Below are positions 1-64,000 of a stretch of DNA of 64,000 bases, piece after piece; the stretch's first letter is position 1; each line of letters starts with the position of its first letter. The stretch spans positions 186,001 through 250,000 of the forward strand of contig WYBP01000011.1 in the NCBI GenBank assembly GCA_011525845.1, given 5' to 3'. The translations under genes and the position numbers were made by a program. The notes under the pieces were generated by a model. It made no database searches. It saw nothing but the letters and a program-made list of their open reading frames with translations, and was not told where the DNA came from. This stretch comes from Gemmatimonadaceae bacterium (GTDB lineage: Bacteria; Gemmatimonadota; Gemmatimonadetes; Gemmatimonadales; Gemmatimonadaceae).

Positions 1-87
1 CTCGTGAAGCGCGGACTCCCCGCGCGCGACGTGGAGCGCGTGATGGGCACGAACCTCCGGCGGCTCTACCGCGACGTGATCGGCTGA
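1..87 (+). CDS. C-terminal fragment, probably M19 dipeptidase or related amidohydrolase
   Basis: The frame is open from the first base and ends at TGA 85-87, so only the last 28 residues of a gene beginning outside the window are seen. The tail reads DVERVMGTNLRRLYRDVIG. This resembles the end of M19 dipeptidases and amidohydrolase-2 proteins, where a helix with a G-x-N-xx-R pattern closes the barrel; the M19-like protein ending at 9129 finishes with KVIGGNFLRLCREVWG. Family placement rests on this short motif and is tentative. It converges with the lipoprotein gene that ends at 117. Confidence 0.5.
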   Translation, partial: LVKRGLPARDVERVMGTNLRRLYRDVIG

Positions 88-116
88 CCGCACCGGCCGG
101 CGGCGTCAGCGCCCCG

Positions 117-2072
117 CTACCGCGGCGTTCCCGCCGTCAGCTTGCCGAGGTCCGCCTGGAACAACCGCTGGAAGACCGTCGCGCGGTTGAAGACCACGGT
201 CTTGCCGTCCCGCGTGATCTCCGAACCCCCTTCGTTCTCCGGTGTCGTGGTCAAGCGGCGTTTCGTCCCCGTCGCGACATCCACGATCCCGATGTCCTGT
301 GCACCGTTCACGAACTGTGAGTAGGTCAGGGTCCTTCCGTCCTGCGACCAGAGGCCCGGGATGTCACCGGGCGAGAGGATCATCCGTCCCCCGCCGCCGT
401 TGGCAGCGAGGATCATCGTCCGCCGCGATCCATCGGGCTGCTCCACCAGCGCTGACAGCGAGTCGCCCGACGGCGCCACCGACCACCCGATCACATTGGT
501 GCGGTCCCAGATGCGCTGCACGGTGCCGTCCGGGCGCAGTCGGGCGATGGCGAACTGGCCGTCCCGCTGGGCGAAGAGCTGGAAGAAGATGTCTGGACTG
601 CCGGGTGCGGTCTCGGGGGCCTGCGCGGTACCGACCCTCGTCAGGCGAGTGGCTTCCCCACCGGCAGCGGGCACCCGCCAGAGGTCGGAGAGCGTACTCT
701 CCCGCTCGGAAGTGAAGATGACCGCGGAACCGTCCCTGCTGAAGACCGGGAGGAACTCCTGCGAGTCGCCCCAGTCGAGCAGCCGGCGGGGCGGACCGCC
801 CGCCACGTCCACGATCCAGAGGTCATTGGTGCCCGCGCGATCGGAGGTGTAGACCACGCGCGAGCCGTCAGGGGACCATCTCGGATTGAGGATGTTCCCG
901 CCCCCCGGCACGACGACGCGTCCGGCGCCCCCGGCGATCGGCGCCACGACGAGTTCATGGATGTTCCCGCCGCGATCGATCCGATGGAAGAACTGCGTGC
1001 CATCGGGCGAGACCCAGAACCCCAACGTGCGCAGCGAGTCCGGCGTCAGTCTCCGCTCCGCACTCGTCGCCAGGTCGAGCGCGAAGACGCCGGCCGCGAC
1101 GTCGTTCTCGCCATAGATGAGGCGCGCCTGTCCGGGGTGCCAAAGCAGCGGAGCGGTCTCCTCGATGGCGCTGTCCGTCACCCGGCGCTCCTCTCCTCCC
1201 GCGGCCGGGACGATCCACACGTCGGTCTGCCGGCCGCGATCGGAGAGGAACGCCACCCATCTGCCGTCCGGCGACCAGGATTCCCCGTAGTCGTTCCGCA
1301 CATCGCGCGTCAGCTGGCGCGGCGCTCCCCCGTCGATCGGGGCGATCCAGAGATCGTTCGTCCCCGTCCGGCGCGACAGGTAGAGCACCTCCTTCCCGTC
1401 CGGCGACCAGGTGAGCGTGTTGGTGCTCGGACTCTCGAAACCCTCGGTCGTCAGCTGCCGGGGATTCCGGCCGAGACTATCCGCGATCCAGATCGTGCTG
1501 CGCGACCCCTCGATGACGATGTAGCCGATGTGCGACCCGTCCGGTGAAGGTCCGCCCACATGCGGCCGACTCTCTCCCCCGACGAGCGGCACTGATTGGC
1601 CACTGCTGATCGAGATCACGAAGGATCGGACGCTGCCCTCGAGCGTCGCGAAGTACGCCAGGCGGTCGCCGTCCGGGTACCAGGCGAGCGGGGCTTCGAT
1701 CCCGGGGGCCGTCGTGATGCGACGCACCGTCCAGTCTTCGGTGGAGATCGTCACCACGTCCCCGATCCCGAGGTCGCTCGACGCGACGGCGAGCAGCGAC
1801 CCGTCGGGAGACCAGAGCGGCTGGAACCCGAAGAGCGTGGTCACAGGGACCGGCCTTGGATCGCTGAGGTCCGCATTCGCCACCCAGAGCTGGTTCCCCA
1901 CCTTGTCGTCGGCCGGGCTCCAGTACGCGATCCTCGACCCATCGGGCGAATAGCTGGGCTGTTGATGACGCACGCGATCGCCGGACAGTGCCGTCGTGGC
2001 CGGCAGGTCCGGACCCGCGTCCGCGCAGCCGGCCACCAGGAGCACCATCGCGATCCATCCGGGCATCCGCAT
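117..2072 (-). CDS. TolB/WD40-like beta-propeller lipoprotein
   Basis: A 651-residue exported protein. The N-terminus has a short hydrophobic stretch ending in a lipobox (LLVAGC), so it is probably lipid-anchored in the periplasm or outer membrane. The rest is a long series of PD40/TolB-type blades with recurring W-S-P-D-G-x-x-(I/L/V) motifs, such as YSPDGSRIAYWS and WSPDGRWVAFLSDR, at about 40-residue spacing, enough for one large or two propellers. Such propellers bind proteins or ligands; no catalytic domain is seen. The ATG at 2072 overlaps the stop of the upstream kinase by one base (TGATG), and a GTG at 2075 is the alternative. The coupling implies that the kinase and propeller are made together, perhaps as a sensor with its periplasmic partner. 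That role is inference. Confidence 0.85.
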   Translation of the reverse strand: MRMPGWIAMVLLVAGCADAGPDLPATTALSGDRVRHQQPSYSPDGSRIAYWSPADDKVGNQLWVANADLSDPRPVPVTTLFGFQPLWSPDGSLLAVASSDLGIGDVVTISTEDWTVRRITTAPGIEAPLAWYPDGDRLAYFATLEGSVRSFVISISSGQSVPLVGGESRPHVGGPSPDGSHIGYIVIEGSRSTIWIADSLGRNPRQLTTEGFESPSTNTLTWSPDGKEVLYLSRRTGTNDLWIAPIDGGAPRQLTRDVRNDYGESWSPDGRWVAFLSDRGRQTDVWIVPAAGGEERRVTDSAIEETAPLLWHPGQARLIYGENDVAAGVFALDLATSAERRLTPDSLRTLGFWVSPDGTQFFHRIDRGGNIHELVVAPIAGGAGRVVVPGGGNILNPRWSPDGSRVVYTSDRAGTNDLWIVDVAGGPPRRLLDWGDSQEFLPVFSRDGSAVIFTSERESTLSDLWRVPAAGGEATRLTRVGTAQAPETAPGSPDIFFQLFAQRDGQFAIARLRPDGTVQRIWDRTNVIGWSVAPSGDSLSALVEQPDGSRRTMILAANGGGGRMILSPGDIPGLWSQDGRTLTYSQFVNGAQDIGIVDVATGTKRRLTTTPENEGGSEITRDGKTVVFNRATVFQRLFQADLGKLTAGTPR

Positions 2073-3478
2073 CACCGATCTCCAGGTCCCTTGGGCCCCG
2101 CGAGCACGCCACCGATCCCGGAGGCGACCCGCGTGACGACATCACTCTGCGCTGCCAGCACATCCTGCACATCCCGCTCGTACGTGTCCGACCAGAGGGC
2201 GCGGCTCGTGGCGGGATTCGCGAACTGCACGTTGATCCGCATCACGTCCCCGGCGCGGAACACGGTCACCTCCACCACCGCGCCCAGGCTCAGCTCCTTC
2301 GCGATCTCGCGGGTGGTCTTCTCCCCGCCCTTGTACCGCATCATCACCGATCGGGACTCGACGCCGACCAGCCCCGAGCGCAGCAGGGCGTTCGTGAGCG
2401 CGTCCTGCATCGCCGCCACGAACACCGAGTCCTGCCCCGAGATGTCGTCGATCGGCAGCACGCCGATCTTCTCGATGCGGCCGCCGCTCCCGCTCCCCAT
2501 GACGAAGACGACGATGGCGATCGCCGCCACCACGAGCCCTGCAGCGATCCCGGTCAGCATCGGGCGCCGCTTCGCCTTCCGCGCCAGCGTGGCGGAGAGG
2601 GGGCGCGTCTCCGTCGGCGTCAGCCCCCCGCTCGCGGTGGTCGCAATCGCCTCCAACCGCGCGATCAGCTCTTCCGCGCTCTGCCACCGGTCCGCCGGGT
2701 TCTTCTCGAGGCAGCGCATGATCGCCTCCGCCAGCAGCGGCGGGATCCCGGGGCGCGCCTTCGTGATGTCGTTCGGCTGCTCCATCACGTGGGCGGCGAG
2801 CAGCGCCTGCGGCGTGGACGCGTCGAAGGGCGCCTTCCCCGTCAGCATCTCGTAGCCAAGGATGCCGAGGGCGTAGAGGTCGGCGCGGTGGTCCACGTTC
2901 CCCTGCCCCATCGCCTGCTCGGGGGCCATGTACTGCGGCGTGCCGACCGCCATCCCGACGGTGGTGACGTTGTCTCCCCCCGACGCGACGAGCGCCTTCG
3001 CCACGCCGAAGTCGGTCACCACCGCGTGCCGCCCCGAAAGGAGCACGTTCCCGGGCTTGATGTCGCGGTGCACCACGTCGCGCGCGTGCGAGTACGAGAG
3101 CGCGTCGGCGACCTCGCGGAGGATCCGGATCGTGTCGCTGATCGGCAGCTGCCGCTCGCGCGCCAGGCGGTCGGCCAGCGACTCCCCCTCCACGAAGGGC
3201 ATCACGTAGTAGAGGAAGCCCGCCACCTCGCCCGAGTCGTAGAGCGAGAGGATGTGCGGGTGGTTGAACTGCGCGACGGTGCGGATCTCGCGCGGGAACC
3301 GGTCGTTCCCCATCGCCGCGGTGAGCTCCGGCTTGAGCACCTTGAGCGCGACCTTGCGGCCGTGCTTCAGGTCCTCGGCCAGGTACACCGTCGCCATCCC
3401 ACCGGCGCCGACCTCGCGCTCGATGGTGTACTGCTCGGCGAGGGCCTCGGCGAGGCGGTCACGGGGGGAGACCATCAT
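2072..3478 (-). CDS. Serine/threonine protein kinase, single TM, TolB-like outer domain
   Basis: A 468-residue PknB-type kinase. The kinase domain (about 17-280) has the glycine loop GAGGMATVY (24-32), catalytic Lys46 in VALK, HRDIKPGNVLL (about 134-144), DFGVAK (about 153) and the activation-segment end GTPQYMAPEQ. A transmembrane helix lies at about 305-327. The exported C-terminal part (about 335-460) has the fold signature IGVLPIDD...A-x-x-LGAVVEV of TolB-like/FlgO-like domains attached to signalling proteins. It probably phosphorylates cytoplasmic targets in response to envelope signals. The start may be ATG 3478 or ATG 3475; a -10-like TACGAT at 3482-3487 lies exactly 6 nt before 3475, the same spacing as the leaderless Uma2 genes here. 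The downstream lipoprotein is translationally coupled. Confidence 0.93.
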   Translation of the reverse strand: MMVSPRDRLAEALAEQYTIEREVGAGGMATVYLAEDLKHGRKVALKVLKPELTAAMGNDRFPREIRTVAQFNHPHILSLYDSGEVAGFLYYVMPFVEGESLADRLARERQLPISDTIRILREVADALSYSHARDVVHRDIKPGNVLLSGRHAVVTDFGVAKALVASGGDNVTTVGMAVGTPQYMAPEQAMGQGNVDHRADLYALGILGYEMLTGKAPFDASTPQALLAAHVMEQPNDITKARPGIPPLLAEAIMRCLEKNPADRWQSAEELIARLEAIATTASGGLTPTETRPLSATLARKAKRRPMLTGIAAGLVVAAIAIVVFVMGSGSGGRIEKIGVLPIDDISGQDSVFVAAMQDALTNALLRSGLVGVESRSVMMRYKGGEKTTREIAKELSLGAVVEVTVFRAGDVMRINVQFANPATSRALWSDTYERDVQDVLAAQSDVVTRVASGIGGVLAGPKGPGDR

Positions 3479-3538
3479 GCCATCGTACGACTTCCTGCCG
3501 GCCTTGGGAAGGCAGCGACCCGCCTGCCCACGCCCCGC

Positions 3539-4033
3539 TCACCCCGGCAGCAGCGCCTCGAACTCCCCCGCCTCGCGGTTCTTCCGCACGTCGTCCCACG
3601 CGAACCAGCGCCCGTTCATGGCCACGTACACGCCCGCCGGCAGCGCCTGCACGAACGAGAGCGCACTCCCGAGGTTGAAGAGCCCGTCCGAGCTGCCGAA
3701 CGCATAGGGCACCATCGCGCCGGTGAGGACGACCGTCTTCGCGAGCCCGGCCGCGGCGATCGCCCGGGCGGTCTCGACCATGGTGTCGGTGCCATGCGTG
3801 ACGACCACCTGGGACTCGGGGCACGCCGCGCATGCGCGGACGATCGCCGCACGCTGCTCCGCGGTCATCTCGAGGCTGTCGACGAGCATCAGCACCTCGA
3901 CCCGCACGTCGAGCCGGCAGCGGCCGCGCGCGAGCACGTGCTCGACGTTCGTCTCGCGGAACGCGAGGGTGCCCCTCACCTCGTCGTACTGCTTGTCGAA
4001 GGTGCCACCGGTCACGAGGATGCGGATCGCCAT
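3539..4033 (-). CDS. Single-domain L-asparaginase-like protein
   Basis: 164 residues matching only the N-terminal catalytic domain of type I/II L-asparaginases. It has the first active-site loop TGGTFDK, the second-Thr/Asp motif HGTDTM, and the KTVVLTGAM segment that supplies the catalytic Lys, followed by a DGLFNL segment. The usual enzyme is about 320-340 residues with a C-terminal domain completing the dimeric active site; that domain is absent. It may hydrolyse asparagine or another amide, or act as a dimer of N-domains. No signal peptide, so cytoplasmic. It lies 8 bp after the MtfA-like gene on the same strand and is probably co-transcribed with it. Annotated short asparaginases of this type exist, so this need not be a decayed gene. 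Confidence 0.8.
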   Translation of the reverse strand: MAIRILVTGGTFDKQYDEVRGTLAFRETNVEHVLARGRCRLDVRVEVLMLVDSLEMTAEQRAAIVRACAACPESQVVVTHGTDTMVETARAIAAAGLAKTVVLTGAMVPYAFGSSDGLFNLGSALSFVQALPAGVYVAMNGRWFAWDDVRKNREAGEFEALLPG

Positions 4034-4041
4034 GCCGGAAT

Positions 4042-4803
4042 CTACGCCGGGTCCTGCCCGTAGAACTCCTTGAGCGCCTCGTAGACCTCCGGGTACCGCT
4101 TCCGCAGCTTCCGCGGCCGCTCGAAGAACGACTCGGTGACCACTGCGAAGAACTCGGTCGGGTCGGAGGCGGCGTACTCGTCCAAGAAGGTGCGCCGCCC
4201 CGCCTCCACGTCGGCCTTCAATTCCTCATAGGCGGGTGAGAGCGCGGCGCGCCAGCGCGCATACTCGCCGCCCGAGTCCATCAGGGGCGCGCCATTGAAG
4301 TTCCCGTCCTGGAAGTCGAGCTCGTGCGCGAACTCGTGCAGCACGACGTTGAACCCGTCCCCCGGGTCGTCGATCCCGTCGACCACGTCCTCCCATGAGA
4401 TCACGATCGCGCCGAGGTCGGTGGCGGCGAGGCCGGCGAGCTCATCCTCGGCGTCGGTCCAGATCCCGTCGCCCAAGTGCTGCTCCTCGCGGCGCACCAC
4501 GGCGGTCGGGTAGACGAGCACCGTCTGCACGGTGGGGAAGTAGTCGGCGTCGCGGCCGAGGAGGAGGCGCGCGGCCTGCATCGCGATGGTCACGCGGATC
4601 TCATCCGTGAGCTCGAGCCCGCCGCACCCCTCCCAGTGCTTCTCCGCCAGCAGCACCTGCGCGTGCCCGAGCCAGGCCTCCTGCGTGTCGGCGTCCTGGT
4701 GCGCGAAGGCCGGGACGTTGAGCTCGATGATCCCGTGCCAGGCCTCCGGCACCGGCTGCGCCCGCAGGGCGCGCCGCCGGCGGCGCTTCAGGAAGCCGAA
4801 CAT
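4042..4803 (-). CDS. mtfA: MtfA-like zinc metallopeptidase (peptidase family M90)
   Basis: 253 residues, the usual length for the MtfA/DUF980 family. The zinc site is HEFAHELD (H156, E157, H160), with the family's downstream glutamate in the segment DPTEFFAVVTESFFERP. The N-terminus starts MFGFLKRRRRR, a basic stretch common in this family, with no signal peptide, so it is cytoplasmic. In enterobacteria MtfA binds the glucose repressor Mlc and is a Zn aminopeptidase; no Mlc homologue is visible here, so its partner is unknown. It is the first gene of a pair with the downstream asparaginase-like gene and is divergent from the amidohydrolase at 4923. Confidence 0.9.
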   Translation of the reverse strand: MFGFLKRRRRRALRAQPVPEAWHGIIELNVPAFAHQDADTQEAWLGHAQVLLAEKHWEGCGGLELTDEIRVTIAMQAARLLLGRDADYFPTVQTVLVYPTAVVRREEQHLGDGIWTDAEDELAGLAATDLGAIVISWEDVVDGIDDPGDGFNVVLHEFAHELDFQDGNFNGAPLMDSGGEYARWRAALSPAYEELKADVEAGRRTFLDEYAASDPTEFFAVVTESFFERPRKLRKRYPEVYEALKEFYGQDPA

Positions 4804-4922
4804 GACCGATCACGCGCTGGACGAGGCATGCTGAAGTCTTACACATCCGCGGCGGCGCGCGCACTGGCGGCCCGGGAGCCGGCGTTCCACCTTCTCCGCG
4901 ACCCCTCACGCCGACGATCCCC

Positions 4923-6605
<1,683 letters not shown>

Positions 6606-6650
6606 CGCAGGTGTGAGCGCGGGCCGCTCGCCGCACAGGCCCGGTCAGGG

Positions 6651-6656
6651 TAGAAT
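6651..6656 (+). promoter_or_regulatory. Candidate -10 box, leaderless start of class V aminotransferase gene
   Basis: TAGAAT followed by 5 nt and then the ATG at 6662. No good -35 box lies 17-18 bp upstream and no ribosome-binding site fits in the gap. The arrangement matches other TAnnnT-5/7-nt-start sites in the window. Predicted only. Confidence 0.4.
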
Positions 6657-6661
6657 CGGGA

Positions 6662-7990
6662 ATGACCTCCCGCCGCGATTTCCTCCGCCGCGCCGCGCTC
6701 GCCTCCGCGGCCTCCGTCGCCCTGCCCTCCGGTGCGCAGGGCGCGCCGTCCCCAGCGCTCGCACTCGAACCGCGACACCGCGAGCTCCCGCCGGCCCCGC
6801 CGGGAACACCGGCGCAGGTCGCGCAGGACGAGGCCTACTGGCGCTCCGTCGCCGCGCAGTACGCGGTCACCGACCGCACCACGAACATGGAGGCCGGCTT
6901 CTTCGGCATGATGGCGGCGCCCGTGCTCGAGGCGTACCACCGGAACGTGGACCAGGTGAACCGCGAGAGCTCCTACTTCGCGCGGCGCTCCTTCCCGGCG
7001 ATCACCGAGGACGTCCGCGCACGCGTCGCGACCGCGCTCGGCGTCACGGCCGGCGAGATCGCCTTCGCCCGCAACGCGACCGAGGCGCTGCAGACGCTGA
7101 TCGGCCAGTACAACCGCGTGGGCGCGGGGGACACGGTGATGTACGCCGACCTCGACTACCCGGCGATGCAGATGGCGATGAACGCGCTCGCCGAGCGGCG
7201 CGGCGCGACCGTCGCGACGCTCGACATCCCCGAGCCTGCCTCGCACGACGCGATCATGGCCGCCTACACCGCGGCCCTCGACGCCCACCCGCGCACGAAG
7301 CTCCTCCTCCTCACGCACGCCAACAACAAGACCGGGCTCCTGCATCCGGTGCGTGCGATCGCCGACCTCGCGCGCGCGCGCGGCGTGGACACGGTCGTGG
7401 ATGCCGCGCACTCCTTCGGCCAGGTACCGCTCGCGCTCCCCGACCTCGGCGCCCCCTTCATCGCCTGCAACCTGCACAAGTGGGTCGGCGCGCCGATCGG
7501 CGTCGCGATCCTCCACATCCGCAAGGATGCGCTCGCGCGGATCGACCGCGCGCACGGCGATGACGGCTCGCTCGAACGGATCGACAGCCGCATCCACACC
7601 GGCACCACCGACTTCGCCGCGATCATGACCGTCCCCAATGCGCTCGAGTTCCAGCAGAGAATCGGGATCCCGCGGAAGGCGGCGCGGCTCCGCTACCTGC
7701 GCGACGCCTGGGTGGCGCCCGCGCGCCGGATCGCCGGCGTCGACATCCTCACGCCGGACGACCCCGCGCTCGTCGGAGCGATCACGAGCTTCCGGCTCCA
7801 CGGGAATGGCGACCGCGCGCGGAACGCCGAGATCTCCCGCACGCTGCAGGACGAGTTCGGGATCTTCACGGTCGCGCGCTCCGGGCTCGCCAAGGGGGAC
7901 TGCGTGCGCGTCACGCCGGCGCTCTACAACTCGCCGGCTGACGCCGCCAAGCTGGTCAGCGCGCTCCGCGTGATGGCGGCCCGGTCATGA
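6662..7990 (+). CDS. Tat-exported class V PLP aminotransferase/epimerase-like protein
   Basis: 442 residues. The N-terminus MTSRRDFLRRAAL is a twin-arginine signal, followed by a short hydrophobic stretch ending near SGAQG. The rest is a class V fold-type I PLP enzyme of the isopenicillin-N-epimerase/NifS-like group: the PLP-ring aspartate is in TVVDAAHSFG (D247), and the Schiff-base lysine is K273 in CNLHKWVGAPIG. Tat export fits a protein that must bind its cofactor before secretion. The reaction could be epimerisation, desulfuration or transamination of an extracytoplasmic amino compound; which one cannot be told from sequence. The stop overlaps the start of the M19 gene (ATGA), so both proteins are made together. 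Confidence 0.88.
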   Translation: MTSRRDFLRRAALASAASVALPSGAQGAPSPALALEPRHRELPPAPPGTPAQVAQDEAYWRSVAAQYAVTDRTTNMEAGFFGMMAAPVLEAYHRNVDQVNRESSYFARRSFPAITEDVRARVATALGVTAGEIAFARNATEALQTLIGQYNRVGAGDTVMYADLDYPAMQMAMNALAERRGATVATLDIPEPASHDAIMAAYTAALDAHPRTKLLLLTHANNKTGLLHPVRAIADLARARGVDTVVDAAHSFGQVPLALPDLGAPFIACNLHKWVGAPIGVAILHIRKDALARIDRAHGDDGSLERIDSRIHTGTTDFAAIMTVPNALEFQQRIGIPRKAARLRYLRDAWVAPARRIAGVDILTPDDPALVGAITSFRLHGNGDRARNAEISRTLQDEFGIFTVARSGLAKGDCVRVTPALYNSPADAAKLVSALRVMAARS

Positions 7991-9129
7991 AGCGCCGCGA
8001 CTTCACCCGCGCCGCCCTCGGGGCGATCGCCGCCGGGTCGCTTCCGGTGGACGCGCTCCTGGCGCAGGTGGCGCGCGCGACCGCGCCGCGCACACCGGCC
8101 CACACCTGGCCCGGCTACGACGCGGCGATGGTGCTCGACTTCCTCGCGAGTCCCGGCCCCTTCAACACGCCGGTGCCCTTCGACCGGCTCTCGCCCGAGA
8201 TGGTCCGCAACGCGGCGACCTCCGGGATCACCGCCGTCAACCTCACGATCGGCGGCCAGACGCCGGAGGCGGTGGAGGCGAACATGGCCAAGTGGGCGCG
8301 CGAGGTCGCGTCCCATCCCCAGGTGTTCACGCAGGTGCGTTCCGTGGCCGAGCTCCGTGCGGCGAAGGCCGCGCGGAAGTTCGGGCTCATCTACGGCTTC
8401 CAGGACACGGTCGCACTCGGCACCGACCTCTCGCGCATCGCGCGCTTCCACGAGGCCGGCGTCCGGATCATCCAGCTCACGTACAACGTCAGGAACCTCG
8501 TCGGCGACGGATGCCTGCAGCCCGAGAACGGCGGGCTCACGCCCTTCGGCCGCGAGGTCGTCGCCGAGTTGAACGCGCGGCGCATCATCGTCGACACGGG
8601 TCACACGGGGATCCGCAGCACCGACGAGGCGATCGCCGCATCCACCCGGCCGATCGCGATCAGCCACTCCGGGTGCCGCGCCGTCGCCGACCGGCCGCGC
8701 AGCAAGCCGGACGCCACCATCCGCGCGATGGCCGACAAGGGGGGCGTGATCGGCATCTATATGATGCCCTTCCTCACGATGGGCGCCGCACCGACGAGCG
8801 CTGACCTCGTCCGCCACATCGAGCACGCCATCAACGTCGCTGGCGAGGACCACGTGGGGATCGGGAGCGACCTCTCCACCACACCGCACGTCGTGGACGC
8901 CGAGTACATGCGGATCCATCGCACCTTCGTGGAGGGGCGCCTCAGGGCGGGGATCGCCGCGCCCGGCGAGGACCCCGAGGTTCCGATGTTCGTGACCGAC
9001 ATGAACTCCCCGCGCCGCATGGAGATGATCGCCGACGCGCTCGCGGCGCGCGGGCATGGCGCGGCGCGGATCGAGAAGGTGATCGGCGGGAACTTCCTCC
9101 GGCTCTGCCGCGAGGTCTGGGGCGACTGA
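7987..9129 (+). CDS. Tat-exported M19 (renal dipeptidase-like) protein, divergent metal site
   Basis: 380 residues with a Tat signal (MKRRDFTRAALGAIAAG). The membrane-dipeptidase fold is recognisable from VDTGHTG (H206), ISHSGCRAV (H227), GIGSDL (D295) and the C-terminal GGNFLRL. However, the N-terminal H-x-D zinc motif is missing (the region reads MVLDFLASPGP) and the bridging glutamate position reads GFQD (Q139) instead of GxE. Two of the usual zinc-1 and bridging ligands are therefore changed, and it may bind one metal or none. M19 enzymes hydrolyse dipeptides and tolerate a C-terminal D-residue. The ATG overlaps the previous gene's stop by 4 nt (ATGA), indicating translational coupling with the PLP enzyme. 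Confidence 0.87.
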   Translation: MKRRDFTRAALGAIAAGSLPVDALLAQVARATAPRTPAHTWPGYDAAMVLDFLASPGPFNTPVPFDRLSPEMVRNAATSGITAVNLTIGGQTPEAVEANMAKWAREVASHPQVFTQVRSVAELRAAKAARKFGLIYGFQDTVALGTDLSRIARFHEAGVRIIQLTYNVRNLVGDGCLQPENGGLTPFGREVVAELNARRIIVDTGHTGIRSTDEAIAASTRPIAISHSGCRAVADRPRSKPDATIRAMADKGGVIGIYMMPFLTMGAAPTSADLVRHIEHAINVAGEDHVGIGSDLSTTPHVVDAEYMRIHRTFVEGRLRAGIAAPGEDPEVPMFVTDMNSPRRMEMIADALAARGHGAARIEKVIGGNFLRLCREVWGD

Positions 9130-9132
9130 GTC

Positions 9133-9200
9133 CCGGCGGCGCCGCGCAGGCCGGCGGCGCCGCGCAGGCCGGCGGCGCCGCGCAGGCCGGCGGCGCCGCG
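9133..9200. repeat. 18-bp GC-rich tandem repeat, 3.8 copies
   Basis: The unit CCGGCGGCGCCGCGCAGG is repeated three times without a mismatch, followed by a 14-nt partial copy. Each unit contains GGCGCC, so the array is also full of short inverted repeats and could fold. It fills nearly the whole gap between the M19 stop (9129) and the dioxygenase start. It could act as a terminator-like structure or a slippage-prone minisatellite. Confidence 0.95.
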
Positions 9201-9206
9201 ATGCGG

Positions 9207-9212
9207 TATGTT
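9207..9212 (+). promoter_or_regulatory. Candidate -10 box before mhqO-like gene
   Basis: TATGTT followed by 7 nt (cgtgcgc) and the ATG at 9220, immediately after the tandem repeat. It would give a leaderless transcript starting at MDALIRG. The -35 region falls inside the repeat, with no match to TTGnnn. Confidence 0.4.
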
Positions 9213-9219
9213 CGTGCGC

Positions 9220-10164
9220 ATGGACGCCCTGATCCGCGGACTGCATCACGTCACGGCGACGGTGGCCGACGCCCAGGAGGACGTCGACTTCTACGTGCGG
9301 CTGCTCGGCCAGCGCCTGGTGAAGAGGACGATCAACTTCGACAACCCGGGCGTCTACCACTTCTATTACGGCGACGAGGCCGGCACGCCGGGCACGATCA
9401 TGACCACCTTCCCCTACAAGGGGATGGGGATCCGCACCGGTGCGAACGGTGCGGGGCAGATCGAGACCACCTCCTTCAGCGCGCCCGCCGCCGCGCTCCC
9501 GTTCTGGCGCAAGCGGCTCGCCGACGCGCAGGTGCCGTTCCGCGAGGCGCCGACCCCGTTCGGCGAGGAGGCGCTCCTCTTCGACGATCCCTCCGGCCTC
9601 CACATCCGGATCGTCGGCGCCCCGCGCGACGACCGCGAGCCCTGGACCCGGCCGGACATCGCGAAGGAGCATGCGATCCGCGGGATCCACAGCGTGGCGC
9701 TCAACGTGCGCCATCCTGCCATCACCGCCGAACTGCTCACGGAGATGATGGACTCCCGGCAGGTCGGCGAGGACGCGGGGATCACCCGGTTCGCGATGGG
9801 CGAGGCGCGGCCGGGCACGATCGTGGAACTCACGGACGCGAGCGACGACCCGGCCGCGGTGAACGGACTCGGCACGGTGCACCACGTCGCGTTCGCCGTC
9901 GCCACCGCCGAGGACCAGTTGCGGATGCGGCAGGAACTCCTGAAGCTGGGACTGGGCGTGACGGAGGTGCTCGACCGGCAGTACTTCACCTCGATCTACT
10001 TCCGTGAGCCGAACGGCGTGCTCTTCGAGATCGCCACGCTCCCGCCCGGCTTCACCGTCGACGAACCGCTCTCCTCGCTCGGCACCGCGCTCAAGCTCCC
10101 GCCCTGGGAGGAGCGCCGCCGGGCACTGATCGAGTCCCATCTCCCACCGGTGGAGGTCCGATGA
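9220..10164 (+). CDS. mhqO: MhqO-type ring-cleaving dioxygenase (VOC family)
   Basis: 314 residues with two glyoxalase/VOC modules. Metal ligands expected for the extradiol type are visible: His in GLHHVTATV at the N-terminus, His in GTVHHVAFAV in the second module, and Glu in GVLFEIAT. The N-terminal region, including LVKRTINFDNPGVYHFYYG, closely follows Bacillus MhqO, which cleaves hydroquinone/catechol-type rings in quinone detoxification. No signal peptide, so cytoplasmic. An upstream in-frame ATG at 9208 would add MFVR; 9220 is preferred because a TATGTT -10-like box ends 7 nt before it. The stop overlaps the next gene's start by 4 nt (ATGA), giving the same dioxygenase-hydrolase pairing as in known mhq operons. 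Confidence 0.9.
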   Translation: MDALIRGLHHVTATVADAQEDVDFYVRLLGQRLVKRTINFDNPGVYHFYYGDEAGTPGTIMTTFPYKGMGIRTGANGAGQIETTSFSAPAAALPFWRKRLADAQVPFREAPTPFGEEALLFDDPSGLHIRIVGAPRDDREPWTRPDIAKEHAIRGIHSVALNVRHPAITAELLTEMMDSRQVGEDAGITRFAMGEARPGTIVELTDASDDPAAVNGLGTVHHVAFAVATAEDQLRMRQELLKLGLGVTEVLDRQYFTSIYFREPNGVLFEIATLPPGFTVDEPLSSLGTALKLPPWEERRRALIESHLPPVEVR

Positions 10165-10814
10165 AGACGACGACCGCCCTCCCCCCGCACGCGGGCGAGG
10201 TCGCCCTCCGCCGCGGCGCCGCGCTCTCCGAGGCGCGTGTCGCGGTGATCATGGTGCATGGCCGGAACGCGGGGCCGGGGAACATCCTCGAGCTCGTGTC
10301 GGCCATCGACCACCCCGACGCGACCTACCTCGCACCGGCTGCGAAGGGAGGCGCCTGGTACCCGAACAGCTTCCTCGCGGACATCGAACAGAATGAGCCG
10401 GGGATCAGCTCCGGGATATCCGTGATCCACGCGCTGGTCGACGAGACCATCGAGGCGGGGATCCCGAGCGAGCGGATCGTGCTGCTCGGCTTCTCGCAGG
10501 GCGCCTGCCTCGCCTGCACCGCGGCGCAGCGCCGGCCGATGCGCTATGGCGGCGTGCTCGCCTTCTCGGGCGGGCTCATCGGGCCACCCGGCGTGCGCTG
10601 GACCGCGACAGGTTCGCTCGAGGGGACCCCCGTCTTCCTCGGGTGCAGCAACATCGACTTCCACATCCCCGAGAAGCGCGTGCGCGACAGCGCGGCGCAC
10701 TTCGAGCGGATGGAGGCGGACGTCACGATGCGCATCTACGAGGACATGGGGCACCTCGTGAACGACGATGAGATCGCGTTCACGAACGCGCTGCTGGCTG
10801 CGGTGGCCGCCTAG
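10161..10814 (+). CDS. Phospholipase/carboxylesterase-type alpha/beta hydrolase (MhqD-like)
   Basis: 217 residues, the typical length of the small carboxylesterase/phospholipase family (YpfH, MhqD). The oxyanion loop is VIMVHGRNAG, the nucleophile elbow is GFSQGAC (S112), the acid is probably the Asp in SNIDFHIP, and the catalytic His is in DMGHLVNDDE. Cytoplasmic. It is translationally coupled (ATGA) to the MhqO-type dioxygenase, so it probably hydrolyses an ester or ring-cleavage product in the same detoxification step. The actual substrate is unknown. The gene converges with the FMN enzyme gene, ending 6 bp from its stop. Confidence 0.88.
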   Translation: MKTTTALPPHAGEVALRRGAALSEARVAVIMVHGRNAGPGNILELVSAIDHPDATYLAPAAKGGAWYPNSFLADIEQNEPGISSGISVIHALVDETIEAGIPSERIVLLGFSQGACLACTAAQRRPMRYGGVLAFSGGLIGPPGVRWTATGSLEGTPVFLGCSNIDFHIPEKRVRDSAAHFERMEADVTMRIYEDMGHLVNDDEIAFTNALLAAVAA

Positions 10815-10820
10815 GGAGGA

Positions 10821-12095
10821 TCAGCCCCGCACGACGCTCGACGGCCCGATCTCCGCGATCGACCGCGTCCCAGCGAGCGCCATCGTCGTGCGGAGCTCCG
10901 CCCGAAGGATCTGCAGCACCTTCTCCACCCCCGGCTGCCCGAAGGCACCCAGCCCCCAGAGGTAGGGGCGGCCGATCCCCACCGCGTCCGCGCCGAGCGC
11001 GAGCGCCTTGAAGACGTCCGTGCCGCGCCGGATGCCGCTGTCGAGGATCACCGGCACGCGCCCGCGTACCGCGCGCACCACCTCCGGCAGGCTCTCGATC
11101 GTGCCGCGCCCGCTCTCCTCGGCCCGCCCGCCATGGTTGGAGACGACGATCCCCGACGCGCCATGGTCGATGCAGCGCTGTGCGTCCTCGCCCGTGAGGA
11201 TCCCCTTCACCACCACCTTCATCCGGGTGGCCGCGCGCAGCCGGTCGACGAATGACCAGGTGAGGGCCGGCGTGTTGAAGTCGGCGTCCGCCATCGTGAT
11301 CCCGTCGAACATCGGCTTGCGCGCGAAGGTGGTGTTCCCGCCCCCGTACGCGTCCTTCCCGCCCGCGTGGCACTGGGTGCAGTCGCGGCGGTCGCGCTTG
11401 ATGAAGCGCGTGAGGGAGAGCCGGTTGCTCGAGACTGGGAGGTCCACGGTGAGCACCACCACGGGGCACCCCGCCCCCTCGGCGCGCGCGAGCAGCCGCT
11501 CGGTGATGTCCCAGCGGGAGGTCGGATAGAGCTGGTACCAGATCGGTGCCTCGCGCGCGGCGGCCACGTCCTCCACGGAGGTGGTGGAGACGGTCGAGAG
11601 CATCATCGTGTGCTTCTGCGCCTTGGCCGCGCGCGCCGTCGCGAGCTCGCCGTCCGCGTGGAAGGCACGCTGGCTTCCCGTCGGGGAGATGATGATCGGC
11701 GTCTCCATCTCCACGCCGAGCACGGTGGTGGCGGTGCTGACCTTGTCCACGCCGACGAGGCGGTGGGGTCGGATCTGCCAGCCGTCGAAGGCGGTGCGGT
11801 TCGCGCGCAGCGTCACGTCCCCGTCGACGCCCGTGGCGATGTAGCCGTAGTGCGCCGGCGGCAGCGTGCGCTGCGCGGTGACGCGCATGTCGAACACGTC
11901 GAGCGCCCTGTCGGCGGACTCGATCACTTCGCCGAGCTCCTGGTCGGGCTCGCCATAGGTGCCCATGCGGTCGAGCGCGGCGGCGAGCGACTCGTCCCCG
12001 TCGTCATCCGCACAACCGCTTAGGGCGAGCGGCGCGAGGAGCGGACTCGCCGCCAGGAAGCGGACGAAGGCGCGGCGGTCGGCACGCGAGGTCAT
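10821..12095 (-). CDS. Tat lipoprotein FMN-dependent alpha-hydroxyacid dehydrogenase with CXXCH motif
   Basis: 424 residues. The N-terminus (ADRRAFVRFLAAS...LALSGC) combines a twin-arginine motif with a lipobox, predicting a folded, FMN-loaded protein exported by Tat and lipid-anchored at Cys28. The FMN/lactate-dehydrogenase TIM barrel is complete: WYQLYPTSRW (about 186-195), TVDLPVSSNR, VVKGILT, the catalytic base H321 in SNHGGR, and ILDSGIRRGTD. Unusually, the variable loop after VSSNRLSLTRF contains C239-T-Q-C242-H243, a perfect c-type haem attachment motif placed on the periplasmic side, where haem c is attached. It could therefore be a flavocytochrome oxidising lactate, glycolate or a similar 2-hydroxy acid and passing electrons to envelope cytochromes. 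The haem is inferred from motif and location only. Confidence 0.9.
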   Translation of the reverse strand: MTSRADRRAFVRFLAASPLLAPLALSGCADDDGDESLAAALDRMGTYGEPDQELGEVIESADRALDVFDMRVTAQRTLPPAHYGYIATGVDGDVTLRANRTAFDGWQIRPHRLVGVDKVSTATTVLGVEMETPIIISPTGSQRAFHADGELATARAAKAQKHTMMLSTVSTTSVEDVAAAREAPIWYQLYPTSRWDITERLLARAEGAGCPVVVLTVDLPVSSNRLSLTRFIKRDRRDCTQCHAGGKDAYGGGNTTFARKPMFDGITMADADFNTPALTWSFVDRLRAATRMKVVVKGILTGEDAQRCIDHGASGIVVSNHGGRAEESGRGTIESLPEVVRAVRGRVPVILDSGIRRGTDVFKALALGADAVGIGRPYLWGLGAFGQPGVEKVLQILRAELRTTMALAGTRSIAEIGPSSVVRG

Positions 12096-12214
12096 GCGGC
12101 ACTCCGGGGATCGGGTGGGGGCGACGCGGCTGAAGGTGCGACGTGATGGCCGCCTTGTCTATCCGGGGCGCCGGGCCGGCGGCATATTCGACGCGACCCG
12201 AGCGGAGAAGCACG

Positions 12215-13882
12215 ATGTCCACGTCCAGCCGTCGTCCCGTCCTGCTGCTCACCCTTTCCCTCGTGCTGCTCCTCGGCGGCGCGGTCCTGGTTTCGGCGGT
12301 TCCCGCGCGCGCACAGGGCACGGAGTCGTTCCTGGCGCCGAACAACGGCCCCGGGGTCCTCCCGATGGGGACCGTCCGCGGCGAGCAGGTGCGGCGCCTC
12401 GTGATCCGCAACGCGACGATCCTCTCTGGCCGCGGCGCGCCGGGCTCGCCGCGCGCGATGCCCCCCGAGGGGCCGGTGGACATCGTGATCGAGAACGGCG
12501 TCATCGTGGACGTCGTCCTGATGGACGCGGTGAATCTCCGGAGCCACGGCCCGAACTTCCGGCGCCCGACCGGCGACCGGGTCATCGACGCGAAGGGGCA
12601 GTACGTCATCCCGGGCCTCGTCGAGATGCATGCACACCTCCCGCCGGTCGGGAGCGACCTCGGCCCGCGCGGCCTCGACTTCGCCTACCGCCTCTATCTC
12701 GGGCACGGCGTCACCACGGTCCGCGATGCCGGATCCGGCGCGGGCCTTCGCGTCCTGGCCGAGCAGCGCCGCCTCGCCGCCGCGAACCAGCTCGTCGCGC
12801 CACGCCTCGTGCTCTGCCAGCGCTGGCCCCTCCCCCTCCGGCGCTGGGACGAGGGGAACACGCCGGACAAGGCGCGCGTCATGGTGCGCGAGTTCAAGGC
12901 GCAGGGAGCGGACTGCGTGAAGGTCTCCAAGAGCCCGGGCCAGTATCCCGACGTGATGGCCGCGATCGCCGACGAGTCGAACAAGCTCGGGATGTTCACG
13001 ATGGTGGACCTCAAGGTCTCCGAGACCGACGGCGCGATCGCGAGCGACGCCGGGGTGCGGAGCATCGAGCACTGGTACGGGATCCCGGACGCGGCCCTGG
13101 TGGGCTCGCAGGACTTCCCGACCGACTACAACTACTGGGACGAGCTCGACCGCTTCCGGTACGCGGGACTGCTCTGGGCCCAGGCCGACCGGGATCCGGC
13201 GCGGCTCGAGGCGGTGATCGACAAGCTCGTGAGGAACGGCACCAACTGGAATCCGACGCTCGCGGTCTACGAGGACAACCGGGATGTCTGGCGCGCCGTC
13301 GGGCTTCCGGTGAAGGAGACGCTGATGCACCCGTCGGAGGTCACGGCGGGGCCCGACACCACGCTGCACGGCGCCTTCAAGCGCGAGTGGAAGACGAGCG
13401 ACGAGATCAACTGGCGGAAGAACTTCCAGATCTGGATGAAGTACGTGCGGATGTATCACGAGCGCGGCGGGCGCCTCACGGCCGGGAGTGACGAGGGCGG
13501 GATCGGCGGCGTGGCGCTGATCCGCGAGCTCGAGCTCCTGCAGGAGGCGGGGATCCACCCGATCGACGTCATCAAGGTCGCGACGACGAACGCCTACGGC
13601 GTGCTCGGCCTCGAGAACATGTGCGGCATCCGCGTCGGGTGCCGGGCGGACCTCGCGGTCGTGAACGGCAACCCGATCGACAACTTCAAGGTCATGTACG
13701 GGCGCGGCTACGGCGTCGCCGGGCTCGTGCCGCGAACGGAGCAGTGGAAGCACGGCGGCGTGGCGTGGACGATCAAGGACGGCATCGTCTTCGACGCGCA
13801 GGCGCTCCTCCGCGAGGCGGAGTGGTACGTGCAGCAGGAGAAGGCGCGGCTCAAGACCGCGTCGGGGAGCGCGCCCGACTGA
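12215..13882 (+). CDS. Exported amidohydrolase
   Basis: 555 residues from the ATG at 12215, chosen because it sits 4 nt after a GGAGAAG ribosome-binding site and directly before a signal peptide (MSTSSRRPVLLL... ending PARAQG). Amidohydrolase features are RLVIRNATILSGRG, the metal motif GLVEMHAH (H139, H141), CVKVSKSPG (candidate carboxylated Lys), SIEHWYG, the LTAGSDEGG aspartate motif and GCRADLAVVNG near the C-terminus. The substrate is not predictable; related exported enzymes act on prolyl or acyl-amino compounds. It is a clear paralogue of the exported amidohydrolase at 48639-50279, which shares order and motifs. The gene converges with the amidase gene, 27 bp apart. Confidence 0.88.
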   Translation: MSTSSRRPVLLLTLSLVLLLGGAVLVSAVPARAQGTESFLAPNNGPGVLPMGTVRGEQVRRLVIRNATILSGRGAPGSPRAMPPEGPVDIVIENGVIVDVVLMDAVNLRSHGPNFRRPTGDRVIDAKGQYVIPGLVEMHAHLPPVGSDLGPRGLDFAYRLYLGHGVTTVRDAGSGAGLRVLAEQRRLAAANQLVAPRLVLCQRWPLPLRRWDEGNTPDKARVMVREFKAQGADCVKVSKSPGQYPDVMAAIADESNKLGMFTMVDLKVSETDGAIASDAGVRSIEHWYGIPDAALVGSQDFPTDYNYWDELDRFRYAGLLWAQADRDPARLEAVIDKLVRNGTNWNPTLAVYEDNRDVWRAVGLPVKETLMHPSEVTAGPDTTLHGAFKREWKTSDEINWRKNFQIWMKYVRMYHERGGRLTAGSDEGGIGGVALIRELELLQEAGIHPIDVIKVATTNAYGVLGLENMCGIRVGCRADLAVVNGNPIDNFKVMYGRGYGVAGLVPRTEQWKHGGVAWTIKDGIVFDAQALLREAEWYVQQEKARLKTASGSAPD

Positions 13883-13909
13883 CCAGCGCCCTCCGCGCTG
13901 CGCCCGCGC

Positions 13910-15535
13910 CTACCGGCCGGCCGGCAGCGGAGGCGTGGTCTTCGGCGGCCGCCGGTACTTCGTCCCCTGCTCGAACGAGTAGCCGAGCCCGAGCAGCAGC
14001 GCCTCGCTGAACGGCCGCCCGAGGAGCTCGAGTCCCACGGGGAGGTCGTTCGAGGTGAATCCGGCCGGCACCGTGAGCGCCGGGAACCCCGTCGTCGGGC
14101 TCAGGCCCCGGTTGTCCCCGCGGCCGTAGCCATCCCGCGGGCGCGGGTTCGTGAGCACGTCCTCGGCGATCAGCGTGGGCTCCTGGTCGAACGTCGCGTA
14201 CGCGATCGCGTCGAGCCTCTGGTCCGCCATCGCCTTGAGCACTCCCACGCGCACCGCCTCGCGCCGCTGCATCAGCACGAGGTAGTCGGGGTCGCTCGTC
14301 GTCTTTCCCACGTACTCCATCATCCCGCGCGCTCGCCACGGGTTCACCACGCCCGAGAGCATGATCTCCTTGAACGTCTTCACGGGCGCGTTCGGGTGGT
14401 CGCGGAAGTACGCGTCCGTCGCCTGCTCCGTCTCGAAGTCGTTCCCCGGACCGCCGCGCTGGTTGAGCTCGGGGATCACCAGCGAATCGACGACGGTCGC
14501 GCCGAGCGCGCGGAGCTGCGCGATCGCCCTGTCCATCACGGCGCGCACGCGCGCCCGGTCGGCGGCATTCTCGCGCGCCGTGGCGCTCGTGTCGTTCCGC
14601 GCCGCGGCGCTCGTGTCGGTGCGCGGCCGCAGGACGCCGATCCGCGCGCCCTTGAGCGCGTCGGCCTTGAGGAGCGCCGCGTAGCTCTTCGGCGTGCGGT
14701 CCACGGCGTACGCGGTGATCGGGTCGTTCGCGTCGTAGCCGACCATCTGGTCGAGCAGGAGCGCGGCATCCATCACGCTACGCGTCATCGGGCCCATCGT
14801 GTCCTGCGTCGGGTTCGCGGGGAGCATCCCGAAGCGGCTGATCAGCTGCAGCGTGGGCCGGAGCCCCACGAGGCTCGTCACCGCCGCGGGCCCGCGCACC
14901 GATCCGCCCGTGTCCTCGCCGATCCCGACGAGCCCGAAGTTCGCCGCCACACCCGACCCCGAGCCCCCCGAGGAGCCGCTGGGGTTCCGCATCGGGTCGT
15001 ACGCGTTGCGGATGATCCCCATCGCCGAGCCCACGTAGCGCGAGGCGAACTCCCCCATGGTGGTCTTGGCGAGGATGATCGCGCCCGCGGCCTCGAGGCG
15101 CGTGACGACGGTCGCGTCGCGCTGCGGCACGAAGTCCTTGAAGAGCGCCGACCCGTAGGTGGTCGGCATCTTCTTCGTCTCGACCTGGTCCTTGAGCAGC
15201 ACCGGAACGCAGTGCATCGGCCCCATCGCATGCCCCGCGCGACGCGCGGCGTCGAGCGAGTCCGCCTCCTGCAGCGCGCGCGGGTTGATGTTCTGGATCG
15301 CGTTCAGCTTCGGCCCCTGCTGGTCGTACGCCGCGATGCGGTCGAGGTACCCCTGCACGAGCGCGCGGCAGGTCAGCCGTCCGGACTTGAGCGCGGCATG
15401 CACTCCGGGGATCGTCGCCTCCATGAGGTCGAACGACTGGCCGCGGAGCTCCGCCACCTGGCCGAACGCGAGAGCGAACACGACCGTGAAGACCAGCGCG
15501 GAACCGCCCGTGAACATCATCCGAATGCGACGCAT
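13910..15535 (-). CDS. Exported or membrane-anchored amidase (amidase signature family)
   Basis: 541 residues. An N-terminal hydrophobic segment (about 9-28) is a signal peptide or anchor. The amidase-signature triad is intact: Lys115 in PVLLKDQVET, cis-Ser188 in NPSGSSGGSGSG, and nucleophile Ser212 in GEDTGGSVRGPAA. A low-complexity insert near 310 contains repeated T-S-A-A-A-R-N-D / T-S-A-T-A-R-E-N units. The family hydrolyses amides of many kinds, so the substrate is open. Start ATG 15535 follows an AAAAGGATC ribosome-binding site. The gene is divergent from the small basic protein gene at 15662. Confidence 0.92.
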   Translation of the reverse strand: MRRIRMMFTGGSALVFTVVFALAFGQVAELRGQSFDLMEATIPGVHAALKSGRLTCRALVQGYLDRIAAYDQQGPKLNAIQNINPRALQEADSLDAARRAGHAMGPMHCVPVLLKDQVETKKMPTTYGSALFKDFVPQRDATVVTRLEAAGAIILAKTTMGEFASRYVGSAMGIIRNAYDPMRNPSGSSGGSGSGVAANFGLVGIGEDTGGSVRGPAAVTSLVGLRPTLQLISRFGMLPANPTQDTMGPMTRSVMDAALLLDQMVGYDANDPITAYAVDRTPKSYAALLKADALKGARIGVLRPRTDTSAAARNDTSATARENAADRARVRAVMDRAIAQLRALGATVVDSLVIPELNQRGGPGNDFETEQATDAYFRDHPNAPVKTFKEIMLSGVVNPWRARGMMEYVGKTTSDPDYLVLMQRREAVRVGVLKAMADQRLDAIAYATFDQEPTLIAEDVLTNPRPRDGYGRGDNRGLSPTTGFPALTVPAGFTSNDLPVGLELLGRPFSEALLLGLGYSFEQGTKYRRPPKTTPPLPAGR

Positions 15536-15661
15536 CGTGATCCTTTTCTCGGCGAGAGGGGTAACCGAAAGTACGCCAATGGGTTAGCTTTCGTTCATCG
15601 TGGGCGTCGCCATCCGGGCCGCGCCCACGTTCACCAACAGGACAGCTGAGAGGCGCCTAAC

Positions 15662-15880
15662 GTGGCACGCAAGCCGAATTACAACTATGAGAAGCGCAGG
15701 AAGGAGATGGACCGCGCCGCGAAGAAGAAGGCGCGCAAGGAAGAGCGCGAGGCCCGCAAGGAAGAGGGCGCCACCGACGCCGTGCCCATCGAGGCGAGCG
15801 AGACGCTCGGCGCGCTCCCGCTCCCCGGAGCGAAGCCCGGCGTGATCTTCGACGCCGAGAACGCGCAGATCGCCGAGTAG
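15662..15880 (+). CDS. Small basic conserved protein of unknown function
   Basis: 72 residues from a GTG start. The first half (MARKPNYNYEKRRKEMDRAA followed by KKKARKEER) is highly charged and likely helical; the second half is acidic and ends FDAENAQIAE. Short proteins beginning R-K-P-N-Y-x-x-E-K-R-R-K occur in many bacteria without a known role; a nucleic-acid or ribosome association is plausible from charge alone. Base composition fits the neighbouring genes. A second GTG-initiated frame through the same DNA (15600-15845) gives an arginine-rich low-complexity product and was not accepted. Confidence 0.75.
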   Translation: MARKPNYNYEKRRKEMDRAAKKKARKEEREARKEEGATDAVPIEASETLGALPLPGAKPGVIFDAENAQIAE

Positions 15881-15896
15881 GCGGCAGCGCAGCATC

Positions 15897-15919
15897 CGCC
15901 GGCGCACCCCGCGCCGGCG
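15897..15919. terminator. Hairpin between convergent genes
   Basis: Perfect 9-bp arms CGCCGGCGC / GCGCCGGCG around a 5-nt loop (ACCCC), 16 nt after the stop of the 72-aa gene and 15 nt after the stop of the large amidohydrolase gene on the other strand. There is no T-tract; a bidirectional terminator is likely from position. Confidence 0.6.
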
Positions 15920-15934
15920 TCGCCGACCCCGAGG

Positions 15935-19507
<3,573 letters not shown>

Positions 19508-19587
19508 GATGGGCGCTCGATGGGGCTGGGCTCGCGCCCGCGCTGGGCGGGCGGTGGACACCCGAAGTTACGGCCGGGCTCGCGAGT

Positions 19588-19617
19588 GGGACAGCCGCGC
19601 GGGCGTCGCGGTAGCTT
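19588..19617 (+). promoter_or_regulatory. Candidate promoter for rsmD, overlapping a divergent promoter
   Basis: GGGACA (19588-19593), an 18-bp spacer, then TAGCTT (19612-19617), 7 nt before a GTG at 19625. On the other strand, CTGTCC (plus 19589-19594) stands 18 bp from TAACTT (plus 19565-19570) upstream of the large amidohydrolase gene. The two -35 boxes would overlap. Predicted from spacing only. Confidence 0.4.
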
Positions 19618-19624
19618 TCACGCC

Positions 19625-19654
19625 GTGACCGAGACCCCGGAGCACACTCGATGA
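19625..19654 (+). CDS. Possible 9-codon leader ORF coupled to rsmD
   Basis: GTG ACC ... CGA TGA encodes nine codons (VTETPEHTR). Its stop overlaps the rsmD start as ATGA, and its GTG lies 7 nt after a TAGCTT -10-like box. If the transcript is leaderless, ribosomes would start here and reinitiate on rsmD, which lacks a clear ribosome-binding site. Chance cannot be excluded for such a short frame. Confidence 0.3.
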   Translation: MTETPEHTR

Positions 19655-20166
19655 GGATCGTCGGCGGCAAGCACGCCGGGCGCGACCTCGCCAAGCTCAA
19701 GGACGCCCACGTGCGCCCCACCGCGGAGCACGTGCGGGTGGCGATGGTGGACGCGGTGCGCCACGACCTGACCGACGCCAGCGTGCTCGACCTCTTCGCC
19801 GGCACGGGCGCGCTCGGCCTCGAGGCGATCTCGCGCGGCGCGCGGCGCTGCGACTTCCTGGAGACGCGCGCCTCGAGCCTGCACACGCTCAAGGCGAACA
19901 TCGGCCTCCTCCGCTACAAGTCGCGCACGCGCGTCTTCAAGCAGGACGCCGTCCCCTTCGCCGCGCGCCTCTCCGAGGGCGCGTACGACATCGCGTTCGC
20001 GGACCCGCCCTACGGCTCGCGCATGCTCGACCACGTGGTCCGCTCCTGGCAGGCGACGCGCTTCGCGAAGGTGCTGGTGACGGAGCACGCGGTGGACCAC
20101 GAGATGCCCGCCGGCGGCACCACGCAGCGTTTCGAGGACACCGCGGTCACGGTCTACCGGCTCTGA
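19651..20166 (+). CDS. rsmD: 16S rRNA (guanine(966)-N2)-methyltransferase
   Basis: 171 residues, normal for RsmD. It starts MRIVGGKHAGRDL and has the family's VRPTAEHVRVAMVD, the SAM-binding LDLFAGTGALGLEAISRGA (motif I), and the catalytic DPPY at 118-121. RsmD methylates G966 of 16S rRNA in the 30S subunit, in the cytoplasm. No ribosome-binding site is obvious before the ATG; a 9-codon leader frame overlaps it. RsmD is often followed by coaD, but here the next gene is a convergent AAA ATPase, so the usual neighbour is absent. Confidence 0.93.
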   Translation: MRIVGGKHAGRDLAKLKDAHVRPTAEHVRVAMVDAVRHDLTDASVLDLFAGTGALGLEAISRGARRCDFLETRASSLHTLKANIGLLRYKSRTRVFKQDAVPFAARLSEGAYDIAFADPPYGSRMLDHVVRSWQATRFAKVLVTEHAVDHEMPAGGTTQRFEDTAVTVYRL

Positions 20167-20190
20167 CGCCGCGCGGGCGCGGGCGCGGCG
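20167..20190. terminator. GC hairpin after rsmD
   Basis: Arms CGCCGCGC / GCGCGGCG with an 8-nt GC loop, starting at the base after the rsmD stop codon and lying between convergent genes. There is no T-tract. The DNA is so GC-rich that chance pairing is possible. Confidence 0.4.
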
Positions 20191-20220
20191 CGGGCACGGC
20201 GCATGACTCCGCGCGGCGCC

Positions 20221-21411
20221 TCACTCCCGCCAGTCGTCCCCCGGCATGATCCGCCGCATGAACTCGTCGAAGAGGGGCACGGTGAACGCGGTGTCGCCGT
20301 GGTTCGGGCTCCAGATCATCCCCTTGGAGATGAGCGTGTTCCGCGTGGGGCCGAGTGAGGTCACCTTGCGCCCGAGCTGGTCGGCGATGTCGCCCGAGCG
20401 GTGGGGGCCGGGCCCGAGCTCGGCCATCGCGCGGAGGTAGCGCCGCTCGGTGGGGGTGAGGCGGTCGAAGCGCACGCGGAAGAAGCTCTCGTCCAGCGCG
20501 GCGATCGCGGTCCTCGACGCGCGCTCGACGTCCGCCGGGGTGATCGGCGACTTCTCCGCGGCGTCCCATGCGTGCTTCCCCCACTCCTGCAGGAAGTAGG
20601 GGTAGCCCATGGTGCGCTTGACGATCCGGTCGAGCGCCTGGGCCGAGACCGCGACTCCCTGCTCGCGCGCCGGGCGCTCGATCGCCCGCTTCGCGGCGGC
20701 CGGCGGGAGCGGCCCGATCTCCGGGAAGTCGAAGAGCCGCTCGGCGTACGACTTGGCGCGTCCCATCCGCCCGCGGAGCTGCGGGAGCCCCGCGCCGACG
20801 AGCACCACCGGGAGTGAGCGCTGCGCCACGCGGTGGAGCGCGGTGATGAGCGCGGCGAGCTCCTCCTCGGGCACGTACTGGAGTTCGTCGATGAACATCG
20901 CGACGGCGGTGCCCGCCTTCTTCGCCGCCTCGCCGACCGTCTCGAGGAGCGCCTGGAGGTCGTGCTCGAGGTCGCCGTTGTCGGCGAGCCCCGGCTCCGG
21001 GTCGTAGTCGAAGCCGACCTCGATGTCCTTGTACTTCACCTTGAGCGCGCTCGCGAAGCCGGCGAGCGCCCGGAGCGAGCGCTTGGCCAGGGCGCCCGCC
21101 TTGGCGTGTCGCGAGAGCCGGAGGAGGGCGACGCGGAGCGTGGGGGCGAGGAGCCCCGGGAGGGAGCGTCCCTCGGGGGCCTCCATGCGCAGGGTGTGGA
21201 TCCCGTCCCCCTCGGCGTCGTCGCGCATGCGGTCGAGGAGGACCGTCTTGCCGACGCCGCGGAGCCCGACCATGAGGATGCTCTTGGTGGGGCGTCCGGC
21301 GCGGACGCGGGCGAGGGCGACGCGGACGGCCGCGAGGAGCTCGTCGCGGCCGGCGAGCTCGGGCGGGGGGGCGCCGGCGCCCGGGGCGAAGGGGTTGGTG
21401 ACCGGGTCCAT
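20221..21411 (-). CDS. AAA ATPase (ORC/STAND-like) with C-terminal winged helix
   Basis: 396 residues. Walker A is GLRGVGKT (about 49-56) after a PELAGRDELLAAV box typical of archaeal-type/AAA_16 ATPases; Walker B is AMFIDELQYV, with a sensor-like VVLVGAGLPQLRGRMG. The C-terminal third (about 310-396) looks like a winged-helix DNA-binding region (SGDIADQLGRKVTSLGPTRNTLISKGMIW). Proteins of this kind occur singly in many bacteria; the role is unknown, and a DNA-linked switch or stress/defence ATPase is possible. A TATACT -10 box sits 6 nt before the ATG, predicting a leaderless mRNA, and a perfect palindrome overlaps the -35 position, suggesting repression, possibly by its own product. Confidence 0.85.
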   Translation of the reverse strand: MDPVTNPFAPGAGAPPPELAGRDELLAAVRVALARVRAGRPTKSILMVGLRGVGKTVLLDRMRDDAEGDGIHTLRMEAPEGRSLPGLLAPTLRVALLRLSRHAKAGALAKRSLRALAGFASALKVKYKDIEVGFDYDPEPGLADNGDLEHDLQALLETVGEAAKKAGTAVAMFIDELQYVPEEELAALITALHRVAQRSLPVVLVGAGLPQLRGRMGRAKSYAERLFDFPEIGPLPPAAAKRAIERPAREQGVAVSAQALDRIVKRTMGYPYFLQEWGKHAWDAAEKSPITPADVERASRTAIAALDESFFRVRFDRLTPTERRYLRAMAELGPGPHRSGDIADQLGRKVTSLGPTRNTLISKGMIWSPNHGDTAFTVPLFDEFMRRIMPGDDWRE

Positions 21412-21417
21412 GCGGGG

Positions 21418-21455
21418 AGTATAGTGTTCTTAGCTAGTTTATGCTAGAAGCATAA
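21418..21455 (-). promoter_or_regulatory. Promoter and palindromic operator of the AAA ATPase gene
   Basis: On the minus strand TATACT (plus 21418-21423) lies 6 nt before the ATG. The region expected to hold the -35 box overlaps a perfect inverted repeat TTATGCT-AGA-AGCATAA (21439-21455). The stretch 21419-21475 is strikingly AT-rich against its surroundings. A regulator bound here would block RNA polymerase. Confidence 0.6.
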
Positions 21456-21535
21456 TATGGCTAATCTCGCCATAACCGCGCCGCCGGAGACCGGGGCTGC
21501 CGCGGCGGGCCCTCCGCGCGGCGCCCCGCCGGACC

Positions 21536-22729
21536 CTACCCGAACTGCAGGTCGCGCACGAAGTCCGCGGGGCTCGAGGCCGCCGCCGTCGCCACGTCCG
21601 CCGAGAGGAGCCCCGACCGGTACAGGTCCATCAGGTGCTGGTCGAAGGTCTGCATCCCGTACTGGCTCCGACCCCCGGCGATCAGCTCCTTGATCTCCCC
21701 CGTGCGCGCCGCGTCCGCGATGAGGTCCGCGACCGTCGGCGTGTTGATCATCACCTCCACCGCGGGCACGCGTCCCTGGCCGTCCTGGCGCGGCAGGAGC
21801 CGCTGCGACACCACGCCGCGCAGCGTCTCCGCGAGCCGCTGCCGCACCGACGCCTGCTCCCCCGGCGGGAAGACGCTCACCAGCCGCGAGATGGTCTTGA
21901 TCGCGTCCGAGGTGTGCACGGTGCTGAACACGAGATGCCCCGTCTCCGCCGCCTTGAGCGCGATATCCACGGTCTCCATATCGCGCATCTCGCCGACCAT
22001 GATGATGTCCGGGTCCTGGCGGAGCGCTGCGCGCAGGGCGCGCGCGAAGCTGTTCGTGTCGCCGCCCAGCTCGCGCTGGATCATGATCGCGCGGTCGTCC
22101 TTGTAGAGGAACTCGATCGGGTCCTCGATCGTGACCACCTTCACCGGCTTGGTCTTGTTCACGTGCGAGAGCATCGCCGCGAGCGTCGACGACTTCCCGC
22201 TCCCGGTCACGCCGGTGATCAGGATCAGTCCGCGGTCCTGCTCGGCCAGCGACTGCAGCACCGGCGGGAGGTTCAGGCCCGCGATGTCGGGGAGGGTGAT
22301 CGGGATGTTGCGCAGCGTCGCGGCGACCGACCCGCGCTGGCAGCAGAGGTTCACGCGGAAGCGCGCGGTCCCCGTCAGCGAGTACGAACAGTCGATGTCC
22401 GTCAGTTCGTGGACGACACTCTCCACGTTCTGGGGCGTCGCGTGCTTGGAGTCGAGGAGGATCGCCGCGGCGATCGCCGCCGTGTCCTTCGGCAGGAGGT
22501 CGGGCGTGCCGGTCACCGGCACCACCTTGCCGCGCATCCGCAGGCGGAAGGGCCCGCCGGCACTCACGTGCACGTCGCTCGCGCCGAGCTGCACGGCCTT
22601 CGTGAGCACGGCGCGGAAGAGCTGCACCATGTCCATCGGACGGGAGGCGGACGGCCCGCTCACGGGCTCGGCCGCGGAGGCGGGCTCGGACACGGGTCCG
22701 GACGGATGCTGCGGCGTGGTGGCGGTCAC
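21536..22729 (-). CDS. pilT: Type IV pilus retraction ATPase PilT-like
   Basis: 397 residues with a Pro/Ser-rich N-terminal extension of about 32 residues before the conserved core. It has GASDVHVSAGG, Walker A GVTGSGKS (173-180), the Asp box TIEDPIEF, Walker B DIIMVGEMRD (241-250) and the His box HLVFSTVHTSDA. The C-terminal AIRNLI-type motif of PilT is altered to NTPTVADLIAD. It is a hexameric cytoplasmic motor that depolymerises pili or drives related secretion. No other pilus gene lies nearby. An internal Met at residue 32 (MDMVQLF) is a possible shorter start. Confidence 0.92.
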   Translation of the reverse strand: MTATTPQHPSGPVSEPASAAEPVSGPSASRPMDMVQLFRAVLTKAVQLGASDVHVSAGGPFRLRMRGKVVPVTGTPDLLPKDTAAIAAAILLDSKHATPQNVESVVHELTDIDCSYSLTGTARFRVNLCCQRGSVAATLRNIPITLPDIAGLNLPPVLQSLAEQDRGLILITGVTGSGKSSTLAAMLSHVNKTKPVKVVTIEDPIEFLYKDDRAIMIQRELGGDTNSFARALRAALRQDPDIIMVGEMRDMETVDIALKAAETGHLVFSTVHTSDAIKTISRLVSVFPPGEQASVRQRLAETLRGVVSQRLLPRQDGQGRVPAVEVMINTPTVADLIADAARTGEIKELIAGGRSQYGMQTFDQHLMDLYRSGLLSADVATAAASSPADFVRDLQFG

Positions 22730-22827
22730 GGCGTCGGCTCGGGGACGAGGGCGTCGAGGGTCCGCGAGGCCGGACCGTCAGGACGAATGATGACGGGTCC
22801 GGCGAGCCGGCGGCAGTCTTGACTTCG

Positions 22828-25539
22828 TTACCGCCCTCCGAACGCGACCGGCAACCAGTAGCTCACCTTCACGGAGAGGAAGTTGTCCCCCGCCCCACGC
22901 GTGGTCTCGAAGAGCTCGCGGAAGCGCACGTCGGTGCGGTACGCCTCGCTCGTGCGGCGGTTCTGCTGCCAGACGAGGAAGAAGGTGCTCCCCGGCGCCC
23001 ACTCCCAGCGCAGCACCATGTTCGAGCGGAACGAGAGCACGTGGAAGTCGCGGTTGGAGAGCGTGAAGGAGTCCGCGCCATCCGTCACGGTGCGCTCGCC
23101 GTCGGCGTCGACCGTCACGCTCGTCCCGTCCGTGCCGTACTCCCGGAGGTCGGCGCTCCCGGCCTCCACGAGCTCGCCGTGGCGCGAGTAGCGCCCGCTC
23201 GCGGCGAAGGGCTCGCCGTAGCCCTCGAGCGTGAGGTTCGGCGTGAAGGTGTAGTTCACGCGCAGGCGCGTGGAGATCGTCGTCCGGTCCACGAAGGCGA
23301 ACACGTAGCGACTGCCGAAGGTCCGCGTGCCGCCGTCCACGCGCGTCACGTACTGGCGCGGGTCCGTCCCCTGCTGCCAGTTCGGCTCGACCGTCACGCT
23401 CATCCGGTCCGAGGGGCGCAGCGTCACCTGCCCGCCGAGGTTGAGCCGCTGGCCGCCGAGCGCGTCGGTCTCGTAGCCGCCGCTCACGCGCCAGAACCTG
23501 GCGGAACCGAACGCGCTGTTCAGCCGGAACTCCTGCCCGAACGACGCGACGCGCCCCATCAGCGGACCGCCGCGGGTGAGCGCGTCGTCGGTGACCGGGA
23601 GCTGGACGGTCGAGCGGATGTTCCCGTTCCAGAAGTTCTTGAACTGCATGTTCGCGCTCACGCCCCAGTTGTTCTGCGTGTGCACGCCGCCGTAGTTGCG
23701 CGAGCCGCGCGTGTCGAAGCCGATCCGCCAGTTCTGGAAGAAGCGGCCCGGGAGCGTCTCGCGGACCTGCAGGTCGGCGTTGTACTCGATGTCGTCCCCC
23801 GACTGGAGCCGGCCGAGGTCGTTGATCTCGAACCCCGGCGACTCGGTCTTCACCTCCATCCCCCAGAGGAAGCGGCGGCCGGCGTCCTTGTCCGCCCGCA
23901 GCTGCGCGGACCAGCCGGTGAGCGAGGTGCGCGTGGGGTCGTACGTGACGTGCCGGATGTCGGGACGCTGGAAGTAGCGCACGCTCGACTGCTGCAGCCG
24001 CCGGATCGCCGCGGTGTCCCCCTCCACCTGCGAGGCGCCGAAGAACCCGCTGATCGCGTAGCGCCCCTGCTTGAAGCGGAGCCGCCAGTCCACGCTCCCG
24101 AAGTAGGCCGCGCGCGAGAGCCGCCGCGCGAGCGTGGTGTCGCTCCCCACGTCGCGCTGCACGGTGGTCATCGCCATCCCCACGGTGGAGGCCTGCGTCC
24201 CCACCTCCTGCTGCAGCCGGAACACGCCGTACGCCGTGCGCGGCTCCACCCGGAACGACTCGGTGACGGCCGTGGTGCTGTCGTAGGTGCGCGCGCGCTC
24301 GGAGGCCGTGACCGCCGCGAGCCCCGCGACGGTCAGCCGGTTCGGCAGCCGCCCCGTGAGCTTCGTCGCGCCGAGGATCGCACTCGACTTCGGCGCGTCC
24401 ACGAAGTCGCCGCTCACGGAGATGCGGGGCGCCGCGCCGATGCGGCGCGAGTAGAAGTAGTTCGCCGCGCTGTTCCCGCGCAGCATCTCGCTCCCCTCCG
24501 TGAAGAAGGGGCGCCGTTCATCGAAGAAGGTCTCGAACGCGCTCAGGTTCACCTCGGCCGGGTCCGCGTCCACCTGCCCGAAGTCCGGGTTGACGGTCGC
24601 GTCGAGCGTGAGGTGCCCGCCGAGGGCCGCCTTGGCGTCGAGTCCCGCACGCCCCGCGTAGCGCTGGTCGAGCGGGTTCACCACGGCCGTGCTCGCGCGG
24701 TAGGTGGCGTCGCCGGCGGCGTAGGGGAGGAGCTCGATCGGACGCACGGAGCGCACGCCCTGGATGCCGCGGAGCGTCGCGAAGCGGGAGATGAAGCCCG
24801 TCTCGCTCGGCGGGATGTCCACCCAGCTGAGGTCCTCGTTCTTGTCGGGGATCCAGCGGTCCACCTGGATCCCCCACTGCTGTTCCGCCGCCGGCGGGAA
24901 TCGGAGCTGGGAGAAGGGGATCCGCATCTCCGCGGTCCAGCCGAGGGAGTCGATCACGGCCTCGGCCGTCCAGACGGGGTCGAACTGGCTCTCGCGCCCC
25001 TCGCGATCGGAGTCCTGCGTGTGGCGATGGTCGGAGCGCGAGCCGGCCGCGCTGATGCCGAACCCGACGCCCGTGCGGCGGTCGCGCTGCGGGTCGAGCG
25101 TCACCGTGAAGCGCTCGACGTTCGTCATCCCGTCGCGCCGGCTCATCCCGCGCGCGATGCGCGAGGGGTCCTGCCGCCAGAGGCGCGCGGCGATGTAGAG
25201 CGCGTCATCGTCGTACGCGATGTAGAACGAGGTGCGCTCCGTGGGCGCGCCGCCGGGCACCGGGCGCGACTGGGTGAAGTCCTCGATCGGCGTGATCCGC
25301 GACCAGACCGGCTCATCCAGGCGGCCGTCCACGCGCACCGGCGCGTCGAGGCGCGTCGCGGTGACGACCTTGGACGAGGGCTGCGCGGAGAGGGGGGTGG
25401 CGAGGAGTGCGGCGAGCGCGGGGATCGCGATGTATCGACGGTACGGACGAGGCAAGCGCGGGACCGGGACTGAGGATGGCAGGGGCTCGTGGCACGCGAG
25501 CGGTGACCCCGCGACGAGAGCGACACCCATTCTACGCAT
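22828..25539 (-). CDS. Exported CBM9-like/DUF5916 outer-membrane beta-barrel protein
   Basis: About 903 residues. The N-terminus has a long basic lead-in, then a signal sequence (RYIAIPALAALLATPLSAQ). Residues of about 60-260 match the carbohydrate-binding family 9-like domain found in DUF5916 proteins (APVRVDGRLDEPVW, YDDDALYIAARLW, RIPFSQLRFP). The remainder (about 270-903) has alternating aromatic strands typical of a DUF5916 outer-membrane barrel and ends with a hydrophobic strand (SVKVSYWLPVAFGGR). Function is unknown, probably sugar or metabolite binding or transport at the outer membrane. Start is uncertain: ATG 25539 or 25530, or a TTG at 25455 just before the signal sequence. It is divergent from the kinase gene at 25642. 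Confidence 0.82.
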   Translation of the reverse strand: MRRMGVALVAGSPLACHEPLPSSVPVPRLPRPYRRYIAIPALAALLATPLSAQPSSKVVTATRLDAPVRVDGRLDEPVWSRITPIEDFTQSRPVPGGAPTERTSFYIAYDDDALYIAARLWRQDPSRIARGMSRRDGMTNVERFTVTLDPQRDRRTGVGFGISAAGSRSDHRHTQDSDREGRESQFDPVWTAEAVIDSLGWTAEMRIPFSQLRFPPAAEQQWGIQVDRWIPDKNEDLSWVDIPPSETGFISRFATLRGIQGVRSVRPIELLPYAAGDATYRASTAVVNPLDQRYAGRAGLDAKAALGGHLTLDATVNPDFGQVDADPAEVNLSAFETFFDERRPFFTEGSEMLRGNSAANYFYSRRIGAAPRISVSGDFVDAPKSSAILGATKLTGRLPNRLTVAGLAAVTASERARTYDSTTAVTESFRVEPRTAYGVFRLQQEVGTQASTVGMAMTTVQRDVGSDTTLARRLSRAAYFGSVDWRLRFKQGRYAISGFFGASQVEGDTAAIRRLQQSSVRYFQRPDIRHVTYDPTRTSLTGWSAQLRADKDAGRRFLWGMEVKTESPGFEINDLGRLQSGDDIEYNADLQVRETLPGRFFQNWRIGFDTRGSRNYGGVHTQNNWGVSANMQFKNFWNGNIRSTVQLPVTDDALTRGGPLMGRVASFGQEFRLNSAFGSARFWRVSGGYETDALGGQRLNLGGQVTLRPSDRMSVTVEPNWQQGTDPRQYVTRVDGGTRTFGSRYVFAFVDRTTISTRLRVNYTFTPNLTLEGYGEPFAASGRYSRHGELVEAGSADLREYGTDGTSVTVDADGERTVTDGADSFTLSNRDFHVLSFRSNMVLRWEWAPGSTFFLVWQQNRRTSEAYRTDVRFRELFETTRGAGDNFLSVKVSYWLPVAFGGR

Positions 25540-25641
25540 GGGGGCGCCCGAACGCTCGGAAGGGGTTCGGCGGCTCCACCCTCGCGCCCCGGCCCGCGGG
25601 CCGTAGATTCGGACAGTTCCGCCGCCTCCCCCCGAGAGCCC

Positions 25642-28600
25642 ATGACCGACAACATCCGCGCGCAGGTCCAGAAGTCGCTCGGCGATGCGTACGTCATCGA
25701 GCGTGAGCTGGGCGGCGGCGGGATGTCGCGCACCTTCGTCGCGCTCGAGCGGGCCCTGGAGCGCCGGGTGGTCGTGAAGGTACTCTCGCCGGAACTCGCG
25801 GCGGGCGTCTCCGTGGAGCGCTTCAAGCGCGAGATCCTGCTGGCCGCCCAGATGCAGCACCCGCACGTGGTGCCGGTGCTCTCGTCGGGGGACGCGGACG
25901 GGCTCCCCTGGTTCACGATGCCCTACGTGGAGGGCGAGTCGCTCCGCGCGCGCCTCGGGCATGGCGCGCTCGGCACGGGCGAGGCGGTGAGCATCCTGCG
26001 CGACGTGGCGCGCGCGCTCGCGTTCGCGCACTCGCACGGCGTGGTGCACCGCGACATCAAGCCGGACAACGTGCTCCTCTCGCAGGGGAGCGCGACGGTC
26101 ACCGACTTCGGGATCGCCAAGGCCATCAGCGCCGCGCGGACCGAGTCGCACGCGACGCTCACCATGGCCGGCACCTCGCTCGGCTCGCCCGCGTACATGG
26201 CCCCCGAGCAGGCGGCCGGCGACCCGAACGTGGACCACCGCGCCGACATCTACGCCTTCGGGTGCATGGCGTACGAGGTGCTCACCGGACGCCCGCCCTT
26301 CCAGGCCTCGTCGCCGTCCAAGCTCCTCGGCGCGCACTTGGGCGAGCAGCCGCAGGACCTGCGCGCGCTCAATCCCGGCACGCCGGTGCCGCTCGCCGGG
26401 CTCGTGATGCAGTGCCTCGCGAAGGATCCGGCGGAGCGGCCGCAGCAGGCGACCGACCTGGTGCGCGTGCTCGACTCGGTCACGTCGAGCGGCACCACCG
26501 CCTCGGCGCCCGCGATCCTCGCCGGCCGCGTGAACATCGCGCGGGCGCTGGCACTCTGGGCCGGCGGCACCGCGATCGTCGCCGTCACCGCCTGGGCCGC
26601 GACCGTCGTGATCGGGCTCCCCGACTGGGTGCTGCCGGGATCGATCGGCGTGATGCTCGCGGGACTCCCGATCATCGGCTTCACCGCCTGGGTGCAGCGC
26701 GTGGCGCAGCGCGCCTACACCGCGACGCCCACCTACACGCCGGGGGGCGGGACCACCGCGGCGCAGCTGGGCACGCTGCACACCATCGCGATCGCCGCGA
26801 GCCCGCACGTCTCGTGGAAGCGCACCTGGACCGGCGGCGCGATCGCGGTCGGGAGCTTCGTGGTGCTCGTCGGCGGCTTCATGGTCCTCCGCGCGCTCGG
26901 CATCGGCCCGGCGGGTTCACTCGTGGGCGCGGGGAAGCTGAGCGCGAACGGCCAGCTCATCATCACCGACTTCAAGAGCCCGGCGGACGACTCCACGCTC
27001 GGCCTCACCATCACCGAGGCGCTCCGCGCCGACCTGGCGCAGTCCACCTTCCTGCGCGTGATGCCGCGCCGCGCCACCGTCGAGGTGATGCGGCTCATGC
27101 AGCGCAAGGAGACCGACCGCGTCGACTTCGACCTCGCGAGGGCGATCGCGAGCCGCGAGGGGATCAAGGCCGTGCTCGACGGCGACATCGTCTCGCTCGG
27201 CGGGCGCTACATCCTCTCCACCCGGCTGATCTCGTCGCAGGACGGGAGCCAGCTCGCGGCGTTCAAGGAGGAGGCGGAGAGCCAGAACGACCTCATCCCC
27301 GCGATCGGGCGGCTCGGCAAGCAGCTGCGGGCGCGCGTGGGCGAGTCGCTCAAGTCGGTGCGCGAGACGGGCGCGCTCGACCGCGTGACCACCGGATCGC
27401 TCGAGGCGCTGCGCAAGTACGCCGCGGGGAACCTCGCGTTCGAGCAGACGGGGGATTACACGCAGGCGATCCAGTTGCTGGACCAGGCGGTCGCGATCGA
27501 CACCTCGTTCGCGATGGCGTGGCGGCGGCTCGCGTCCTACTACAACAACACCGGGCAGTTCGAGAAGCGCGGAGACGCCGTCACGAGGGCCTACCGCCAC
27601 TCGGATCGGCTGAGCGAGGTGGAGCGTCACCTGACGGCGGCGGCCTACTTCGGCTACGGTCCCGAGGCCGACGACGCCAAGTCGCTGGCCGCCTACCAGG
27701 CGGCGCTCGCGATCGACTCACTGAACGGGATCGCGCTCAACAACGCGGCGAACCTGCTCGGGTTCACCCCCGACCAGGAGACGGCGCGCAAGTACTACCT
27801 CCGAACGGCCGCCCAGCCCGACGCGACGCCGATCGCGTTCCAGAACGCGGTCCAGATGACGGCCTTCCTCGGTCGCCACTCCGAGGCGGATAGCCTCCAT
27901 CGTGAGTTCGTGCGCCGGTTCCCGACGAACGCGGTGGCCCTCACGCAATCGATCACCACGGCGATCCAGCGTCGGGAGTTCGACCGCGCGGAGGAGCTCC
28001 TGCGCGAGGTGATGCCGAGGATCGCGAACAGTCGCACGGTGATGACCGACGCGATCGGAGCGACGGCGGATCTCGCCGTGCTGCGGGGGAAGGTGCGGGA
28101 GGGCGCCCGACTGCGCGTGGAGCATCGCACCCGCCAGGCCGAGGCGGGCCTGCGGTGGAGCGCGCGGCTCGACGCCGGGCTCGACTCCGTGTTGACGGCG
28201 GCCACGGTGCTGGAGGATCCCCGCACCGCGCGCGCACTGCTCGACCGCGCCCTGCGCCGCGCACCGATCGACTCCATCCCGTATCCCGAGCGGCGGTACG
28301 GCCAGTACCTCGCCGCGGCGGCGTTGGCAGGGGACACGGCGCGGGCCCGGACGTGGCACGGCGAGGCGAAGCGCGCGTGGCAGCGGACCGGGAAGATCGC
28401 GGCCCGCCCATCGTTGGAGGCGCAGGAGGATGCCTTCCTCGCGCTCGCCGAGGGCCGCAACACCGACGCCCGCGCCGCCCTCGCGGCGCTGGATCTGCGC
28501 TGGACCGCCGATCCGACGATGGTGGCGGCGCTCCGCTTCCTCGCCGCCGACCGCGGCGGGCTCCCCGACTCCGCGATCACCGCGGGCGAGGCGTTCCTCG

Positions 28601-28827
28601 AGGTCCCGATGTTCGACCGCCTCGAGAAGGACTCGTACCTGCGGGCCGGCACGCTGCAGCGCCTCGGCGAGCTCTACGAGGCGAAGGGCGACCTCGCCAG
28701 GGCGCTCGAGAAGTACGAGGCGTTCGTCGAGCTCTGGAAGGACGCGGACCCCGAGTTGCAGCCGCGCGTGCGCGAGGTGCGGGCCCGGATCGAGCGGATC
28801 CGGCAGCGGGTCGAGCCGCGCGACTGA
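25642..28827 (+). CDS. Serine/threonine kinase with three TM helices, TolB-like and TPR domains
   Basis: 1061 residues. The kinase domain (about 18-285) has the glycine loop GGGGMSRTF, K46 in VVVK, HRDIKPDNVLL (from 136), DFGIAK (155-160) and GSPAYMAPEQ. Three hydrophobic segments follow at about 302-325, 332-350 and 399-421, so the next domain is predicted outside the cytoplasm. Residues of about 437-560 form a TolB-like domain, and about 590-1055 are TPR-like helical repeats (LEALRKYAAGNLAFEQTGDY; AMAWRRLASYYNNTGQFEKR). Likely an envelope sensor kinase with a large protein-binding ectodomain. Start ATG 25642 follows a weak GAGAG; TAGATTCG at 25604 is a possible -10 region. A strong hairpin follows the gene. 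Confidence 0.93.
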   Translation: MTDNIRAQVQKSLGDAYVIERELGGGGMSRTFVALERALERRVVVKVLSPELAAGVSVERFKREILLAAQMQHPHVVPVLSSGDADGLPWFTMPYVEGESLRARLGHGALGTGEAVSILRDVARALAFAHSHGVVHRDIKPDNVLLSQGSATVTDFGIAKAISAARTESHATLTMAGTSLGSPAYMAPEQAAGDPNVDHRADIYAFGCMAYEVLTGRPPFQASSPSKLLGAHLGEQPQDLRALNPGTPVPLAGLVMQCLAKDPAERPQQATDLVRVLDSVTSSGTTASAPAILAGRVNIARALALWAGGTAIVAVTAWAATVVIGLPDWVLPGSIGVMLAGLPIIGFTAWVQRVAQRAYTATPTYTPGGGTTAAQLGTLHTIAIAASPHVSWKRTWTGGAIAVGSFVVLVGGFMVLRALGIGPAGSLVGAGKLSANGQLIITDFKSPADDSTLGLTITEALRADLAQSTFLRVMPRRATVEVMRLMQRKETDRVDFDLARAIASREGIKAVLDGDIVSLGGRYILSTRLISSQDGSQLAAFKEEAESQNDLIPAIGRLGKQLRARVGESLKSVRETGALDRVTTGSLEALRKYAAGNLAFEQTGDYTQAIQLLDQAVAIDTSFAMAWRRLASYYNNTGQFEKRGDAVTRAYRHSDRLSEVERHLTAAAYFGYGPEADDAKSLAAYQAALAIDSLNGIALNNAANLLGFTPDQETARKYYLRTAAQPDATPIAFQNAVQMTAFLGRHSEADSLHREFVRRFPTNAVALTQSITTAIQRREFDRAEELLREVMPRIANSRTVMTDAIGATADLAVLRGKVREGARLRVEHRTRQAEAGLRWSARLDAGLDSVLTAATVLEDPRTARALLDRALRRAPIDSIPYPERRYGQYLAAAALAGDTARARTWHGEAKRAWQRTGKIAARPSLEAQEDAFLALAEGRNTDARAALAALDLRWTADPTMVAALRFLAADRGGLPDSAITAGEAFLEVPMFDRLEKDSYLRAGTLQRLGELYEAKGDLARALEKYEAFVELWKDADPELQPRVREVRARIERIRQRVEPRD

Positions 28828-28854
28828 GCCGCGGGGCCGGGCCAGGGCGCGATG

Positions 28855-28895
28855 CACGGAGGGCCTGCCGGGACGGTCCCGGCAGGCCCTCCGTG
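28855..28895. terminator. Perfect 41-bp hairpin between convergent genes
   Basis: Two 20-nt arms (the first begins CACGGAGGGCCTG) are exact reverse complements around a single central base, so they fold as an 18-bp stem with a 5-nt loop (ACGGT). It lies 27 nt after the kinase stop and 36 nt beyond the SusD stop on the other strand, so it can stop both transcripts. Only a short T-containing tail follows (GTGTTCC). Confidence 0.88.
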
Positions 28896-28931
28896 TTCCA
28901 GGGGCGCGGCGTCAGCCGCCTCGGCTCCCGC

Positions 28932-30314
28932 TCAGCACCCCGCGGGCGCGGGGTTCCGCGGCAGGCACTCCGCCTCGGGGAACGGGAACCGGCTCGGCAC
29001 CGTGTGCGAAGGCTGCGCGAGCGGGAGCGTGCCGAGCAGCCCGTAGCGCCGCATGTCGATCCAGCGGTGGCCGCCCTCGAAGAGGAGTGAGTACCGCTTG
29101 TTGTAGAGCAGCTCGGTGCGCGCCGCGGCTTGCGAGGCGAACGCGCCGACCGCGGCGAGGTTGCCCGACCGCTGCCGGATGGTGTTGATGTCGGCCTGCG
29201 CCAGCGCCAGCGACGGCGCGGTGTTGATGCCGATATTGGCCTCCGCCCGGAGGAGGATGAGCTCCTCGTTCCGGATGAGCGGGATGTTCGCCGACGGGGA
29301 GCCGTAGACGCTGAACGCCACGTTCGTCGTCACGCCCTGCACGGTCCGCGGCGCGGCGAGCGTGACGATCTTCCGTCCCACGCGGGCGTCGGGAGCGCCG
29401 CCGGGCTGCAGCTGCGCGTCGGCGGTGATGGAGGGGTGTGCGAGCAGCGCGCGCGCCGTGGGATCGTACAGCAGGTTCTCCACGTCGCCCGACGCGGAGC
29501 TGAAGGCGTGGTAGGCCCCGAGGTCGAGCGACGCCGCCGGGTCGATGAACGACGCCGCGAGCGAAGTGAGCGCGGTGGCGTAGTTCCCCATGTAGACGTC
29601 GACCCGCGCCTTGAGCGCGCGGTTCACCCGCCGGAAGGCCGTCGGCGTGTCGAAGCCGGTGAAGCCCGGTCCGAGCGAGAAGGGAAAGCTCGCGCCCGCC
29701 GCCCCGAGGTGCGTGTCGGCCTCGTTGAGCAGCAGGACGATCCGGGCGAAGACCTCGGTGCGGGTCGCGATCGGCGCCGGCGGGCCGGTCGGCGCGATGT
29801 CCACGTCGATCGGCGCGCCATAGTCGTCACGCGTGTTGATGACCATCAGGAGGTCGTGCGCCTGGATGGTCTTCACGAACCCGCGCACCGCCTCCTTCTG
29901 CTGTGCGGAAAGGCCCGCCACCGGCCCGACCGCCGCGAGGATCGCGTTGCCGAGCCGGATGTTGCGGTAGCGGAGGCTGAACAGGTTCGCCCCGAAGGCG
30001 GGACTGCCGCCGTCGAGCGGCCCGATCAGCATCTCCGTGATGAAGCGCGTGTCGGCGGCGTCGAAGTTGTACGACTCGCGCCCGAGGATGCCGAGCAGCG
30101 AGACGTAGCCGTTCTGCGCCGACATGTAGCTGCGCGCGCCGACCAGCATCCCCTGTGCCGCCTGCCGGATGGTCGTCGGCGTCGCGTTGGCGGTGAGGTC
30201 CTCGATGCTGGGATTGTTGAAGTCCGGGACGACGAGGTCACCGCAGGCGCTCGGCGTGAGCGCGAGCGCGGCGACCAGTGCCGGGACGGCCAGGATGGAT
30301 CGCGGGCTGTGCAT
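28932..30314 (-). CDS. SusD/RagB-type outer-membrane lipoprotein
   Basis: 460 residues from ATG 30314, which follows an AGGAGA ribosome-binding site and starts a lipoprotein signal (MHSPRSILAVPALVAALAL... lipobox PSAC). SusD features include the early FNNPSIEDLTANAT, a helical TPR-like core, RNEELILLRAEANIG and the C-terminal LLFEGGHRWIDMRRYG motif found in most SusD proteins. SusD lids bind oligosaccharides or peptides at the cell surface and hand them to the SusC channel. The gene lies 23 bp after the SusC stop in the same operon. Upstream M14 and glycosidase genes suggest peptide or glycoconjugate substrates. Confidence 0.93.
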   Translation of the reverse strand: MHSPRSILAVPALVAALALTPSACGDLVVPDFNNPSIEDLTANATPTTIRQAAQGMLVGARSYMSAQNGYVSLLGILGRESYNFDAADTRFITEMLIGPLDGGSPAFGANLFSLRYRNIRLGNAILAAVGPVAGLSAQQKEAVRGFVKTIQAHDLLMVINTRDDYGAPIDVDIAPTGPPAPIATRTEVFARIVLLLNEADTHLGAAGASFPFSLGPGFTGFDTPTAFRRVNRALKARVDVYMGNYATALTSLAASFIDPAASLDLGAYHAFSSASGDVENLLYDPTARALLAHPSITADAQLQPGGAPDARVGRKIVTLAAPRTVQGVTTNVAFSVYGSPSANIPLIRNEELILLRAEANIGINTAPSLALAQADINTIRQRSGNLAAVGAFASQAAARTELLYNKRYSLLFEGGHRWIDMRRYGLLGTLPLAQPSHTVPSRFPFPEAECLPRNPAPAGC

Positions 30315-30337
30315 AGGTGGTCTCCTCACGTCCGCGG

Positions 30338-33292
30338 TTAGAAAACGATGCTCACGCTGAACCAGAAGCTCCGGCTCGGCGGGAAGGGGGCGACGTCGAT
30401 GTTCCGGGCGATGTTCTGGTTGCCGAAGTTGCTCACCTCGGGATCGAGCCCCGTGTAGTCGGTGAAGGTCAGCAGGTTGCGCCCGCTCAGCGAGACGGTG
30501 GCCCCGCTCGCGCTGCCCCAGAGCCGCTCCTGGATGCGGGCCGGGACGTCGTACGAGAGCGTGACCTCGCGCAGCTTCACGAACGAGCCGTCCTCCACGT
30601 ACACGCTCGTCTTGTGCGGGAAGATCGCCAGCCGGTGGTCCCCCTTGGTGGTGCGGGTGGTGCCGACCGTGATCGAGTCCGCGTAGTCGGCCGTGTTCTG
30701 GCCGAGGTCGTAGAGGAACTTCGTGAGGTTGATGATGTCGCCGCCGTGCTGCCAGTCGACGAGCCCGGTCAGGCGGAAGCGCTTCCACGAGACCTCGCTC
30801 GCGAACGACATCGTGTAGTCGGGGTTCGCGTCCCCGATCTGGCGCACGACCACCGCGGTGTCGCCGGGGATCGAGTCGTTACCGACGATCTGCGTGGACG
30901 ACTTCCCGACCGCGATCTCGAACGCGCCGAGCGAGGTGCCGAACCCGCCGGTGCGGAAGGTCGGCACGTCGAGCGCGGTGATGGTGCTCGTGTTCTTGAA
31001 GAACGTCGAGCGAAGCACCCACTGGAGGTCGGGACGGCTCACCGGCACCACCTGCGCGCCGATCTCGACGCCGGTGGTGCGCAGCTTGCCGCCGTTGAAG
31101 ATCTCGAACGCGAATCCGCTCGAGGGGGGCAGCGTGCGCTGCAGCAGCAGGTCCTTGACGTTCTTGCGGAAGTAGGTGACCTCCAGGCTCCCGCGCCGGT
31201 CGTACAGCGTCAGGTCGAAGCCGCCCTCCACCTCGCTCTGGCGCTCGGGCGCGAGGTCCACCGCGCCCACGGTCCCGTTCACCACGAGCCCCGGGAGCCC
31301 GGCGAGGTTCTGCGTCGCGATCAGTGGCGTGAACTTCTGCCCGTAGAGCGGCTGGTTCCCTGACTGACCGTACGCCAGCCGGAGCTTCACCTCCTCCACC
31401 GGGCCGAACCGCTGCTGGAGCCGGTACGAGCCGGCGATCTTCGGATAGTAGTAGTACTTGTCATTGTCGGAGTTCACGCTGCTGCGGTCGGCGTTCAGGC
31501 CGGCGACCAGGAGCAGCTTCTCGTCCATCAGGAGCACCTCCTCCTGCACGAAGAAGCTCACGTCCTCCACGCGCTGCCGCTGCTCCAGCACCTGGATGTT
31601 GGTGCCGGCGTTCACGATCTCGATGCCGCCGACCAGGTTGCGGGCGACCACACGCGAGATGTAGAGGTCGCGCACGGACAGCGCCGTGCCGAACGAGGTC
31701 GTGGCCGTGTAGCCGAGCGGCGTCCAGGTGTGGATGCCGCTCATGCCGGCATTCACGTTCAGGTTGTCGCTGTTGCTGAGCAGCGAGGTGCCGAGCTGGC
31801 CGTCATCGGCCTCGAACTGGAGGTCGGGCGGGAAGAGGAGGTCGTTCTTCTGGCTGAAGTAGTCCACGCCCCCGTTCCCGACGAACCGGAGGCGCTGGGT
31901 CGCGGACTCCCAGGCGTCCCAGGTCAGCCGCGCCGAGCCCAGGTAGCGCCAGACGGTCTCGTCGTTCTTCATCCGCGCCGCGGTCTGGAGCGGGTTGCTG
32001 GTCAGGAACGGGTGCGCCCGCCAGGTGCCGTCGGTGTTCTGGCGCAGGTCCACGAAGCTCGGCGTGAACGGGAACACCATATAGAAGGAGACGCCCGCGT
32101 TGTCGTTGTTCGTCAGGCCGCGGCTCGCCTCGGTGCGGATGATGTTGGAGCCGAGCTCGAGGTTCACCCGCTCGCCGAACCCCTGCTGCAGGTTCGCGCG
32201 CAGCGACTGGCGCTGGAACCCGGTGTTCTTGATGACGCCGCCATCGTCCTTCCAGGAGCCCGAGAGGAAGTACCGCGTCTGGTCGCTCCCGCCGCCGAGG
32301 TCGATCTGCGTCTCGGTCGAGAGCGGCGTGTTCCCGGCGAGCTCACGCTCATGGTCGTAGGTGGTCCCCGTGAAGAGGGTGGCCGCCGACGGGCCCCAGA
32401 CCGACACCGCCTCCGCCGATGAGCGGAAGCGCCGCGCGCCGAGGGTGTTGGAGAGCTGGTAGAAGCCGAAGCGCTGGGTGACGCGCGTCTCGCGCACCCC
32501 CGACCGGCCGCGCTTGGTGGTGATCAGGATGACGCCGTTGGACGCACGCGAGCCGTAGATCGCGGAGGCCGCCGCCCCCTTCAGGACCTCGATGGTCTCG
32601 ATGTCCGACGGGTTGATGTCGGCGATGCGGTTGACCTGCGCGTCCTGCGTCAGCGCCGGGTTGGAGCCGCCCGCCGCATTGGTGACGGCGTTCTGGTTGG
32701 AGGGAATGGCGACGTTGCTGAGCACCACGCCGTCGAGCACGTAGAGCGGCTCCGACTGCGCGTTGATCGAGGAGACACCCCGCATCCGTACCTGCACGCC
32801 CCCGCCCGGTGCGCCGCCGTTGGTCGAGATCACCGCGCCGGCCACCTTCCCCTGCAGCGCGTGCTCGACGCTCTGCGACGAAACGCGGCTCAGCTCATCC
32901 GCGCGCACGGTCGCGATCGCCGTCGGCAGGTTCCGTCGCTCGACCGTGGTGACCTGCCCGCTGATGACGACCTGGTCGATCTGGAGCGGATCGAGCGCGA
33001 GGGCCACACGGATCTCGCTCATTCCCGCCGGCACCGCGACCTGGCGGAACCGGTAGCCGAACCGGCGCACCGTGAGCGTCACGTCACCCTGCGGCACGTT
33101 CGCGAGCGAGAAGCGACCTTCGGCGTCCGTCGACGTGCCGACCGAGGTCCCGCGCACGAGCACGTTCACGTCACGCATCGGGGCGCCGTCGGCCGAGTCC
33201 ACGACGACCCCGCGCACGGTGCGGGTCTGGGCCGAGAGCGGGATCACCCAGACCACCAGGGCGATCGGGATCAACCAGCGCAGCATCCGCAT
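30338..33292 (-). CDS. SusC/RagA-type TonB-dependent outer-membrane transporter
   Basis: 984 residues from ATG 33292, preceded by GGAGGGAAGC, a strong ribosome-binding site. It has a signal peptide (MRMLRWLIPIALVVWVIPLSAQ) and a carboxypeptidase-regulatory-like domain (about 23-105, VRGVVVDSADGAPMRDVNV). The plug follows with the SusC signature GVSSINAQSEPLYVLDGV and IEVLKGAAASAIYGSRASNG, then a 22-strand barrel ending in aromatic SFWFSVSIVF. It imports large substrates with its SusD partner using TonB energy. No extra signalling domain is present. An inverted repeat lies in the leader. Confidence 0.95.
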   Translation of the reverse strand: MRMLRWLIPIALVVWVIPLSAQTRTVRGVVVDSADGAPMRDVNVLVRGTSVGTSTDAEGRFSLANVPQGDVTLTVRRFGYRFRQVAVPAGMSEIRVALALDPLQIDQVVISGQVTTVERRNLPTAIATVRADELSRVSSQSVEHALQGKVAGAVISTNGGAPGGGVQVRMRGVSSINAQSEPLYVLDGVVLSNVAIPSNQNAVTNAAGGSNPALTQDAQVNRIADINPSDIETIEVLKGAAASAIYGSRASNGVILITTKRGRSGVRETRVTQRFGFYQLSNTLGARRFRSSAEAVSVWGPSAATLFTGTTYDHERELAGNTPLSTETQIDLGGGSDQTRYFLSGSWKDDGGVIKNTGFQRQSLRANLQQGFGERVNLELGSNIIRTEASRGLTNNDNAGVSFYMVFPFTPSFVDLRQNTDGTWRAHPFLTSNPLQTAARMKNDETVWRYLGSARLTWDAWESATQRLRFVGNGGVDYFSQKNDLLFPPDLQFEADDGQLGTSLLSNSDNLNVNAGMSGIHTWTPLGYTATTSFGTALSVRDLYISRVVARNLVGGIEIVNAGTNIQVLEQRQRVEDVSFFVQEEVLLMDEKLLLVAGLNADRSSVNSDNDKYYYYPKIAGSYRLQQRFGPVEEVKLRLAYGQSGNQPLYGQKFTPLIATQNLAGLPGLVVNGTVGAVDLAPERQSEVEGGFDLTLYDRRGSLEVTYFRKNVKDLLLQRTLPPSSGFAFEIFNGGKLRTTGVEIGAQVVPVSRPDLQWVLRSTFFKNTSTITALDVPTFRTGGFGTSLGAFEIAVGKSSTQIVGNDSIPGDTAVVVRQIGDANPDYTMSFASEVSWKRFRLTGLVDWQHGGDIINLTKFLYDLGQNTADYADSITVGTTRTTKGDHRLAIFPHKTSVYVEDGSFVKLREVTLSYDVPARIQERLWGSASGATVSLSGRNLLTFTDYTGLDPEVSNFGNQNIARNIDVAPFPPSRSFWFSVSIVF

Positions 33293-33309
33293 GCTTCCCT
33301 CCGGGACAA

Positions 33310-33328
33310 GAGTGTGCCTGCCACACTC
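33310..33328. promoter_or_regulatory. Inverted repeat in the susC leader
   Basis: GAGTGTG-CCTGC-CACACTC is a perfect 7-bp inverted repeat, 17 nt upstream of the susC start codon and just before its ribosome-binding site. It may be an operator or an RNA hairpin modulating translation of the SusCD operon. Confidence 0.5.
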
Positions 33329-33488
33329 GAGGCCGGGGGCCTGTCGAGACACGTCGGTCTCGGGTGTTCGATCGCGCGCTCCACGATAGGAGCGGTACCG
33401 GCCGGTGTCCACGGCCAGGTCGCGCCACGTACGGCCCGCTGCCTCGGGTGTGGCGAGCGAGCCACACGGGGCGACCTTGCCCGGCCAT

Positions 33489-33515
33489 ACCCTCCGTCAG
33501 GAGGGTGACGTCACC
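33489..33515. terminator. Overlapping hairpin and palindrome after the glycosidase gene
   Basis: ACCCTCC-GTCA-GGAGGGT (33489-33506) is a perfect 7-bp hairpin, and GGTGACGTCACC (33504-33515) is a perfect palindrome overlapping it. They lie 28-54 nt beyond the stop of the phosphodiester glycosidase gene, in the 250-nt gap before susC. A terminator, or part of the susC control region, is possible. Nothing else supported is seen in this gap beyond the leader repeat. Confidence 0.5.
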
Positions 33516-33542
33516 ATCGCGCACTGTCGCACGGCGGACCGC

Positions 33543-34517
33543 TTAGCGTCCGCGGGGGCTCTCGCACGAGCGCACGACCGCCAGTGCATTCCCCACCGCG
33601 CGCTCCCCAGTGGGGTCCGACGGTCGGTTCGCCACGCGCAGCGCGCGGGCCGAGTCGGGGTCCGCGAACACCAGCGCGGTGGATCCGCCCCCGTCGAGGT
33701 TGAGCGCCTCGCGGGCGCCGAGCGCACGCATCAACGTCGCCAGCTCGCGCAGCGTCATCCCGTCGCTGTACGGCTTCTGCCGGCCGTCCACGACCACGAG
33801 CAGAAGGCGCTTGCCGTCGTCCGCGAAGCCAACGGCCGTGCGCGGGTGCCGCCCAGTGGCGAATCCCGGCCCGCCCTCGGTGTCCACGGCGTCGCCCACG
33901 ACGCTGTCGCGCACGAGGACCGGACGGCCGCCCACCGCCTCCATTGGATGGAGGGGCGCGAGCGACACGTGGGCGAGCGCCGTGTCGTCCACCGCGAAGG
34001 CGCCGCCCCCGCGCACCGAGAGCGTGAGGATGTGCGGCCGGCCGGCCGAGTCGATCGCGAAGACGGGGCGCGCGATGGGCGGCGTCACGACGCGCCCGGC
34101 CGAGACGTGCGCCCCTGTCGGCACACCGGCGGGGGTGAAGAGGAAGAAGTCCGCGTTCACGCCGCCGACGACCTCGTGACCCGATGCGAGTTGCCGCAGG
34201 AGCGCCGAAGTCGTGGTGCGGCCCACCGCGCTCACGCCCCCCTTCAGCGCGACCACACGGTGGCACTGGTCGAGCCGGACGTCGAGCACGTGGATCGCCC
34301 ACGGGCCGGTCGAGGAGTAGACGAAGAGACGCCGCGCACCGGGCCCGAGCTCCTGTCCCCGCACGGTGTCCGCCGCGAACGGGAAGAGGGTCGGCGCGGG
34401 CGGTTCACCCGACGCGCGTGAAGCGCCGCCGCACGCGGCGGCGGTCGCGAACGCGACCGCGAACGCGGACGCCGTCGCGATCGCGTTCGTGACAGTGCGT
34501 GCGCGGTACGCGCTCAG
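33543..34517 (-). CDS. Phosphodiester glycosidase (NAGPA) domain lipoprotein, CTG start proposed
   Basis: About 324 residues. A lipoprotein signal (SAYRARTVTNAIATASAF... ending TAAAC) shows where the protein must begin, yet no ATG, GTG or TTG exists in frame close upstream of it. A CTG at 34517 overlaps the M14 stop as CTGA and gives M-SAYRAR, so a CTG start with translational coupling is proposed. The NAGPA domain is clear: GGVNADFFLFTPAGVPTG, RHPRTAVGFADDGKRLLLVV and EALNLDGGGSTALVF. This family removes phosphodiester-linked sugars, as in uncovering enzyme or cell-wall/exopolysaccharide remodelling. The upstream in-frame extension lies inside the M14 gene and is arginine-rich low-quality sequence, so it was rejected. 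Confidence 0.82.
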   Translation of the reverse strand: MSAYRARTVTNAIATASAFAVAFATAAACGGASRASGEPPAPTLFPFAADTVRGQELGPGARRLFVYSSTGPWAIHVLDVRLDQCHRVVALKGGVSAVGRTTTSALLRQLASGHEVVGGVNADFFLFTPAGVPTGAHVSAGRVVTPPIARPVFAIDSAGRPHILTLSVRGGGAFAVDDTALAHVSLAPLHPMEAVGGRPVLVRDSVVGDAVDTEGGPGFATGRHPRTAVGFADDGKRLLLVVVDGRQKPYSDGMTLRELATLMRALGAREALNLDGGGSTALVFADPDSARALRVANRPSDPTGERAVGNALAVVRSCESPRGR

Positions 34518-36289
34518 GGGAGCCAGTACCGCGTGCGGTTCGCCTCGCCGAAGCGCGTCACCTCGAGCAGCGACATCGGCTGCGGCTCCACGAGCCGCAT
34601 CATCGGCACGCGCTGCTTGCGCGCCATCATCGCGGCGGCCTGCGCCTCGACCTGCGTGCGCTGCTGCGGCGTGAGCGAGCTGATGTCGGTGTCGCCGAGC
34701 ATCCCGCGGATCGCCTCCTCCACCGTCGCCGGGCGCACCTGGAGGACGTTGTCGAGCCATCCCCAGGTGATGACGTTGTCGTCCGTCTCCGGCTCCAGCA
34801 GGTAGGAGATCAGGTTGCCGCGGCTCTGCGCGGTGCTCACGAAGTACCACCCCACCGGCACCGCGACGCGCTCCACCTTCTTCTCCACTCCGGTCACCGA
34901 CTTCAGGTAGTGCCCCTGGAAGTACTCGTTCCGCTGGATGCCGGTGGCGTCGTACACCTCGAGCGAGAGCGTGTCGGGGGCGGTGAAGCGGTGCACCTGG
35001 ATGCCGTGGTCCATGAGGAGCGGGACGATCTTCGCGATCGAGGCGGGGAGCACGTAGCCGCGCGCGCGCGGCACGGTGCGCGTGACGTCGTACTTGAGCC
35101 AGACCGGCACGGTCTGCAGCGCGAAGGTCTGCGCGGCGCCCTGTCCCCCCTGCCCGCCCTGCCCGCCGCCGGGGCCCCCGCCGCCCTGCGACATCCAGAC
35201 GGGCTCACTGCCGCGCGAGACGAGCGTGTAGTCCACCACCACGGCATCGGCGGGCGTCGGGTTGGCGCCGGCGCGGATCGCGCGCATGCGCGAGGCGCTC
35301 GTGAGCGCGCGGATCTCGCTCCGCTTCTCGCGCGCGTGACCGAGCACCGCGCGCATCCCGATCACCTGCCCGCGCACCTGGTGCCGGTAGCGCTCCGGCT
35401 GCGGGATCGCCTCCACGGCGCCGTTCCGCACGCGGTGGCTGCTCGACGGCGTCTCGAAGAGGATCCCGATCGAGTTGGTGAGCCCGGTGTAGACGTGGTG
35501 CTTGCGCGGCTCCACGGAGGTGGAGCCCCACCCGCGCACGCCGTCGCGCGTCTGCGCACCCGAGTAGTCGAACCCGTCGTACCCTTCGGCCCGCAGCGCC
35601 GTGCGCATCCGTGGGAAGATCTTCTCGTACGGATAGGCGCGGAGCTGCGCATCGGCCGCGGGGTTGAGCGTCGCCTGCCAGGTGAGGGTGTAGGGCGCCG
35701 AGCCGCCGTGGTGCGTGTCGATGTGGATGTCGGGCGTCCAGACGTTCATCACCTGCGTCACCAGCGCGTAGATCTCCTGCGACTCGAGCTTGAGGTAGTC
35801 GCGGTTCATGTCGAACCCTTCCTCGTTCGTGCGCCGCCGCACCTCCCCGCCGTCCGGGTTGATGAGCGGGATGAAGAGCACGATCGCGCTGTCGAGCACG
35901 GGGCGCAGGTCGCCGAAGACGAGGTCGCGCGCGACGAGCTGCGACGCCTCCTTCCCCGCCGTCTCGTTCCCGTGCACCGCGTTCGCGATCAGCACGATGG
36001 TCTTGCCGCTCCGGAGCGCGTCCTGCGGCGTCGCGATCGGGTCCTTCGAGATCGTCACGAGCGTGAACTCGCGGCCGAGGAGGGTCTGGGTGAGCGGACG
36101 GATGCTCACGAGGTCGCTCATCCGGTCGAGCTCGTACCAGAACTTCATGAGCGGCTCGAAGGGCGTCGGGCCGGACTGGAAGTCCTTCTCCTCCTGCCAG
36201 GTGCGCGGGAGTTGCTGGGCGTCGGCCGCCGCGGGAGCGATGGCGACGGCGAGGAGGACGAGTGCCGCGAGGAGCGAGCGCGTGCGCAT
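34514..36289 (-). CDS. Exported M14-family zinc carboxypeptidase
   Basis: 591 residues from ATG 36289, which starts a signal peptide (MRTRSLLAALVLLAVAIAPAAADAQ). The M14 zinc site is H106-x-x-E109 in HGNETAG with the later His in HIDTHHGGS (193/194); MNRDYLKLE follows family pattern, and the candidate catalytic Glu is in ILFETPSSSH. The C-terminal half adds a family-specific beta-rich domain with a Gly-rich patch (GGGGPGGGQGGQGGQG). It cleaves C-terminal amino acids from peptides outside the cytoplasm. Its stop overlaps the next gene by 4 nt (CTGA). Confidence 0.92.
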   Translation of the reverse strand: MRTRSLLAALVLLAVAIAPAAADAQQLPRTWQEEKDFQSGPTPFEPLMKFWYELDRMSDLVSIRPLTQTLLGREFTLVTISKDPIATPQDALRSGKTIVLIANAVHGNETAGKEASQLVARDLVFGDLRPVLDSAIVLFIPLINPDGGEVRRRTNEEGFDMNRDYLKLESQEIYALVTQVMNVWTPDIHIDTHHGGSAPYTLTWQATLNPAADAQLRAYPYEKIFPRMRTALRAEGYDGFDYSGAQTRDGVRGWGSTSVEPRKHHVYTGLTNSIGILFETPSSSHRVRNGAVEAIPQPERYRHQVRGQVIGMRAVLGHAREKRSEIRALTSASRMRAIRAGANPTPADAVVVDYTLVSRGSEPVWMSQGGGGPGGGQGGQGGQGAAQTFALQTVPVWLKYDVTRTVPRARGYVLPASIAKIVPLLMDHGIQVHRFTAPDTLSLEVYDATGIQRNEYFQGHYLKSVTGVEKKVERVAVPVGWYFVSTAQSRGNLISYLLEPETDDNVITWGWLDNVLQVRPATVEEAIRGMLGDTDISSLTPQQRTQVEAQAAAMMARKQRVPMMRLVEPQPMSLLEVTRFGEANRTRYWLP

Positions 36290-36342
36290 GCGGATTCCGG
36301 GGTCGAGGAGTGAGGACGGGAGCGGGTGTCCGGGATGCACCA

Positions 36343-39300
36343 TCAACGCGCCGACGTGCCCGCCCGCTGAAGCACCGCCGTGAAGCGGGGCCGTCCGTCG
36401 CGTTCAAGATGGTAGGTGAGCCGCTGCCCGTCATCGCTCAGCGTGATGGTCCAGACGTTCGTCGTGGCCGCGGGGATTAGCCGGGCGGTGTGCGCGTCCG
36501 CGGGGAAGGACTGCGAGCGCGCCGTGCCGCCCGCGCGCGCCATCCCGCCGTAGAGGTTCACCGGGTCGGGGGACCCGTCCTTGAGGCGATGGTCGTGCTG
36601 GAGATGCAGGGTGCCGGCGCCGCGCGTGAACACCCAGGTGCGCGAACGGTCCGCGCCCACGATGAATGGCACCCGCACCTCACGCTCGGAGCAGCTCGCG
36701 AACTCGGCCACGAGCAGCTGGCCGTGGAAGGCGTCGGTCGTGTCGTCCGGAAAGGTCTTCGCGCCCTCGAAGCGCGCGCCGCAGCTGGAGCGCAGCAGGG
36801 CGAAGAACTGCCCGCCGGCGTCGGCCGCGCCCGGCGCGGGCGCCGCGGCGGAGAGCTCCGCCAGCATTCCCCGCAGGAACTCCTCCTGCTGTCGCTGCAA
36901 CTCGGTGAGCGGTCCCACCTCGTCACTCGCCGCGCCATAGAGCCGTGCCGCGCGAGAGGCGAGCTCGGTGGTCTCCGGCGTGCGGCGGCGCGTGGCGAGC
37001 GCGCGCGTCTCGTTCCGCAGCGCCGCCAGCCGCCGCAGGGTCTCGGTCCACGCGCGGCGCACCTCGGGGCTCACCTGGATCCGCGGGTCCTCACGCACCT
37101 CGAGGCTCCCCGTCGCGGTCGCCGCGCCCGCCGCGAGGCGCACCTCGTAGCGACCGAGGTGCACGTGCGGTCCGTTCTGCGCATAGCGCAGGTCCCAGAC
37201 CGCGCGGTTGAGCCCGGCCCGACCCGCCACGCGCATGCGCGCGACCTCCGCGCCGCCCGTCTCATGGAAGGTCAGGGTCACGCTGTCGGCCGCGCGGAGC
37301 CAGAAGTCGATCAACCCACCGGCCGGCGGGTTCGGCGCGGCGTAGAACACATCTCCCACATGCGGGAGCTGGTCGTTCCGCCGCACCTGCTCGGCCGGTC
37401 GCATGGTGAAGAGGTGCGCGGCCTTCGCCGCGACCGCGGGCGTCAGCTCCCGCAGCGCGTTCACCTGGTCGTAGATGTAGATGCCGCGCGAGTGCGTGCC
37501 GAGCACGAGGTCGTGCTCGCGCGGGTGGACGAAGAGGTCGTTGAGCGCCATGAGCGGCATCCCGCCGCGCAGCTCCGCCCAGGTGCGGCCGCGGTCGTTG
37601 CTCCAGAAGAGCCCGAGCTCGGTGCCGAGGAAGAGCACGTCCGGGTTCACGAGATCCTCGCGGAGCGTCCGCGCCACGCGCGCTGCCGGCAGCCCACCGT
37701 CGATGCGCGTGAAGGTCCGACCGTCGTCGTCCGTGCGGTAGACGTAGTTGGCGAAGTCGCCGTTCCGGTAGTTGTTCGCGACCACGTACGCCCGCGCGCC
37801 GGAGTGGCGCGACGTCTCGATGCCATTGATCCACGAGCCGCGCGGGAGTCCCGGGAGCCGCGAGGCGAGCTCGGTCCAGGTCGCGCCGTCGTCCCCGCTC
37901 CGCTGCACGTTCCCGTCGTCCGTCCCCACCCAGAGCACGCCGCGCCGCATCGGCGACTCGGCGATCGCGCTCACCGAGGGCCAGTAGGGCACGCCGTCGT
38001 CGAGCGAGCGCGTGGACTGCGTCGGCATCTCTCCCATGATCGGGAGGGTGCGGCGGTCGATGCCGGTGGTGCGGTCGCCGAGCGCGGTCCAGGTGTCGCC
38101 GCGGTCGGTGCTCTTCCAGAGGATGTTGGTGCCGGTGTAGAGCGTGCGCGCGTCGTGGTGCGAGATGAGGATCGGCGCGTCCCAGTTGGCGGGCGCCATC
38201 GCGTTGCCCAGCGGCTGCGGTGCGGCACCCGGGTTCCCCCAGAGGGACCAGTTGCGGCGCGCGCTGATCGCACCGGTGGGGTCGCCGGGGCGGATCGGGC
38301 GCTCCTCTCCCGTCTCGAGATCGCGCCGCGAGAGGCCGAGGAACTGCGAGGCGGTGTAGAGCGTGCGGTTGTCGGTGGTGTCGACCACGTTGAAGAAGCC
38401 GTCCCCGCCGCCCCAGCGCACCCAGTCGGTGTTGATGATCCCTTCGCTGCGGTAGGTGGCCGACGGGCCGCTCCAGGAGCCGTTGTCCTGCAGGCCGCCG
38501 TAGACGCGGTAGGGCTTCCGCATGTCGAAGCTCACGCGGTACCACTGGCTCACCGGCAGGTCCGCGATGAAGAGCCAGGTGGTGGCGCGGTCGTAGCTGA
38601 TGCCGATCCCGCCGTCGTCCGCCTTGATGTGGTGCAGCGGGTTCGCCGGGTTGATCCAGAGCATCCGGTCGTCGCCGTGGAGCGACTGGTCCACCGACTT
38701 CGAGGTCTTGCCGCAGTCGGTGGAGACGGAGAAGAAGTTGATCATGTAGATCCGGCAGGGGTCCACCGGGTCCACGATCACCTGGCTCCCGTACATCGGA
38801 CGCGGGTTCCAGGTGCTCTGGTGCGTGAACGACTCGCCGCGATCATCGGAGCGATAGAGCCCCGCCTGCGGCTCCTCGTACGCCGTGGAGGCGGTGTAGC
38901 GGAGGCCCTGCTCCACGCTCACGTACACGATGCGCGGGTCCGCGCGGTGGATCCCGATGCCGATGCGGCCGTGGTCGCCGGACGGGAGTCCGCGCGTGAG
39001 CTTGCGCCAGGTGTCGCCGCCGTCGGTCGACTTCCAGAGCGCGCTCCCCGGCCCGCCGCCGTTGAACCCGAACGGCGTGCGCCGCCGCTGGTAGCTGGCG
39101 GCGTACATGATCCGCGGGTCGGTGGGATCCATCGCGACGTCCACGACGCCCGTATTCGCGTCCACGTGCAGCACGCGCTGCCAGGTCGCGCCCCCGTCGC
39201 GCGTTCTATAGAGACCGCGCTCCTCGTTGGCCGCCCAGAGCTCGCCCATCGCCGCGACGTACGCGACCTGCGTGTCCTCCGGGTGCAGCACGATCCGCCC

Positions 39301-39750
39301 CACGTGCGCCGAGCCGCGGAGTCCCACGTTGCGCCAGGTGGTGCCGCCGTCGCGCGAGAGGTACACACCGTCGCCCCACGAGGAGCTCTGGCGGCTCGCG
39401 CGCTCGCCGGTGCCCACCCAGACGATCGACGTGTCGCGCTGGTGGAGCGCGATGGCGCCGATCGAGTGCGTGCCCGCGTCGCCGAAGAGCGCGGTGAAGC
39501 TCGTGCCGTTGTTGGTGGTCTTGTAGAGGCCGCCCGTGCTCGAGGCGGCGTAGAAGACGTGCGGCTGCGCCTCGTAGACGGCGAGGTCCACGAAGCGGCC
39601 GCTGACCATGGCCGGGCCGAGGTGGCGCGGGCGCAGGCCGTCGGTGAGGGGGGTGGCGGGGGTCTGCGCGGCGAGCGGCAGGCCGAGGACGACGGCGAGT
39701 GCCGCGAGGGCGGCGCGCGCGGCTGGGGCGGAGCGAGTGGTGTTGGGCAT
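36343..39750 (-). CDS. Exported Asp-box (sortilin/sialidase-like) propeller protein
   Basis: 1135 residues from ATG 39750, which begins a signal peptide (MPNTTRSAPAARAALAALAVV... ending LAAQT). At least nine Asp-box motifs of the S-x-D-x-G-x-T-W type occur, such as SRDGGTTWRNV, STDGGDTWRKL and SNDRGRTWAEL, making one or two large beta-propellers of the VPS10/BNR type over about 35-760. A beta-sandwich and a helical segment follow, and a small C-terminal domain. No sialidase catalytic residues are recognised. These secreted proteins, often labelled glycosyl hydrolases, are abundant in Gemmatimonadota; the role is probably binding. It leads the block with the M14 and glycosidase genes. Confidence 0.87.
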   Translation of the reverse strand: MPNTTRSAPAARAALAALAVVLGLPLAAQTPATPLTDGLRPRHLGPAMVSGRFVDLAVYEAQPHVFYAASSTGGLYKTTNNGTSFTALFGDAGTHSIGAIALHQRDTSIVWVGTGERASRQSSSWGDGVYLSRDGGTTWRNVGLRGSAHVGRIVLHPEDTQVAYVAAMGELWAANEERGLYRTRDGGATWQRVLHVDANTGVVDVAMDPTDPRIMYAASYQRRRTPFGFNGGGPGSALWKSTDGGDTWRKLTRGLPSGDHGRIGIGIHRADPRIVYVSVEQGLRYTASTAYEEPQAGLYRSDDRGESFTHQSTWNPRPMYGSQVIVDPVDPCRIYMINFFSVSTDCGKTSKSVDQSLHGDDRMLWINPANPLHHIKADDGGIGISYDRATTWLFIADLPVSQWYRVSFDMRKPYRVYGGLQDNGSWSGPSATYRSEGIINTDWVRWGGGDGFFNVVDTTDNRTLYTASQFLGLSRRDLETGEERPIRPGDPTGAISARRNWSLWGNPGAAPQPLGNAMAPANWDAPILISHHDARTLYTGTNILWKSTDRGDTWTALGDRTTGIDRRTLPIMGEMPTQSTRSLDDGVPYWPSVSAIAESPMRRGVLWVGTDDGNVQRSGDDGATWTELASRLPGLPRGSWINGIETSRHSGARAYVVANNYRNGDFANYVYRTDDDGRTFTRIDGGLPAARVARTLREDLVNPDVLFLGTELGLFWSNDRGRTWAELRGGMPLMALNDLFVHPREHDLVLGTHSRGIYIYDQVNALRELTPAVAAKAAHLFTMRPAEQVRRNDQLPHVGDVFYAAPNPPAGGLIDFWLRAADSVTLTFHETGGAEVARMRVAGRAGLNRAVWDLRYAQNGPHVHLGRYEVRLAAGAATATGSLEVREDPRIQVSPEVRRAWTETLRRLAALRNETRALATRRRTPETTELASRAARLYGAASDEVGPLTELQRQQEEFLRGMLAELSAAAPAPGAADAGGQFFALLRSSCGARFEGAKTFPDDTTDAFHGQLLVAEFASCSEREVRVPFIVGADRSRTWVFTRGAGTLHLQHDHRLKDGSPDPVNLYGGMARAGGTARSQSFPADAHTARLIPAATTNVWTITLSDDGQRLTYHLERDGRPRFTAVLQRAGTSAR

Positions 39751-39773
39751 GCGCAAAGATGCGCCAACACCGC

Positions 39774-40316
39774 TCAGCCGACCAGCGATGCGACCTCGAT
39801 TCGCAGGGGGGTGACATCCGATCTCGGCGCCCAGGTCAGGATGTCGCTCACGAGTTCCGGTCGTTCATCGGTGGGGCGCCAGCGTTCCACCAGTCGGGCG
39901 TCGAGGTCGACGATCCAGTACTCCGAGACGCGTTGCTGCTGGTAGATCCGTCGCTTGACGAGTCGGTCCGCGTGTGCTGTCGAAGGCGAGAGCACCTCCA
40001 CGGTGAGCAGGAGGTCGCGGACCTGCGCCCAGGAGGTGGGCTCGGACCCCGCGCCCTGCGGCACGACGAAGATGTCCGGCTGTACGAGCCGACGTGGAGT
40101 GAACGAGATATCCGCTGGCGAGAGCATGGCCCAGCCGAGCGCCTGCTCCCGGACGTACGGCGCAATTCTTTCGAACAGCCGTCCGACCACCGCCTGGTGG
40201 CGCCACGACGGCGCCGGCGTCACGAAGAGCTCCCCGTCGAGCACCTCGTACCGGTTGCCGTCGGCCGGCAGCGCGATGGCCTCCTCGGCCGTCCATCCCG
40301 ACTGCTGTGCAGGCAT
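39774..40316 (-). CDS. Uma2 family (DUF820) PD-(D/E)xK endonuclease-like protein
   Basis: 180 residues. Uma2 features are GNRYEVLDGELFVTP, the fold's SPADISFTPRRLVQPDIFVV (catalytic Asp in QPD), VEVLSPST with the catalytic Glu, followed by KRRIYQ lysine region, and EYWIVDLDARLVE. The family has the restriction-like nuclease core, but its biological role is not settled. Start ATG 40316 is chosen because a TTGCAC-18-TACGCT promoter ends 6 nt upstream, predicting a leaderless mRNA; an ATG at 40322 would overlap that -10 spacing. It is one of four Uma2 genes in the window, sharing this promoter type. Confidence 0.9.
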   Translation of the reverse strand: MPAQQSGWTAEEAIALPADGNRYEVLDGELFVTPAPSWRHQAVVGRLFERIAPYVREQALGWAMLSPADISFTPRRLVQPDIFVVPQGAGSEPTSWAQVRDLLLTVEVLSPSTAHADRLVKRRIYQQQRVSEYWIVDLDARLVERWRPTDERPELVSDILTWAPRSDVTPLRIEVASLVG

Positions 40317-40322
40317 GCCCAT

Positions 40323-40352
40323 AGCGTACGCTCGGCTCGGCGTGGTGTGCAA
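40323..40352 (-). promoter_or_regulatory. Uma2 promoter 1
   Basis: Minus strand: -35 TTGCAC (40347-40352), 18-bp spacer, -10 TACGCT (40323-40328), 6 nt, then ATG at 40316. The sequence from -35 to start is nearly identical to the promoters of the Uma2 genes starting at 62225 and 62837. Confidence 0.75.
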
Positions 40353-40457
40353 GCGAACATCCGCCTAGGATGCGACGCACGGGCGCGGAGACGGTCATCC
40401 GAGGGTTCCCATGGCAGGCGTTTTCACCCGCGCCTGTCGTGCGTCGCCGCACGCCCC

Positions 40458-40958
40458 CTACTTCTTGCCGTCCACCCCGTTCCAGAGGTCGTTGCTGTCC
40501 AGCTGCTCCTGCCCGCACGACTTGAGGTAGAGGAAGAGCTGCGTGCGGTACGCCGCGTGCCCGCCGAGCACGAGTTCCACCAGGAAGGCGCCACGCGAGG
40601 TCGGCTGCCCCTCGAAGTCCTTGATCACCGCGCGGAAGTCGGCGTCGGTCGCGGCGCCGAGCATCTTCTCGTACGTCGCCGGCAGCGCTGCGATCTGCTT
40701 CACGACGCCATCGAAGTCGAGCTTCGCGGTCGCCTCGACGGCCTTCGTCCAGTCGTCGAAGCCGGGGTTCGGCGAGAAGGAGTAGCGCACGATCTCCGGG
40801 CCCATCATGCTCAGGTAGCGCAGCATGTCCATCGTGCTCCGCTGCTTTGGCGTGGGGCGGTAGTCGAGCTGGCTGCGGTCGACCTTGCCCGCCAGGTGGA
40901 GCACGATCTTGGACTCGTGCGCGAGCGCGGACATCAGTTCGGGCTTGGTCAGGACCAC
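40458..40958 (-). CDS. DinB-like four-helix protein of unknown function
   Basis: 166 residues from a GTG at 40958, preceded by AAAGGAGAA, a good ribosome-binding site; longer starts would lack one. The sequence is helical with PELMSALAHESKIVLHLAGKV, RPTPKQRSTMDMLRYLSMMG and LVLGGHAAYRTQLFLYLKSCG, a pattern typical of the DinB/DUF1569-like superfamily, which binds a metal through three histidines. Here the conserved-position histidines are less clear (H in ALAHES, H in GGHAAYR). No enzyme activity can be assigned. It is divergent from the hypothetical gene at 41017. Confidence 0.7.
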   Translation of the reverse strand: MVLTKPELMSALAHESKIVLHLAGKVDRSQLDYRPTPKQRSTMDMLRYLSMMGPEIVRYSFSPNPGFDDWTKAVEATAKLDFDGVVKQIAALPATYEKMLGAATDADFRAVIKDFEGQPTSRGAFLVELVLGGHAAYRTQLFLYLKSCGQEQLDSNDLWNGVDGKK

Positions 40959-41016
40959 AGGTTCTCCTTTGAGGTGGAGCCGGAAGCTATCTTCGCAGCA
41001 GGAAGGGGGTGAGAGC

Positions 41017-41823
41017 ATGGGACGCACAGGATATCCGACGCACCGCTCCGGCCTCGTGCTCTTCACGCTCGCTGCGGTGCTCGCAGCGATGCTCGCCGAC
41101 CCGGCGACGCTCGGCGCGCAACGCGCCGATCTCTGCGGAACCGCCCGCTGGCCCGTGAAGGTGCTCACGGACGACGACACCGCACGCGTCGACCTCACGC
41201 CGCGCCTGACGACGGTCGGTGCGTTGCTGCAGCTACCGCGCCCCGAGGAGACCCGCCCTCAGCGCGCACGCCTTCCGCTCGAACGCTGGACCTTCCGCGT
41301 ACGCGCCGTGCTCCTCGACACCCGGCCCTCGCAGGACGACGGCGACCTGCACCTCATCCTCGGCGATCCCGCGGACACCAGACTGATGATGGTCGCCGAG
41401 ATCCCGGACTCCCTCTGCGCACTCGGCTCGCGCTTCGCGTCCGACTACGCCGAGGCGCGGCGCGTGGTGCACCGAATACCCATCGGCGAGGAGATCGACG
41501 TGACCGGCGTCGCCTTCTGGGACTCCGACCACGGACAGCGCGGGATGGCGGAGAACCGGATCGAGCTCCACCCGGTGCTCCGCGTCGAGCCCGTCCTCAA
41601 GACGGACGAACTCGGCCTGCTCGCGACTGAGGGCCCGACGGCGCTCCTCGAGCCCGGCGACACCACCGGAGTGCGCGTCTGGGTGAACACCTCGTCGCGA
41701 GTCTACCACTGCCCCGACAGCCAGCTCTACGGTCGCACCGCGCGCGGCGAGTACATGCCCGAGAGCACAGCCCGCCGGCGAGGCGCACGCCCCGCCGGCG
41801 GGAGGCCCTGCGACCGCCGCTGA
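41017..41823 (+). CDS. Exported hypothetical protein with C-terminal Ada-like Cys/His motif
   Basis: 268 residues from ATG 41017, which follows GGAAGGGGGTGAG and starts a signal peptide (GLVLFTLAAVLAAML... ending LGAQ). The middle (about 85-190) is beta-rich, with FRVRAVLLDTRPSQDDGDLHLILGD and VTGVAFWDSDHG, similar to OB-fold-like extracytoplasmic domains next to nuclease-type proteins. The end has RVYHCPDSQLYGRTARGEYM (229-247), resembling the short Ada-type zinc motif that ends many secreted nucleases and hypothetical proteins. No catalytic residues are recognised. Its stop codon abuts the stop of the next gene on the other strand with no gap. Confidence 0.72.
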   Translation: MGRTGYPTHRSGLVLFTLAAVLAAMLADPATLGAQRADLCGTARWPVKVLTDDDTARVDLTPRLTTVGALLQLPRPEETRPQRARLPLERWTFRVRAVLLDTRPSQDDGDLHLILGDPADTRLMMVAEIPDSLCALGSRFASDYAEARRVVHRIPIGEEIDVTGVAFWDSDHGQRGMAENRIELHPVLRVEPVLKTDELGLLATEGPTALLEPGDTTGVRVWVNTSSRVYHCPDSQLYGRTARGEYMPESTARRRGARPAGGRPCDRR

Positions 41824-42558
41824 CTAGGGCTTGGTCGCCGCAAACCCCGAGACGTGCGCGTCGGTGTTGTGCCCGAACCGCACGCCCACGTAGCCGTCGA
41901 GCGTCTTCACCTTACCCTCGCCGATCAGGTCGGCCTTCGGATAGCTCGCGACCTCCTGCCCGTTGATCATGCAGGAGACCTTGTCCCCTTTCACCTGCAT
42001 CGCGATCTCCTGCGTCACCGGCTGGTCCTTCCCCGCGGCCTTGTTCACGGCGGGGTGATCGTCACCGGCGCGCCCCGCCGACATGGCGAAGGTGCCGCGC
42101 GGCGCGGTGGAGGAGAACCCGCGGAAGATGAACTTCCCGTTCCCGTAGGCGGCGCAGTAGAGGAAGTTCGGGGACTCGCTCTCGAGGTCGTTCCCCGCGA
42201 TCATGATGCCGTACGGATGCGGGTGGTTGTTCAACCCCATGTACTTCGACTCGTTGAACGTGGCCTTCACCATGTAGTCGCCCGTCATCTTCTTGGAGGC
42301 GTCCCAATAGGTGGTGGCGGGGCCGGTCGTGACGTGCATGCCGCTTCCCATCTTCTGGATCTTTGCGTCGGTGATCTTGAGGCCGCGCCGCGCTTCCGCC
42401 GCGTCCACGACCCCCTTCCAGCCCGCCATCAGTATCCCGCCGTCCTTCACGGCGATGGACTCCTCGCCGGCCTGGGCGTGGAGGAGCGTGAGCGGCGACG
42501 CGACGGCGATCGCCAGGGCGGCCAATGTGGTCCGGGTGAACCTCGTGGTGGTGCGCAT
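41824..42558 (-). CDS. Exported ConA-like (DUF1080-type) hypothetical protein
   Basis: 244 residues from ATG 42558, preceded by AAGGAGTACC and starting a signal peptide (MRTTTRFTRTTLAALAIAVA... ending LLHAQ). The mature part looks like a jelly-roll/concanavalin-type domain: GGILMAGWKGVVDAAEARRG, a TYWDASKKMTGDYMVKATF strand pair, YGIMIAGNDLES, and a final GYVGVRFGHNTDAHVSGFAA that matches the usual last strand of DUF1080-like folds. It probably binds sugar or another ligand in the periplasm; no catalytic site is seen. The stop lies immediately next to that of the convergent gene. Confidence 0.75.
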   Translation of the reverse strand: MRTTTRFTRTTLAALAIAVASPLTLLHAQAGEESIAVKDGGILMAGWKGVVDAAEARRGLKITDAKIQKMGSGMHVTTGPATTYWDASKKMTGDYMVKATFNESKYMGLNNHPHPYGIMIAGNDLESESPNFLYCAAYGNGKFIFRGFSSTAPRGTFAMSAGRAGDDHPAVNKAAGKDQPVTQEIAMQVKGDKVSCMINGQEVASYPKADLIGEGKVKTLDGYVGVRFGHNTDAHVSGFAATKP

Positions 42559-42670
42559 ACGGTACTCCTTGCTGGATGGAGAGGACTGCACTCCTATCGT
42601 ACGGCCCCCGCGGGCCAGCGTCCAGCGAACTGAGGCCGCGCACCACGTAACGTCGGTGGCACGGTGTGCG

Positions 42671-42676
42671 TAACTT
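42671..42676 (+). promoter_or_regulatory. Candidate -10 box before the propeller-MBL-RidA gene
   Basis: TAACTT followed by CGGGC and the ATG at 42682 (5-nt gap). No -35 match at 17-18 bp and no room for a ribosome-binding site, so a leaderless transcript is suggested. Confidence 0.35.
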
Positions 42677-42681
42677 CGGGC

Positions 42682-45099
42682 ATGACACCCTCCCCCATCC
42701 GCGCCCTCCTGCTCGGCGCCCTGCTGCTCGGCGCGACCCACGCCGCCGCCCAGCAGCTCCCCAGCTACGACCGCACCCTCCTCCTCGAGACGACGTCCGA
42801 GACATCCGCCAACGCGAGCTTCGGCGACCTCGACGGCGACGGCCATCTCGACATCGTCCTCGCCAAGGGGCGCCACTGGCCGCTCGTGAACCGTGTACTC
42901 CTCGGCGACGGCAAGGGCGGGATCAAGCGCGCATACGACCTCGGCACCGCCTCGGACAAGACCTACTCCGGCCGGCTCGTGGACATCGACGGCGACGGTG
43001 ACCTCGATGTGGTGATCAGCAACGACCAGCCGAGCCCGAAGCTCGTTCATCTCAACGACGGGAAGGGTCGCTTCACCGTCGGCTCCGAGTACGGCAAGCC
43101 TGACTGGCCGATGCGCAACGCCACCGTCGCGGACATGAATGGCGACGGCCGCCCCGACATCATCGCCGCGAACCGGTACGGCCGCACGGCGGGCTCCAAC
43201 TACATCTGCCTCAACCGCGGCGCCGGGAAGTTCGACGCCGACTGCATCCCCTTCTCGGCCGAGCCCTCGACGACGATCACCGCCGCGGACTTCAACGGCG
43301 ACGGCCTTCCCGACCTCCTCGTCCCGCACCGGAACGGCGGGCAGAGCCGCCTCTACCTGGGCACCAAGGGCGCCGACCTCGCGAAGCTGCGCAGCGTGCC
43401 CTTCGGCCCCGCCGACGCGCAGATCAGGATCGCCGAGGCAGCGGACGTGGATGGCGACGGGAAGCTGGATGTGGTGACGATCGACGAAGCGAAGGGCGTG
43501 ATGATCCATCCCGGGAAGGGAGACGGGACCTTCGGCGCGCCGCGACTGCTCGCGGACCGCACGGTGGTCCCGTACGCGCTCACCATCGCCGACCTCGACA
43601 AGGACGGCCGGCAGGACATCATCGTCGGGAACGTCGAGTCTCCGACGGTCGCGTACTTCAACGGAGGCGCGGGGAAGCCCTTCACGCCGGTGAAGTTCGG
43701 CGACGACAAGGGCACCGCGTACGGCATCGCCGTCGCCGACTTCGACGCGGACGGACGCGCCGACATCGCGGTCGCACGCTCCGAAGCGCCGAACGCGCTC
43801 TATTTCGCGGGCGGCGCGGCATCGCCCGCCGCGCAGCAGGCCGCGCTCCAGCCCGGCCAGCTCCGCCTCACCTACATCGGCAACGCCGGCTGGGAGATCA
43901 CCGACGGCAAGATCGTCGTCCTGGTCGATCCCTTCCTGTCGCAGTTCGCGCGCTGGCGCCCCGGCGGCACGCAGGACCCGGCAATGGACGCACCCTATCA
44001 GCCGGATACGGCGTTCATCGCGGAGAAGATCAAGCGCGCGGACTACATCGTCATCACGCACGGCCACTCCGACCACGCGCTCGACGCGGGCGTGATCTCG
44101 CGTCGCACCGGCGCGGTGATCATGGGGAGCGAGACCGTCGCCAACCTCGCGCGCGCCTGGGCCGTGCCGGACAGCAACCTCATCACGGTGAAGGGAGGCG
44201 AGGACTACGCCTTCGACGAGGGCTTCTCCGTGCGCGTGGTGCCGAGCATCCACAGCGCGCTCGACGACAAGCGCTACTTCAACAACGGGCGCGGCATCGC
44301 GGGCACCGCGCCGCGCGGGCTCAAGGCACCGCTCACCCGCCGCGACTACCAGGAGGGCGGGAGCTTCGCGTACCTGATCCGCATCGGCGGGCACGAGGTG
44401 CTCGCGATGGGGTCGATGAACTATCTCGAGCGCGAGATGGAGGGCCTCCGCCCGAACGTCGCGCTCGTCGGCGCGAACAGCCAGCGCCTCGAGATCCACG
44501 ACTTCACCGGCCGCCTCATGCGCGCACTCGGCTTCCCCGCCGTGGTGATCCCCTCCCACGCGGACGGCTACGGCAACCCGAACCCCGGGGCCGCGGCGCT
44601 CGCGGACAAGCAGCTCTTCGTCAAGGAGGTCAACGCCGCCTCCCCCGCGAGCCGCGTAATCGTCCCCACCTGGTTCGAACCGATCGTGATCCCTGCGCGC
44701 GCGACGGCCACCGGTGAGCGCCGCCGCATCGACCCGGCGGGCCTCGCCCCGCTCGTCCCCGCCTTCTCGATCGCCATCCGGGACGGCGACCTCGTGTTCG
44801 TCTCCGGCATGACGGGCGTGAAGCCCGGCACTCAGGAGATCATCGAGGGGGGCGTCGGCGTGCAGACGCGGCAGGCGATGGAGAACATCCGCACCGCGCT
44901 CGAGGCGGCCGGCGCGCGGATGTCCGACGTCGGCGAGTGCACGGTCTTCCTCGTGGACATGGCCGACTACGCCGCGATGAACGCGGAGTACATCAAGTTC
45001 TTCCCCGTGGACCCGCCGAGCCGCGCGACGCTCTCGGTGACCGCGCTGCCGAGGCCGGCCGCGCGGGTGGAGATCAAGTGCAGTGCGAGGGTGCGATAG
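42682..45099 (+). CDS. Exported fusion: FG-GAP propeller, metallo-beta-lactamase hydrolase, RidA domain
   Basis: 805 residues from ATG 42682, starting a signal peptide (MTPSPIRALLLGALLLGATHAAAQ). Residues of about 40-380 hold exactly seven calcium-type D-x-(D/N)-x-D-G-x-x-D motifs (DLDGDGHLD, DIDGDGDLD, DMNGDGRPD, DFNGDGLPD, DVDGDGKLD, DLDKDGRQD, DFDADGRAD), one seven-bladed FG-GAP/VCBS propeller. About 392-680 is a metal-dependent MBL hydrolase (LVDPFLSQF; THGHSDHALDAG, near 457-468; SIHSAL). About 681-805 is a RidA/YjgF domain with VFVSGMTGV, the conserved Arg in PPSRATLSVTALP and the Glu in ARVEIKC. RidA proteins normally deaminate reactive enamines in the cytoplasm; an exported, tethered RidA is unusual. 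One continuous frame links all three parts. Confidence 0.9.
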   Translation: MTPSPIRALLLGALLLGATHAAAQQLPSYDRTLLLETTSETSANASFGDLDGDGHLDIVLAKGRHWPLVNRVLLGDGKGGIKRAYDLGTASDKTYSGRLVDIDGDGDLDVVISNDQPSPKLVHLNDGKGRFTVGSEYGKPDWPMRNATVADMNGDGRPDIIAANRYGRTAGSNYICLNRGAGKFDADCIPFSAEPSTTITAADFNGDGLPDLLVPHRNGGQSRLYLGTKGADLAKLRSVPFGPADAQIRIAEAADVDGDGKLDVVTIDEAKGVMIHPGKGDGTFGAPRLLADRTVVPYALTIADLDKDGRQDIIVGNVESPTVAYFNGGAGKPFTPVKFGDDKGTAYGIAVADFDADGRADIAVARSEAPNALYFAGGAASPAAQQAALQPGQLRLTYIGNAGWEITDGKIVVLVDPFLSQFARWRPGGTQDPAMDAPYQPDTAFIAEKIKRADYIVITHGHSDHALDAGVISRRTGAVIMGSETVANLARAWAVPDSNLITVKGGEDYAFDEGFSVRVVPSIHSALDDKRYFNNGRGIAGTAPRGLKAPLTRRDYQEGGSFAYLIRIGGHEVLAMGSMNYLEREMEGLRPNVALVGANSQRLEIHDFTGRLMRALGFPAVVIPSHADGYGNPNPGAAALADKQLFVKEVNAASPASRVIVPTWFEPIVIPARATATGERRRIDPAGLAPLVPAFSIAIRDGDLVFVSGMTGVKPGTQEIIEGGVGVQTRQAMENIRTALEAAGARMSDVGECTVFLVDMADYAAMNAEYIKFFPVDPPSRATLSVTALPRPAARVEIKCSARVR

Positions 45100-45106
45100 C
45101 TATCGC
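45093..45106. repeat. 14-bp palindrome spanning abutting convergent stop codons
   Basis: GCGATAGCTATCGC is a perfect palindrome. Its centre is TAG|CTA, the stop codons of the fusion gene (+) and the DUF885-like gene (-), which touch without a gap. It could form a short hairpin in either mRNA. Confidence 0.8.
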
Positions 45107-46878
45107 GGCGGGATCGGTGCGTCGGCCGAGAGCTGGCGCACCATCCGGTCGTCCCCCGTCACCTCCCACATGATGAGGCTGACGGGGATCATCCCCACCG
45201 CGTTCACCTCGTCGAGGAAGCGCTTGAAGGTGAACGCGCTCCCGAGCTGCCGCGCGCGGATCGCCATCACCTCCTCCATGAGCCGCCCGCCGGTCACGTA
45301 GACCGCGCCGTATCCGGGCTGCCTGAGGTAGAGGTGCTGCTCGAACCCGAGGAGCGGGTCGCGCCGCATCCAGCCGCGCGGCGTCCAGTCCACGTGGATG
45401 TTCCCCGCTTCCTCCATCGTGAGTTCGTTGGAGTGCGCATGGAGGTTCCCCAGCCCGCGCGCGGCGCGCGTGATGAGCATGATCCAGACGATCTCGCGCG
45501 AGCGCGGGCTCGCGTCGTAGAGCCCGGCGTGCATCATCCACTCCTCCATGGAGGTCGCCATCCCCTCCGAGCGGCTCATCCAGACGTTGTAGCGGAGGGG
45601 GGTGCGACGGATCGGGCTCGCGTGCGGCTGCTCACGGAAGCGCGCGTTGTCCCACCAGTGGTAGAGGTGCGTCCAGAGCGGGAGCGGGTCGCGGTGGTTC
45701 CCCTGCGAGAAGAAGTTGCGCGTCGCCGAGGGCGAGAAGCCCGCCATCCGTTCGCGCAATGCGCGCTCCATCCAGGGCTCCACCGTGATCACGTCCTTCT
45801 CGCGCAGCCAGGCCATGTAGCGCGGGATCGCCCGCGCCTGCAGCGCCGCGTACGCCTCCGGCGTGTCCGCCACCGGGAGCTCGGGGAGCCCGCGGTTCCG
45901 CTGCTCCTCCAGCCGCAGCGACGCGTGCGCGCGCATCAGCTCGCGCTGCGTGATCGTCACCTCGTCCTCCCAGGACAGCGGCATCAGGAGCACGTTGCGC
46001 AGGAACCAGGTGTACTGCTCCTTCCCGATCCCCGAGGGTCCCGTCTTCTTCGGGCTCTCCGCGCGCAGCCACTCGGCGAACTCGTGCGTCGCGGTGCGTG
46101 CCTCGGTGATCGCCGCGGCGAGCGCGGTGCTGGCGGCGCTGCTTCGCGCGCTCGCGGGCCCCACCGTCCGCACCCGCTCGAGGAGCGTGCCGAGCGCCTC
46201 CTCCTGTTCCTCGAAGGCGCGCACGCCACCGATCCAGAGGTCGCGCGCGTTCGCGTCCGCGAGGTTCACGCGCGCCTGCCGGAGGAGCACCGGCACCGTG
46301 CGCAGTTCGCCGGTCAGGCGTTCCGTCTGTTCAGCGGAGAGGGGCTTGACGGTGTCGAGCACCGTGCGCGGCCAGATCGGGTACTGCCAGAGCCGGATCG
46401 CGCCATGGATCGTCGGTCCCTCCTCGGCCGGCGTGTCACTCTCGTCCGTGCGCACCGAGGCGTAGTAGGCCGGGTCGCGCGCGAAGGGCTGGAGCACCGT
46501 CAGGTGGTAGCGCATCCCATTCATCTCGGCGCGCACGAGGTGCAGGTCCACCTGCTCCGGGATCGACCAGCCCGTGGTGTCGATCTCTCCCACTCGCCGG
46601 ATGAAGAAGTCGAGCTGCACCAGCCGCCGCTGGTTCCGCTCCGGCGTGTAGTCGGGGATCCCGTTCTCGCGCGGCGGTTCCTCGAAGCCGCGCCAGTTCT
46701 CGAAGATGATGACGAGTTGGCGGTAGGTGGGGCTCGCAGGGCGCGGGGCGGCGGGGGCCTGGGCCGGCGCGGTCGCGCTCGTCACGGCCAGCAGCGCGAG
46801 GCCGGTGATGAGGGCATACGCGGGCCTGGCGCCAGCGGCGCGAGGAATCAGGGAGCGAATCGCGAGGGGGATCGGCAT
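45100..46878 (-). CDS. Exported DUF885-like (M32-related) protein
   Basis: 592 residues from ATG 46878, with an AGGAttcccg ribosome-binding site and a signal peptide (IPRAAGARPAYALITGLALLA... ending APAQA). The helical sequence resembles DUF885: an S-R-S-E-G-M-A-T-S-M-E-E motif matches the family's Y-S-E-G-W-A-L-Y-x-E, and the C-terminus has FTFKRFLDEVNAVGMIPVSL, like the family's final helices. The H-E-G-x-P-G-H metal motif of active members is not found (the region reads NFFSQGNHRD), so peptidase activity is doubtful. It lies 43 bp after the M28 peptidase gene, same strand, probably the same operon. Confidence 0.75.
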   Translation of the reverse strand: MPIPLAIRSLIPRAAGARPAYALITGLALLAVTSATAPAQAPAAPRPASPTYRQLVIIFENWRGFEEPPRENGIPDYTPERNQRRLVQLDFFIRRVGEIDTTGWSIPEQVDLHLVRAEMNGMRYHLTVLQPFARDPAYYASVRTDESDTPAEEGPTIHGAIRLWQYPIWPRTVLDTVKPLSAEQTERLTGELRTVPVLLRQARVNLADANARDLWIGGVRAFEEQEEALGTLLERVRTVGPASARSSAASTALAAAITEARTATHEFAEWLRAESPKKTGPSGIGKEQYTWFLRNVLLMPLSWEDEVTITQRELMRAHASLRLEEQRNRGLPELPVADTPEAYAALQARAIPRYMAWLREKDVITVEPWMERALRERMAGFSPSATRNFFSQGNHRDPLPLWTHLYHWWDNARFREQPHASPIRRTPLRYNVWMSRSEGMATSMEEWMMHAGLYDASPRSREIVWIMLITRAARGLGNLHAHSNELTMEEAGNIHVDWTPRGWMRRDPLLGFEQHLYLRQPGYGAVYVTGGRLMEEVMAIRARQLGSAFTFKRFLDEVNAVGMIPVSLIMWEVTGDDRMVRQLSADAPIPPR

Positions 46879-46921
46879 CGGGAATCCTGTGAACGTGGAA
46901 TGGCGCCGGCGACGGATCAGG

Positions 46922-48493
46922 TCAGCGCTCCAGCTTGAACCCGGCATCCACGGCCGGCCGCCGCGGCGCGTTCGCCACGTACCATCCCGTGAGATACATC
47001 CACTGCGCCATCCGCGTGAGCTTGGCGTAGTCGATCCGCTCAGGGATGTCGCCGGCCGTGTGGTAGTCGTCGTGGAGGTTCGTGGTGTACATGAGCGCGG
47101 GCACGCCCAGCCGCGCGTACGGCAGGTGGTCGCTGCGGAAGAACCACCCCTCGGGATGGGTGGGACGGTCCCAGAGCGTGTCGATCACGAAGCGCGCCGT
47201 GGCCGCGTTGGCCTGGAGCGCCATCTGCACGAGCTCGGTCGAGCTCCGGTGCGGCGGCTGCGCGCCGAGGAGTGCGGCGGTGTCGGGATGGTTGCGGCCG
47301 ATCATGTCGCCGTTGAGCACCGCGACGACCTGCGCGAGCGGCACCACGGGATGCGCCGAATGGTAGCGCGACCCCAGGAGGCCACGCTCCTCCGCTCCAT
47401 GATGCACGAAGAGGAGTGACCGCTTCGGGCGCTCGGCCACGAAGGCGCGCGCCGCCGCGAACTCGGCCACGCTCACCGACGCGTTGTCGTCCGCGCCCGC
47501 GAGCACCGAGTCGCCCGGCACGAGCAGGCGCACGCCGTTGGCGTCCTGGTGCGAGCTGTAGAGCACGTACTCGTCGCGCAGCACCGGGTCGGTGCCGCGG
47601 AGCAGGCCGATCACGTTCACCGAGGGCGTCTCGAAGCGCTCGAGGCGCACGGCGAGCGAGACTTCGGGCGCCTGCTGCAGCGCGGCGCCCATCGCTGCCC
47701 GCATCAGGAACCCGGGAGTGGGACCGGCGCCCTGCACCGGCGGAGGTGACACGCGGTCCGATCCACCTGCCGCGCGCGGCGTGGCGTTGTCCACGTCGTA
47801 CGACCCCCGCTGCCGCATCACCGCCATCGCCTCGAAGGCGCTGTCCACGGGGGCGTTGGCCACGAGCAGCACGGCGGCGGCACCGCGCCGCGCGAGGGGC
47901 GCGAGCGTGCCATTGATCGCTGCGTCCGCGTAGCGCACCCGGTCGGGATAGCTCGTCTGGCGGATCGCACCCGGAGCGGGCGCACGGAGCAGGGTCGCGA
48001 CGATCCGCCCGCGCACGTCCACGGTCGTGTCCGCCGGGTCGGCGATCCAGAGCACCGCACCCGTCGCTTCCACGGGAACGACACCGAGCGGGATGACGTC
48101 TTCATAGAGCCGCATCGCCTGCGCGGCGATCGTCGCGCGGCTCGAGGTCACGGAGACGCGCGTTCGGACGATGTTGAACCACTGGAACCAGGTGCCATCC
48201 GCACCGCCCGGCGCGAGGCCGATGCGCTGGTACCGATCGGCCACCCAGACGGACGCGCGCAGCTCGTCCAGCGTTCCGCCTTCGCGACCCCGCATCGCCG
48301 GGGAGGCCATGGCGAAGAGGTCGCGCTTGAGGTCGGCCTCGCGGATCTCGCGGATGGCGCGCGGCGTCGCGGGCATCTGCGCCGGCGCGGCCGATGGTGC
48401 CGCCGCAGCCGCGGGAGTCTGTGCGGAAAGTCCCGCGAGGACTCCGGTGGGCAGCGCGAAGAGGACGAGAAGGAAACGGAGGAGTGGGCGCAT
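46922..48493 (-). CDS. Exported M28-family zinc aminopeptidase
   Basis: 523 residues from ATG 48493, starting a signal peptide (MRPLLRFLLVLFALPTGVLAGLSAQ). All M28 two-zinc ligands are visible in order: His in LYSSHQD, Asp in GADDNASV, Glu-Glu in HHGAEERGLLGS, Asp in LNGDMIGR, and His in DDYHTAGD. A protease-associated-like insert lies before the catalytic part (about 130-290). It removes N-terminal residues from peptides in the envelope. Upstream, TATATG on the minus strand (48536-48541) is a possible -10. It is divergent from the amidohydrolase gene at 48639 and followed by the DUF885-like gene. Confidence 0.93.
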   Translation of the reverse strand: MRPLLRFLLVLFALPTGVLAGLSAQTPAAAAAPSAAPAQMPATPRAIREIREADLKRDLFAMASPAMRGREGGTLDELRASVWVADRYQRIGLAPGGADGTWFQWFNIVRTRVSVTSSRATIAAQAMRLYEDVIPLGVVPVEATGAVLWIADPADTTVDVRGRIVATLLRAPAPGAIRQTSYPDRVRYADAAINGTLAPLARRGAAAVLLVANAPVDSAFEAMAVMRQRGSYDVDNATPRAAGGSDRVSPPPVQGAGPTPGFLMRAAMGAALQQAPEVSLAVRLERFETPSVNVIGLLRGTDPVLRDEYVLYSSHQDANGVRLLVPGDSVLAGADDNASVSVAEFAAARAFVAERPKRSLLFVHHGAEERGLLGSRYHSAHPVVPLAQVVAVLNGDMIGRNHPDTAALLGAQPPHRSSTELVQMALQANAATARFVIDTLWDRPTHPEGWFFRSDHLPYARLGVPALMYTTNLHDDYHTAGDIPERIDYAKLTRMAQWMYLTGWYVANAPRRPAVDAGFKLER

Positions 48494-48638
48494 CGTGAGG
48501 CACCGCCGATGGTGGGGGATCACAGCTGGGCATATACTGCGCGGTCGGGTCCTCCGCTGTCGATGGTCCGTCGCCACGCCCTTCCCCTCCCCGCCCGGGC
48601 GCCCCACACTATCCCGACCCCGAACCCGACCCTTTCCG

Positions 48639-50279
48639 ATGAACATGATCCGCCACCTCTCGCTCCCGGCCCTGGCCCTCGCCCTCCTCGCCGCCGGCAC
48701 CCCCGCCGACGCCCAGTCCCGCAACCGCGCCACAACGGCTGCGCCCGCCCGTGACACGGTCGTCACACGCACGTACGGCGACCTCGCCGCCGGCCCCTAC
48801 AAGCGGCTCGTGATCCGGAACGCGATGGTGATCCCCGGCCATGGCGGACCGCCGGCCGGCCCCTACGACATCGTGATCGAGGGGAACATGATCACGGAGA
48901 TGATCCCCTTCGATCCCGTGGCCGCCGAGCGGCGCGGGAACTCGGATCGCCCCACGGGGGACCGCGTGATCGACGCCACGGGGAAGTTCGTGATGCCGGG
49001 GATGATCGACCTGCACGCGCACATCCGCACGCAGCCGATGGAGCTCGAGTACGTCTACTACCTCAAGCTCGCGCACGGCACCACCACGATGGTGAACGCC
49101 TCCGACCGGAGCGCGGACTCGTCGTACGCGCAGGCGCGCCTCTCCGCGCGCAACGAGATCCTCGCGCCGCGCATGTTCCCGCTCGTCGGCTGGGGCACCT
49201 TCACCAAGTTCTCGCGCATCGAGCTCGACGACCCCGCCAACGCCCCCGAGGTCGCCAAGCAGATGGCCGCGGCCGGCGTGCGGGTCATCTCCATGGACTC
49301 GAACGGGTGGAGCCGCGAGATCATCGGCGCCATCGCATCCGCGGCGAAGGCGAACGGGATGATCACCTCCTTCCACATCCCGCCGAGCACGATCGCCGTC
49401 GCCAACGCGGTCGACGCCGCCTGCCTCGGCGTCACCATGATCGAGCACCACTATGGATACGCCGAGTCCGCGCTCGACCGGAGCACGCAGGACTTCGAGC
49501 GCACCTACACTTTCGGTGACGAGAACGCGCGCTTCCGCGCCGCGGGGCGCGTCTGGACGGAGACGAACAAGGAGAAGCTCCTCACCACCGTGGTGGACTC
49601 GCTGGTGAAGTGCGGCGTGACGATGCTCCCCACGCGCGTGGTGTACGAGGCCAACCGCGACGTGATCCGCGCGACGAGCCTTCCCTGGCACGGGAAGTAC
49701 ACGCACCAGGCGCTGCTCAACTGGAACTATCCCAACCCTGCGTACCACGGCTCGTACCACTTCGACTGGACGAGCGACGACGAGGCGAACTGGAACCTCG
49801 CGTACGCGCTCTGGGGGCAGTTGATCTTCGAGTTCAACAAGCGCGGCGGCCGCGTCGCATTCGGCACCGACGACAACTACATCTGGGCGACGCCGGGGTT
49901 CGGCACCGTGCGTGAGCTCCAGCTCCTGCGCGAGACGGGGATGCACTCGCTCGAGGTGCTCCGCTCCGCGACGCGCAACAGCGCCGAGACGCTGCTCGAG
50001 CCGAAGCTCGGGCTGGTGCGGCCCGGATACAAGGCGGACCTCGCGATCGTCGACGGCAACCCCGCGGCGAACCTCAAGTTCATGTATGCGTTCGGCGACC
50101 TGACGCTCGACAAGGACGGGAAGATGGTCCGCACCACGGGCGTCGTGCACACCATCAAGGACGGGATCGTGATGGAGAACGCGAACCTGATGCGCGAGGT
50201 GGAGGCGATGGTGCGGAAGTCGAAGGCGGGGGTGTCGCCGGTGAACGTGATCTCGCGGCCCTTCCTGCCGGCGCCGTAG
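48639..50279 (+). CDS. Exported amidohydrolase, paralogue of the 12.2-kb gene
   Basis: 546 residues from ATG 48639, starting a signal peptide (MNMIRHLSLPALALALLAAGTPADAQ). Amidohydrolase features are YKRLVIRNAMVIPGHGGPP, MIDLHAH (H126, H128), GVRVISMDSNG, TSFHIPP, TMIEHHYGYAE, the aspartate in VAFGTDDN, and YKADLAIVDGNPAANLKFMY. It shares layout and many motifs with the protein at 12215-13882, including the D-x-V-I-D-A-x-G-(K/Q) segment before the barrel. Substrate unknown. A Ser/Thr kinase gene begins 48 bp downstream on the same strand, with its own candidate -10 box. Confidence 0.88.
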   Translation: MNMIRHLSLPALALALLAAGTPADAQSRNRATTAAPARDTVVTRTYGDLAAGPYKRLVIRNAMVIPGHGGPPAGPYDIVIEGNMITEMIPFDPVAAERRGNSDRPTGDRVIDATGKFVMPGMIDLHAHIRTQPMELEYVYYLKLAHGTTTMVNASDRSADSSYAQARLSARNEILAPRMFPLVGWGTFTKFSRIELDDPANAPEVAKQMAAAGVRVISMDSNGWSREIIGAIASAAKANGMITSFHIPPSTIAVANAVDAACLGVTMIEHHYGYAESALDRSTQDFERTYTFGDENARFRAAGRVWTETNKEKLLTTVVDSLVKCGVTMLPTRVVYEANRDVIRATSLPWHGKYTHQALLNWNYPNPAYHGSYHFDWTSDDEANWNLAYALWGQLIFEFNKRGGRVAFGTDDNYIWATPGFGTVRELQLLRETGMHSLEVLRSATRNSAETLLEPKLGLVRPGYKADLAIVDGNPAANLKFMYAFGDLTLDKDGKMVRTTGVVHTIKDGIVMENANLMREVEAMVRKSKAGVSPVNVISRPFLPAP

Positions 50280-50314
50280 CGATCCGCACGCTGGCCGCCG
50301 GGGGGCGGCACCCG

Positions 50315-50320
50315 TACCTT
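50315..50320 (+). promoter_or_regulatory. Candidate -10 box before the third kinase gene
   Basis: TACCTT followed by 7 nt (cgcccct) and the GTG at 50328. A weak CTGGCC lies 18 bp upstream (50291-50296). Suggests a leaderless start. Confidence 0.4.
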
Positions 50321-50327
50321 CGCCCCT

Positions 50328-53291
50328 GTGACCGGCGACCTCACCGCACGGCTCCAGCAGTCCCTCGGCGACGGTTTCCCCATCGAGCGCGAACTCGGCG
50401 GGGGCGGCATGTCGCGCGTCTTCCTCGCGACCGAGCGGGCCCTCGAGAGACGGATCGTCGTCAAGGTGCTCGACCTCGAGGGTGCCGTGGAAGCCAGCGC
50501 GGAGCGCTTCCGGCGTGAGGTGAAGGTCATCGCGCAGTTGCAGCACCCGCACGTGGTGCCGGTGCTGAGTGCCGGCGGGGACGGCACGCTACTATGGTAT
50601 GCGATGCCCTTCGTCTCGGGCGAGTCGCTGCGGGCGCGCCTGCTGCGCGAGGGCGCGCTCCCGCTGGACGATGCGCTGCGCATCGCGCGCGAGCTCTTCG
50701 ATGCCCTGGCCGCCGCCCACGCGCGCGGGATCGTGCACCGCGACATCAAGCCGGAGAACATCCTGCTCGAGGGGCGCCACGCGGTGGTTGCGGACTTCGG
50801 CGTGGCCAAGGCGCTCGCCGAGGCCGGGGTGGACACGGGGCTCACGGCCGCCGGCCTCGCGCTCGGCACGCCCGCGTACATGGCCCCCGAGCAGGCGATG
50901 GCCGACCCGACCACGAACCACCGCGCCGACCTCTACGCGGCGGGGGCGGTGCTCTACGAGATGCTGGTCGGCGCACCCCCGTTCAGCGGGAACGCGCAGG
51001 CGGTGGTCGCGGCGCACCTCACCGCACCGGTGCCGAACATCGAGGAGCGGCGGGGGGACGTTCCGGCGGCCGTCGCGCAGTTGATCCGGCGGCTGATGGC
51101 GAAGAACCCCGCCGAGCGGCCACAGGGGGCGCAGGAGGTGCTGACGTCGCTCGAGTCGATGACGACGCCGGGAGGCTCGACCCTTGCGGCCACGGCCGCT
51201 GGCGCGCCTGCCGTCGCGCGGCCGGCGACCGGTCGCCGTCGCCTCCTCGTCGCGGGCGCATTCATGGTCGCGATCGTGGTCGCCGCGGCCTGGTTCTCGC
51301 TCGCGCGCGACGGCACGCGCACCGCCTACGCCGAGGATGCCGACGTGATCGCGGTGATTCCCCTCGGGAGCACCGGCGACTCCGCGCTCGCGCGGCTCGG
51401 CCGCGACCTCGTGGTGACGGTGAGTGCGAGCCTCGACGGCGTCGGCGCGCTCCGGGCGGTGGACGCGATGAGCGTGCTGCAGCGTTCGAGCCTGCTGCCG
51501 CAGCCGATCTCGCTCGAGGCCGCGCGCTCGCTCGGGCGCTCGCTCGGCGCGCGGAGCGTGATCCAGGGGTCGCTCATTCCCGAGGGCCCGCTCGTGCGCG
51601 TGGACGTGGGGCTCTACAGCGTGGACGACGGGAGCGCGCTGGCGCGGATCAGCGCGCGCGCCGCGCCGGACAGCGTCCACACGCTCACCGACTCGCTCAC
51701 GGTGCAGCTCCTGCGCCAGATCTGGAAACGGGGCACGCCCCCCTCGGCGATGCTAGCCGAGGTGGCCACGGCGAACGCGGAGGCGCTCAAGGCGTTCCTC
51801 GAGGGGGAGGCTGCGTACAACCGGCTGGACATCGGCCGCTCGGTCGACGCGCTCTACCGCGCCGTGCGGTTCGACAGCACCTTCGCCCTGGCGTGGGTCC
51901 GCCTCGACTGGCTGCGCACCGGATACCTCCTGGGCCCCGATACGGTGGTCACCGCGAAGGCCCGGGAGCTCGAGGGTCGACTCCCGCTCCGGGACCAGGA
52001 GATCCGGCGCGCCGATCGGCTCACCGACTGGCACGCGCGCCTCGCCACCTATCGCCAGGTCGCGGCGAAGTACCCCGAGTTCTATCAGGCGCAGTATCTC
52101 GCGGGCGACCTCATCGTCCACGACGGCCCGCTGCACGGCGAGCCCATCGCCGACGCCAGGCCCTATTTCACGCGACTCGATGCGCTCGCGCCGAGGAACG
52201 CGGACAACGCGTTGCACCGCTACTTCATCGCACAGGCCCTCGGGGACACGGTCGAGATGCTGGCGGCGGCGCGGGAGATGGTGGAGCGCGCCGGCGGCGG
52301 CCCCGACGGGACCCTGAACACCGTGGCCAGTGACCTCGAACGGTACTTCTCGAGCGGGACCTTCCCCGACTCCGTGGAGAGCATGCGGATGTTCCGCGCC
52401 GCCTGGCAGGCGGCGCGGGGCCAGGAGGCCGACTGGTACTTCCTGCTCGCGGCCCCCGGCCTCACGCGTCCCGGGGAGTGGGAATCGGTGCTGCGGCGGC
52501 TCGCACGCGACCCCGAGTTCATCCCGAAGAAGGCGGAACTCGCCGTGGGCCTCGGCGCCACGCAGTTCCAGCGCGGCGAGATCGCCGGTGCGCTCCGCAC
52601 CCTCGCGCCGCTCGACACCATGGCGGGCGCATCGGAGCACCGGTCCCTCGCCGCGCGCTCGGCGGCCGCGGCCGCCTGGCTGGGGCTACTGCCGGTTGAA
52701 GAGGCCGACGTGGTGCTCGCCGCCGCGAGGCGCCGCATCCCCGCTCCATCCGCTCCCACGCTCCGCGACCTGCACTGGAGCGATGCCGCGATAGGGATCG
52801 CCGCCGGCGACTCGGCGCGTGTGGAACGCGCGGCGCGCCTCCTCGCCGATACCACGCTCGAGGGCCGTATCGTCGCCCGCGGCGTCCGTGCGCTCTGGCG
52901 CGAGCGCCGGACCGGCAACGCCGACAGCCTCATCGCGGCCGTGGATGCGAGCATGGCGGCAGCGGTCTTCTACGCTCCCGCGGCGCCACTCGAGCGGATG
53001 GCCGTCGCGAGAGCACTCATCCGCACCGGCGCGCCCGACGGCGTCGATCGCTACCTGCGGTGGACCGATGGCGTGCTGACCGGCTGGCGACCGAACCTCG
53101 CGCGGATCACGATCGGGAGCTACTCCGCCTACGAGCGCGCCGTGGCCGCCGAGGCGGCGGGAGACCGGGCTGCGGCGATCCGCAACCTGCAGCTCTTCAT
53201 CAGGTCCACGGACAAGGCGCCGCCTGGGCTGCTGCAGCAGCGGACGGACGCCGAAGAGCGACTCGCGAGGCTGGTCAGCACGGTGCGCTGA
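50328..53291 (+). CDS. Serine/threonine kinase with one TM helix, TolB-like and TPR-like ectodomain
   Basis: 987 residues from a GTG. The kinase domain (about 18-280) closely matches that of the 25642 gene: SLGDGFPIERELGGGGMSRV, K46 in VVK, HRDIKPENILL (from 137), DFGVAK (156-161), GTPAYMAPEQ. A single transmembrane helix lies at about 305-325. The outer part starts with a TolB-like domain (about 340-460; DVIAVIPLGSTGD, GARSVIQGSLI), followed by helical repeats to the end (NAEALKAFLEGEAAYNRLD and later). Likely an envelope-sensing kinase. The two extra TM segments of the 25642 protein are missing here, so the two ectodomains differ in how they are anchored. Confidence 0.93.
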   Translation: MTGDLTARLQQSLGDGFPIERELGGGGMSRVFLATERALERRIVVKVLDLEGAVEASAERFRREVKVIAQLQHPHVVPVLSAGGDGTLLWYAMPFVSGESLRARLLREGALPLDDALRIARELFDALAAAHARGIVHRDIKPENILLEGRHAVVADFGVAKALAEAGVDTGLTAAGLALGTPAYMAPEQAMADPTTNHRADLYAAGAVLYEMLVGAPPFSGNAQAVVAAHLTAPVPNIEERRGDVPAAVAQLIRRLMAKNPAERPQGAQEVLTSLESMTTPGGSTLAATAAGAPAVARPATGRRRLLVAGAFMVAIVVAAAWFSLARDGTRTAYAEDADVIAVIPLGSTGDSALARLGRDLVVTVSASLDGVGALRAVDAMSVLQRSSLLPQPISLEAARSLGRSLGARSVIQGSLIPEGPLVRVDVGLYSVDDGSALARISARAAPDSVHTLTDSLTVQLLRQIWKRGTPPSAMLAEVATANAEALKAFLEGEAAYNRLDIGRSVDALYRAVRFDSTFALAWVRLDWLRTGYLLGPDTVVTAKARELEGRLPLRDQEIRRADRLTDWHARLATYRQVAAKYPEFYQAQYLAGDLIVHDGPLHGEPIADARPYFTRLDALAPRNADNALHRYFIAQALGDTVEMLAAAREMVERAGGGPDGTLNTVASDLERYFSSGTFPDSVESMRMFRAAWQAARGQEADWYFLLAAPGLTRPGEWESVLRRLARDPEFIPKKAELAVGLGATQFQRGEIAGALRTLAPLDTMAGASEHRSLAARSAAAAAWLGLLPVEEADVVLAAARRRIPAPSAPTLRDLHWSDAAIGIAAGDSARVERAARLLADTTLEGRIVARGVRALWRERRTGNADSLIAAVDASMAAAVFYAPAAPLERMAVARALIRTGAPDGVDRYLRWTDGVLTGWRPNLARITIGSYSAYERAVAAEAAGDRAAAIRNLQLFIRSTDKAPPGLLQQRTDAEERLARLVSTVR

Positions 53292-53408
53292 AGGGGCGCA
53301 CGGCATGCCGTCGGGCCGCTACACTCGCTCGGATGAGTCGGCCCTGTCGCGCGCGGGAATGGTGCGAAGGCGCTGAGCGAGAGCGGGTACCCTGCCTCGG
53401 GTGGACTC

Positions 53409-53438
53409 TTGCGCCCCCTTTCCCGCCGAGCGTACCCT
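53409..53438 (+). promoter_or_regulatory. Uma2 promoter 2
   Basis: -35 TTGCGC (53409-53414), 18-bp spacer, -10 TACCCT (53433-53438), 6 nt, then ATG 53445. Same spacing as the other three Uma2 promoters, although this gene and its flanks are otherwise diverged from them. Confidence 0.75.
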
Positions 53439-53444
53439 GTGGCC

Positions 53445-53984
53445 ATGCCCCTCGCGCCCGCGTACCACACGGCCGAGATGGTCCGTGCACTCCCCGACGA
53501 CGGGAACCGGTACGAGCTCGTGTATGGGGAGCTGCTGGTGAGTCCGTCGCCGCGGCCGGCGCATCAGGCGGTGCTGACCGAGCTTCTTCTCGCGGTGGCC
53601 GGCTTCTGCAAGGCGCACGACTGCGGCCAGGTGATGGTCAGTCCGGCGGACATCTCGTGGAGTGATGACACGCTGGTGCAGCCGGACCTCTTCGTGATCA
53701 CGCCGAAGGAGGCGCGGCCGCGCGAGTGGTCCACGGTGCGCACGCTGGACCTCGTCGTCGAGATCCTCAGCCCGAGCACCGCCAAGCAGGACCGCTTCCA
53801 GAAGCGGAAGCTCTACCAGCTGCAGGGCGTGCACACGCTCTGGCTGGTGGACATCGACGCGCAGCAGGTCGAGGTCTGGACCCCCGACGCGGCCTTCCCG
53901 AAGGTCGAGACCGAGCGCGTCACCTGGACGCCGCCGGGCGCGGGCGCGACGCTCGTGATCGAGCTGGCCGCGCTCTTCGCGTAG
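53445..53984 (+). CDS. Uma2 family (DUF820) PD-(D/E)xK endonuclease-like protein
   Basis: 179 residues. It is the most divergent of the four Uma2 proteins: GNRYELVYGELLVSPSP, SPADISWSDDTLVQPDLFVI (catalytic Asp), VVEILSPSTAKQDRFQKRKLY (Glu and Lys region), LWLVDIDAQQVEVW. Role not established for the family. Start ATG 53445 fits a TTGCGC-18-TACCCT promoter ending 6 nt upstream; the GTG/TTG-initiated extension to 53409 would run through that promoter. It converges with the patatin gene, ending 16 bp from its stop. Confidence 0.9.
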   Translation: MPLAPAYHTAEMVRALPDDGNRYELVYGELLVSPSPRPAHQAVLTELLLAVAGFCKAHDCGQVMVSPADISWSDDTLVQPDLFVITPKEARPREWSTVRTLDLVVEILSPSTAKQDRFQKRKLYQLQGVHTLWLVDIDAQQVEVWTPDAAFPKVETERVTWTPPGAGATLVIELAALFA

Positions 53985-53999
53985 ACCGGCGCTCGCGCT

Positions 54000-55136
54000 C
54001 TAGACGCCGCCAGCGCACGGGAACTTCGTCGCCGCTGGCAGCGACGAGTCCACCCACGAACGGACGGCCGTGTCACAGATCGCGTATCCCCAGTTGATGA
54101 GCCGGTCCTGCAGTTCGCCGGGGAGCTTCTTCAGTCGCGTGGGCACGACGGCGAGCTGCTTCGTCCGGTCGACGGGACACGAGAGCTGGGTCTTCGCCGG
54201 ATAGTTCGCGACGTCGGAGGTGCTGCTCCAATAGGCTCCCTTGCGCTCGGCCGCGACATACGTGCCGAGCAACTGCCGCTTGCGCAGCGCCCGGACCTGG
54301 GAGTCGGCGACCTCGAGCACGCGCACCGTCTGGCGCACGGGATCCTTCGCGAGCTTGGCCTCGGCCTCCGGCCGCATCCCGGCGTCACTCACCAGGAGCG
54401 TCCGATACCGCTTGAAGCAGGTCTCCAGGCCGAGGTTGTCGTACACGCCGCCGTCGGCAAGGACCACTTGTGACATGAACTCGGGCTTGCGGTTCTCACC
54501 TGTGTCTCCCGGGAAGTAGTCGCTCGCCTTGAGCTTGAGGACCGCGGGCGAGAGCACCGGAGGGAACGCCGCCGAGGCCGCTACCGCATCCGCGAGCGCG
54601 AGCGTGGGAGACATCACGCGCCCGATGGTCCAGTCTCCCATGTACGGGCGCGAGAACCGCCAGAGCTTGCCCGTCTGCATGTTGGTCGCGTTGATCACGA
54701 ACCGCGGCGCATCAGGGAGGTCCTGCAGCGTGGCCTCGCCGTACAGCTGCTTCCTGAGGGCGGCGGCGAAGCGCTCGTTGATCGAGCCGGGAAGCAGCGC
54801 GCCTTTGATGATCGCCCCCTCATCGATCGTCTTGCCGGCGAGCTTGCGCACCGGGACCACCACCAGCTCGGCGAAGTTGGCCGCACTGCCCCCGGCGAAG
54901 GCGAGCTTCGACCACGCGAGGCCCAGCACGGCCGATGTGATCGAACCGCCCGAGACGCTGGAGATCCGTTTCAGCCCCTGGAGCATTCCGAGGTCGTTCA
55001 ACCGCCAGAGCGCACCCAAGTGGAAGAGCATCGCCCGGTAGCCGCCACCGGAGAGGCTGAGCGCCCGCCCGTCCTCGATGGGCCCCGAGTGGTCCGGGGA
55101 GTCGCTCGCGTGGATCGGCAGTTCGATCGTGCTCAT
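54000..55136 (-). CDS. Patatin-like phospholipase
   Basis: 378 residues, no signal peptide. The patatin catalytic dyad is present: oxyanion loop GGGYRA (30-35), nucleophile S62 in SSVSGGSI (the usual first Gly of G-x-S-x-G is Ser), and Asp228 in LADGGVYDNLG. DPPDS-type C-terminal extensions are absent; the tail is about 120 residues with basic patches. Patatins release fatty acids from phospholipids; bacterial examples serve as toxins, defence effectors or lipid-recycling enzymes. It is the last gene of a three-gene operon: its ATG overlaps the MBL gene's stop (ATGA), and the gluzincin protease gene precedes that. Confidence 0.92.
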   Translation of the reverse strand: MSTIELPIHASDSPDHSGPIEDGRALSLSGGGYRAMLFHLGALWRLNDLGMLQGLKRISSVSGGSITSAVLGLAWSKLAFAGGSAANFAELVVVPVRKLAGKTIDEGAIIKGALLPGSINERFAAALRKQLYGEATLQDLPDAPRFVINATNMQTGKLWRFSRPYMGDWTIGRVMSPTLALADAVAASAAFPPVLSPAVLKLKASDYFPGDTGENRKPEFMSQVVLADGGVYDNLGLETCFKRYRTLLVSDAGMRPEAEAKLAKDPVRQTVRVLEVADSQVRALRKRQLLGTYVAAERKGAYWSSTSDVANYPAKTQLSCPVDRTKQLAVVPTRLKKLPGELQDRLINWGYAICDTAVRSWVDSSLPAATKFPCAGGV

Positions 55137-56833
55137 GACTCCTCCATGACGTCGTACCGCATCGAGCGCTTCGACTCCGCCGACGGGCGCCGGAAGGGCT
55201 CCGGCTCGACCGGGACGATCGGCATCACCGGCAGGGGTGCCGCCGCAATCCCGGGCTCGCCGTCATCCTCGAGCTCCGACCGCTCGATCGCGAGGTCGAA
55301 GTAGAGCTCGGTCCCGACGAGCCGGCGCTCGAAGGCCTGCCACGTGCGCGCAGCCACGCCTGCGGGTGCCTGCATCGCTTGCACGGCCGTGTCCGTCTGC
55401 AGGACGCGCCCCTGCGACTTGCGAAGGAGCGCCGCCTTGATCGGACCGTACGGATGGTCCCACCCGGCGTGACCCTCCGCCCAGGCACGGACGGCGGTGA
55501 TCATCGCCGTGAACTCGGCGGCCGCGGTCCCGAGCCCCATCCAGTCCAGGTTCGGGTGCTTGTCCGCGCGCCGACCGTTCAGCGTGGCGTTGTGGCTGCC
55601 GTGGTGCCCCACCTTGTACAGCACCGTGCGCGCCAGGAGGTCGCGCGCCGTCACCTGCCGGCGTCCGGCCCGCCAATCCTTGTCCGCCCAGGAGAGCCAG
55701 TTCCCGCGCTGAGCATCGGCACAGAAGAGCAGCACCTTACCGCCGAGCCCCAACTCGAATGCCAGCACCAGGCTGGAGTTGTTGGTATAGCGGCCAAGCG
55801 CGATCGCTAGTCCGTCGGCGCTTCGCAGCCAGTCGTGCTCGATCCTCCGCCACTCGGCGTCGTCCGGCACCTCGGACTCCCACCGGGAGGACCTGTGCTG
55901 GGTGACCGCCTTCCCATATCGACGCCGCATGAGCTCGCCGAGCGCGTCGTACCGGCCGATTGCGACTTCGAGCGAAACGCCGAACCGACTGGCGAACGGC
56001 CCGCGCCGGTCCTCCTCGCCATGCTCAGCCGCGCGCACCGCCGCCGCGAAGTACGACCCGACGTCGCGGGCGCCCCGCGGCTCGCGCCGCAACGCGTGGA
56101 ACTCCTCGTCGCCGGTCGGGTCGAGCGACTCCAGCAGCTCCAGGTCGCGCGGCGGTCCCAGCACATAGGCGCGAACGTCCTTGGTGCGCGGCACCGGGCG
56201 CACCGTGTGCGGGTGCAGGTACTGCGGTCCGTCCTGGGCCGCATCCACCAGCACCTTCATCGAGCGCTTGTTCGCGCTCGCACCGAACTGCGCATCGAAG
56301 GCCGCCGCCGTCCCGGCCGGGGCCTCGCCCAGCTCGAGCGAGAGGAACTCGTCGAGCCGCGAGACCCGGGCGGTGTCACCGTCCGCGGCCAACTGGTTGC
56401 GCGCCTCGAGCAGCCCGAGCAGGGTGTCGCGGTGCTTGCGTCGCAGCTCCTTGGCGAGGGGGTCGTCCGGCTCCTCCGTCCACGCGAGCCAGGTCTCCCC
56501 GATCTCCAGGCCTGAGAACCGTTCCTCCGTGATGCCGTTCACATGGTCCTGGTGCTCGTGCGTGATCACGGCGACGTCGATCCGCCCCCCGGTGGCGGCC
56601 ACGATGTCGGCCACGATGTCATCCGCGTTCGTCGCCGGCTCGATCATCTGGGGCGACCCCGGCTTGTAGCCGCAGTCGATCAGCACGTAGACCGGCGCGT
56701 CGGCGCGCTTGCCGGCGAACGCGAGCAGGAAGCAGTCCCCGTGCCCGATCCGGTAGAAGCGCACGACGGCCCCGTCCGCGGGCGGCAGGAGCCGTCCGCC
56801 GGCGGCCGGGCCCCGCTTGCGTCTCGTGGCCAT
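55133..56833 (-). CDS. Cytoplasmic metallo-beta-lactamase fold hydrolase (ComEC/Rec2-like type)
   Basis: 566 residues, no signal peptide. The MBL fold starts with VVRFYRIGHGDCFLLAF and LIDCGY, then the metal motif T-H92-E-H94-Q-D96-H97 (ITHEHQDHVNGI). A later strand-loop VLLFCADAQRGNW and YKVGHHGSHN supply the other ligands, the pattern of ComEC-associated and stand-alone MBL proteins. The middle (about 120-330) is a variable helical insert; the end lacks any added known domain. Its target (nucleic acid, phosphodiester or other) is not predictable. It sits between a protease gene, 2 bp upstream, and a patatin gene, overlapping by 4 nt, so the three are co-translated. Confidence 0.9.
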   Translation of the reverse strand: MATRRKRGPAAGGRLLPPADGAVVRFYRIGHGDCFLLAFAGKRADAPVYVLIDCGYKPGSPQMIEPATNADDIVADIVAATGGRIDVAVITHEHQDHVNGITEERFSGLEIGETWLAWTEEPDDPLAKELRRKHRDTLLGLLEARNQLAADGDTARVSRLDEFLSLELGEAPAGTAAAFDAQFGASANKRSMKVLVDAAQDGPQYLHPHTVRPVPRTKDVRAYVLGPPRDLELLESLDPTGDEEFHALRREPRGARDVGSYFAAAVRAAEHGEEDRRGPFASRFGVSLEVAIGRYDALGELMRRRYGKAVTQHRSSRWESEVPDDAEWRRIEHDWLRSADGLAIALGRYTNNSSLVLAFELGLGGKVLLFCADAQRGNWLSWADKDWRAGRRQVTARDLLARTVLYKVGHHGSHNATLNGRRADKHPNLDWMGLGTAAAEFTAMITAVRAWAEGHAGWDHPYGPIKAALLRKSQGRVLQTDTAVQAMQAPAGVAARTWQAFERRLVGTELYFDLAIERSELEDDGEPGIAAAPLPVMPIVPVEPEPFRRPSAESKRSMRYDVMEES

Positions 56834-56835
56834 GG

Positions 56836-58827
56836 CTACTCCTCCTCGTCGCTGTGCAGCATCGCGAACGGCTCGTCCTCGCCCTGCAGCGCCCGCGCGC
56901 CGCGATACGCATCACGCGGCAGCCCGCCGTCGAGCAGGAAGCGGCGCACGCGGTCGAGCTGCTGGTCGTCGACGATCGTGCCCGCGGTCCGGATCACGCG
57001 GCGGATCTCCATCGTCACGGGGTTGATCAGCGCGGTGCAGCCGGCGCGATAGACGAAGTCCGCCTTCGGGCCCCCGCCGGGTGGCGCGGCGTCGTACTCA
57101 CGCTGGCGGTCGGGGTCGAAGTAGCCGCGACGCCGCTGCGTGATCTCGACGACGAGGTCGCTGACGATCGCGCCCCGCTGGGTGCGGCGCAGGGCTGTCC
57201 GCACCGAATGCACCTCGACGGCCGGAGTGCCCGGGAGCGTGCGGGAGCGATACACCGTGCCGGGGACGGACGCCCCGTCGAGGACGATGCCGAGCATCGG
57301 CGCGAGCTGCGCACCCTCGCCCTGCACCAGCCATCCCCAGAGGACGGCGGCGTTGACCTCGATCCCCTCCCATGTCTCGTAACGGTCGCTCTCCAGGTTC
57401 CACGGGCGCAGCGCCGCCTGGTCCCCCTTCCGGCGCGGCGTCACGGACTGCTCCACCATGTTCAAGGCCTGCGGGGTGCCGAAGAGCGACCGCACCGCAT
57501 TCATGTTCACCGCGCCCGCGTGGTCTCGGGCCAGGCTTTCCAGCGTCGGCCACTGCAAGGCCTCGATCGACATGCTCGTCATCCCGGCCGGGTGGATGCC
57601 CCACTGGCGGAAGCTGTCGACGAGCGCCAGTCGGAAGCCGTAGGGATCCTCGGGATTCAGGTCCGCATCGGCCGTGACGACGGCGCGCAGGTAGTCGCCG
57701 AAGGTGATCCCGACCGGCGGGCAGTAGTCGATGCCACGGATGCACATCTGCAGCATGTAGGCCGCCGTCCGGGCCGCCTCGTCGGCGAGGCGGTTCGTGA
57801 GGTCCGGCGGGATGTCCCCGTCGCGCAGCACCCCGGTGCCCTCGGAGGCGATCCGGTACAGGTCCGCCGATCGCGCCCGGTACACGTCGAGGAAGGCCCC
57901 GAACACCGCGGCCACGAGCACGCTCCCGCGCTCGTGCGGCTGGAAGGTCCGTTCCAGGCGCTGGGGATCAGGGACATGCGGCCGCCAGACGCCGTCCCGC
58001 GTGTCCACGGTGCCGATCGCGTCGCGCAGCCCGCCGCGGCGACCCGTCGACTGCCCGAACTGCTGCGCGAGCCGCCCGAGCAGGTTCTCGCCCCCCAAAC
58101 GTCCGCGCGCTCGCGCGATCTGGTCGCGCAGGACGCCGGGATACGTGAAGTGCTGGAAGAGCGCCACGATGTCGGCGAACGCCTCGTGGAAGGCGTGCAC
58201 GTCGGGATTGACCGGCTCGTTGAACCGTGGATGCACGCCATCCAGCAGCGCGTGCGTCACCTCGTGGGCGATGATGTCGTGCGAGAGGCAGGTGAAGACG
58301 ATCGTGCCGGGCGTGTTGTTCGCGTCCTTCAACTCCACCGGGAAGTAACCGAAGAGCAGGGCCTTCTTGGACGGACTGTAGTACGCGTTCCGTTCGCGCA
58401 GCGCGTGTGGGTAGATCCGCAGGCGCCGCACGAAGGACGCGTCGGTGCCCTCGTCGCCGTCGCGGTGGCGCGCCCAGAGGGCCACCCGTCCCAGGGCCTG
58501 CTCGAAGTGGCCGATGGTGGTCATCGCCACCGCGTAGACCATCTGCTGGTGGAAGAGCGGGTTGGTCTCCGAGGGCTGGAGGCCGTCCTGGGCCAGCAGG
58601 TGCGGGTCGTTCAGGTCCACGGGGAGGTACGCCCGGTCACTCGCGGGATCCCGGTCGATGATCTCCAGGTACTCGCCGACCGGCCCGGGCTCGAGTTGCT
58701 GCTCCCATCGCACGGCGAGCGTGATCTCGCCTATGCCGGCGGTGTCGAAGCTGGCGGCCACGCTCGGGTCGAACGCGTAGATGCGGAGCGAGCGGGACGG
58801 AGGTTCTGGAATCAGTGCGGCGCCCAT
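56836..58827 (-). CDS. Gluzincin (thermolysin-like) metallopeptidase, cytoplasmic
   Basis: 663 residues from ATG 58827, preceded by GGGGGAGGGCC, a strong ribosome-binding site. The zinc motif is H188-E-V-T-H192 in HDIIAHEVTHALLDG, and the third ligand region HEAFADIVALF supplies E215 and D219, the E-x-x-x-D arrangement of gluzincins. There is no signal peptide or pro-peptide, unusual for thermolysin relatives, so it should act inside the cell or be exported by another route. The C-terminal half (about 430-663) is a separate domain of unknown type. It is the first gene of a tightly packed protease-MBL-patatin operon with its own promoter. Confidence 0.88.
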   Translation of the reverse strand: MGAALIPEPPSRSLRIYAFDPSVAASFDTAGIGEITLAVRWEQQLEPGPVGEYLEIIDRDPASDRAYLPVDLNDPHLLAQDGLQPSETNPLFHQQMVYAVAMTTIGHFEQALGRVALWARHRDGDEGTDASFVRRLRIYPHALRERNAYYSPSKKALLFGYFPVELKDANNTPGTIVFTCLSHDIIAHEVTHALLDGVHPRFNEPVNPDVHAFHEAFADIVALFQHFTYPGVLRDQIARARGRLGGENLLGRLAQQFGQSTGRRGGLRDAIGTVDTRDGVWRPHVPDPQRLERTFQPHERGSVLVAAVFGAFLDVYRARSADLYRIASEGTGVLRDGDIPPDLTNRLADEAARTAAYMLQMCIRGIDYCPPVGITFGDYLRAVVTADADLNPEDPYGFRLALVDSFRQWGIHPAGMTSMSIEALQWPTLESLARDHAGAVNMNAVRSLFGTPQALNMVEQSVTPRRKGDQAALRPWNLESDRYETWEGIEVNAAVLWGWLVQGEGAQLAPMLGIVLDGASVPGTVYRSRTLPGTPAVEVHSVRTALRRTQRGAIVSDLVVEITQRRRGYFDPDRQREYDAAPPGGGPKADFVYRAGCTALINPVTMEIRRVIRTAGTIVDDQQLDRVRRFLLDGGLPRDAYRGARALQGEDEPFAMLHSDEEE

Positions 58828-58861
58828 GCGATGGCCCTCCCCCGGACCAAATGGCGCTCCC

Positions 58862-58903
58862 AGTGTTCGACCGGGTACCGACCCGCGCAAGTCCACAATT
58901 GTG
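58862..58903 (-). promoter_or_regulatory. Promoter and upstream palindrome of the protease-MBL-patatin operon
   Basis: Minus strand: -35 TTGCGC (plus 58885-58890), 17-bp spacer, -10 AACACT (plus 58862-58867), about 34 nt before the ATG at 58827. Three nt upstream of the -35 box is a perfect palindrome CACAATTGTG (58894-58903), a likely regulator site. Confidence 0.6.
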
Positions 58904-58907
58904 CCAC

Positions 58908-58960
58908 GCACTCGCCGGACTCCACCCGTGCAAGGTCCCAAAGCACTCGCCGGCTCCACC
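58908..58960. repeat. Direct repeat between divergent promoters
   Basis: GCACTCGCCGG(A)CTCCACC occurs at 58908-58926 and again at 58943-58960, differing by one extra A, with starts 35 bp apart. It lies between the protease-operon promoter and the feo promoter, so it may bind a regulator. No function is shown by sequence alone. Confidence 0.7.
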
Positions 58961-58986
58961 ATCACGACCGTTTTGCTCCCCTTCCC

Positions 58987-59016
58987 TTGCGCCCCTCTCG
59001 CCCGCCCCGGTAATCT
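58987..59016 (+). promoter_or_regulatory. feo operon promoter
   Basis: -35 TTGCGC (58987-58992), 18-bp spacer, -10 TAATCT (59011-59016). It matches the Uma2 promoters in -35 box and spacing but leaves a leader of roughly 50 nt before feoA. Confidence 0.7.
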
Positions 59017-59029
59017 TCATATGCGTCCT

Positions 59030-59046
59030 TTGAGAACCGTTCTCAA
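59030..59046 (+). promoter_or_regulatory. Candidate metalloregulator operator upstream of feoA
   Basis: TTGAGAA-CCG-TTCTCAA is a perfect 7-3-7 inverted repeat starting 14 nt after the -10 box, where a bound repressor would block transcription. Position and symmetry fit an iron-responsive Fur- or DtxR-type site, but the sequence matches neither classical consensus closely. Confidence 0.65.
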
Positions 59047-59076
59047 CTACGCACAACGCCCCTCAGGCACCGCGAG

Positions 59077-59355
59077 ATGGCCCTCCCGCTACACCTCAAT
59101 CCCGACAACGCCGACTGCACCTGCCCCTTGATGGACTCCAAGGCGGGGAACGAGGCGACCGTGGTCGCGATCACCTGCGGGGAGCATGACGCCCGGCGCC
59201 TCCGCGCGCTCGGCGTCTACGAAGGGGCCACCATCTCCGTGGTCGGCAAGAAGAACTGCCTGCTCGTCGACGTGCGCGGGACGCGCCTGGCCCTCTGCTC
59301 CGGCCTCGCGCTCGGGATCACGGTGCAGCCGCTCGAGCGCCCGTCGATCGCCTGA
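59077..59355 (+). CDS. feoA: Ferrous iron transport protein A
   Basis: 92 residues, a FeoA SH3-like domain: the CTCPLMDSKAGNEATVVAI start, then DARRLRALGVYEGATISVVG and a closing RGTRLALCSGLALGITV. FeoA is a small cytoplasmic partner that binds and modulates FeoB. ATG 59077 has only a weak AGG upstream; the conserved part starts at about residue 15. FeoB starts 1 nt after the stop, so the two are coupled. An inverted repeat in the leader suggests iron control. Confidence 0.93.
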   Translation: MALPLHLNPDNADCTCPLMDSKAGNEATVVAITCGEHDARRLRALGVYEGATISVVGKKNCLLVDVRGTRLALCSGLALGITVQPLERPSIA

Positions 59356-59356
59356 C

Positions 59357-61498
59357 GTGACCGCGACCGCCGCACCGGAGCCGCGAACCGCCGCGGAACC
59401 GCTCCGCGTCGCCATCATCGGCAACCCGAACACCGGCAAGACGACGCTCTTCAACGCCCTCACGGGGCTGCGCCAGCATGTCGGCAACTTCGCCGGCGTC
59501 ACGGTCGAGCGCTTCGAAGGATCCTTCAAGATGTCCGACGGCCGGCGCGTCACGGTCGTGGACCTCCCCGGCTCCTACTCCCTCTCGGCCGGCTCCCCCG
59601 ACGAACAGATCGCCCTCGAGGTCCTCCTCGAACGCGACAAGGCGCACTGGGCGCCACAGGTGGTGCTCGTCGTCGTCGACGCCTCGCACCTCGAGCGGAA
59701 CCTCTTCCTCACGAGCCAGGTCTGCGAGCTCGGCATCCCCGTGGTCGTCGCGCTCAACCAGGTGGACGCGGCCGAGCGCGCGGGGATCTCGATCGACGTG
59801 CCCGCACTGATCCACGAGCTCGGCGTCCCCGTCGTCCCCACCGTCGCCTCGCGCGGCGAGGGGATCGAGCCGCTCAAGAAGGCGCTCTTCATCGCGGCCG
59901 GACTCCCCGCCCCCGCGCGCAAGTTCGAGATCCCCACGGCCGCGCACGATGTGCTCGCCCCCCTCGCCGCACAGCTCGAGGCCGACGGGATGGCGCACTC
60001 CGCCGCCCAGCTCGAGGCGCTCCGCCTCCTCTCCGTCACCCGCGGCGAGTCGCACCTGGCGCATGTCGAGAAGTACGGCGAGCTGATCACCGAGACGCAG
60101 GCCAAGGCGCGCGAGTCGGGCCTCCTCCCCGAGCAGCTCGAGGCGAACCTCCGCTTCAAGTGGATTCGCGGCGTGGTCGAGCGCACCGTCACGCGGCGGC
60201 GCGAGCGCGCCCCCACGGTGAGCGACCGGCTCGACGCGGTCGCGCTCCACCGCGTGGGCGGGCCGATCGTCTTCCTGCTCCTCATGGCGATCGTCTTCCA
60301 GTCCGTCTTCACCTGGGCCGCGCCCCTCCAGGACTGGATCGAGGGCGCCATCGCCACGCTCGGCGCCACCGCCGGCACGCTCATCCCGGCGGGGGACGCG
60401 CAGTCACTCGTGGTGGACGGCGTCTTCGCCGGCGTCGGCTCCGTCGTCGTCTTCCTCCCGCAGATCGCCTTCCTCTTCGCGTTCATCAGCGTGCTCGAGC
60501 AGAGCGGCTACATGGCGCGCGCCGCCTTCCTGATGGATGGGCTGATGCGCCGGGTGGGGCTGCACGGGAAGAGCTTCATCCCGATGCTGAGCGGCTACGC
60601 CTGCGCCGTGCCCGGCATCATGGCCACGCGCACCATCGAGGACCCGAAGGACCGGCTCGCCACGATCATGGTGGTGCCGCTGATGAGCTGCTCCGCGCGC
60701 CTCCCCGTCTACACGCTCCTCATCGGCGCCTTCGTCCCCGCGCTCCCGCTCCTCCCCGGACTCGGCCTGCAGGGCGCCATGATGCTCGCGATGTACCTCC
60801 TCGGCACCGTCACCGCGCTCGCCGTCGCCGCACTCTTCCGCCGCACGCTCCTCAAGGGCCCCGTGCGCCCGATGATCCTGGAGCTCCCTCCATATAGAAG
60901 GCCCTCGCTCCGCTCGATCGCGCTCGCCGTCTGGCAGCGCTGCCTGATCTTCCTCCGGCGCGCCGGCACGGTGATCCTCTCGCTCAGCATCGTGCTCTGG
61001 GCGCTCGCCACCTATCCCAAGACGGCGCCCGACGCCGCGCAGCCCATCGAGCGACAGCAGGAGGTGCAGCTCGCCAACTCCGCGCTCGGCACGATGGGCC
61101 ACGCGATCGAGCCCGTGGTGCGCCCGCTCGGCTTCGACTGGAAGATCGGCGTCTCGATCGTCGCGAGCTTCGCCGCGCGCGAGGTCTTCGTCTCCACGAT
61201 GGGGACGATCTACGGCGTGGGCGGCGAGGACGACGTGGCGCTCAAGGACCGGATGCTGGCCGAGCGTAGCGCGGACGGTGCGCTGGCGTACACGCCGCTG
61301 ATCGCGGTGGCGCTGATGGTGTTCTACGTGTACGCACTGATGTGCATGAGCACGATCGCGGTCACGGTGCGGGAGGCCGGGGGCGGGCGTACGGGGTGGC
61401 GCTGGGCGGGAATCTCGTTCGGGTACATGCTCGTGCTGGCGTATGTCGCCGCGTGGGGCGTGATCGTCGTGGGGCGGGCGATGGGGTTCGCGGGATGA
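59357..61498 (+). CDS. feoB: Ferrous iron transporter B
   Basis: 713 residues from a GTG one base after the feoA stop. The G-domain shows G1 GNPNTGKTT (22-30), G3 VDLPGSYSL, G4 NQVD and the GDI-like spacer to about 280; the membrane part has the two gate motifs, including MARAAFLMDGLMRR, YACAVPGIMATRTI and MSCSARLPVY. It is a GTP-regulated inner-membrane Fe(II) permease. The longer upstream frame into feoA is arginine-rich and not real. Its stop overlaps the start of the small Cys-rich protein by 4 nt (ATGA). Confidence 0.96.
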   Translation: MTATAAPEPRTAAEPLRVAIIGNPNTGKTTLFNALTGLRQHVGNFAGVTVERFEGSFKMSDGRRVTVVDLPGSYSLSAGSPDEQIALEVLLERDKAHWAPQVVLVVVDASHLERNLFLTSQVCELGIPVVVALNQVDAAERAGISIDVPALIHELGVPVVPTVASRGEGIEPLKKALFIAAGLPAPARKFEIPTAAHDVLAPLAAQLEADGMAHSAAQLEALRLLSVTRGESHLAHVEKYGELITETQAKARESGLLPEQLEANLRFKWIRGVVERTVTRRRERAPTVSDRLDAVALHRVGGPIVFLLLMAIVFQSVFTWAAPLQDWIEGAIATLGATAGTLIPAGDAQSLVVDGVFAGVGSVVVFLPQIAFLFAFISVLEQSGYMARAAFLMDGLMRRVGLHGKSFIPMLSGYACAVPGIMATRTIEDPKDRLATIMVVPLMSCSARLPVYTLLIGAFVPALPLLPGLGLQGAMMLAMYLLGTVTALAVAALFRRTLLKGPVRPMILELPPYRRPSLRSIALAVWQRCLIFLRRAGTVILSLSIVLWALATYPKTAPDAAQPIERQQEVQLANSALGTMGHAIEPVVRPLGFDWKIGVSIVASFAAREVFVSTMGTIYGVGGEDDVALKDRMLAERSADGALAYTPLIAVALMVFYVYALMCMSTIAVTVREAGGGRTGWRWAGISFGYMLVLAYVAAWGVIVVGRAMGFAG

Positions 61499-61614
61499 CG
61501 ATCGACACGGTGGTCGTGATCGCGGTCGTGCTGGGGGCGGTCGGGTATCTCGCGTGGCGTGTCGTCGCCGCGCGCCGCAAGCAGCGCGAGGGGTGCGACA
61601 GCTGCGGGCATTGA
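61495..61614 (+). CDS. FeoB-associated Cys-rich membrane protein
   Basis: 39 residues: one hydrophobic helix (IDTVVVIAVVLGAVGYLAW), a basic turn (RRKQREG), then CDSCGH at the C-terminus. This is the typical size and layout of the small FeoB-associated Cys-rich proteins, which may pass iron to or from FeoB through the C-x-x-C pair. The start overlaps feoB (ATGA), so it is the third feo gene. Confidence 0.88.
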   Translation: MTIDTVVVIAVVLGAVGYLAWRVVAARRKQREGCDSCGH

Positions 61615-61667
61615 GGCGCCGCCGGTAACACCTCAGGGAGCGCGGCTTCGGCGACGACCGGAGCGGC

Positions 61668-62225
61668 TCACCCTCCCAGCACCTCGTTGAAGAAGGACGG
61701 CAGGTGGATGCTGAGCGGTTCGATGCGGGGATCCGGCCGCCACTCGAGCGTCTCCGTGACGACCTCGCCGCGTGTGTCCTCCGGCCGCCACCGCTCGACC
61801 AGCCGCGCATCGAGATCCACGATCCAGTACTCGGGCACGCCCTGGTCCTGGTAGATCAGGCGCTTGCGATGCCGATCAGCGCGGGCGGTGGCAGGCGAAA
61901 GCACCTCGATCGCGAGGAGAAGCGACTTCACGTCGGCCCAGTCGCGGGGCCGTTCCCCCGTGCCGCGCGGGATCACGAAGAGGTCGGGCTGCAAGAGCCG
62001 GCGAGGCGAGAAGGCGATGTCCGCCGGCGACCAGAGCACCCAGCCGAGTCCGTGCGCCCGCACGTACGCGTCCACGGGGCGGTCGATCTCCCGCAGCGCC
62101 GCCTGGTGCGCATACGTCGGCGCGGGAGTCACGAACAACTCCCCGTCGAGCACCTCGTAGCGGTTCCCGTCCTCGGGCAGCGCGAGCGCCCTCTCCACGG
62201 TCCAATCGGTCTGCACGGCAGGCAT
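61668..62225 (-). CDS. Uma2 family (DUF820) endonuclease-like protein, tandem copy A
   Basis: 185 residues. Features: GNRYEVLDGELFVTPAPTYAH, SPADIAFSPRRLLQPDLFVI with catalytic Asp, AIEVLSPATARADRHRKRLIY with Glu and Lys region, EYWIVDLDARLVERW. It is a tandem duplicate of the gene at 62280-62837 and similar to the one at 39774. Start ATG 62225 fits the conserved promoter ending 6 nt upstream. The family's role is not settled; a chromosome-scattered nuclease set of this kind is typical of cyanobacteria and some other phyla. It converges with the feo operon. Confidence 0.9.
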   Translation of the reverse strand: MPAVQTDWTVERALALPEDGNRYEVLDGELFVTPAPTYAHQAALREIDRPVDAYVRAHGLGWVLWSPADIAFSPRRLLQPDLFVIPRGTGERPRDWADVKSLLLAIEVLSPATARADRHRKRLIYQDQGVPEYWIVDLDARLVERWRPEDTRGEVVTETLEWRPDPRIEPLSIHLPSFFNEVLGG

Positions 62226-62275
62226 GCCCATAGCGTACGCTCGGCTCGGCGGTGGATGCAAGCGAACTTCCGCCA
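62146..62275. repeat. Near-identical 130-bp block, copy A of two
   Basis: This block covers the first part of Uma2 copy A plus its promoter. It matches 62758-62887 with only a handful of substitutions over about 130 bp, while the rest of the two genes is clearly more diverged. The offset between the copies is 612 bp, equal to the distance between the two start codons. Confidence 0.85.
62232..62261 (-). promoter_or_regulatory. Uma2 promoter 3
   Basis: Minus strand: -35 TTGCAT (62256-62261), 18-bp spacer, -10 TACGCT (62232-62237), 6 nt, ATG 62225. Confidence 0.75.
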
Positions 62276-62279
62276 CCGT

Positions 62280-62837
62280 TCAGCGCCCGAGCACCTCGTC
62301 GAAGAACGCAGGCAGGTCGAGCCGCAGCGGCTCGAGGTCAGGCCGAGGATGCCAGACCAGGGTCTCCGCGAGCACCTCGGCCCGCGCATCCTCGGGTCGC
62401 CAGCGTTCGACGAGCCGCGCATCGAGGTCCACGACCCAATACTCCGGCACGCGCTCATCCTGATAGATCAACCGCTTGCGATGCCGGTCCGCGCGCGCGG
62501 TGGACGGTGAGAGCACCTCGATCGCGAGCAGGAGCGCCTTCACCTCGGCCCACTCCTTCGGCTTGCCCCCTGGTTGTGCCGGCACCACGAACAGGTCGGG
62601 TTGCACGAGCCGACGCCGCGAGAAGACAATGTCCGCCGGGGAGAGCATCGTCCATCCGAGCCCGTTCGCGCGGACGTACTCGCGCAGCAAGGGATGGAGA
62701 TGCCCGATCGCCTCCTGATGGCCGAGGGACGGCGCGGGAGTCACGAAGAGCTCGCCGTCGAGCACCTCGTAGCGCTTCCCGTCCTCGGGGAGCGCGAGCG
62801 CCCTCTCCACGGTCCAATCGTTCTGCACGGCAGGCAT
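62280..62837 (-). CDS. Uma2 family (DUF820) endonuclease-like protein, tandem copy B
   Basis: 185 residues, the same length as copy A, 54 bp away. Features: GKRYEVLDGELFVTPAPSLGH, SPADIVFSRRRLVQPDLFVV (catalytic Asp), AIEVLSPSTARADRHRKRLIY, EYWVVDLDARLVERW. The first 35 residues and the upstream region are almost identical to copy A. Start ATG 62837 is set by the shared promoter; the longer N-terminal extension would have to cross that promoter. Confidence 0.9.
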   Translation of the reverse strand: MPAVQNDWTVERALALPEDGKRYEVLDGELFVTPAPSLGHQEAIGHLHPLLREYVRANGLGWTMLSPADIVFSRRRLVQPDLFVVPAQPGGKPKEWAEVKALLLAIEVLSPSTARADRHRKRLIYQDERVPEYWVVDLDARLVERWRPEDARAEVLAETLVWHPRPDLEPLRLDLPAFFDEVLGR

Positions 62838-62887
62838 GCCCATAGCGTACGCTCGGCTCGGCGGTGGATGCAAGCGAACATCCGCCG
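62758..62887. repeat. Near-identical 130-bp block, copy B of two
   Basis: Counterpart of 62146-62275; see that entry for the comparison. Confidence 0.85.
62844..62873 (-). promoter_or_regulatory. Uma2 promoter 4
   Basis: Minus strand: -35 TTGCAT (62868-62873), 18-bp spacer, -10 TACGCT (62844-62849), 6 nt, ATG 62837. Confidence 0.75.
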
Positions 62888-62961
62888 AGGATGCGAAGGA
62901 CCTGTCCGGAGACTGGTACCTCCTCATTGCACGCGGAAGCACGGCCGAACGCCGGCTCTTC

Positions 62962-63777
62962 CTATCGCGACCAGGCCAGGAGGTTGCTCACAAGGGGCTG
63001 CGGCACCAGCTCGAGCCCGTTGAGATCACCGAGGAAGAAGAGCTTCCCCTTCGGCAGCGCCTTGGTGCCCATGATGGCCAGGGTGCGCTGTTCGTCGAGC
63101 CATCCGAGCACGGTGACGCCGTCGGCGACCGGGCCCGAGAGTGCAGCGCCCGCGATGTAGGGGTGGTTCGTCACCCCCTCCGTGATCGGGTGCGCGGCGA
63201 AGTGCGCGGCCGGACCGTGGTGGCTTCCGGACATCGGAACGCCGAGCCGCGCGGCGAGGGCGTCGCCCCAGGAGCTGTGCTCACTCACCAGCCAGAGGAC
63301 TCCACCCCCGGCGAGGAAGGCCTCGTACTCGGCCAACTCTCCCGCGGTGTATCCAGTGCCGAAGTAGCCGGCCCGCAGGACGATCTGGTACGGCGCGAGG
63401 AGACCCGCGGTGATTACGACGCCGCGCGGCAACTCACCAATGGTATGGCCCCGACCCCGCAGATGATCCGCCAGCGCCTTGCCCTGATGGTGCGCGGAGG
63501 AGTCGAAGGGCGCGACCTGCGGAAACCACCAGACGCCCCCATCGCGGGAGGCATCGACGAGGATCCTCAGGCCCGGTCCGCTCGAATCGGGTCTCGGAGG
63601 GGCGGGTGTGTTGGGGGCGGGCGTACTCGGGCTCGCCGTCCCCGGGCCCGGCGTGCTCGTGGTGGGGAGCGGATCGGATTCGATCGGGCCGATGAGGAAA
63701 TCCCCGCAGGCTCCGCCGGTCAGGAGGAGCGCAGTGACGAACAGGATCGGCAGGCCCCGTTGGCGGTGCCGTCGCAT
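62962..63777 (-). CDS. Lipoprotein with class I amidotransferase-like (DUF4350-type) domain
   Basis: 271 residues from ATG 63777 (weak GAGGG upstream; a GTG at 63792 is possible). A lipobox (LLLTGGAC) follows a signal peptide, then a Pro/Thr/Ser-rich spacer (about 30-65) that would hold the domain away from the membrane. The C-terminal domain (about 70-271) reads GLRILVDASRDGGVW, GRGHTIGELPRGV, YEAFLAGGGVLWLVSEHSSWGDALAARLG and ends GKLFFLGDLNGLE, a Rossmann-like GATase-1 fold as in DUF4350/ThuA-like proteins. The nucleophilic Cys of true amidotransferases is replaced by Ser-Glu-His, so it is probably non-enzymatic or has another activity. Confidence 0.78.
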   Translation of the reverse strand: MRRHRQRGLPILFVTALLLTGGACGDFLIGPIESDPLPTTSTPGPGTASPSTPAPNTPAPPRPDSSGPGLRILVDASRDGGVWWFPQVAPFDSSAHHQGKALADHLRGRGHTIGELPRGVVITAGLLAPYQIVLRAGYFGTGYTAGELAEYEAFLAGGGVLWLVSEHSSWGDALAARLGVPMSGSHHGPAAHFAAHPITEGVTNHPYIAGAALSGPVADGVTVLGWLDEQRTLAIMGTKALPKGKLFFLGDLNGLELVPQPLVSNLLAWSR

Positions 63778-63858
63778 GGGTCGGGCCCTCACGTGGAGGT
63801 CGCTACGAAAGAATCTCCGTCATTCCCGTTCTCCTGCATCCGTCATGACCAATTGCCC

Positions 63859-64000
63859 TTAGCTGGTGAACCCACCTGAATAGACCATTATCGACGCTAG
63901 CCAAGCCGGAAGCGCCAAGACCAGAACCAGAAGCGTCGTGCGACCAGCGCTCACGCGGACTTGACGCAGCGCAAGGCCTGGCGCTTCCGTGCGCACAACA
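63859..64000 (-). CDS. Possible C-terminus of a membrane protein, cut by window end
   Basis: A frame open to the window edge on the minus strand ends at TAA (plus 63859-63861). It carries one hydrophobic stretch near its end (LLVLVLALPAWLASIMV) and finishes YSGGFTS. A GTG at 63996 could also start a 45-residue small membrane protein. Third-position GC is lower than in neighbouring genes, so it may not be coding. No homology is recognised. Confidence 0.35.
   Translation of the reverse strand, partial: VVRTEAPGLALRQVRVSAGRTTLLVLVLALPAWLASIMVYSGGFTS

Follow-up and report, generated by a model that had tools for sequence, protein, structure and literature searches.

Flavocytochrome b2, the L-lactate:cytochrome c oxidoreductase of yeast (EC 1.1.2.3, PDB 1FCB), combines an FMN_dh barrel with a non-covalent haem b, which is carried by a separate and mobile N-terminal cytochrome domain of 86 aa (PMC6472588). 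This haem is ligated by two histidines and lies at an edge distance of 0.53 nm from the FMN (PMC6472588). Transfer of electrons from a flavin to a haem c in the cell envelope is known from flavocytochrome c3 fumarate reductase, flavocytochrome c sulphide dehydrogenase and p-cresol methylhydroxylase, all three of which use FAD and have a separate cytochrome domain or subunit of 74–174 aa; indeed, in the flavocytochromes tabulated in the same source the cytochrome domain or subunit is always a separate one (PMC6472588). A minimal haem c site has been described in the magnetochromes of MamP, MamE, MamT and MamX, where a CXXCH motif and a near histidine as sixth ligand are contained in 19–28 residues; the magnetochrome is a repeatable, autonomous mini-domain with its sixth ligand 5–9 residues upstream (PMC3971196). 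No description of an FMN_dh enzyme with a CXXCH motif was found in the open-licence literature, which is weak evidence of absence.

The window analyzed here is a stretch of 64,000 nucleotides from a Gemmatimonadaceae bacterium. On its minus strand, at positions 10821 to 12095, it encodes a protein of 424 aa, an FMN-dependent 2-hydroxyacid dehydrogenase with a CXXCH motif inside one of its loops. The protein matches the Pfam family FMN_dh (PF01070) with 406 bits (cut-off 24.9, E=1.3e-121, residues 74–421), and no second FMN_dh gene was found in the genome it comes from. Its sequence relatives of known structure include lactate oxidase, glycolate oxidase and flavocytochrome b2, and its AlphaFold model superimposes on glycolate oxidase 5zbm with a Z of 45.9 and an rmsd of 1.8 Å over 335 residues, the folds of glycolate oxidase, L-lactate oxidase and mandelate dehydrogenase all reaching Z values of about 44–46. 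With these three enzymes and with MftD the protein has the active site and the FMN_dh family in common. It scores far under the cut-offs of the NCBIfam models for LldD, L-lactate oxidase and MftD.

The likeness to flavocytochrome b2 consists of the FMN_dh barrel, with 32% identity over 266 aligned columns, of the same catalytic residues and of a putative shared logic in which electrons would pass from FMN to haem and on to cytochrome c. In contrast to flavocytochrome b2, however, the window protein has no added domain, and its motif, which is of the haem c kind, is located on one of the barrel loops. A Pfam search of the protein returned matches of the barrel type only (FMN_dh and its kin), with neither a cytochrome b5 domain nor a match to any cytochrome c family; lacking the former, the protein would work in the manner of flavocytochrome b2 without being one.

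The original prediction placed the motif CTQCH at residues 239–243 of the FMN enzyme, which could be confirmed from the window sequence: the reverse complement of positions 11367 to 11381, TGCACCCAGTGCCAC, translates to CTQCH. This stretch is the predicted attachment site of a haem c, with His243 as the proximal ligand. From the composition of the protein itself only 0.001 occurrences of CXXCH would be expected by chance.

To judge the conservation of the motif, relatives were gathered from 61 related genomes, from bacterial and archaeal genome contigs, from plasmid records and from 395 genomes of the same phylum. In detail, 72 clade members that are less than 90% identical to one another were compared with 26 other FMN_dh proteins. 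C239, C242 and H243 occur without exception in the 72 clade members, whose identity reaches down to about 43%, and the motif is equally complete at tighter redundancy cut-offs (31/31 at 70% identity and 18/18 at 60% identity). None of the 26 FMN_dh proteins outside the clade has it, and the aligned rows of glycolate oxidase and lactate oxidase, checked residue by residue, likewise lack it, so that the refutation foreseen in the original prediction, a CXXCH lacking conservation among the orthologues, does not occur. The two residues between the cysteines occur in 37 variants among the 72 sequences, and since both cysteines and the histidine are fixed while the residues between them are free, the pattern is that of a haem c site. 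As judged from the sequences, the CXXCH in this enzyme is not a chance occurrence.

In a maximum-likelihood tree all carriers of the motif fall on one side of a single branch with a support of 100/99, although the window gene sits on a long branch and the detail of its placement is unsure. The carriers belong to Gemmatimonadota, Acidobacteriota, Latescibacterota and Pseudomonadota (Gamma-, Beta- and Alphaproteobacteria) and include Polynucleobacter kasalickyi, Polynucleobacter rarus and Methylobacterium bullatum. Two sequences from one genome, L044 and L080 (both G194), have the same loop as the window protein; G194 appears to be a Gemmatimonadota genome bin from the taxonomic family of the window, which assigns the window to this phylum. 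The catalytic residues Y190, D218, K297, H321 and R324 are invariant in all 72 clade members, and the active-site residue Y85 is found in 71 of them and replaced by F in one. From this conservation the enzyme of the CXXCH clade looks functional. Arg225 is the best counterpart of Arg164 in glycolate oxidase; some clade members have Gln or Thr in its place.

Just upstream of the motif lies a D-x-R element (D235-R-R237, positions 11385 to 11393, minus strand), which is nearly invariant in the clade: D235 is present in 96% of the members and in 8% of the outsiders, R237 in 90% and 4%, respectively. A divergent subgroup (L091–L098) has lost the D-x-R and retained both the CXXCH and the His82 discussed below. 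Most sequences of the divergent Gemmatimonadota subgroup L091–L097 also have an extra C-x-x-C-G-x-P between signal and barrel.

The CXXCH motif is located in loop 4 of the barrel, for which the distance from D218 to W280 has a median of 57 residues in the clade as well as outside of it. As this length is ordinary, the motif seems to have arisen inside an existing loop, with no cytochrome domain inserted. A deeper structure model, built from an alignment of 71 rows from which the Methylobacterium protein was left out, reached an overall mean pLDDT of 91.6. In this model the block 230–239 has a value of about 86 and the two blocks spanning 240–259 have values of about 61 and 58, and because of these low values the loop past the motif is not reliably placed in a model that lacks the cofactor.

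For the sixth ligand of the putative haem, alignment columns were screened for His, Met, Lys, Cys or Tyr residues that are invariant in the clade and rare outside. The screen yielded C239, C242 and H243 plus one more residue, His82, whose codon occupies positions 11850 to 11852 on the minus strand and which is present in 72/72 clade members and in 1/26 proteins outside, the single exception being L011, which has this histidine without a CXXCH. Tyr378 is invariant in the clade too, yet it is also found in 31% of the outsiders. His146 was not favoured as sixth ligand, as it is present in 93% of the clade but also in 92% of the proteins outside. The original prediction, which did not name His82, had asked whether a distal Met or His is conserved, and a candidate is thus available in this clade-specific, invariant histidine, which in the model lies on the first helix ahead of the barrel proper (residues 80–88), one turn or three residues before Tyr85. 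His82 is therefore, as far as conservation can tell, most likely the distal haem ligand.

A pairwise alignment with yeast flavocytochrome b2, whose letters and numbering were checked against PDB 1FCB, places Tyr85 opposite Tyr143 and His82 opposite residue 140, and the CXXCH falls on residues 297–301 in the homologous loop. In flavocytochrome b2, Tyr143 is located at the interface between the flavin and haem domains and contacts a haem propionate, and the loop beyond about residue 297 is poorly ordered and lies beside the active site. If this picture holds, the haem of the window protein would sit approximately at the docking place of haem b2. The comparison with magnetochrome shows a different arrangement: instead of a ligand a few residues upstream within one mini-domain, the candidate sixth ligand of the window protein is found 157 residues before the first cysteine, on the first helix of the barrel.

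Haem c is attached to CXXCH on the periplasmic side. The N-terminus of the window protein, MTSRADRRAFVRFLAASPLLAPLALSGCADD, contains a twin arginine followed by a lipobox-like LSGC; the putative twin-arginine signal, RRAFVRFLAASPLL, comprises the first 28 residues (positions 12012 to 12095, minus strand) and ends with this LSGC. All 28 aligned full-length relatives have R7, R8 and S17, and their arginines are followed by a hydrophobic stretch, mostly FLAASPLL. In most of these relatives there are also small-residue sites that would suit signal peptidase I. The claim of a Tat motif plus lipobox thus stands in part only, as the twin-arginine pattern is general among the relatives but the lipobox is restricted to the four closest sequences, i.e. 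the window protein and its three nearest relatives. In addition, the Tat profile is marginal: the NCBIfam Tat model TIGR01409 stays below threshold in several relatives, with a best score of 16.5 bits (cut-off 16.7), and gives no match on the window protein itself. Because the relatives are just under the cut-off and the window protein is unscored, Tat export appears likely but is not proven. A Ser-Pro-Leu that follows the arginines is conserved as well, which is more than is usual for signal peptides.

The own genome of the window gene contains TatC as well as two matches to Cytochrom_C_asm and 15 to Cytochrom_C, so that the machinery for export and maturation as well as plausible acceptors are available. 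Maturation genes do not discriminate, however, because almost all genomes of the phylum (391/395) have cytochrome c maturation. Motif-bearing genomes without a maturation match are G024 and G359, assemblies that are 81–85% complete. The cytochrome c to which bacteria attach haem has been described as secreted and unfolded (PMC8112865), which is hard to reconcile with the Tat export of a folded protein and counts against the combination of the two. On the other hand, a limited CXXCH-containing sequence has been found necessary and sufficient for the bacterial synthase CcsBA in vitro (PMC8112865), and a flexible, exposed loop could therefore serve for the attachment.

Taken together, we consider it probable that the protein is an exported, single-domain flavocytochrome c of the FMN_dh family, containing FMN and one haem c on loop 4 with His82 and His243 as ligands. 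The core of the original idea, a minimal flavocytochrome c, is thus well supported by the CXXCH motif and by His82, but not the generality of the lipobox, and the Tat profile is marginal. In the proposed mechanism, the TIM barrel would bind FMN, and the protein, once folded, would reach the envelope through the twin-arginine system. There, cytochrome c maturation would join one haem c covalently to Cys239 and Cys242 of barrel loop 4. The haem iron would be ligated by His243 on the proximal and, most likely, by His82 on the distal side. A 2-hydroxy acid would then be oxidised at the FMN, and the two electrons would pass singly to the haem beside the mouth of the active site and from there to soluble or membrane cytochromes c. 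Of these elements, the motif with its strict conservation across the clade, its co-occurrence with His82, the intact catalytic residues, the single clade and the Tat and maturation genes of the genome are observed, and Tat export, haem attachment, the ligand pair, the FMN–haem distance, the electron path and the acceptor we infer. We lean, if only slightly, towards the more specific proposal that a bis-histidine haem c bridges the TIM-barrel loop and the first helix in a protein that is exported by Tat in the folded state and afterwards receives its haem on the loop from the cytochrome c maturation machinery.

Among the other explanations the one that survives best, although we regard it as unlikely, is a structural metal site, either of zinc or an iron-sulphur-like Cys2His2 centre, in which C239, C242, H243 and His82 would tie loop 4 to the first helix; there would be no haem, and FMN would hand its electrons directly to oxygen or a different acceptor. 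Two cysteines and two histidines, all of them invariant and able in principle to act as ligands, do appear together, and the protein has no recognisable cytochrome domain. However, it would be unusual for the adjacent Cys and His of C-x-x-C-H to bind one small metal, whereas this motif with freely varying X residues is the standard one for haem c. The twin-arginine start also points to the compartment of haem c attachment, and in the close outgroup L054 the same type of enzyme is paired with a separate multihaem cytochrome.

Slightly less probable still is a haem c that is indeed attached to the CXXCH loop but has a distal ligand other than His82, e.g. Met, water or none. Such a haem may be high-spin, and its role might be that of a sensor, peroxidase-like or structural, with the main exit for electrons lying elsewhere. 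His82 adjoins an active-site residue and could serve substrate binding, a His at this position is also present in the CXXCH-less L011, and Met262 is found in many clade members. However, several members have Asn, Ile or Ala instead of Met262, for which reason this residue was rejected as sixth ligand, while His82 does not vary in the 72 sequences. Exported proteins commonly hold disulphides and C-x-x-C pairs are able to form them, but a C239–C242 disulphide with a stabilising effect on loop 4 in the oxidising envelope, with His243 being incidental, is very improbable, since His243 is conserved as strictly as the two cysteines and is accompanied by His82, and a disulphide needs neither histidine.

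If the reading as a single-domain flavocytochrome c is correct, a flavin dehydrogenase would have gained a haem relay by a few changes only, i.e. two cysteines and two histidines in an existing loop and helix, and fusion to a cytochrome domain would not be needed for such a relay. The protein would then represent a very compact enzyme capable of direct electron transfer, which would be of interest for biosensors of the lactate type. With this protein one could also test if the cytochrome c maturation machinery is able to act on a loop of a Tat substrate that has already folded, and the relatives in Polynucleobacter rarus, P. kasalickyi and Methylobacterium bullatum make such experiments practical.

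Gene neighbourhood was rejected as functional evidence, because synteny is not conserved across the 33 loci compared: beyond closely related species none was found, and cytochrome genes occur as isolated neighbours only. The window gene itself is alone on its strand, flanked by an esterase-like gene and an amidohydrolase gene. In locus L035 the CXXCH-containing FMN_dh gene starts 22 bp after a gene for a fusion of cytochrome c and glucose-sorbosone dehydrogenase (GSDH). The run L035:1702–7200, all on one strand, comprises two genes with D-2-hydroxyacid dehydrogenase domains, the cytochrome c/GSDH fusion and the CXXCH FMN_dh, and possibly represents a cluster for 2-hydroxyacid oxidation. In Methylobacterium bullatum (L060) a gene for a monohaem cytochrome c ends 173 bp upstream of the called FMN_dh reading frame. 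The FMN_dh of L054, a close outgroup, has the same FLAASPL Tat-like signal as the CXXCH group and lacks both the CXXCH and His82; its gene (L054:5499–7185) overlaps by 11 bp with the upstream gene for a protein of 162 aa with five CXXCH motifs, belonging to the cytochrome c7/c3 families. This arrangement looks like a two-protein counterpart of the single-chain CXXCH group. The cytochrome neighbours of L035, L060 and L054 are suggestive, yet as single cases they prove nothing about the window gene.

Elsewhere in the window, a perfect tandem repeat of 18 bp with 3.8 copies of CCGGCGGCGCCGCGCAGG is located at positions 9133 to 9200, between an M19 peptidase gene and a glyoxalase gene. Furthermore, an open reading frame of 1208 aa on the minus strand (positions 15935 to 19561) appears, by eye, to encode a fusion of a beta-propeller with repeats of the Tol/dipeptidyl-peptidase type and an amidohydrolase.

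Follow-up and report, generated by a model that had tools for sequence, protein, structure and literature searches.

Work on RidA has centred on the cytoplasm, where the protein protects the cell from side products formed by PLP enzymes. The carboxylate beside the nitrogen makes the opened products of carbapenems and cephems 2-aminoacrylate-like, and an N-acyl-enamine unit is also present in dehydropeptides. Opened carbapenems are described as enamine (2-pyrroline) and imine (1-pyrroline) tautomers in passages of PMC6754457, and a cephem product was also observed as the imine (excerpts of PMC10148155). The roles of the RidA active-site residues are treated in passages of PMC4433059 and PMC5979572. 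According to the former, the Arg at the Arg105 position binds the carboxylate in RidA-type proteins, its replacement by Ala almost fully abolishes activity in the plant and S. enterica proteins, and Tyr-to-Ala or Glu-to-Ala substitutions in S. enterica RidA have little effect. Among MBL-fold enzymes, ThnS is reported in parts of PMC8115136 to hydrolyse imipenem at levels comparable to OXA-48 and NDM-1; penicillin G and cefotaxime were lost more slowly, cefotaxime only after 24 h, and nitrocefin was not hydrolysed. The same passages report degradation of ascorbic acid, ssDNA and RNA by ThnS, with nuclease activities that were not stopped by EDTA.

The window analysed here, a stretch of 64,000 nucleotides from a Gemmatimonadaceae bacterium, contains a gene that joins an FG-GAP propeller, an MBL and a RidA domain in one open frame without a break, from an ATG at 42682 to a stop ending at 45099 (Table 1). 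Translation could alternatively begin at a GTG at 42664. Pfam assigned FG-GAP_3 (7.8e-53, in seven stretches), Lactamase_B_2 (1.5e-9) and Ribonuc_L-PSP (1.1e-26) to the protein, all above their cut-offs. The motif D-x-[DN]-x-D-G-x-x-D occurs exactly seven times, starting at residues 49, 101, 151, 203, 255, 304 and 353, compared with a mean of 0.0055 in shuffled copies of the protein, and the THGHSDH stretch of the MBL spans residues 459–465. The predicted model has a mean pLDDT of 85.5 and a pTM of 0.56, values which indicate that the single domains are well modelled and that their mutual packing is not. Foldseek searches with this model returned MBLs (UlaG, TM_1162) and propellers such as CRTAC1 and a fungal N-acetylglucosamine lectin. 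The seven FG-GAP_3 stretches, together with the beta-rich model and its propeller matches, identify the first part as a seven-blade FG-GAP propeller. An earlier note on this DNA had described a single frame with a signal peptide, seven motifs and a THGHSDH site, and all of these were borne out by the frame, the motif count and Pfam, with the signal peptide judged by eye.

Table 1 Features of the fusion gene in the window (positions are those of the window)
Feature	Position	Strand	Details
Complete fusion gene	42682..45099	+	Signal peptide, seven-blade FG-GAP propeller, MBL, RidA; 805 aa; same order in G016 and G132
Signal peptide (predicted)	42682..42750	+	Residues ~1-23; by eye: Arg, Leu-rich core, A-x-A ahead of QQ; N-termini of relatives also compared by eye
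FG-GAP propeller, seven blades	42763..43821	+	Residues 28-380; Pfam, motif count, model, fold matches
MBL-fold domain	43855..44697	+	Residues 392-672; Pfam, alignment, fold matches
Metal-binding H460-G-H462-S-D464-H465	44059..44076	+	All four ligand positions invariant in 33/33 aligned MBLs
His524, third-motif metal ligand	44251..44253	+	Invariant in 33/33 aligned MBLs
Ser578 of GSMN, where a bridging Asp is usual	44413..44415	+	Ser in 32/33 and Gly in 1/33 aligned MBLs; Asp in the TM_1162 alignment
His626, last metal ligand	44557..44559	+	Invariant in 33/33 aligned MBLs
MBL-RidA linker	44698..44751	+	Residues 673-690; linkers of G016 and G132 are 7 residues longer
RidA domain	44752..45096	+	Residues 691-805; Pfam
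RidA Arg781, E. coli TdcF Arg105 position	45022..45024	+	20/20 aligned near RidAs
RidA Glu797, Glu120 position	45070..45072	+	20/20 aligned near RidAs

The domain order, which the earlier note had proposed to seek in other genomes, was found in one open frame at 74–76% identity in G016, from the genus of the window, and in G132, from another genus of the same family. Comparison of the window with these two genomes gave dN/dS values of 0.13–0.17 for the propeller, 0.20–0.21 for the MBL and 0.09–0.21 for RidA, and the linker lengths of the three differ by whole codons. In favour of a sequencing or assembly error that fused three neighbouring genes, one could cite the relatives in which the parts are indeed distinct genes lying side by side, and the relative G024, whose frame is broken in its propeller part. 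However, the occurrence of the same open fusion in two more genomes, the low dN/dS of every domain and the linkers differing by codon multiples rule out a frameshift artefact; this explanation has a negligible probability and can be regarded as already refuted, unless one shared error affects all three assemblies. Judged at the sequence level, the three-domain fusion is genuine, conserved and under purifying selection.

Relatives of the MBL were sought in sets of 61 genomes, 179 genomes of the family and 395 of the phylum, and in a wider contig set, from which the best 80 loci were taken (fusions in other phyla may be missed). Relatives at 67–78% identity, at 25 loci, were defined as the near class; they come from 23 of the 24 family genomes matched, from G354 (phylum search) and from Sphingomonas sp. 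35-24ZXX (among the best 80 contig loci), while the 24th family genome, G032, was placed in a distant class with 51% identity. RidA lies immediately 3' of the near-class MBL or is fused to it in 24 of the 25 loci, as a fusion in 17 and as a separate gene in 7. The 25th, G109, ends at a contig edge, so no near-class locus with downstream DNA present lacks a RidA fused to the MBL or following it.

The position of the propeller relative to MBL-RidA varies, being N-terminal, C-terminal, in a neighbouring gene or elsewhere. One frame encodes propeller-MBL-RidA in G000, G016 and G132, and MBL-RidA-propeller in G081, G166, G180 and also G024, where the frame is broken inside the propeller. An MBL-RidA fusion adjoins a propeller gene in G090, G156 and G173, and has no adjoining propeller in G007, G087, G093, G110, G130, G354 and Sphingomonas sp. 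35-24ZXX. MBL and RidA are two genes in G010, G079 and G089, which have a divergent propeller gene, and in G088, G122, G123 and G126. Among these, G007, G087 and G110 (short or ending contigs) and G122 were scored as lacking an adjoining propeller though near contig ends. By eye, all seven separate RidAs carry an export signal (lipobox or signal peptide).

Genomes with no propeller next to the MBL mostly encode one at another site. A propeller was present in 20 of the 23 family genomes with the MBL and in 19 of the ~155 without it (Fisher 6e-13, kinship ignored; MBL search over 179 family genomes, propeller search over 178), with G024 scored as propeller-less, owing to the break in its propeller frame or else to the genome not having been drawn. 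The N-terminal fusions group together in the propeller tree (100/100), and the C-terminal fusions (88/84) nest within a larger clade shared with stand-alone propellers (100/99). The simplest reading of these separate clades is that the propeller was attached twice. Split forms are scattered among fused ones at more than one place in the MBL tree, in which 10 of 26 inner branches are open.

Because the three parts recur in relatives, either joined in a different order or encoded side by side, MBL, RidA and propeller are, on this comparative evidence, very probably functionally linked and working jointly outside the cytoplasm, in support of the linkage claimed in the earlier note. That note also took a separate RidA in close relatives as grounds for rejecting its reading. 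Separate genes do exist, in 7 of 24 loci, but these RidAs directly follow the MBL and appear to be exported, which supports joint function.

Like TdcF, UK114 and Arabidopsis RidA, the RidA domain (best solved relatives at E ~1e-20 to 1e-22) has the active-site Ser, Asn, Arg and Glu, as Ser708 (Ser30), Asn767 (Asn88), Arg781 (Arg105) and Glu797 (Glu120). Unlike these proteins it is fused and predicted to be exported, carries Phe695 at the Tyr17 position, and scores 86.6 bits against TIGR00004, under the cut-off of 106.25; its score against PF01042 is 93.6 bits (cut-off 27.3). The alignment of near RidAs comprised 20 of the 24 known, including 5 of the 7 encoded by separate genes, and showed Asn, Arg and Glu in 20/20, Ser in 19/20 and Tyr in 19/20, with Phe695 of the window as the exception. 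The earlier note was thus correct about the Arg and Glu, and left Phe695 unmentioned. The window protein has one RidA domain, in contrast to the three per chain of the 3x-RidA proteins described in passages of Niehaus et al. 2015 (PMC4433059).

Among 23 control RidAs of related genomes inspected by eye, 16 have a signal peptide or lipobox, 6 have none and 1 is doubtful, an exported share that is biased upward because the controls were picked for resemblance to the window RidA; a signal peptide or lipobox is also present in 3 of the 7 RidA genes of the window's own genome. The contrast that the earlier note drew with a normally cytoplasmic RidA is therefore weaker here, and export as a surprise in itself was ruled out, exported RidAs being common in related genomes. 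What stands out is rather that RidA is so regularly paired with one MBL and one propeller. RidA and a propeller also lie beside a lipoprotein asparaginase in G114, G118 and G124, for which the family-genome search gave no near-class MBL match, so that this RidA may accept imines from more than one source.

The MBL domain has the HxHxDH motif, downstream His ligands and fold of the MBL superfamily, with HxHxDH, the next His and the last His invariant across the 33 aligned MBLs. Its fourth-motif Asp is absent: the position, within G-S-M-N, holds Ser in 32 sequences and Gly in one. A bridging Asp in the fourth motif is not universal across the superfamily. The best solved-structure match is UPF0173/TM_1162 (Z 23.4, rmsd 2.4 over 216 residues, 24% identity), which has Asp where the window family has Ser, and the UPF0173 profile PRK00685 gave 51.4 bits on the window protein, below its 144-bit cut-off. 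The L-ascorbate-6-phosphate lactonase UlaG is also alike in fold (Z 20.1–20.2, behind several RNase J entries) and 20% identical, but keeps the second Asp (Asp226, from passages of PMC3219644); its profile PRK11709 scored 21.4 bits against a cut-off of 306.

A search of 72,556 plasmid records returned, as the top match to the MBL, a protein on pSCAT of S. cattleya NRRL 8057 (E 7e-38, in two records of the strain), the next MBL among the plasmid matches listed being at 1e-22; no record in this set covered 80% of the MBL-RidA query. A phage origin was considered and dropped, with one weak match and nothing more. Direct comparison of the window MBL with the pSCAT protein gave 37% identity over 287 residues (E 3e-48). 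The pSCAT record is unannotated in this region, where the MBL is surrounded by an Asn_synthase protein, B12-radical-SAM proteins, PhyH, NUDIX, Peptidase_S58 and a BTAD regulator. From the gene order and content of the cluster, we take the pSCAT MBL to be ThnS. Passages of PMC8115136 place the thienamycin cluster, with thnS, on a pSCAT of the same length. By sequence comparison, the closest CHARACTERISED relative of the window MBL is thus the pSCAT MBL at the ThnS place in the thienamycin cluster.

ThnS shares the HxHxDH, His, His set and an ERE-x-x-G-L-RP stretch with the window MBL, has a twin-arginine-like export signal (by eye), and has Thr, with x-N after it, at the position of the bridging Asp. 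Unlike the window protein, it has neither RidA nor propeller and lies in an antibiotic cluster. Two Embleya plasmid MBLs also have the Asp-less G-[STG]-x-N motif, which a Variovorax plasmid MBL does not. We group as ThnS-like the MBLs with full-length homology and this motif; the window MBL has both, and carbapenem hydrolysis is a prediction for it. By analogy, the kinship with ThnS is a lead for function, short of proof.

The phylum search gave 22 further MBL matches at 43–54% identity, of which 21 loci were analysed as the distant class and one at a contig end, G334, was left out. Counts were made from six-frame ORFs because the gene caller missed genes in low-GC loci, and RidAs farther off in L167 and at the edge of L177 were excluded as partners. 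On this basis, a propeller adjoins the MBL in 8 of the 21 loci and a Rid partner in 3, with no adjoining Rid in the other 18. Two of the partners, in L168 and L169, are 3x-RidA genes; in L169 this gene comes after the propeller and the MBL, in that order, and its product also contains a fused Amidohydro_2 domain. The third, in L172, is a YjgF_endoribonc domain joined to the N-terminal side of the MBL. These cases suggest that the association has been made with different Rid types.

The window gene has M28 and DUF885 genes downstream, M14 upstream and an amidohydrolase farther on, neighbours that fit peptide scavenging. M28 occurs near the module in 6 of 24 near and 4 of 21 distant loci and M14 in 1 of 24 and 3 of 21; in G079 and G089, the gene after RidA encodes an M1 peptidase and the one after the propeller an M28 peptidase. 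Peptidases recurring around the module are M1, M24, M28, M14 and S9, at densities of 5.8 and 4.8 vs 2.5 per 100 kb (about two-fold over 40 control regions, with probes chosen from the same loci and related genomes), and at least one such gene is found in 11 of 24 near, 10 of 21 distant and 13 of 40 control regions, again with probes picked from module loci. S9 alone is not enriched (8 in 45 module regions vs 13 in 40 controls). A conserved neighbourhood as a clue to the substrate was dropped, the peptidase excess being seed-biased, drawn from related genomes and only suggestive. No single conserved oxidase partner emerged from the FAD-motif scan of called genes, which found four genes in three loci (two in L149, one each in L176 and L182) and overlooked at least one gene seen by eye in L168.

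Opened carbapenems are carboxylate-bearing enamines or imines, the class on which RidA acts, and we therefore propose MBL cleavage followed by RidA hydrolysis. In this pathway, the MBL would hydrolyse an amide or lactam in which the carbon attached to the nitrogen also carries a carboxylate and a C=C bond, as in carbapenems, cephems and dehydropeptides, releasing a 2-aminoacrylate-type enamine or imine. The attached RidA, its Arg holding the carboxylate, would then hydrolyse this product, giving a 2-oxo acid together with ammonia, or with an amine where the product is cyclic, and the propeller may bind a polymer, peptide or the envelope and so keep the enzymes near their substrate. To such an exported two-step enzyme, with amide cleavage at the enamine nitrogen by the MBL and a substrate that we infer, we give a probability of about 0.38.

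Counted in favour of the two-step enzyme are the conserved and permuted fusions, the MBL-RidA linkage in the near loci, the export signals of all the split RidAs, propeller co-occurrence, the separate clades of the propeller tree, the Rid partners and adjoining propellers of some distant loci, ThnS kinship, the enamine or imine nature of opened carbapenems, and the kept metal ligands and RidA residues. Counted against it are the low identity to ThnS with its off-type activities, the Phe at the Tyr17 position (where Ala had little effect in S. enterica RidA), the distant MBLs lacking an adjoining Rid, the hydrolase neighbours found in a minority of relatives, and G114, G118 and G124. The earlier note's idea that the MBL opens an amide or lactam and RidA acts on the product thus gains weight from ThnS and from RidA active-site positions kept in 19 or 20 of 20, Phe695 of the window being the exception at Tyr17. 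The three-part module is well supported, and the two-step enamine chemistry is plausible.

Other ways of using the same parts have to be weighed. The MBL may act on an unrelated lactone or phosphodiester while RidA clears imines made outside the cytoplasm by other exported enzymes, the two being joined in one protein because both serve a single nutrient-scavenging site. Structural neighbours such as the UlaG lactonase, a cAMP-binding MBL and RNase J fit such a division of labour, as do the common exported RidAs without a near-class MBL and the RidA-propeller pairs beside exported asparaginase, likewise without one; however, the 24/25 linkage at near loci, fused and split in several lineages, is tighter than loose association predicts, and we consider this arrangement somewhat unlikely. 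It is improbable that RidA serves mainly as a scaffold, its trimer gathering three MBL-propeller arms with the chemistry incidental. Rid proteins are typically trimers and 3x-RidA chains are presumed to be linked trimers (passages of PMC4433059), and 3x-RidA proteins adjoin the MBL in L168 and L169, but the catalytic N, R and E are invariant in all 20 aligned near RidAs, five of which come from separate genes and cannot serve as a covalent scaffold.

A signalling or binding protein, either receptor or adhesin, whose MBL has perhaps little activity for want of a bridging Asp, would account for the Ser or Gly at this position in 33 of 33 MBLs; yet the remaining metal ligands are just as invariant. 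The Ser of this MBL family presumably occupies the same position as Ser221 of the class B3 enzyme L1. That residue contacts the product (excerpts of PMC10148155), and the thienamycin-cluster relative, taken here to be the reportedly active ThnS (passages of PMC8115136), has Thr there, leaving a non-enzymatic role improbable in our judgement. Of these readings, we prefer the two-step enzyme.

The module is made of known domains in a combination that was not found described: the literature covered, which leaves out most subscription journals and all bioRxiv preprints, yielded no MBL-RidA or FG-GAP-RidA protein among the papers listed, and none is described in the RidA passages of PMC9537276 and PMC12419801. 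A more far-reaching version of the two-step enzyme, which we judge unlikely, is that the module would be an exported catabolic machine for carbapenem- or cephem-like or dehydropeptide natural products, in which a ThnS-type MBL opens the N-acyl-enamine bond and RidA destroys the cyclic or acyclic 2-aminoacrylate-type product. If so, the process would go beyond inactivation, with the whole molecule taken apart and its nitrogen released, and we know of no earlier case of an enamine deaminase outside the cytoplasm that is coupled to the hydrolase supplying its enamine. As RidA is exported and tied to one hydrolase in many genomes and several arrangements, the module offers a concrete guess at the upstream enzyme and a testable substrate class. 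Kinship with ThnS also hints that MBLs able to cleave carbapenems may have their roots in a broader group of exported enzymes that serve in scavenging, a point relevant to the origin of such activities.

Genes neighboring the fusion gene in the window and in relatives, together with other Rid-containing fusions, are listed in the table. In the window, the divergent gene 5' of the fusion looks, on reading its sequence by eye, to encode an exported member of the DUF1080/3-keto-disaccharide hydrolase family. The creatininase-family protein of Sphingomonas sp. 35-24ZXX looks exported, as apparently does the second FAD-type oxidoreductase of genome G081, where the two oxidoreductases are a possible source of imines.

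Genes around the fusions and other Rid fusions
Feature	Location	Strand	Context
M14 peptidase	window 34517-36346		
Sortilin/Vps10-type protein	window 36346-39756		
Putative exported protein	window 41824-42618 (approximate)	-	divergent from fusion gene
DUF885 protein and M28 peptidase	window 45103-48772	-	directly 3' of fusion gene, convergent
Creatininase-family protein (PF02633)	L032:6644-7660	-	Sphingomonas sp. 35-24ZXX, divergent from MBL-RidA fusion
Two FAD-type oxidoreductase genes	L149:4560-8877	+	G081, directly 5' of MBL-RidA-propeller gene
YjgF_endoribonc (Rid)-MBL fusion	L172:7282-8766	+	Rid domain N-terminal to distant-class MBL
Triple-RidA-Amidohydro_2 fusion	L169:5603-7624	-	downstream of MBL and propeller genes

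The YjgF_endoribonc-MBL protein of locus L172 is a separate fusion with reversed domain order, and a signal peptide was read by eye. In the triple-RidA protein, only the middle RidA domain clearly shows both Arg and Glu by eye. Lipoprotein asparaginase, lipoprotein RidA and propeller genes cluster in genomes G118, G114 and G124 (loci L258, L259, L260 and L264-L266), which gave no near-class MBL match in the search of family genomes, as if asparaginase stood in for the MBL hydrolase.

Signal peptides or lipoboxes were found by eye in 16/23 control RidAs, a share biased upward by similarity-based selection, and in 3 of the 7 RidAs of the window's own genome (loci L008-L030 and L191-L197 together). 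Exported RidAs, numerous in related genomes, are apparently a neglected group.
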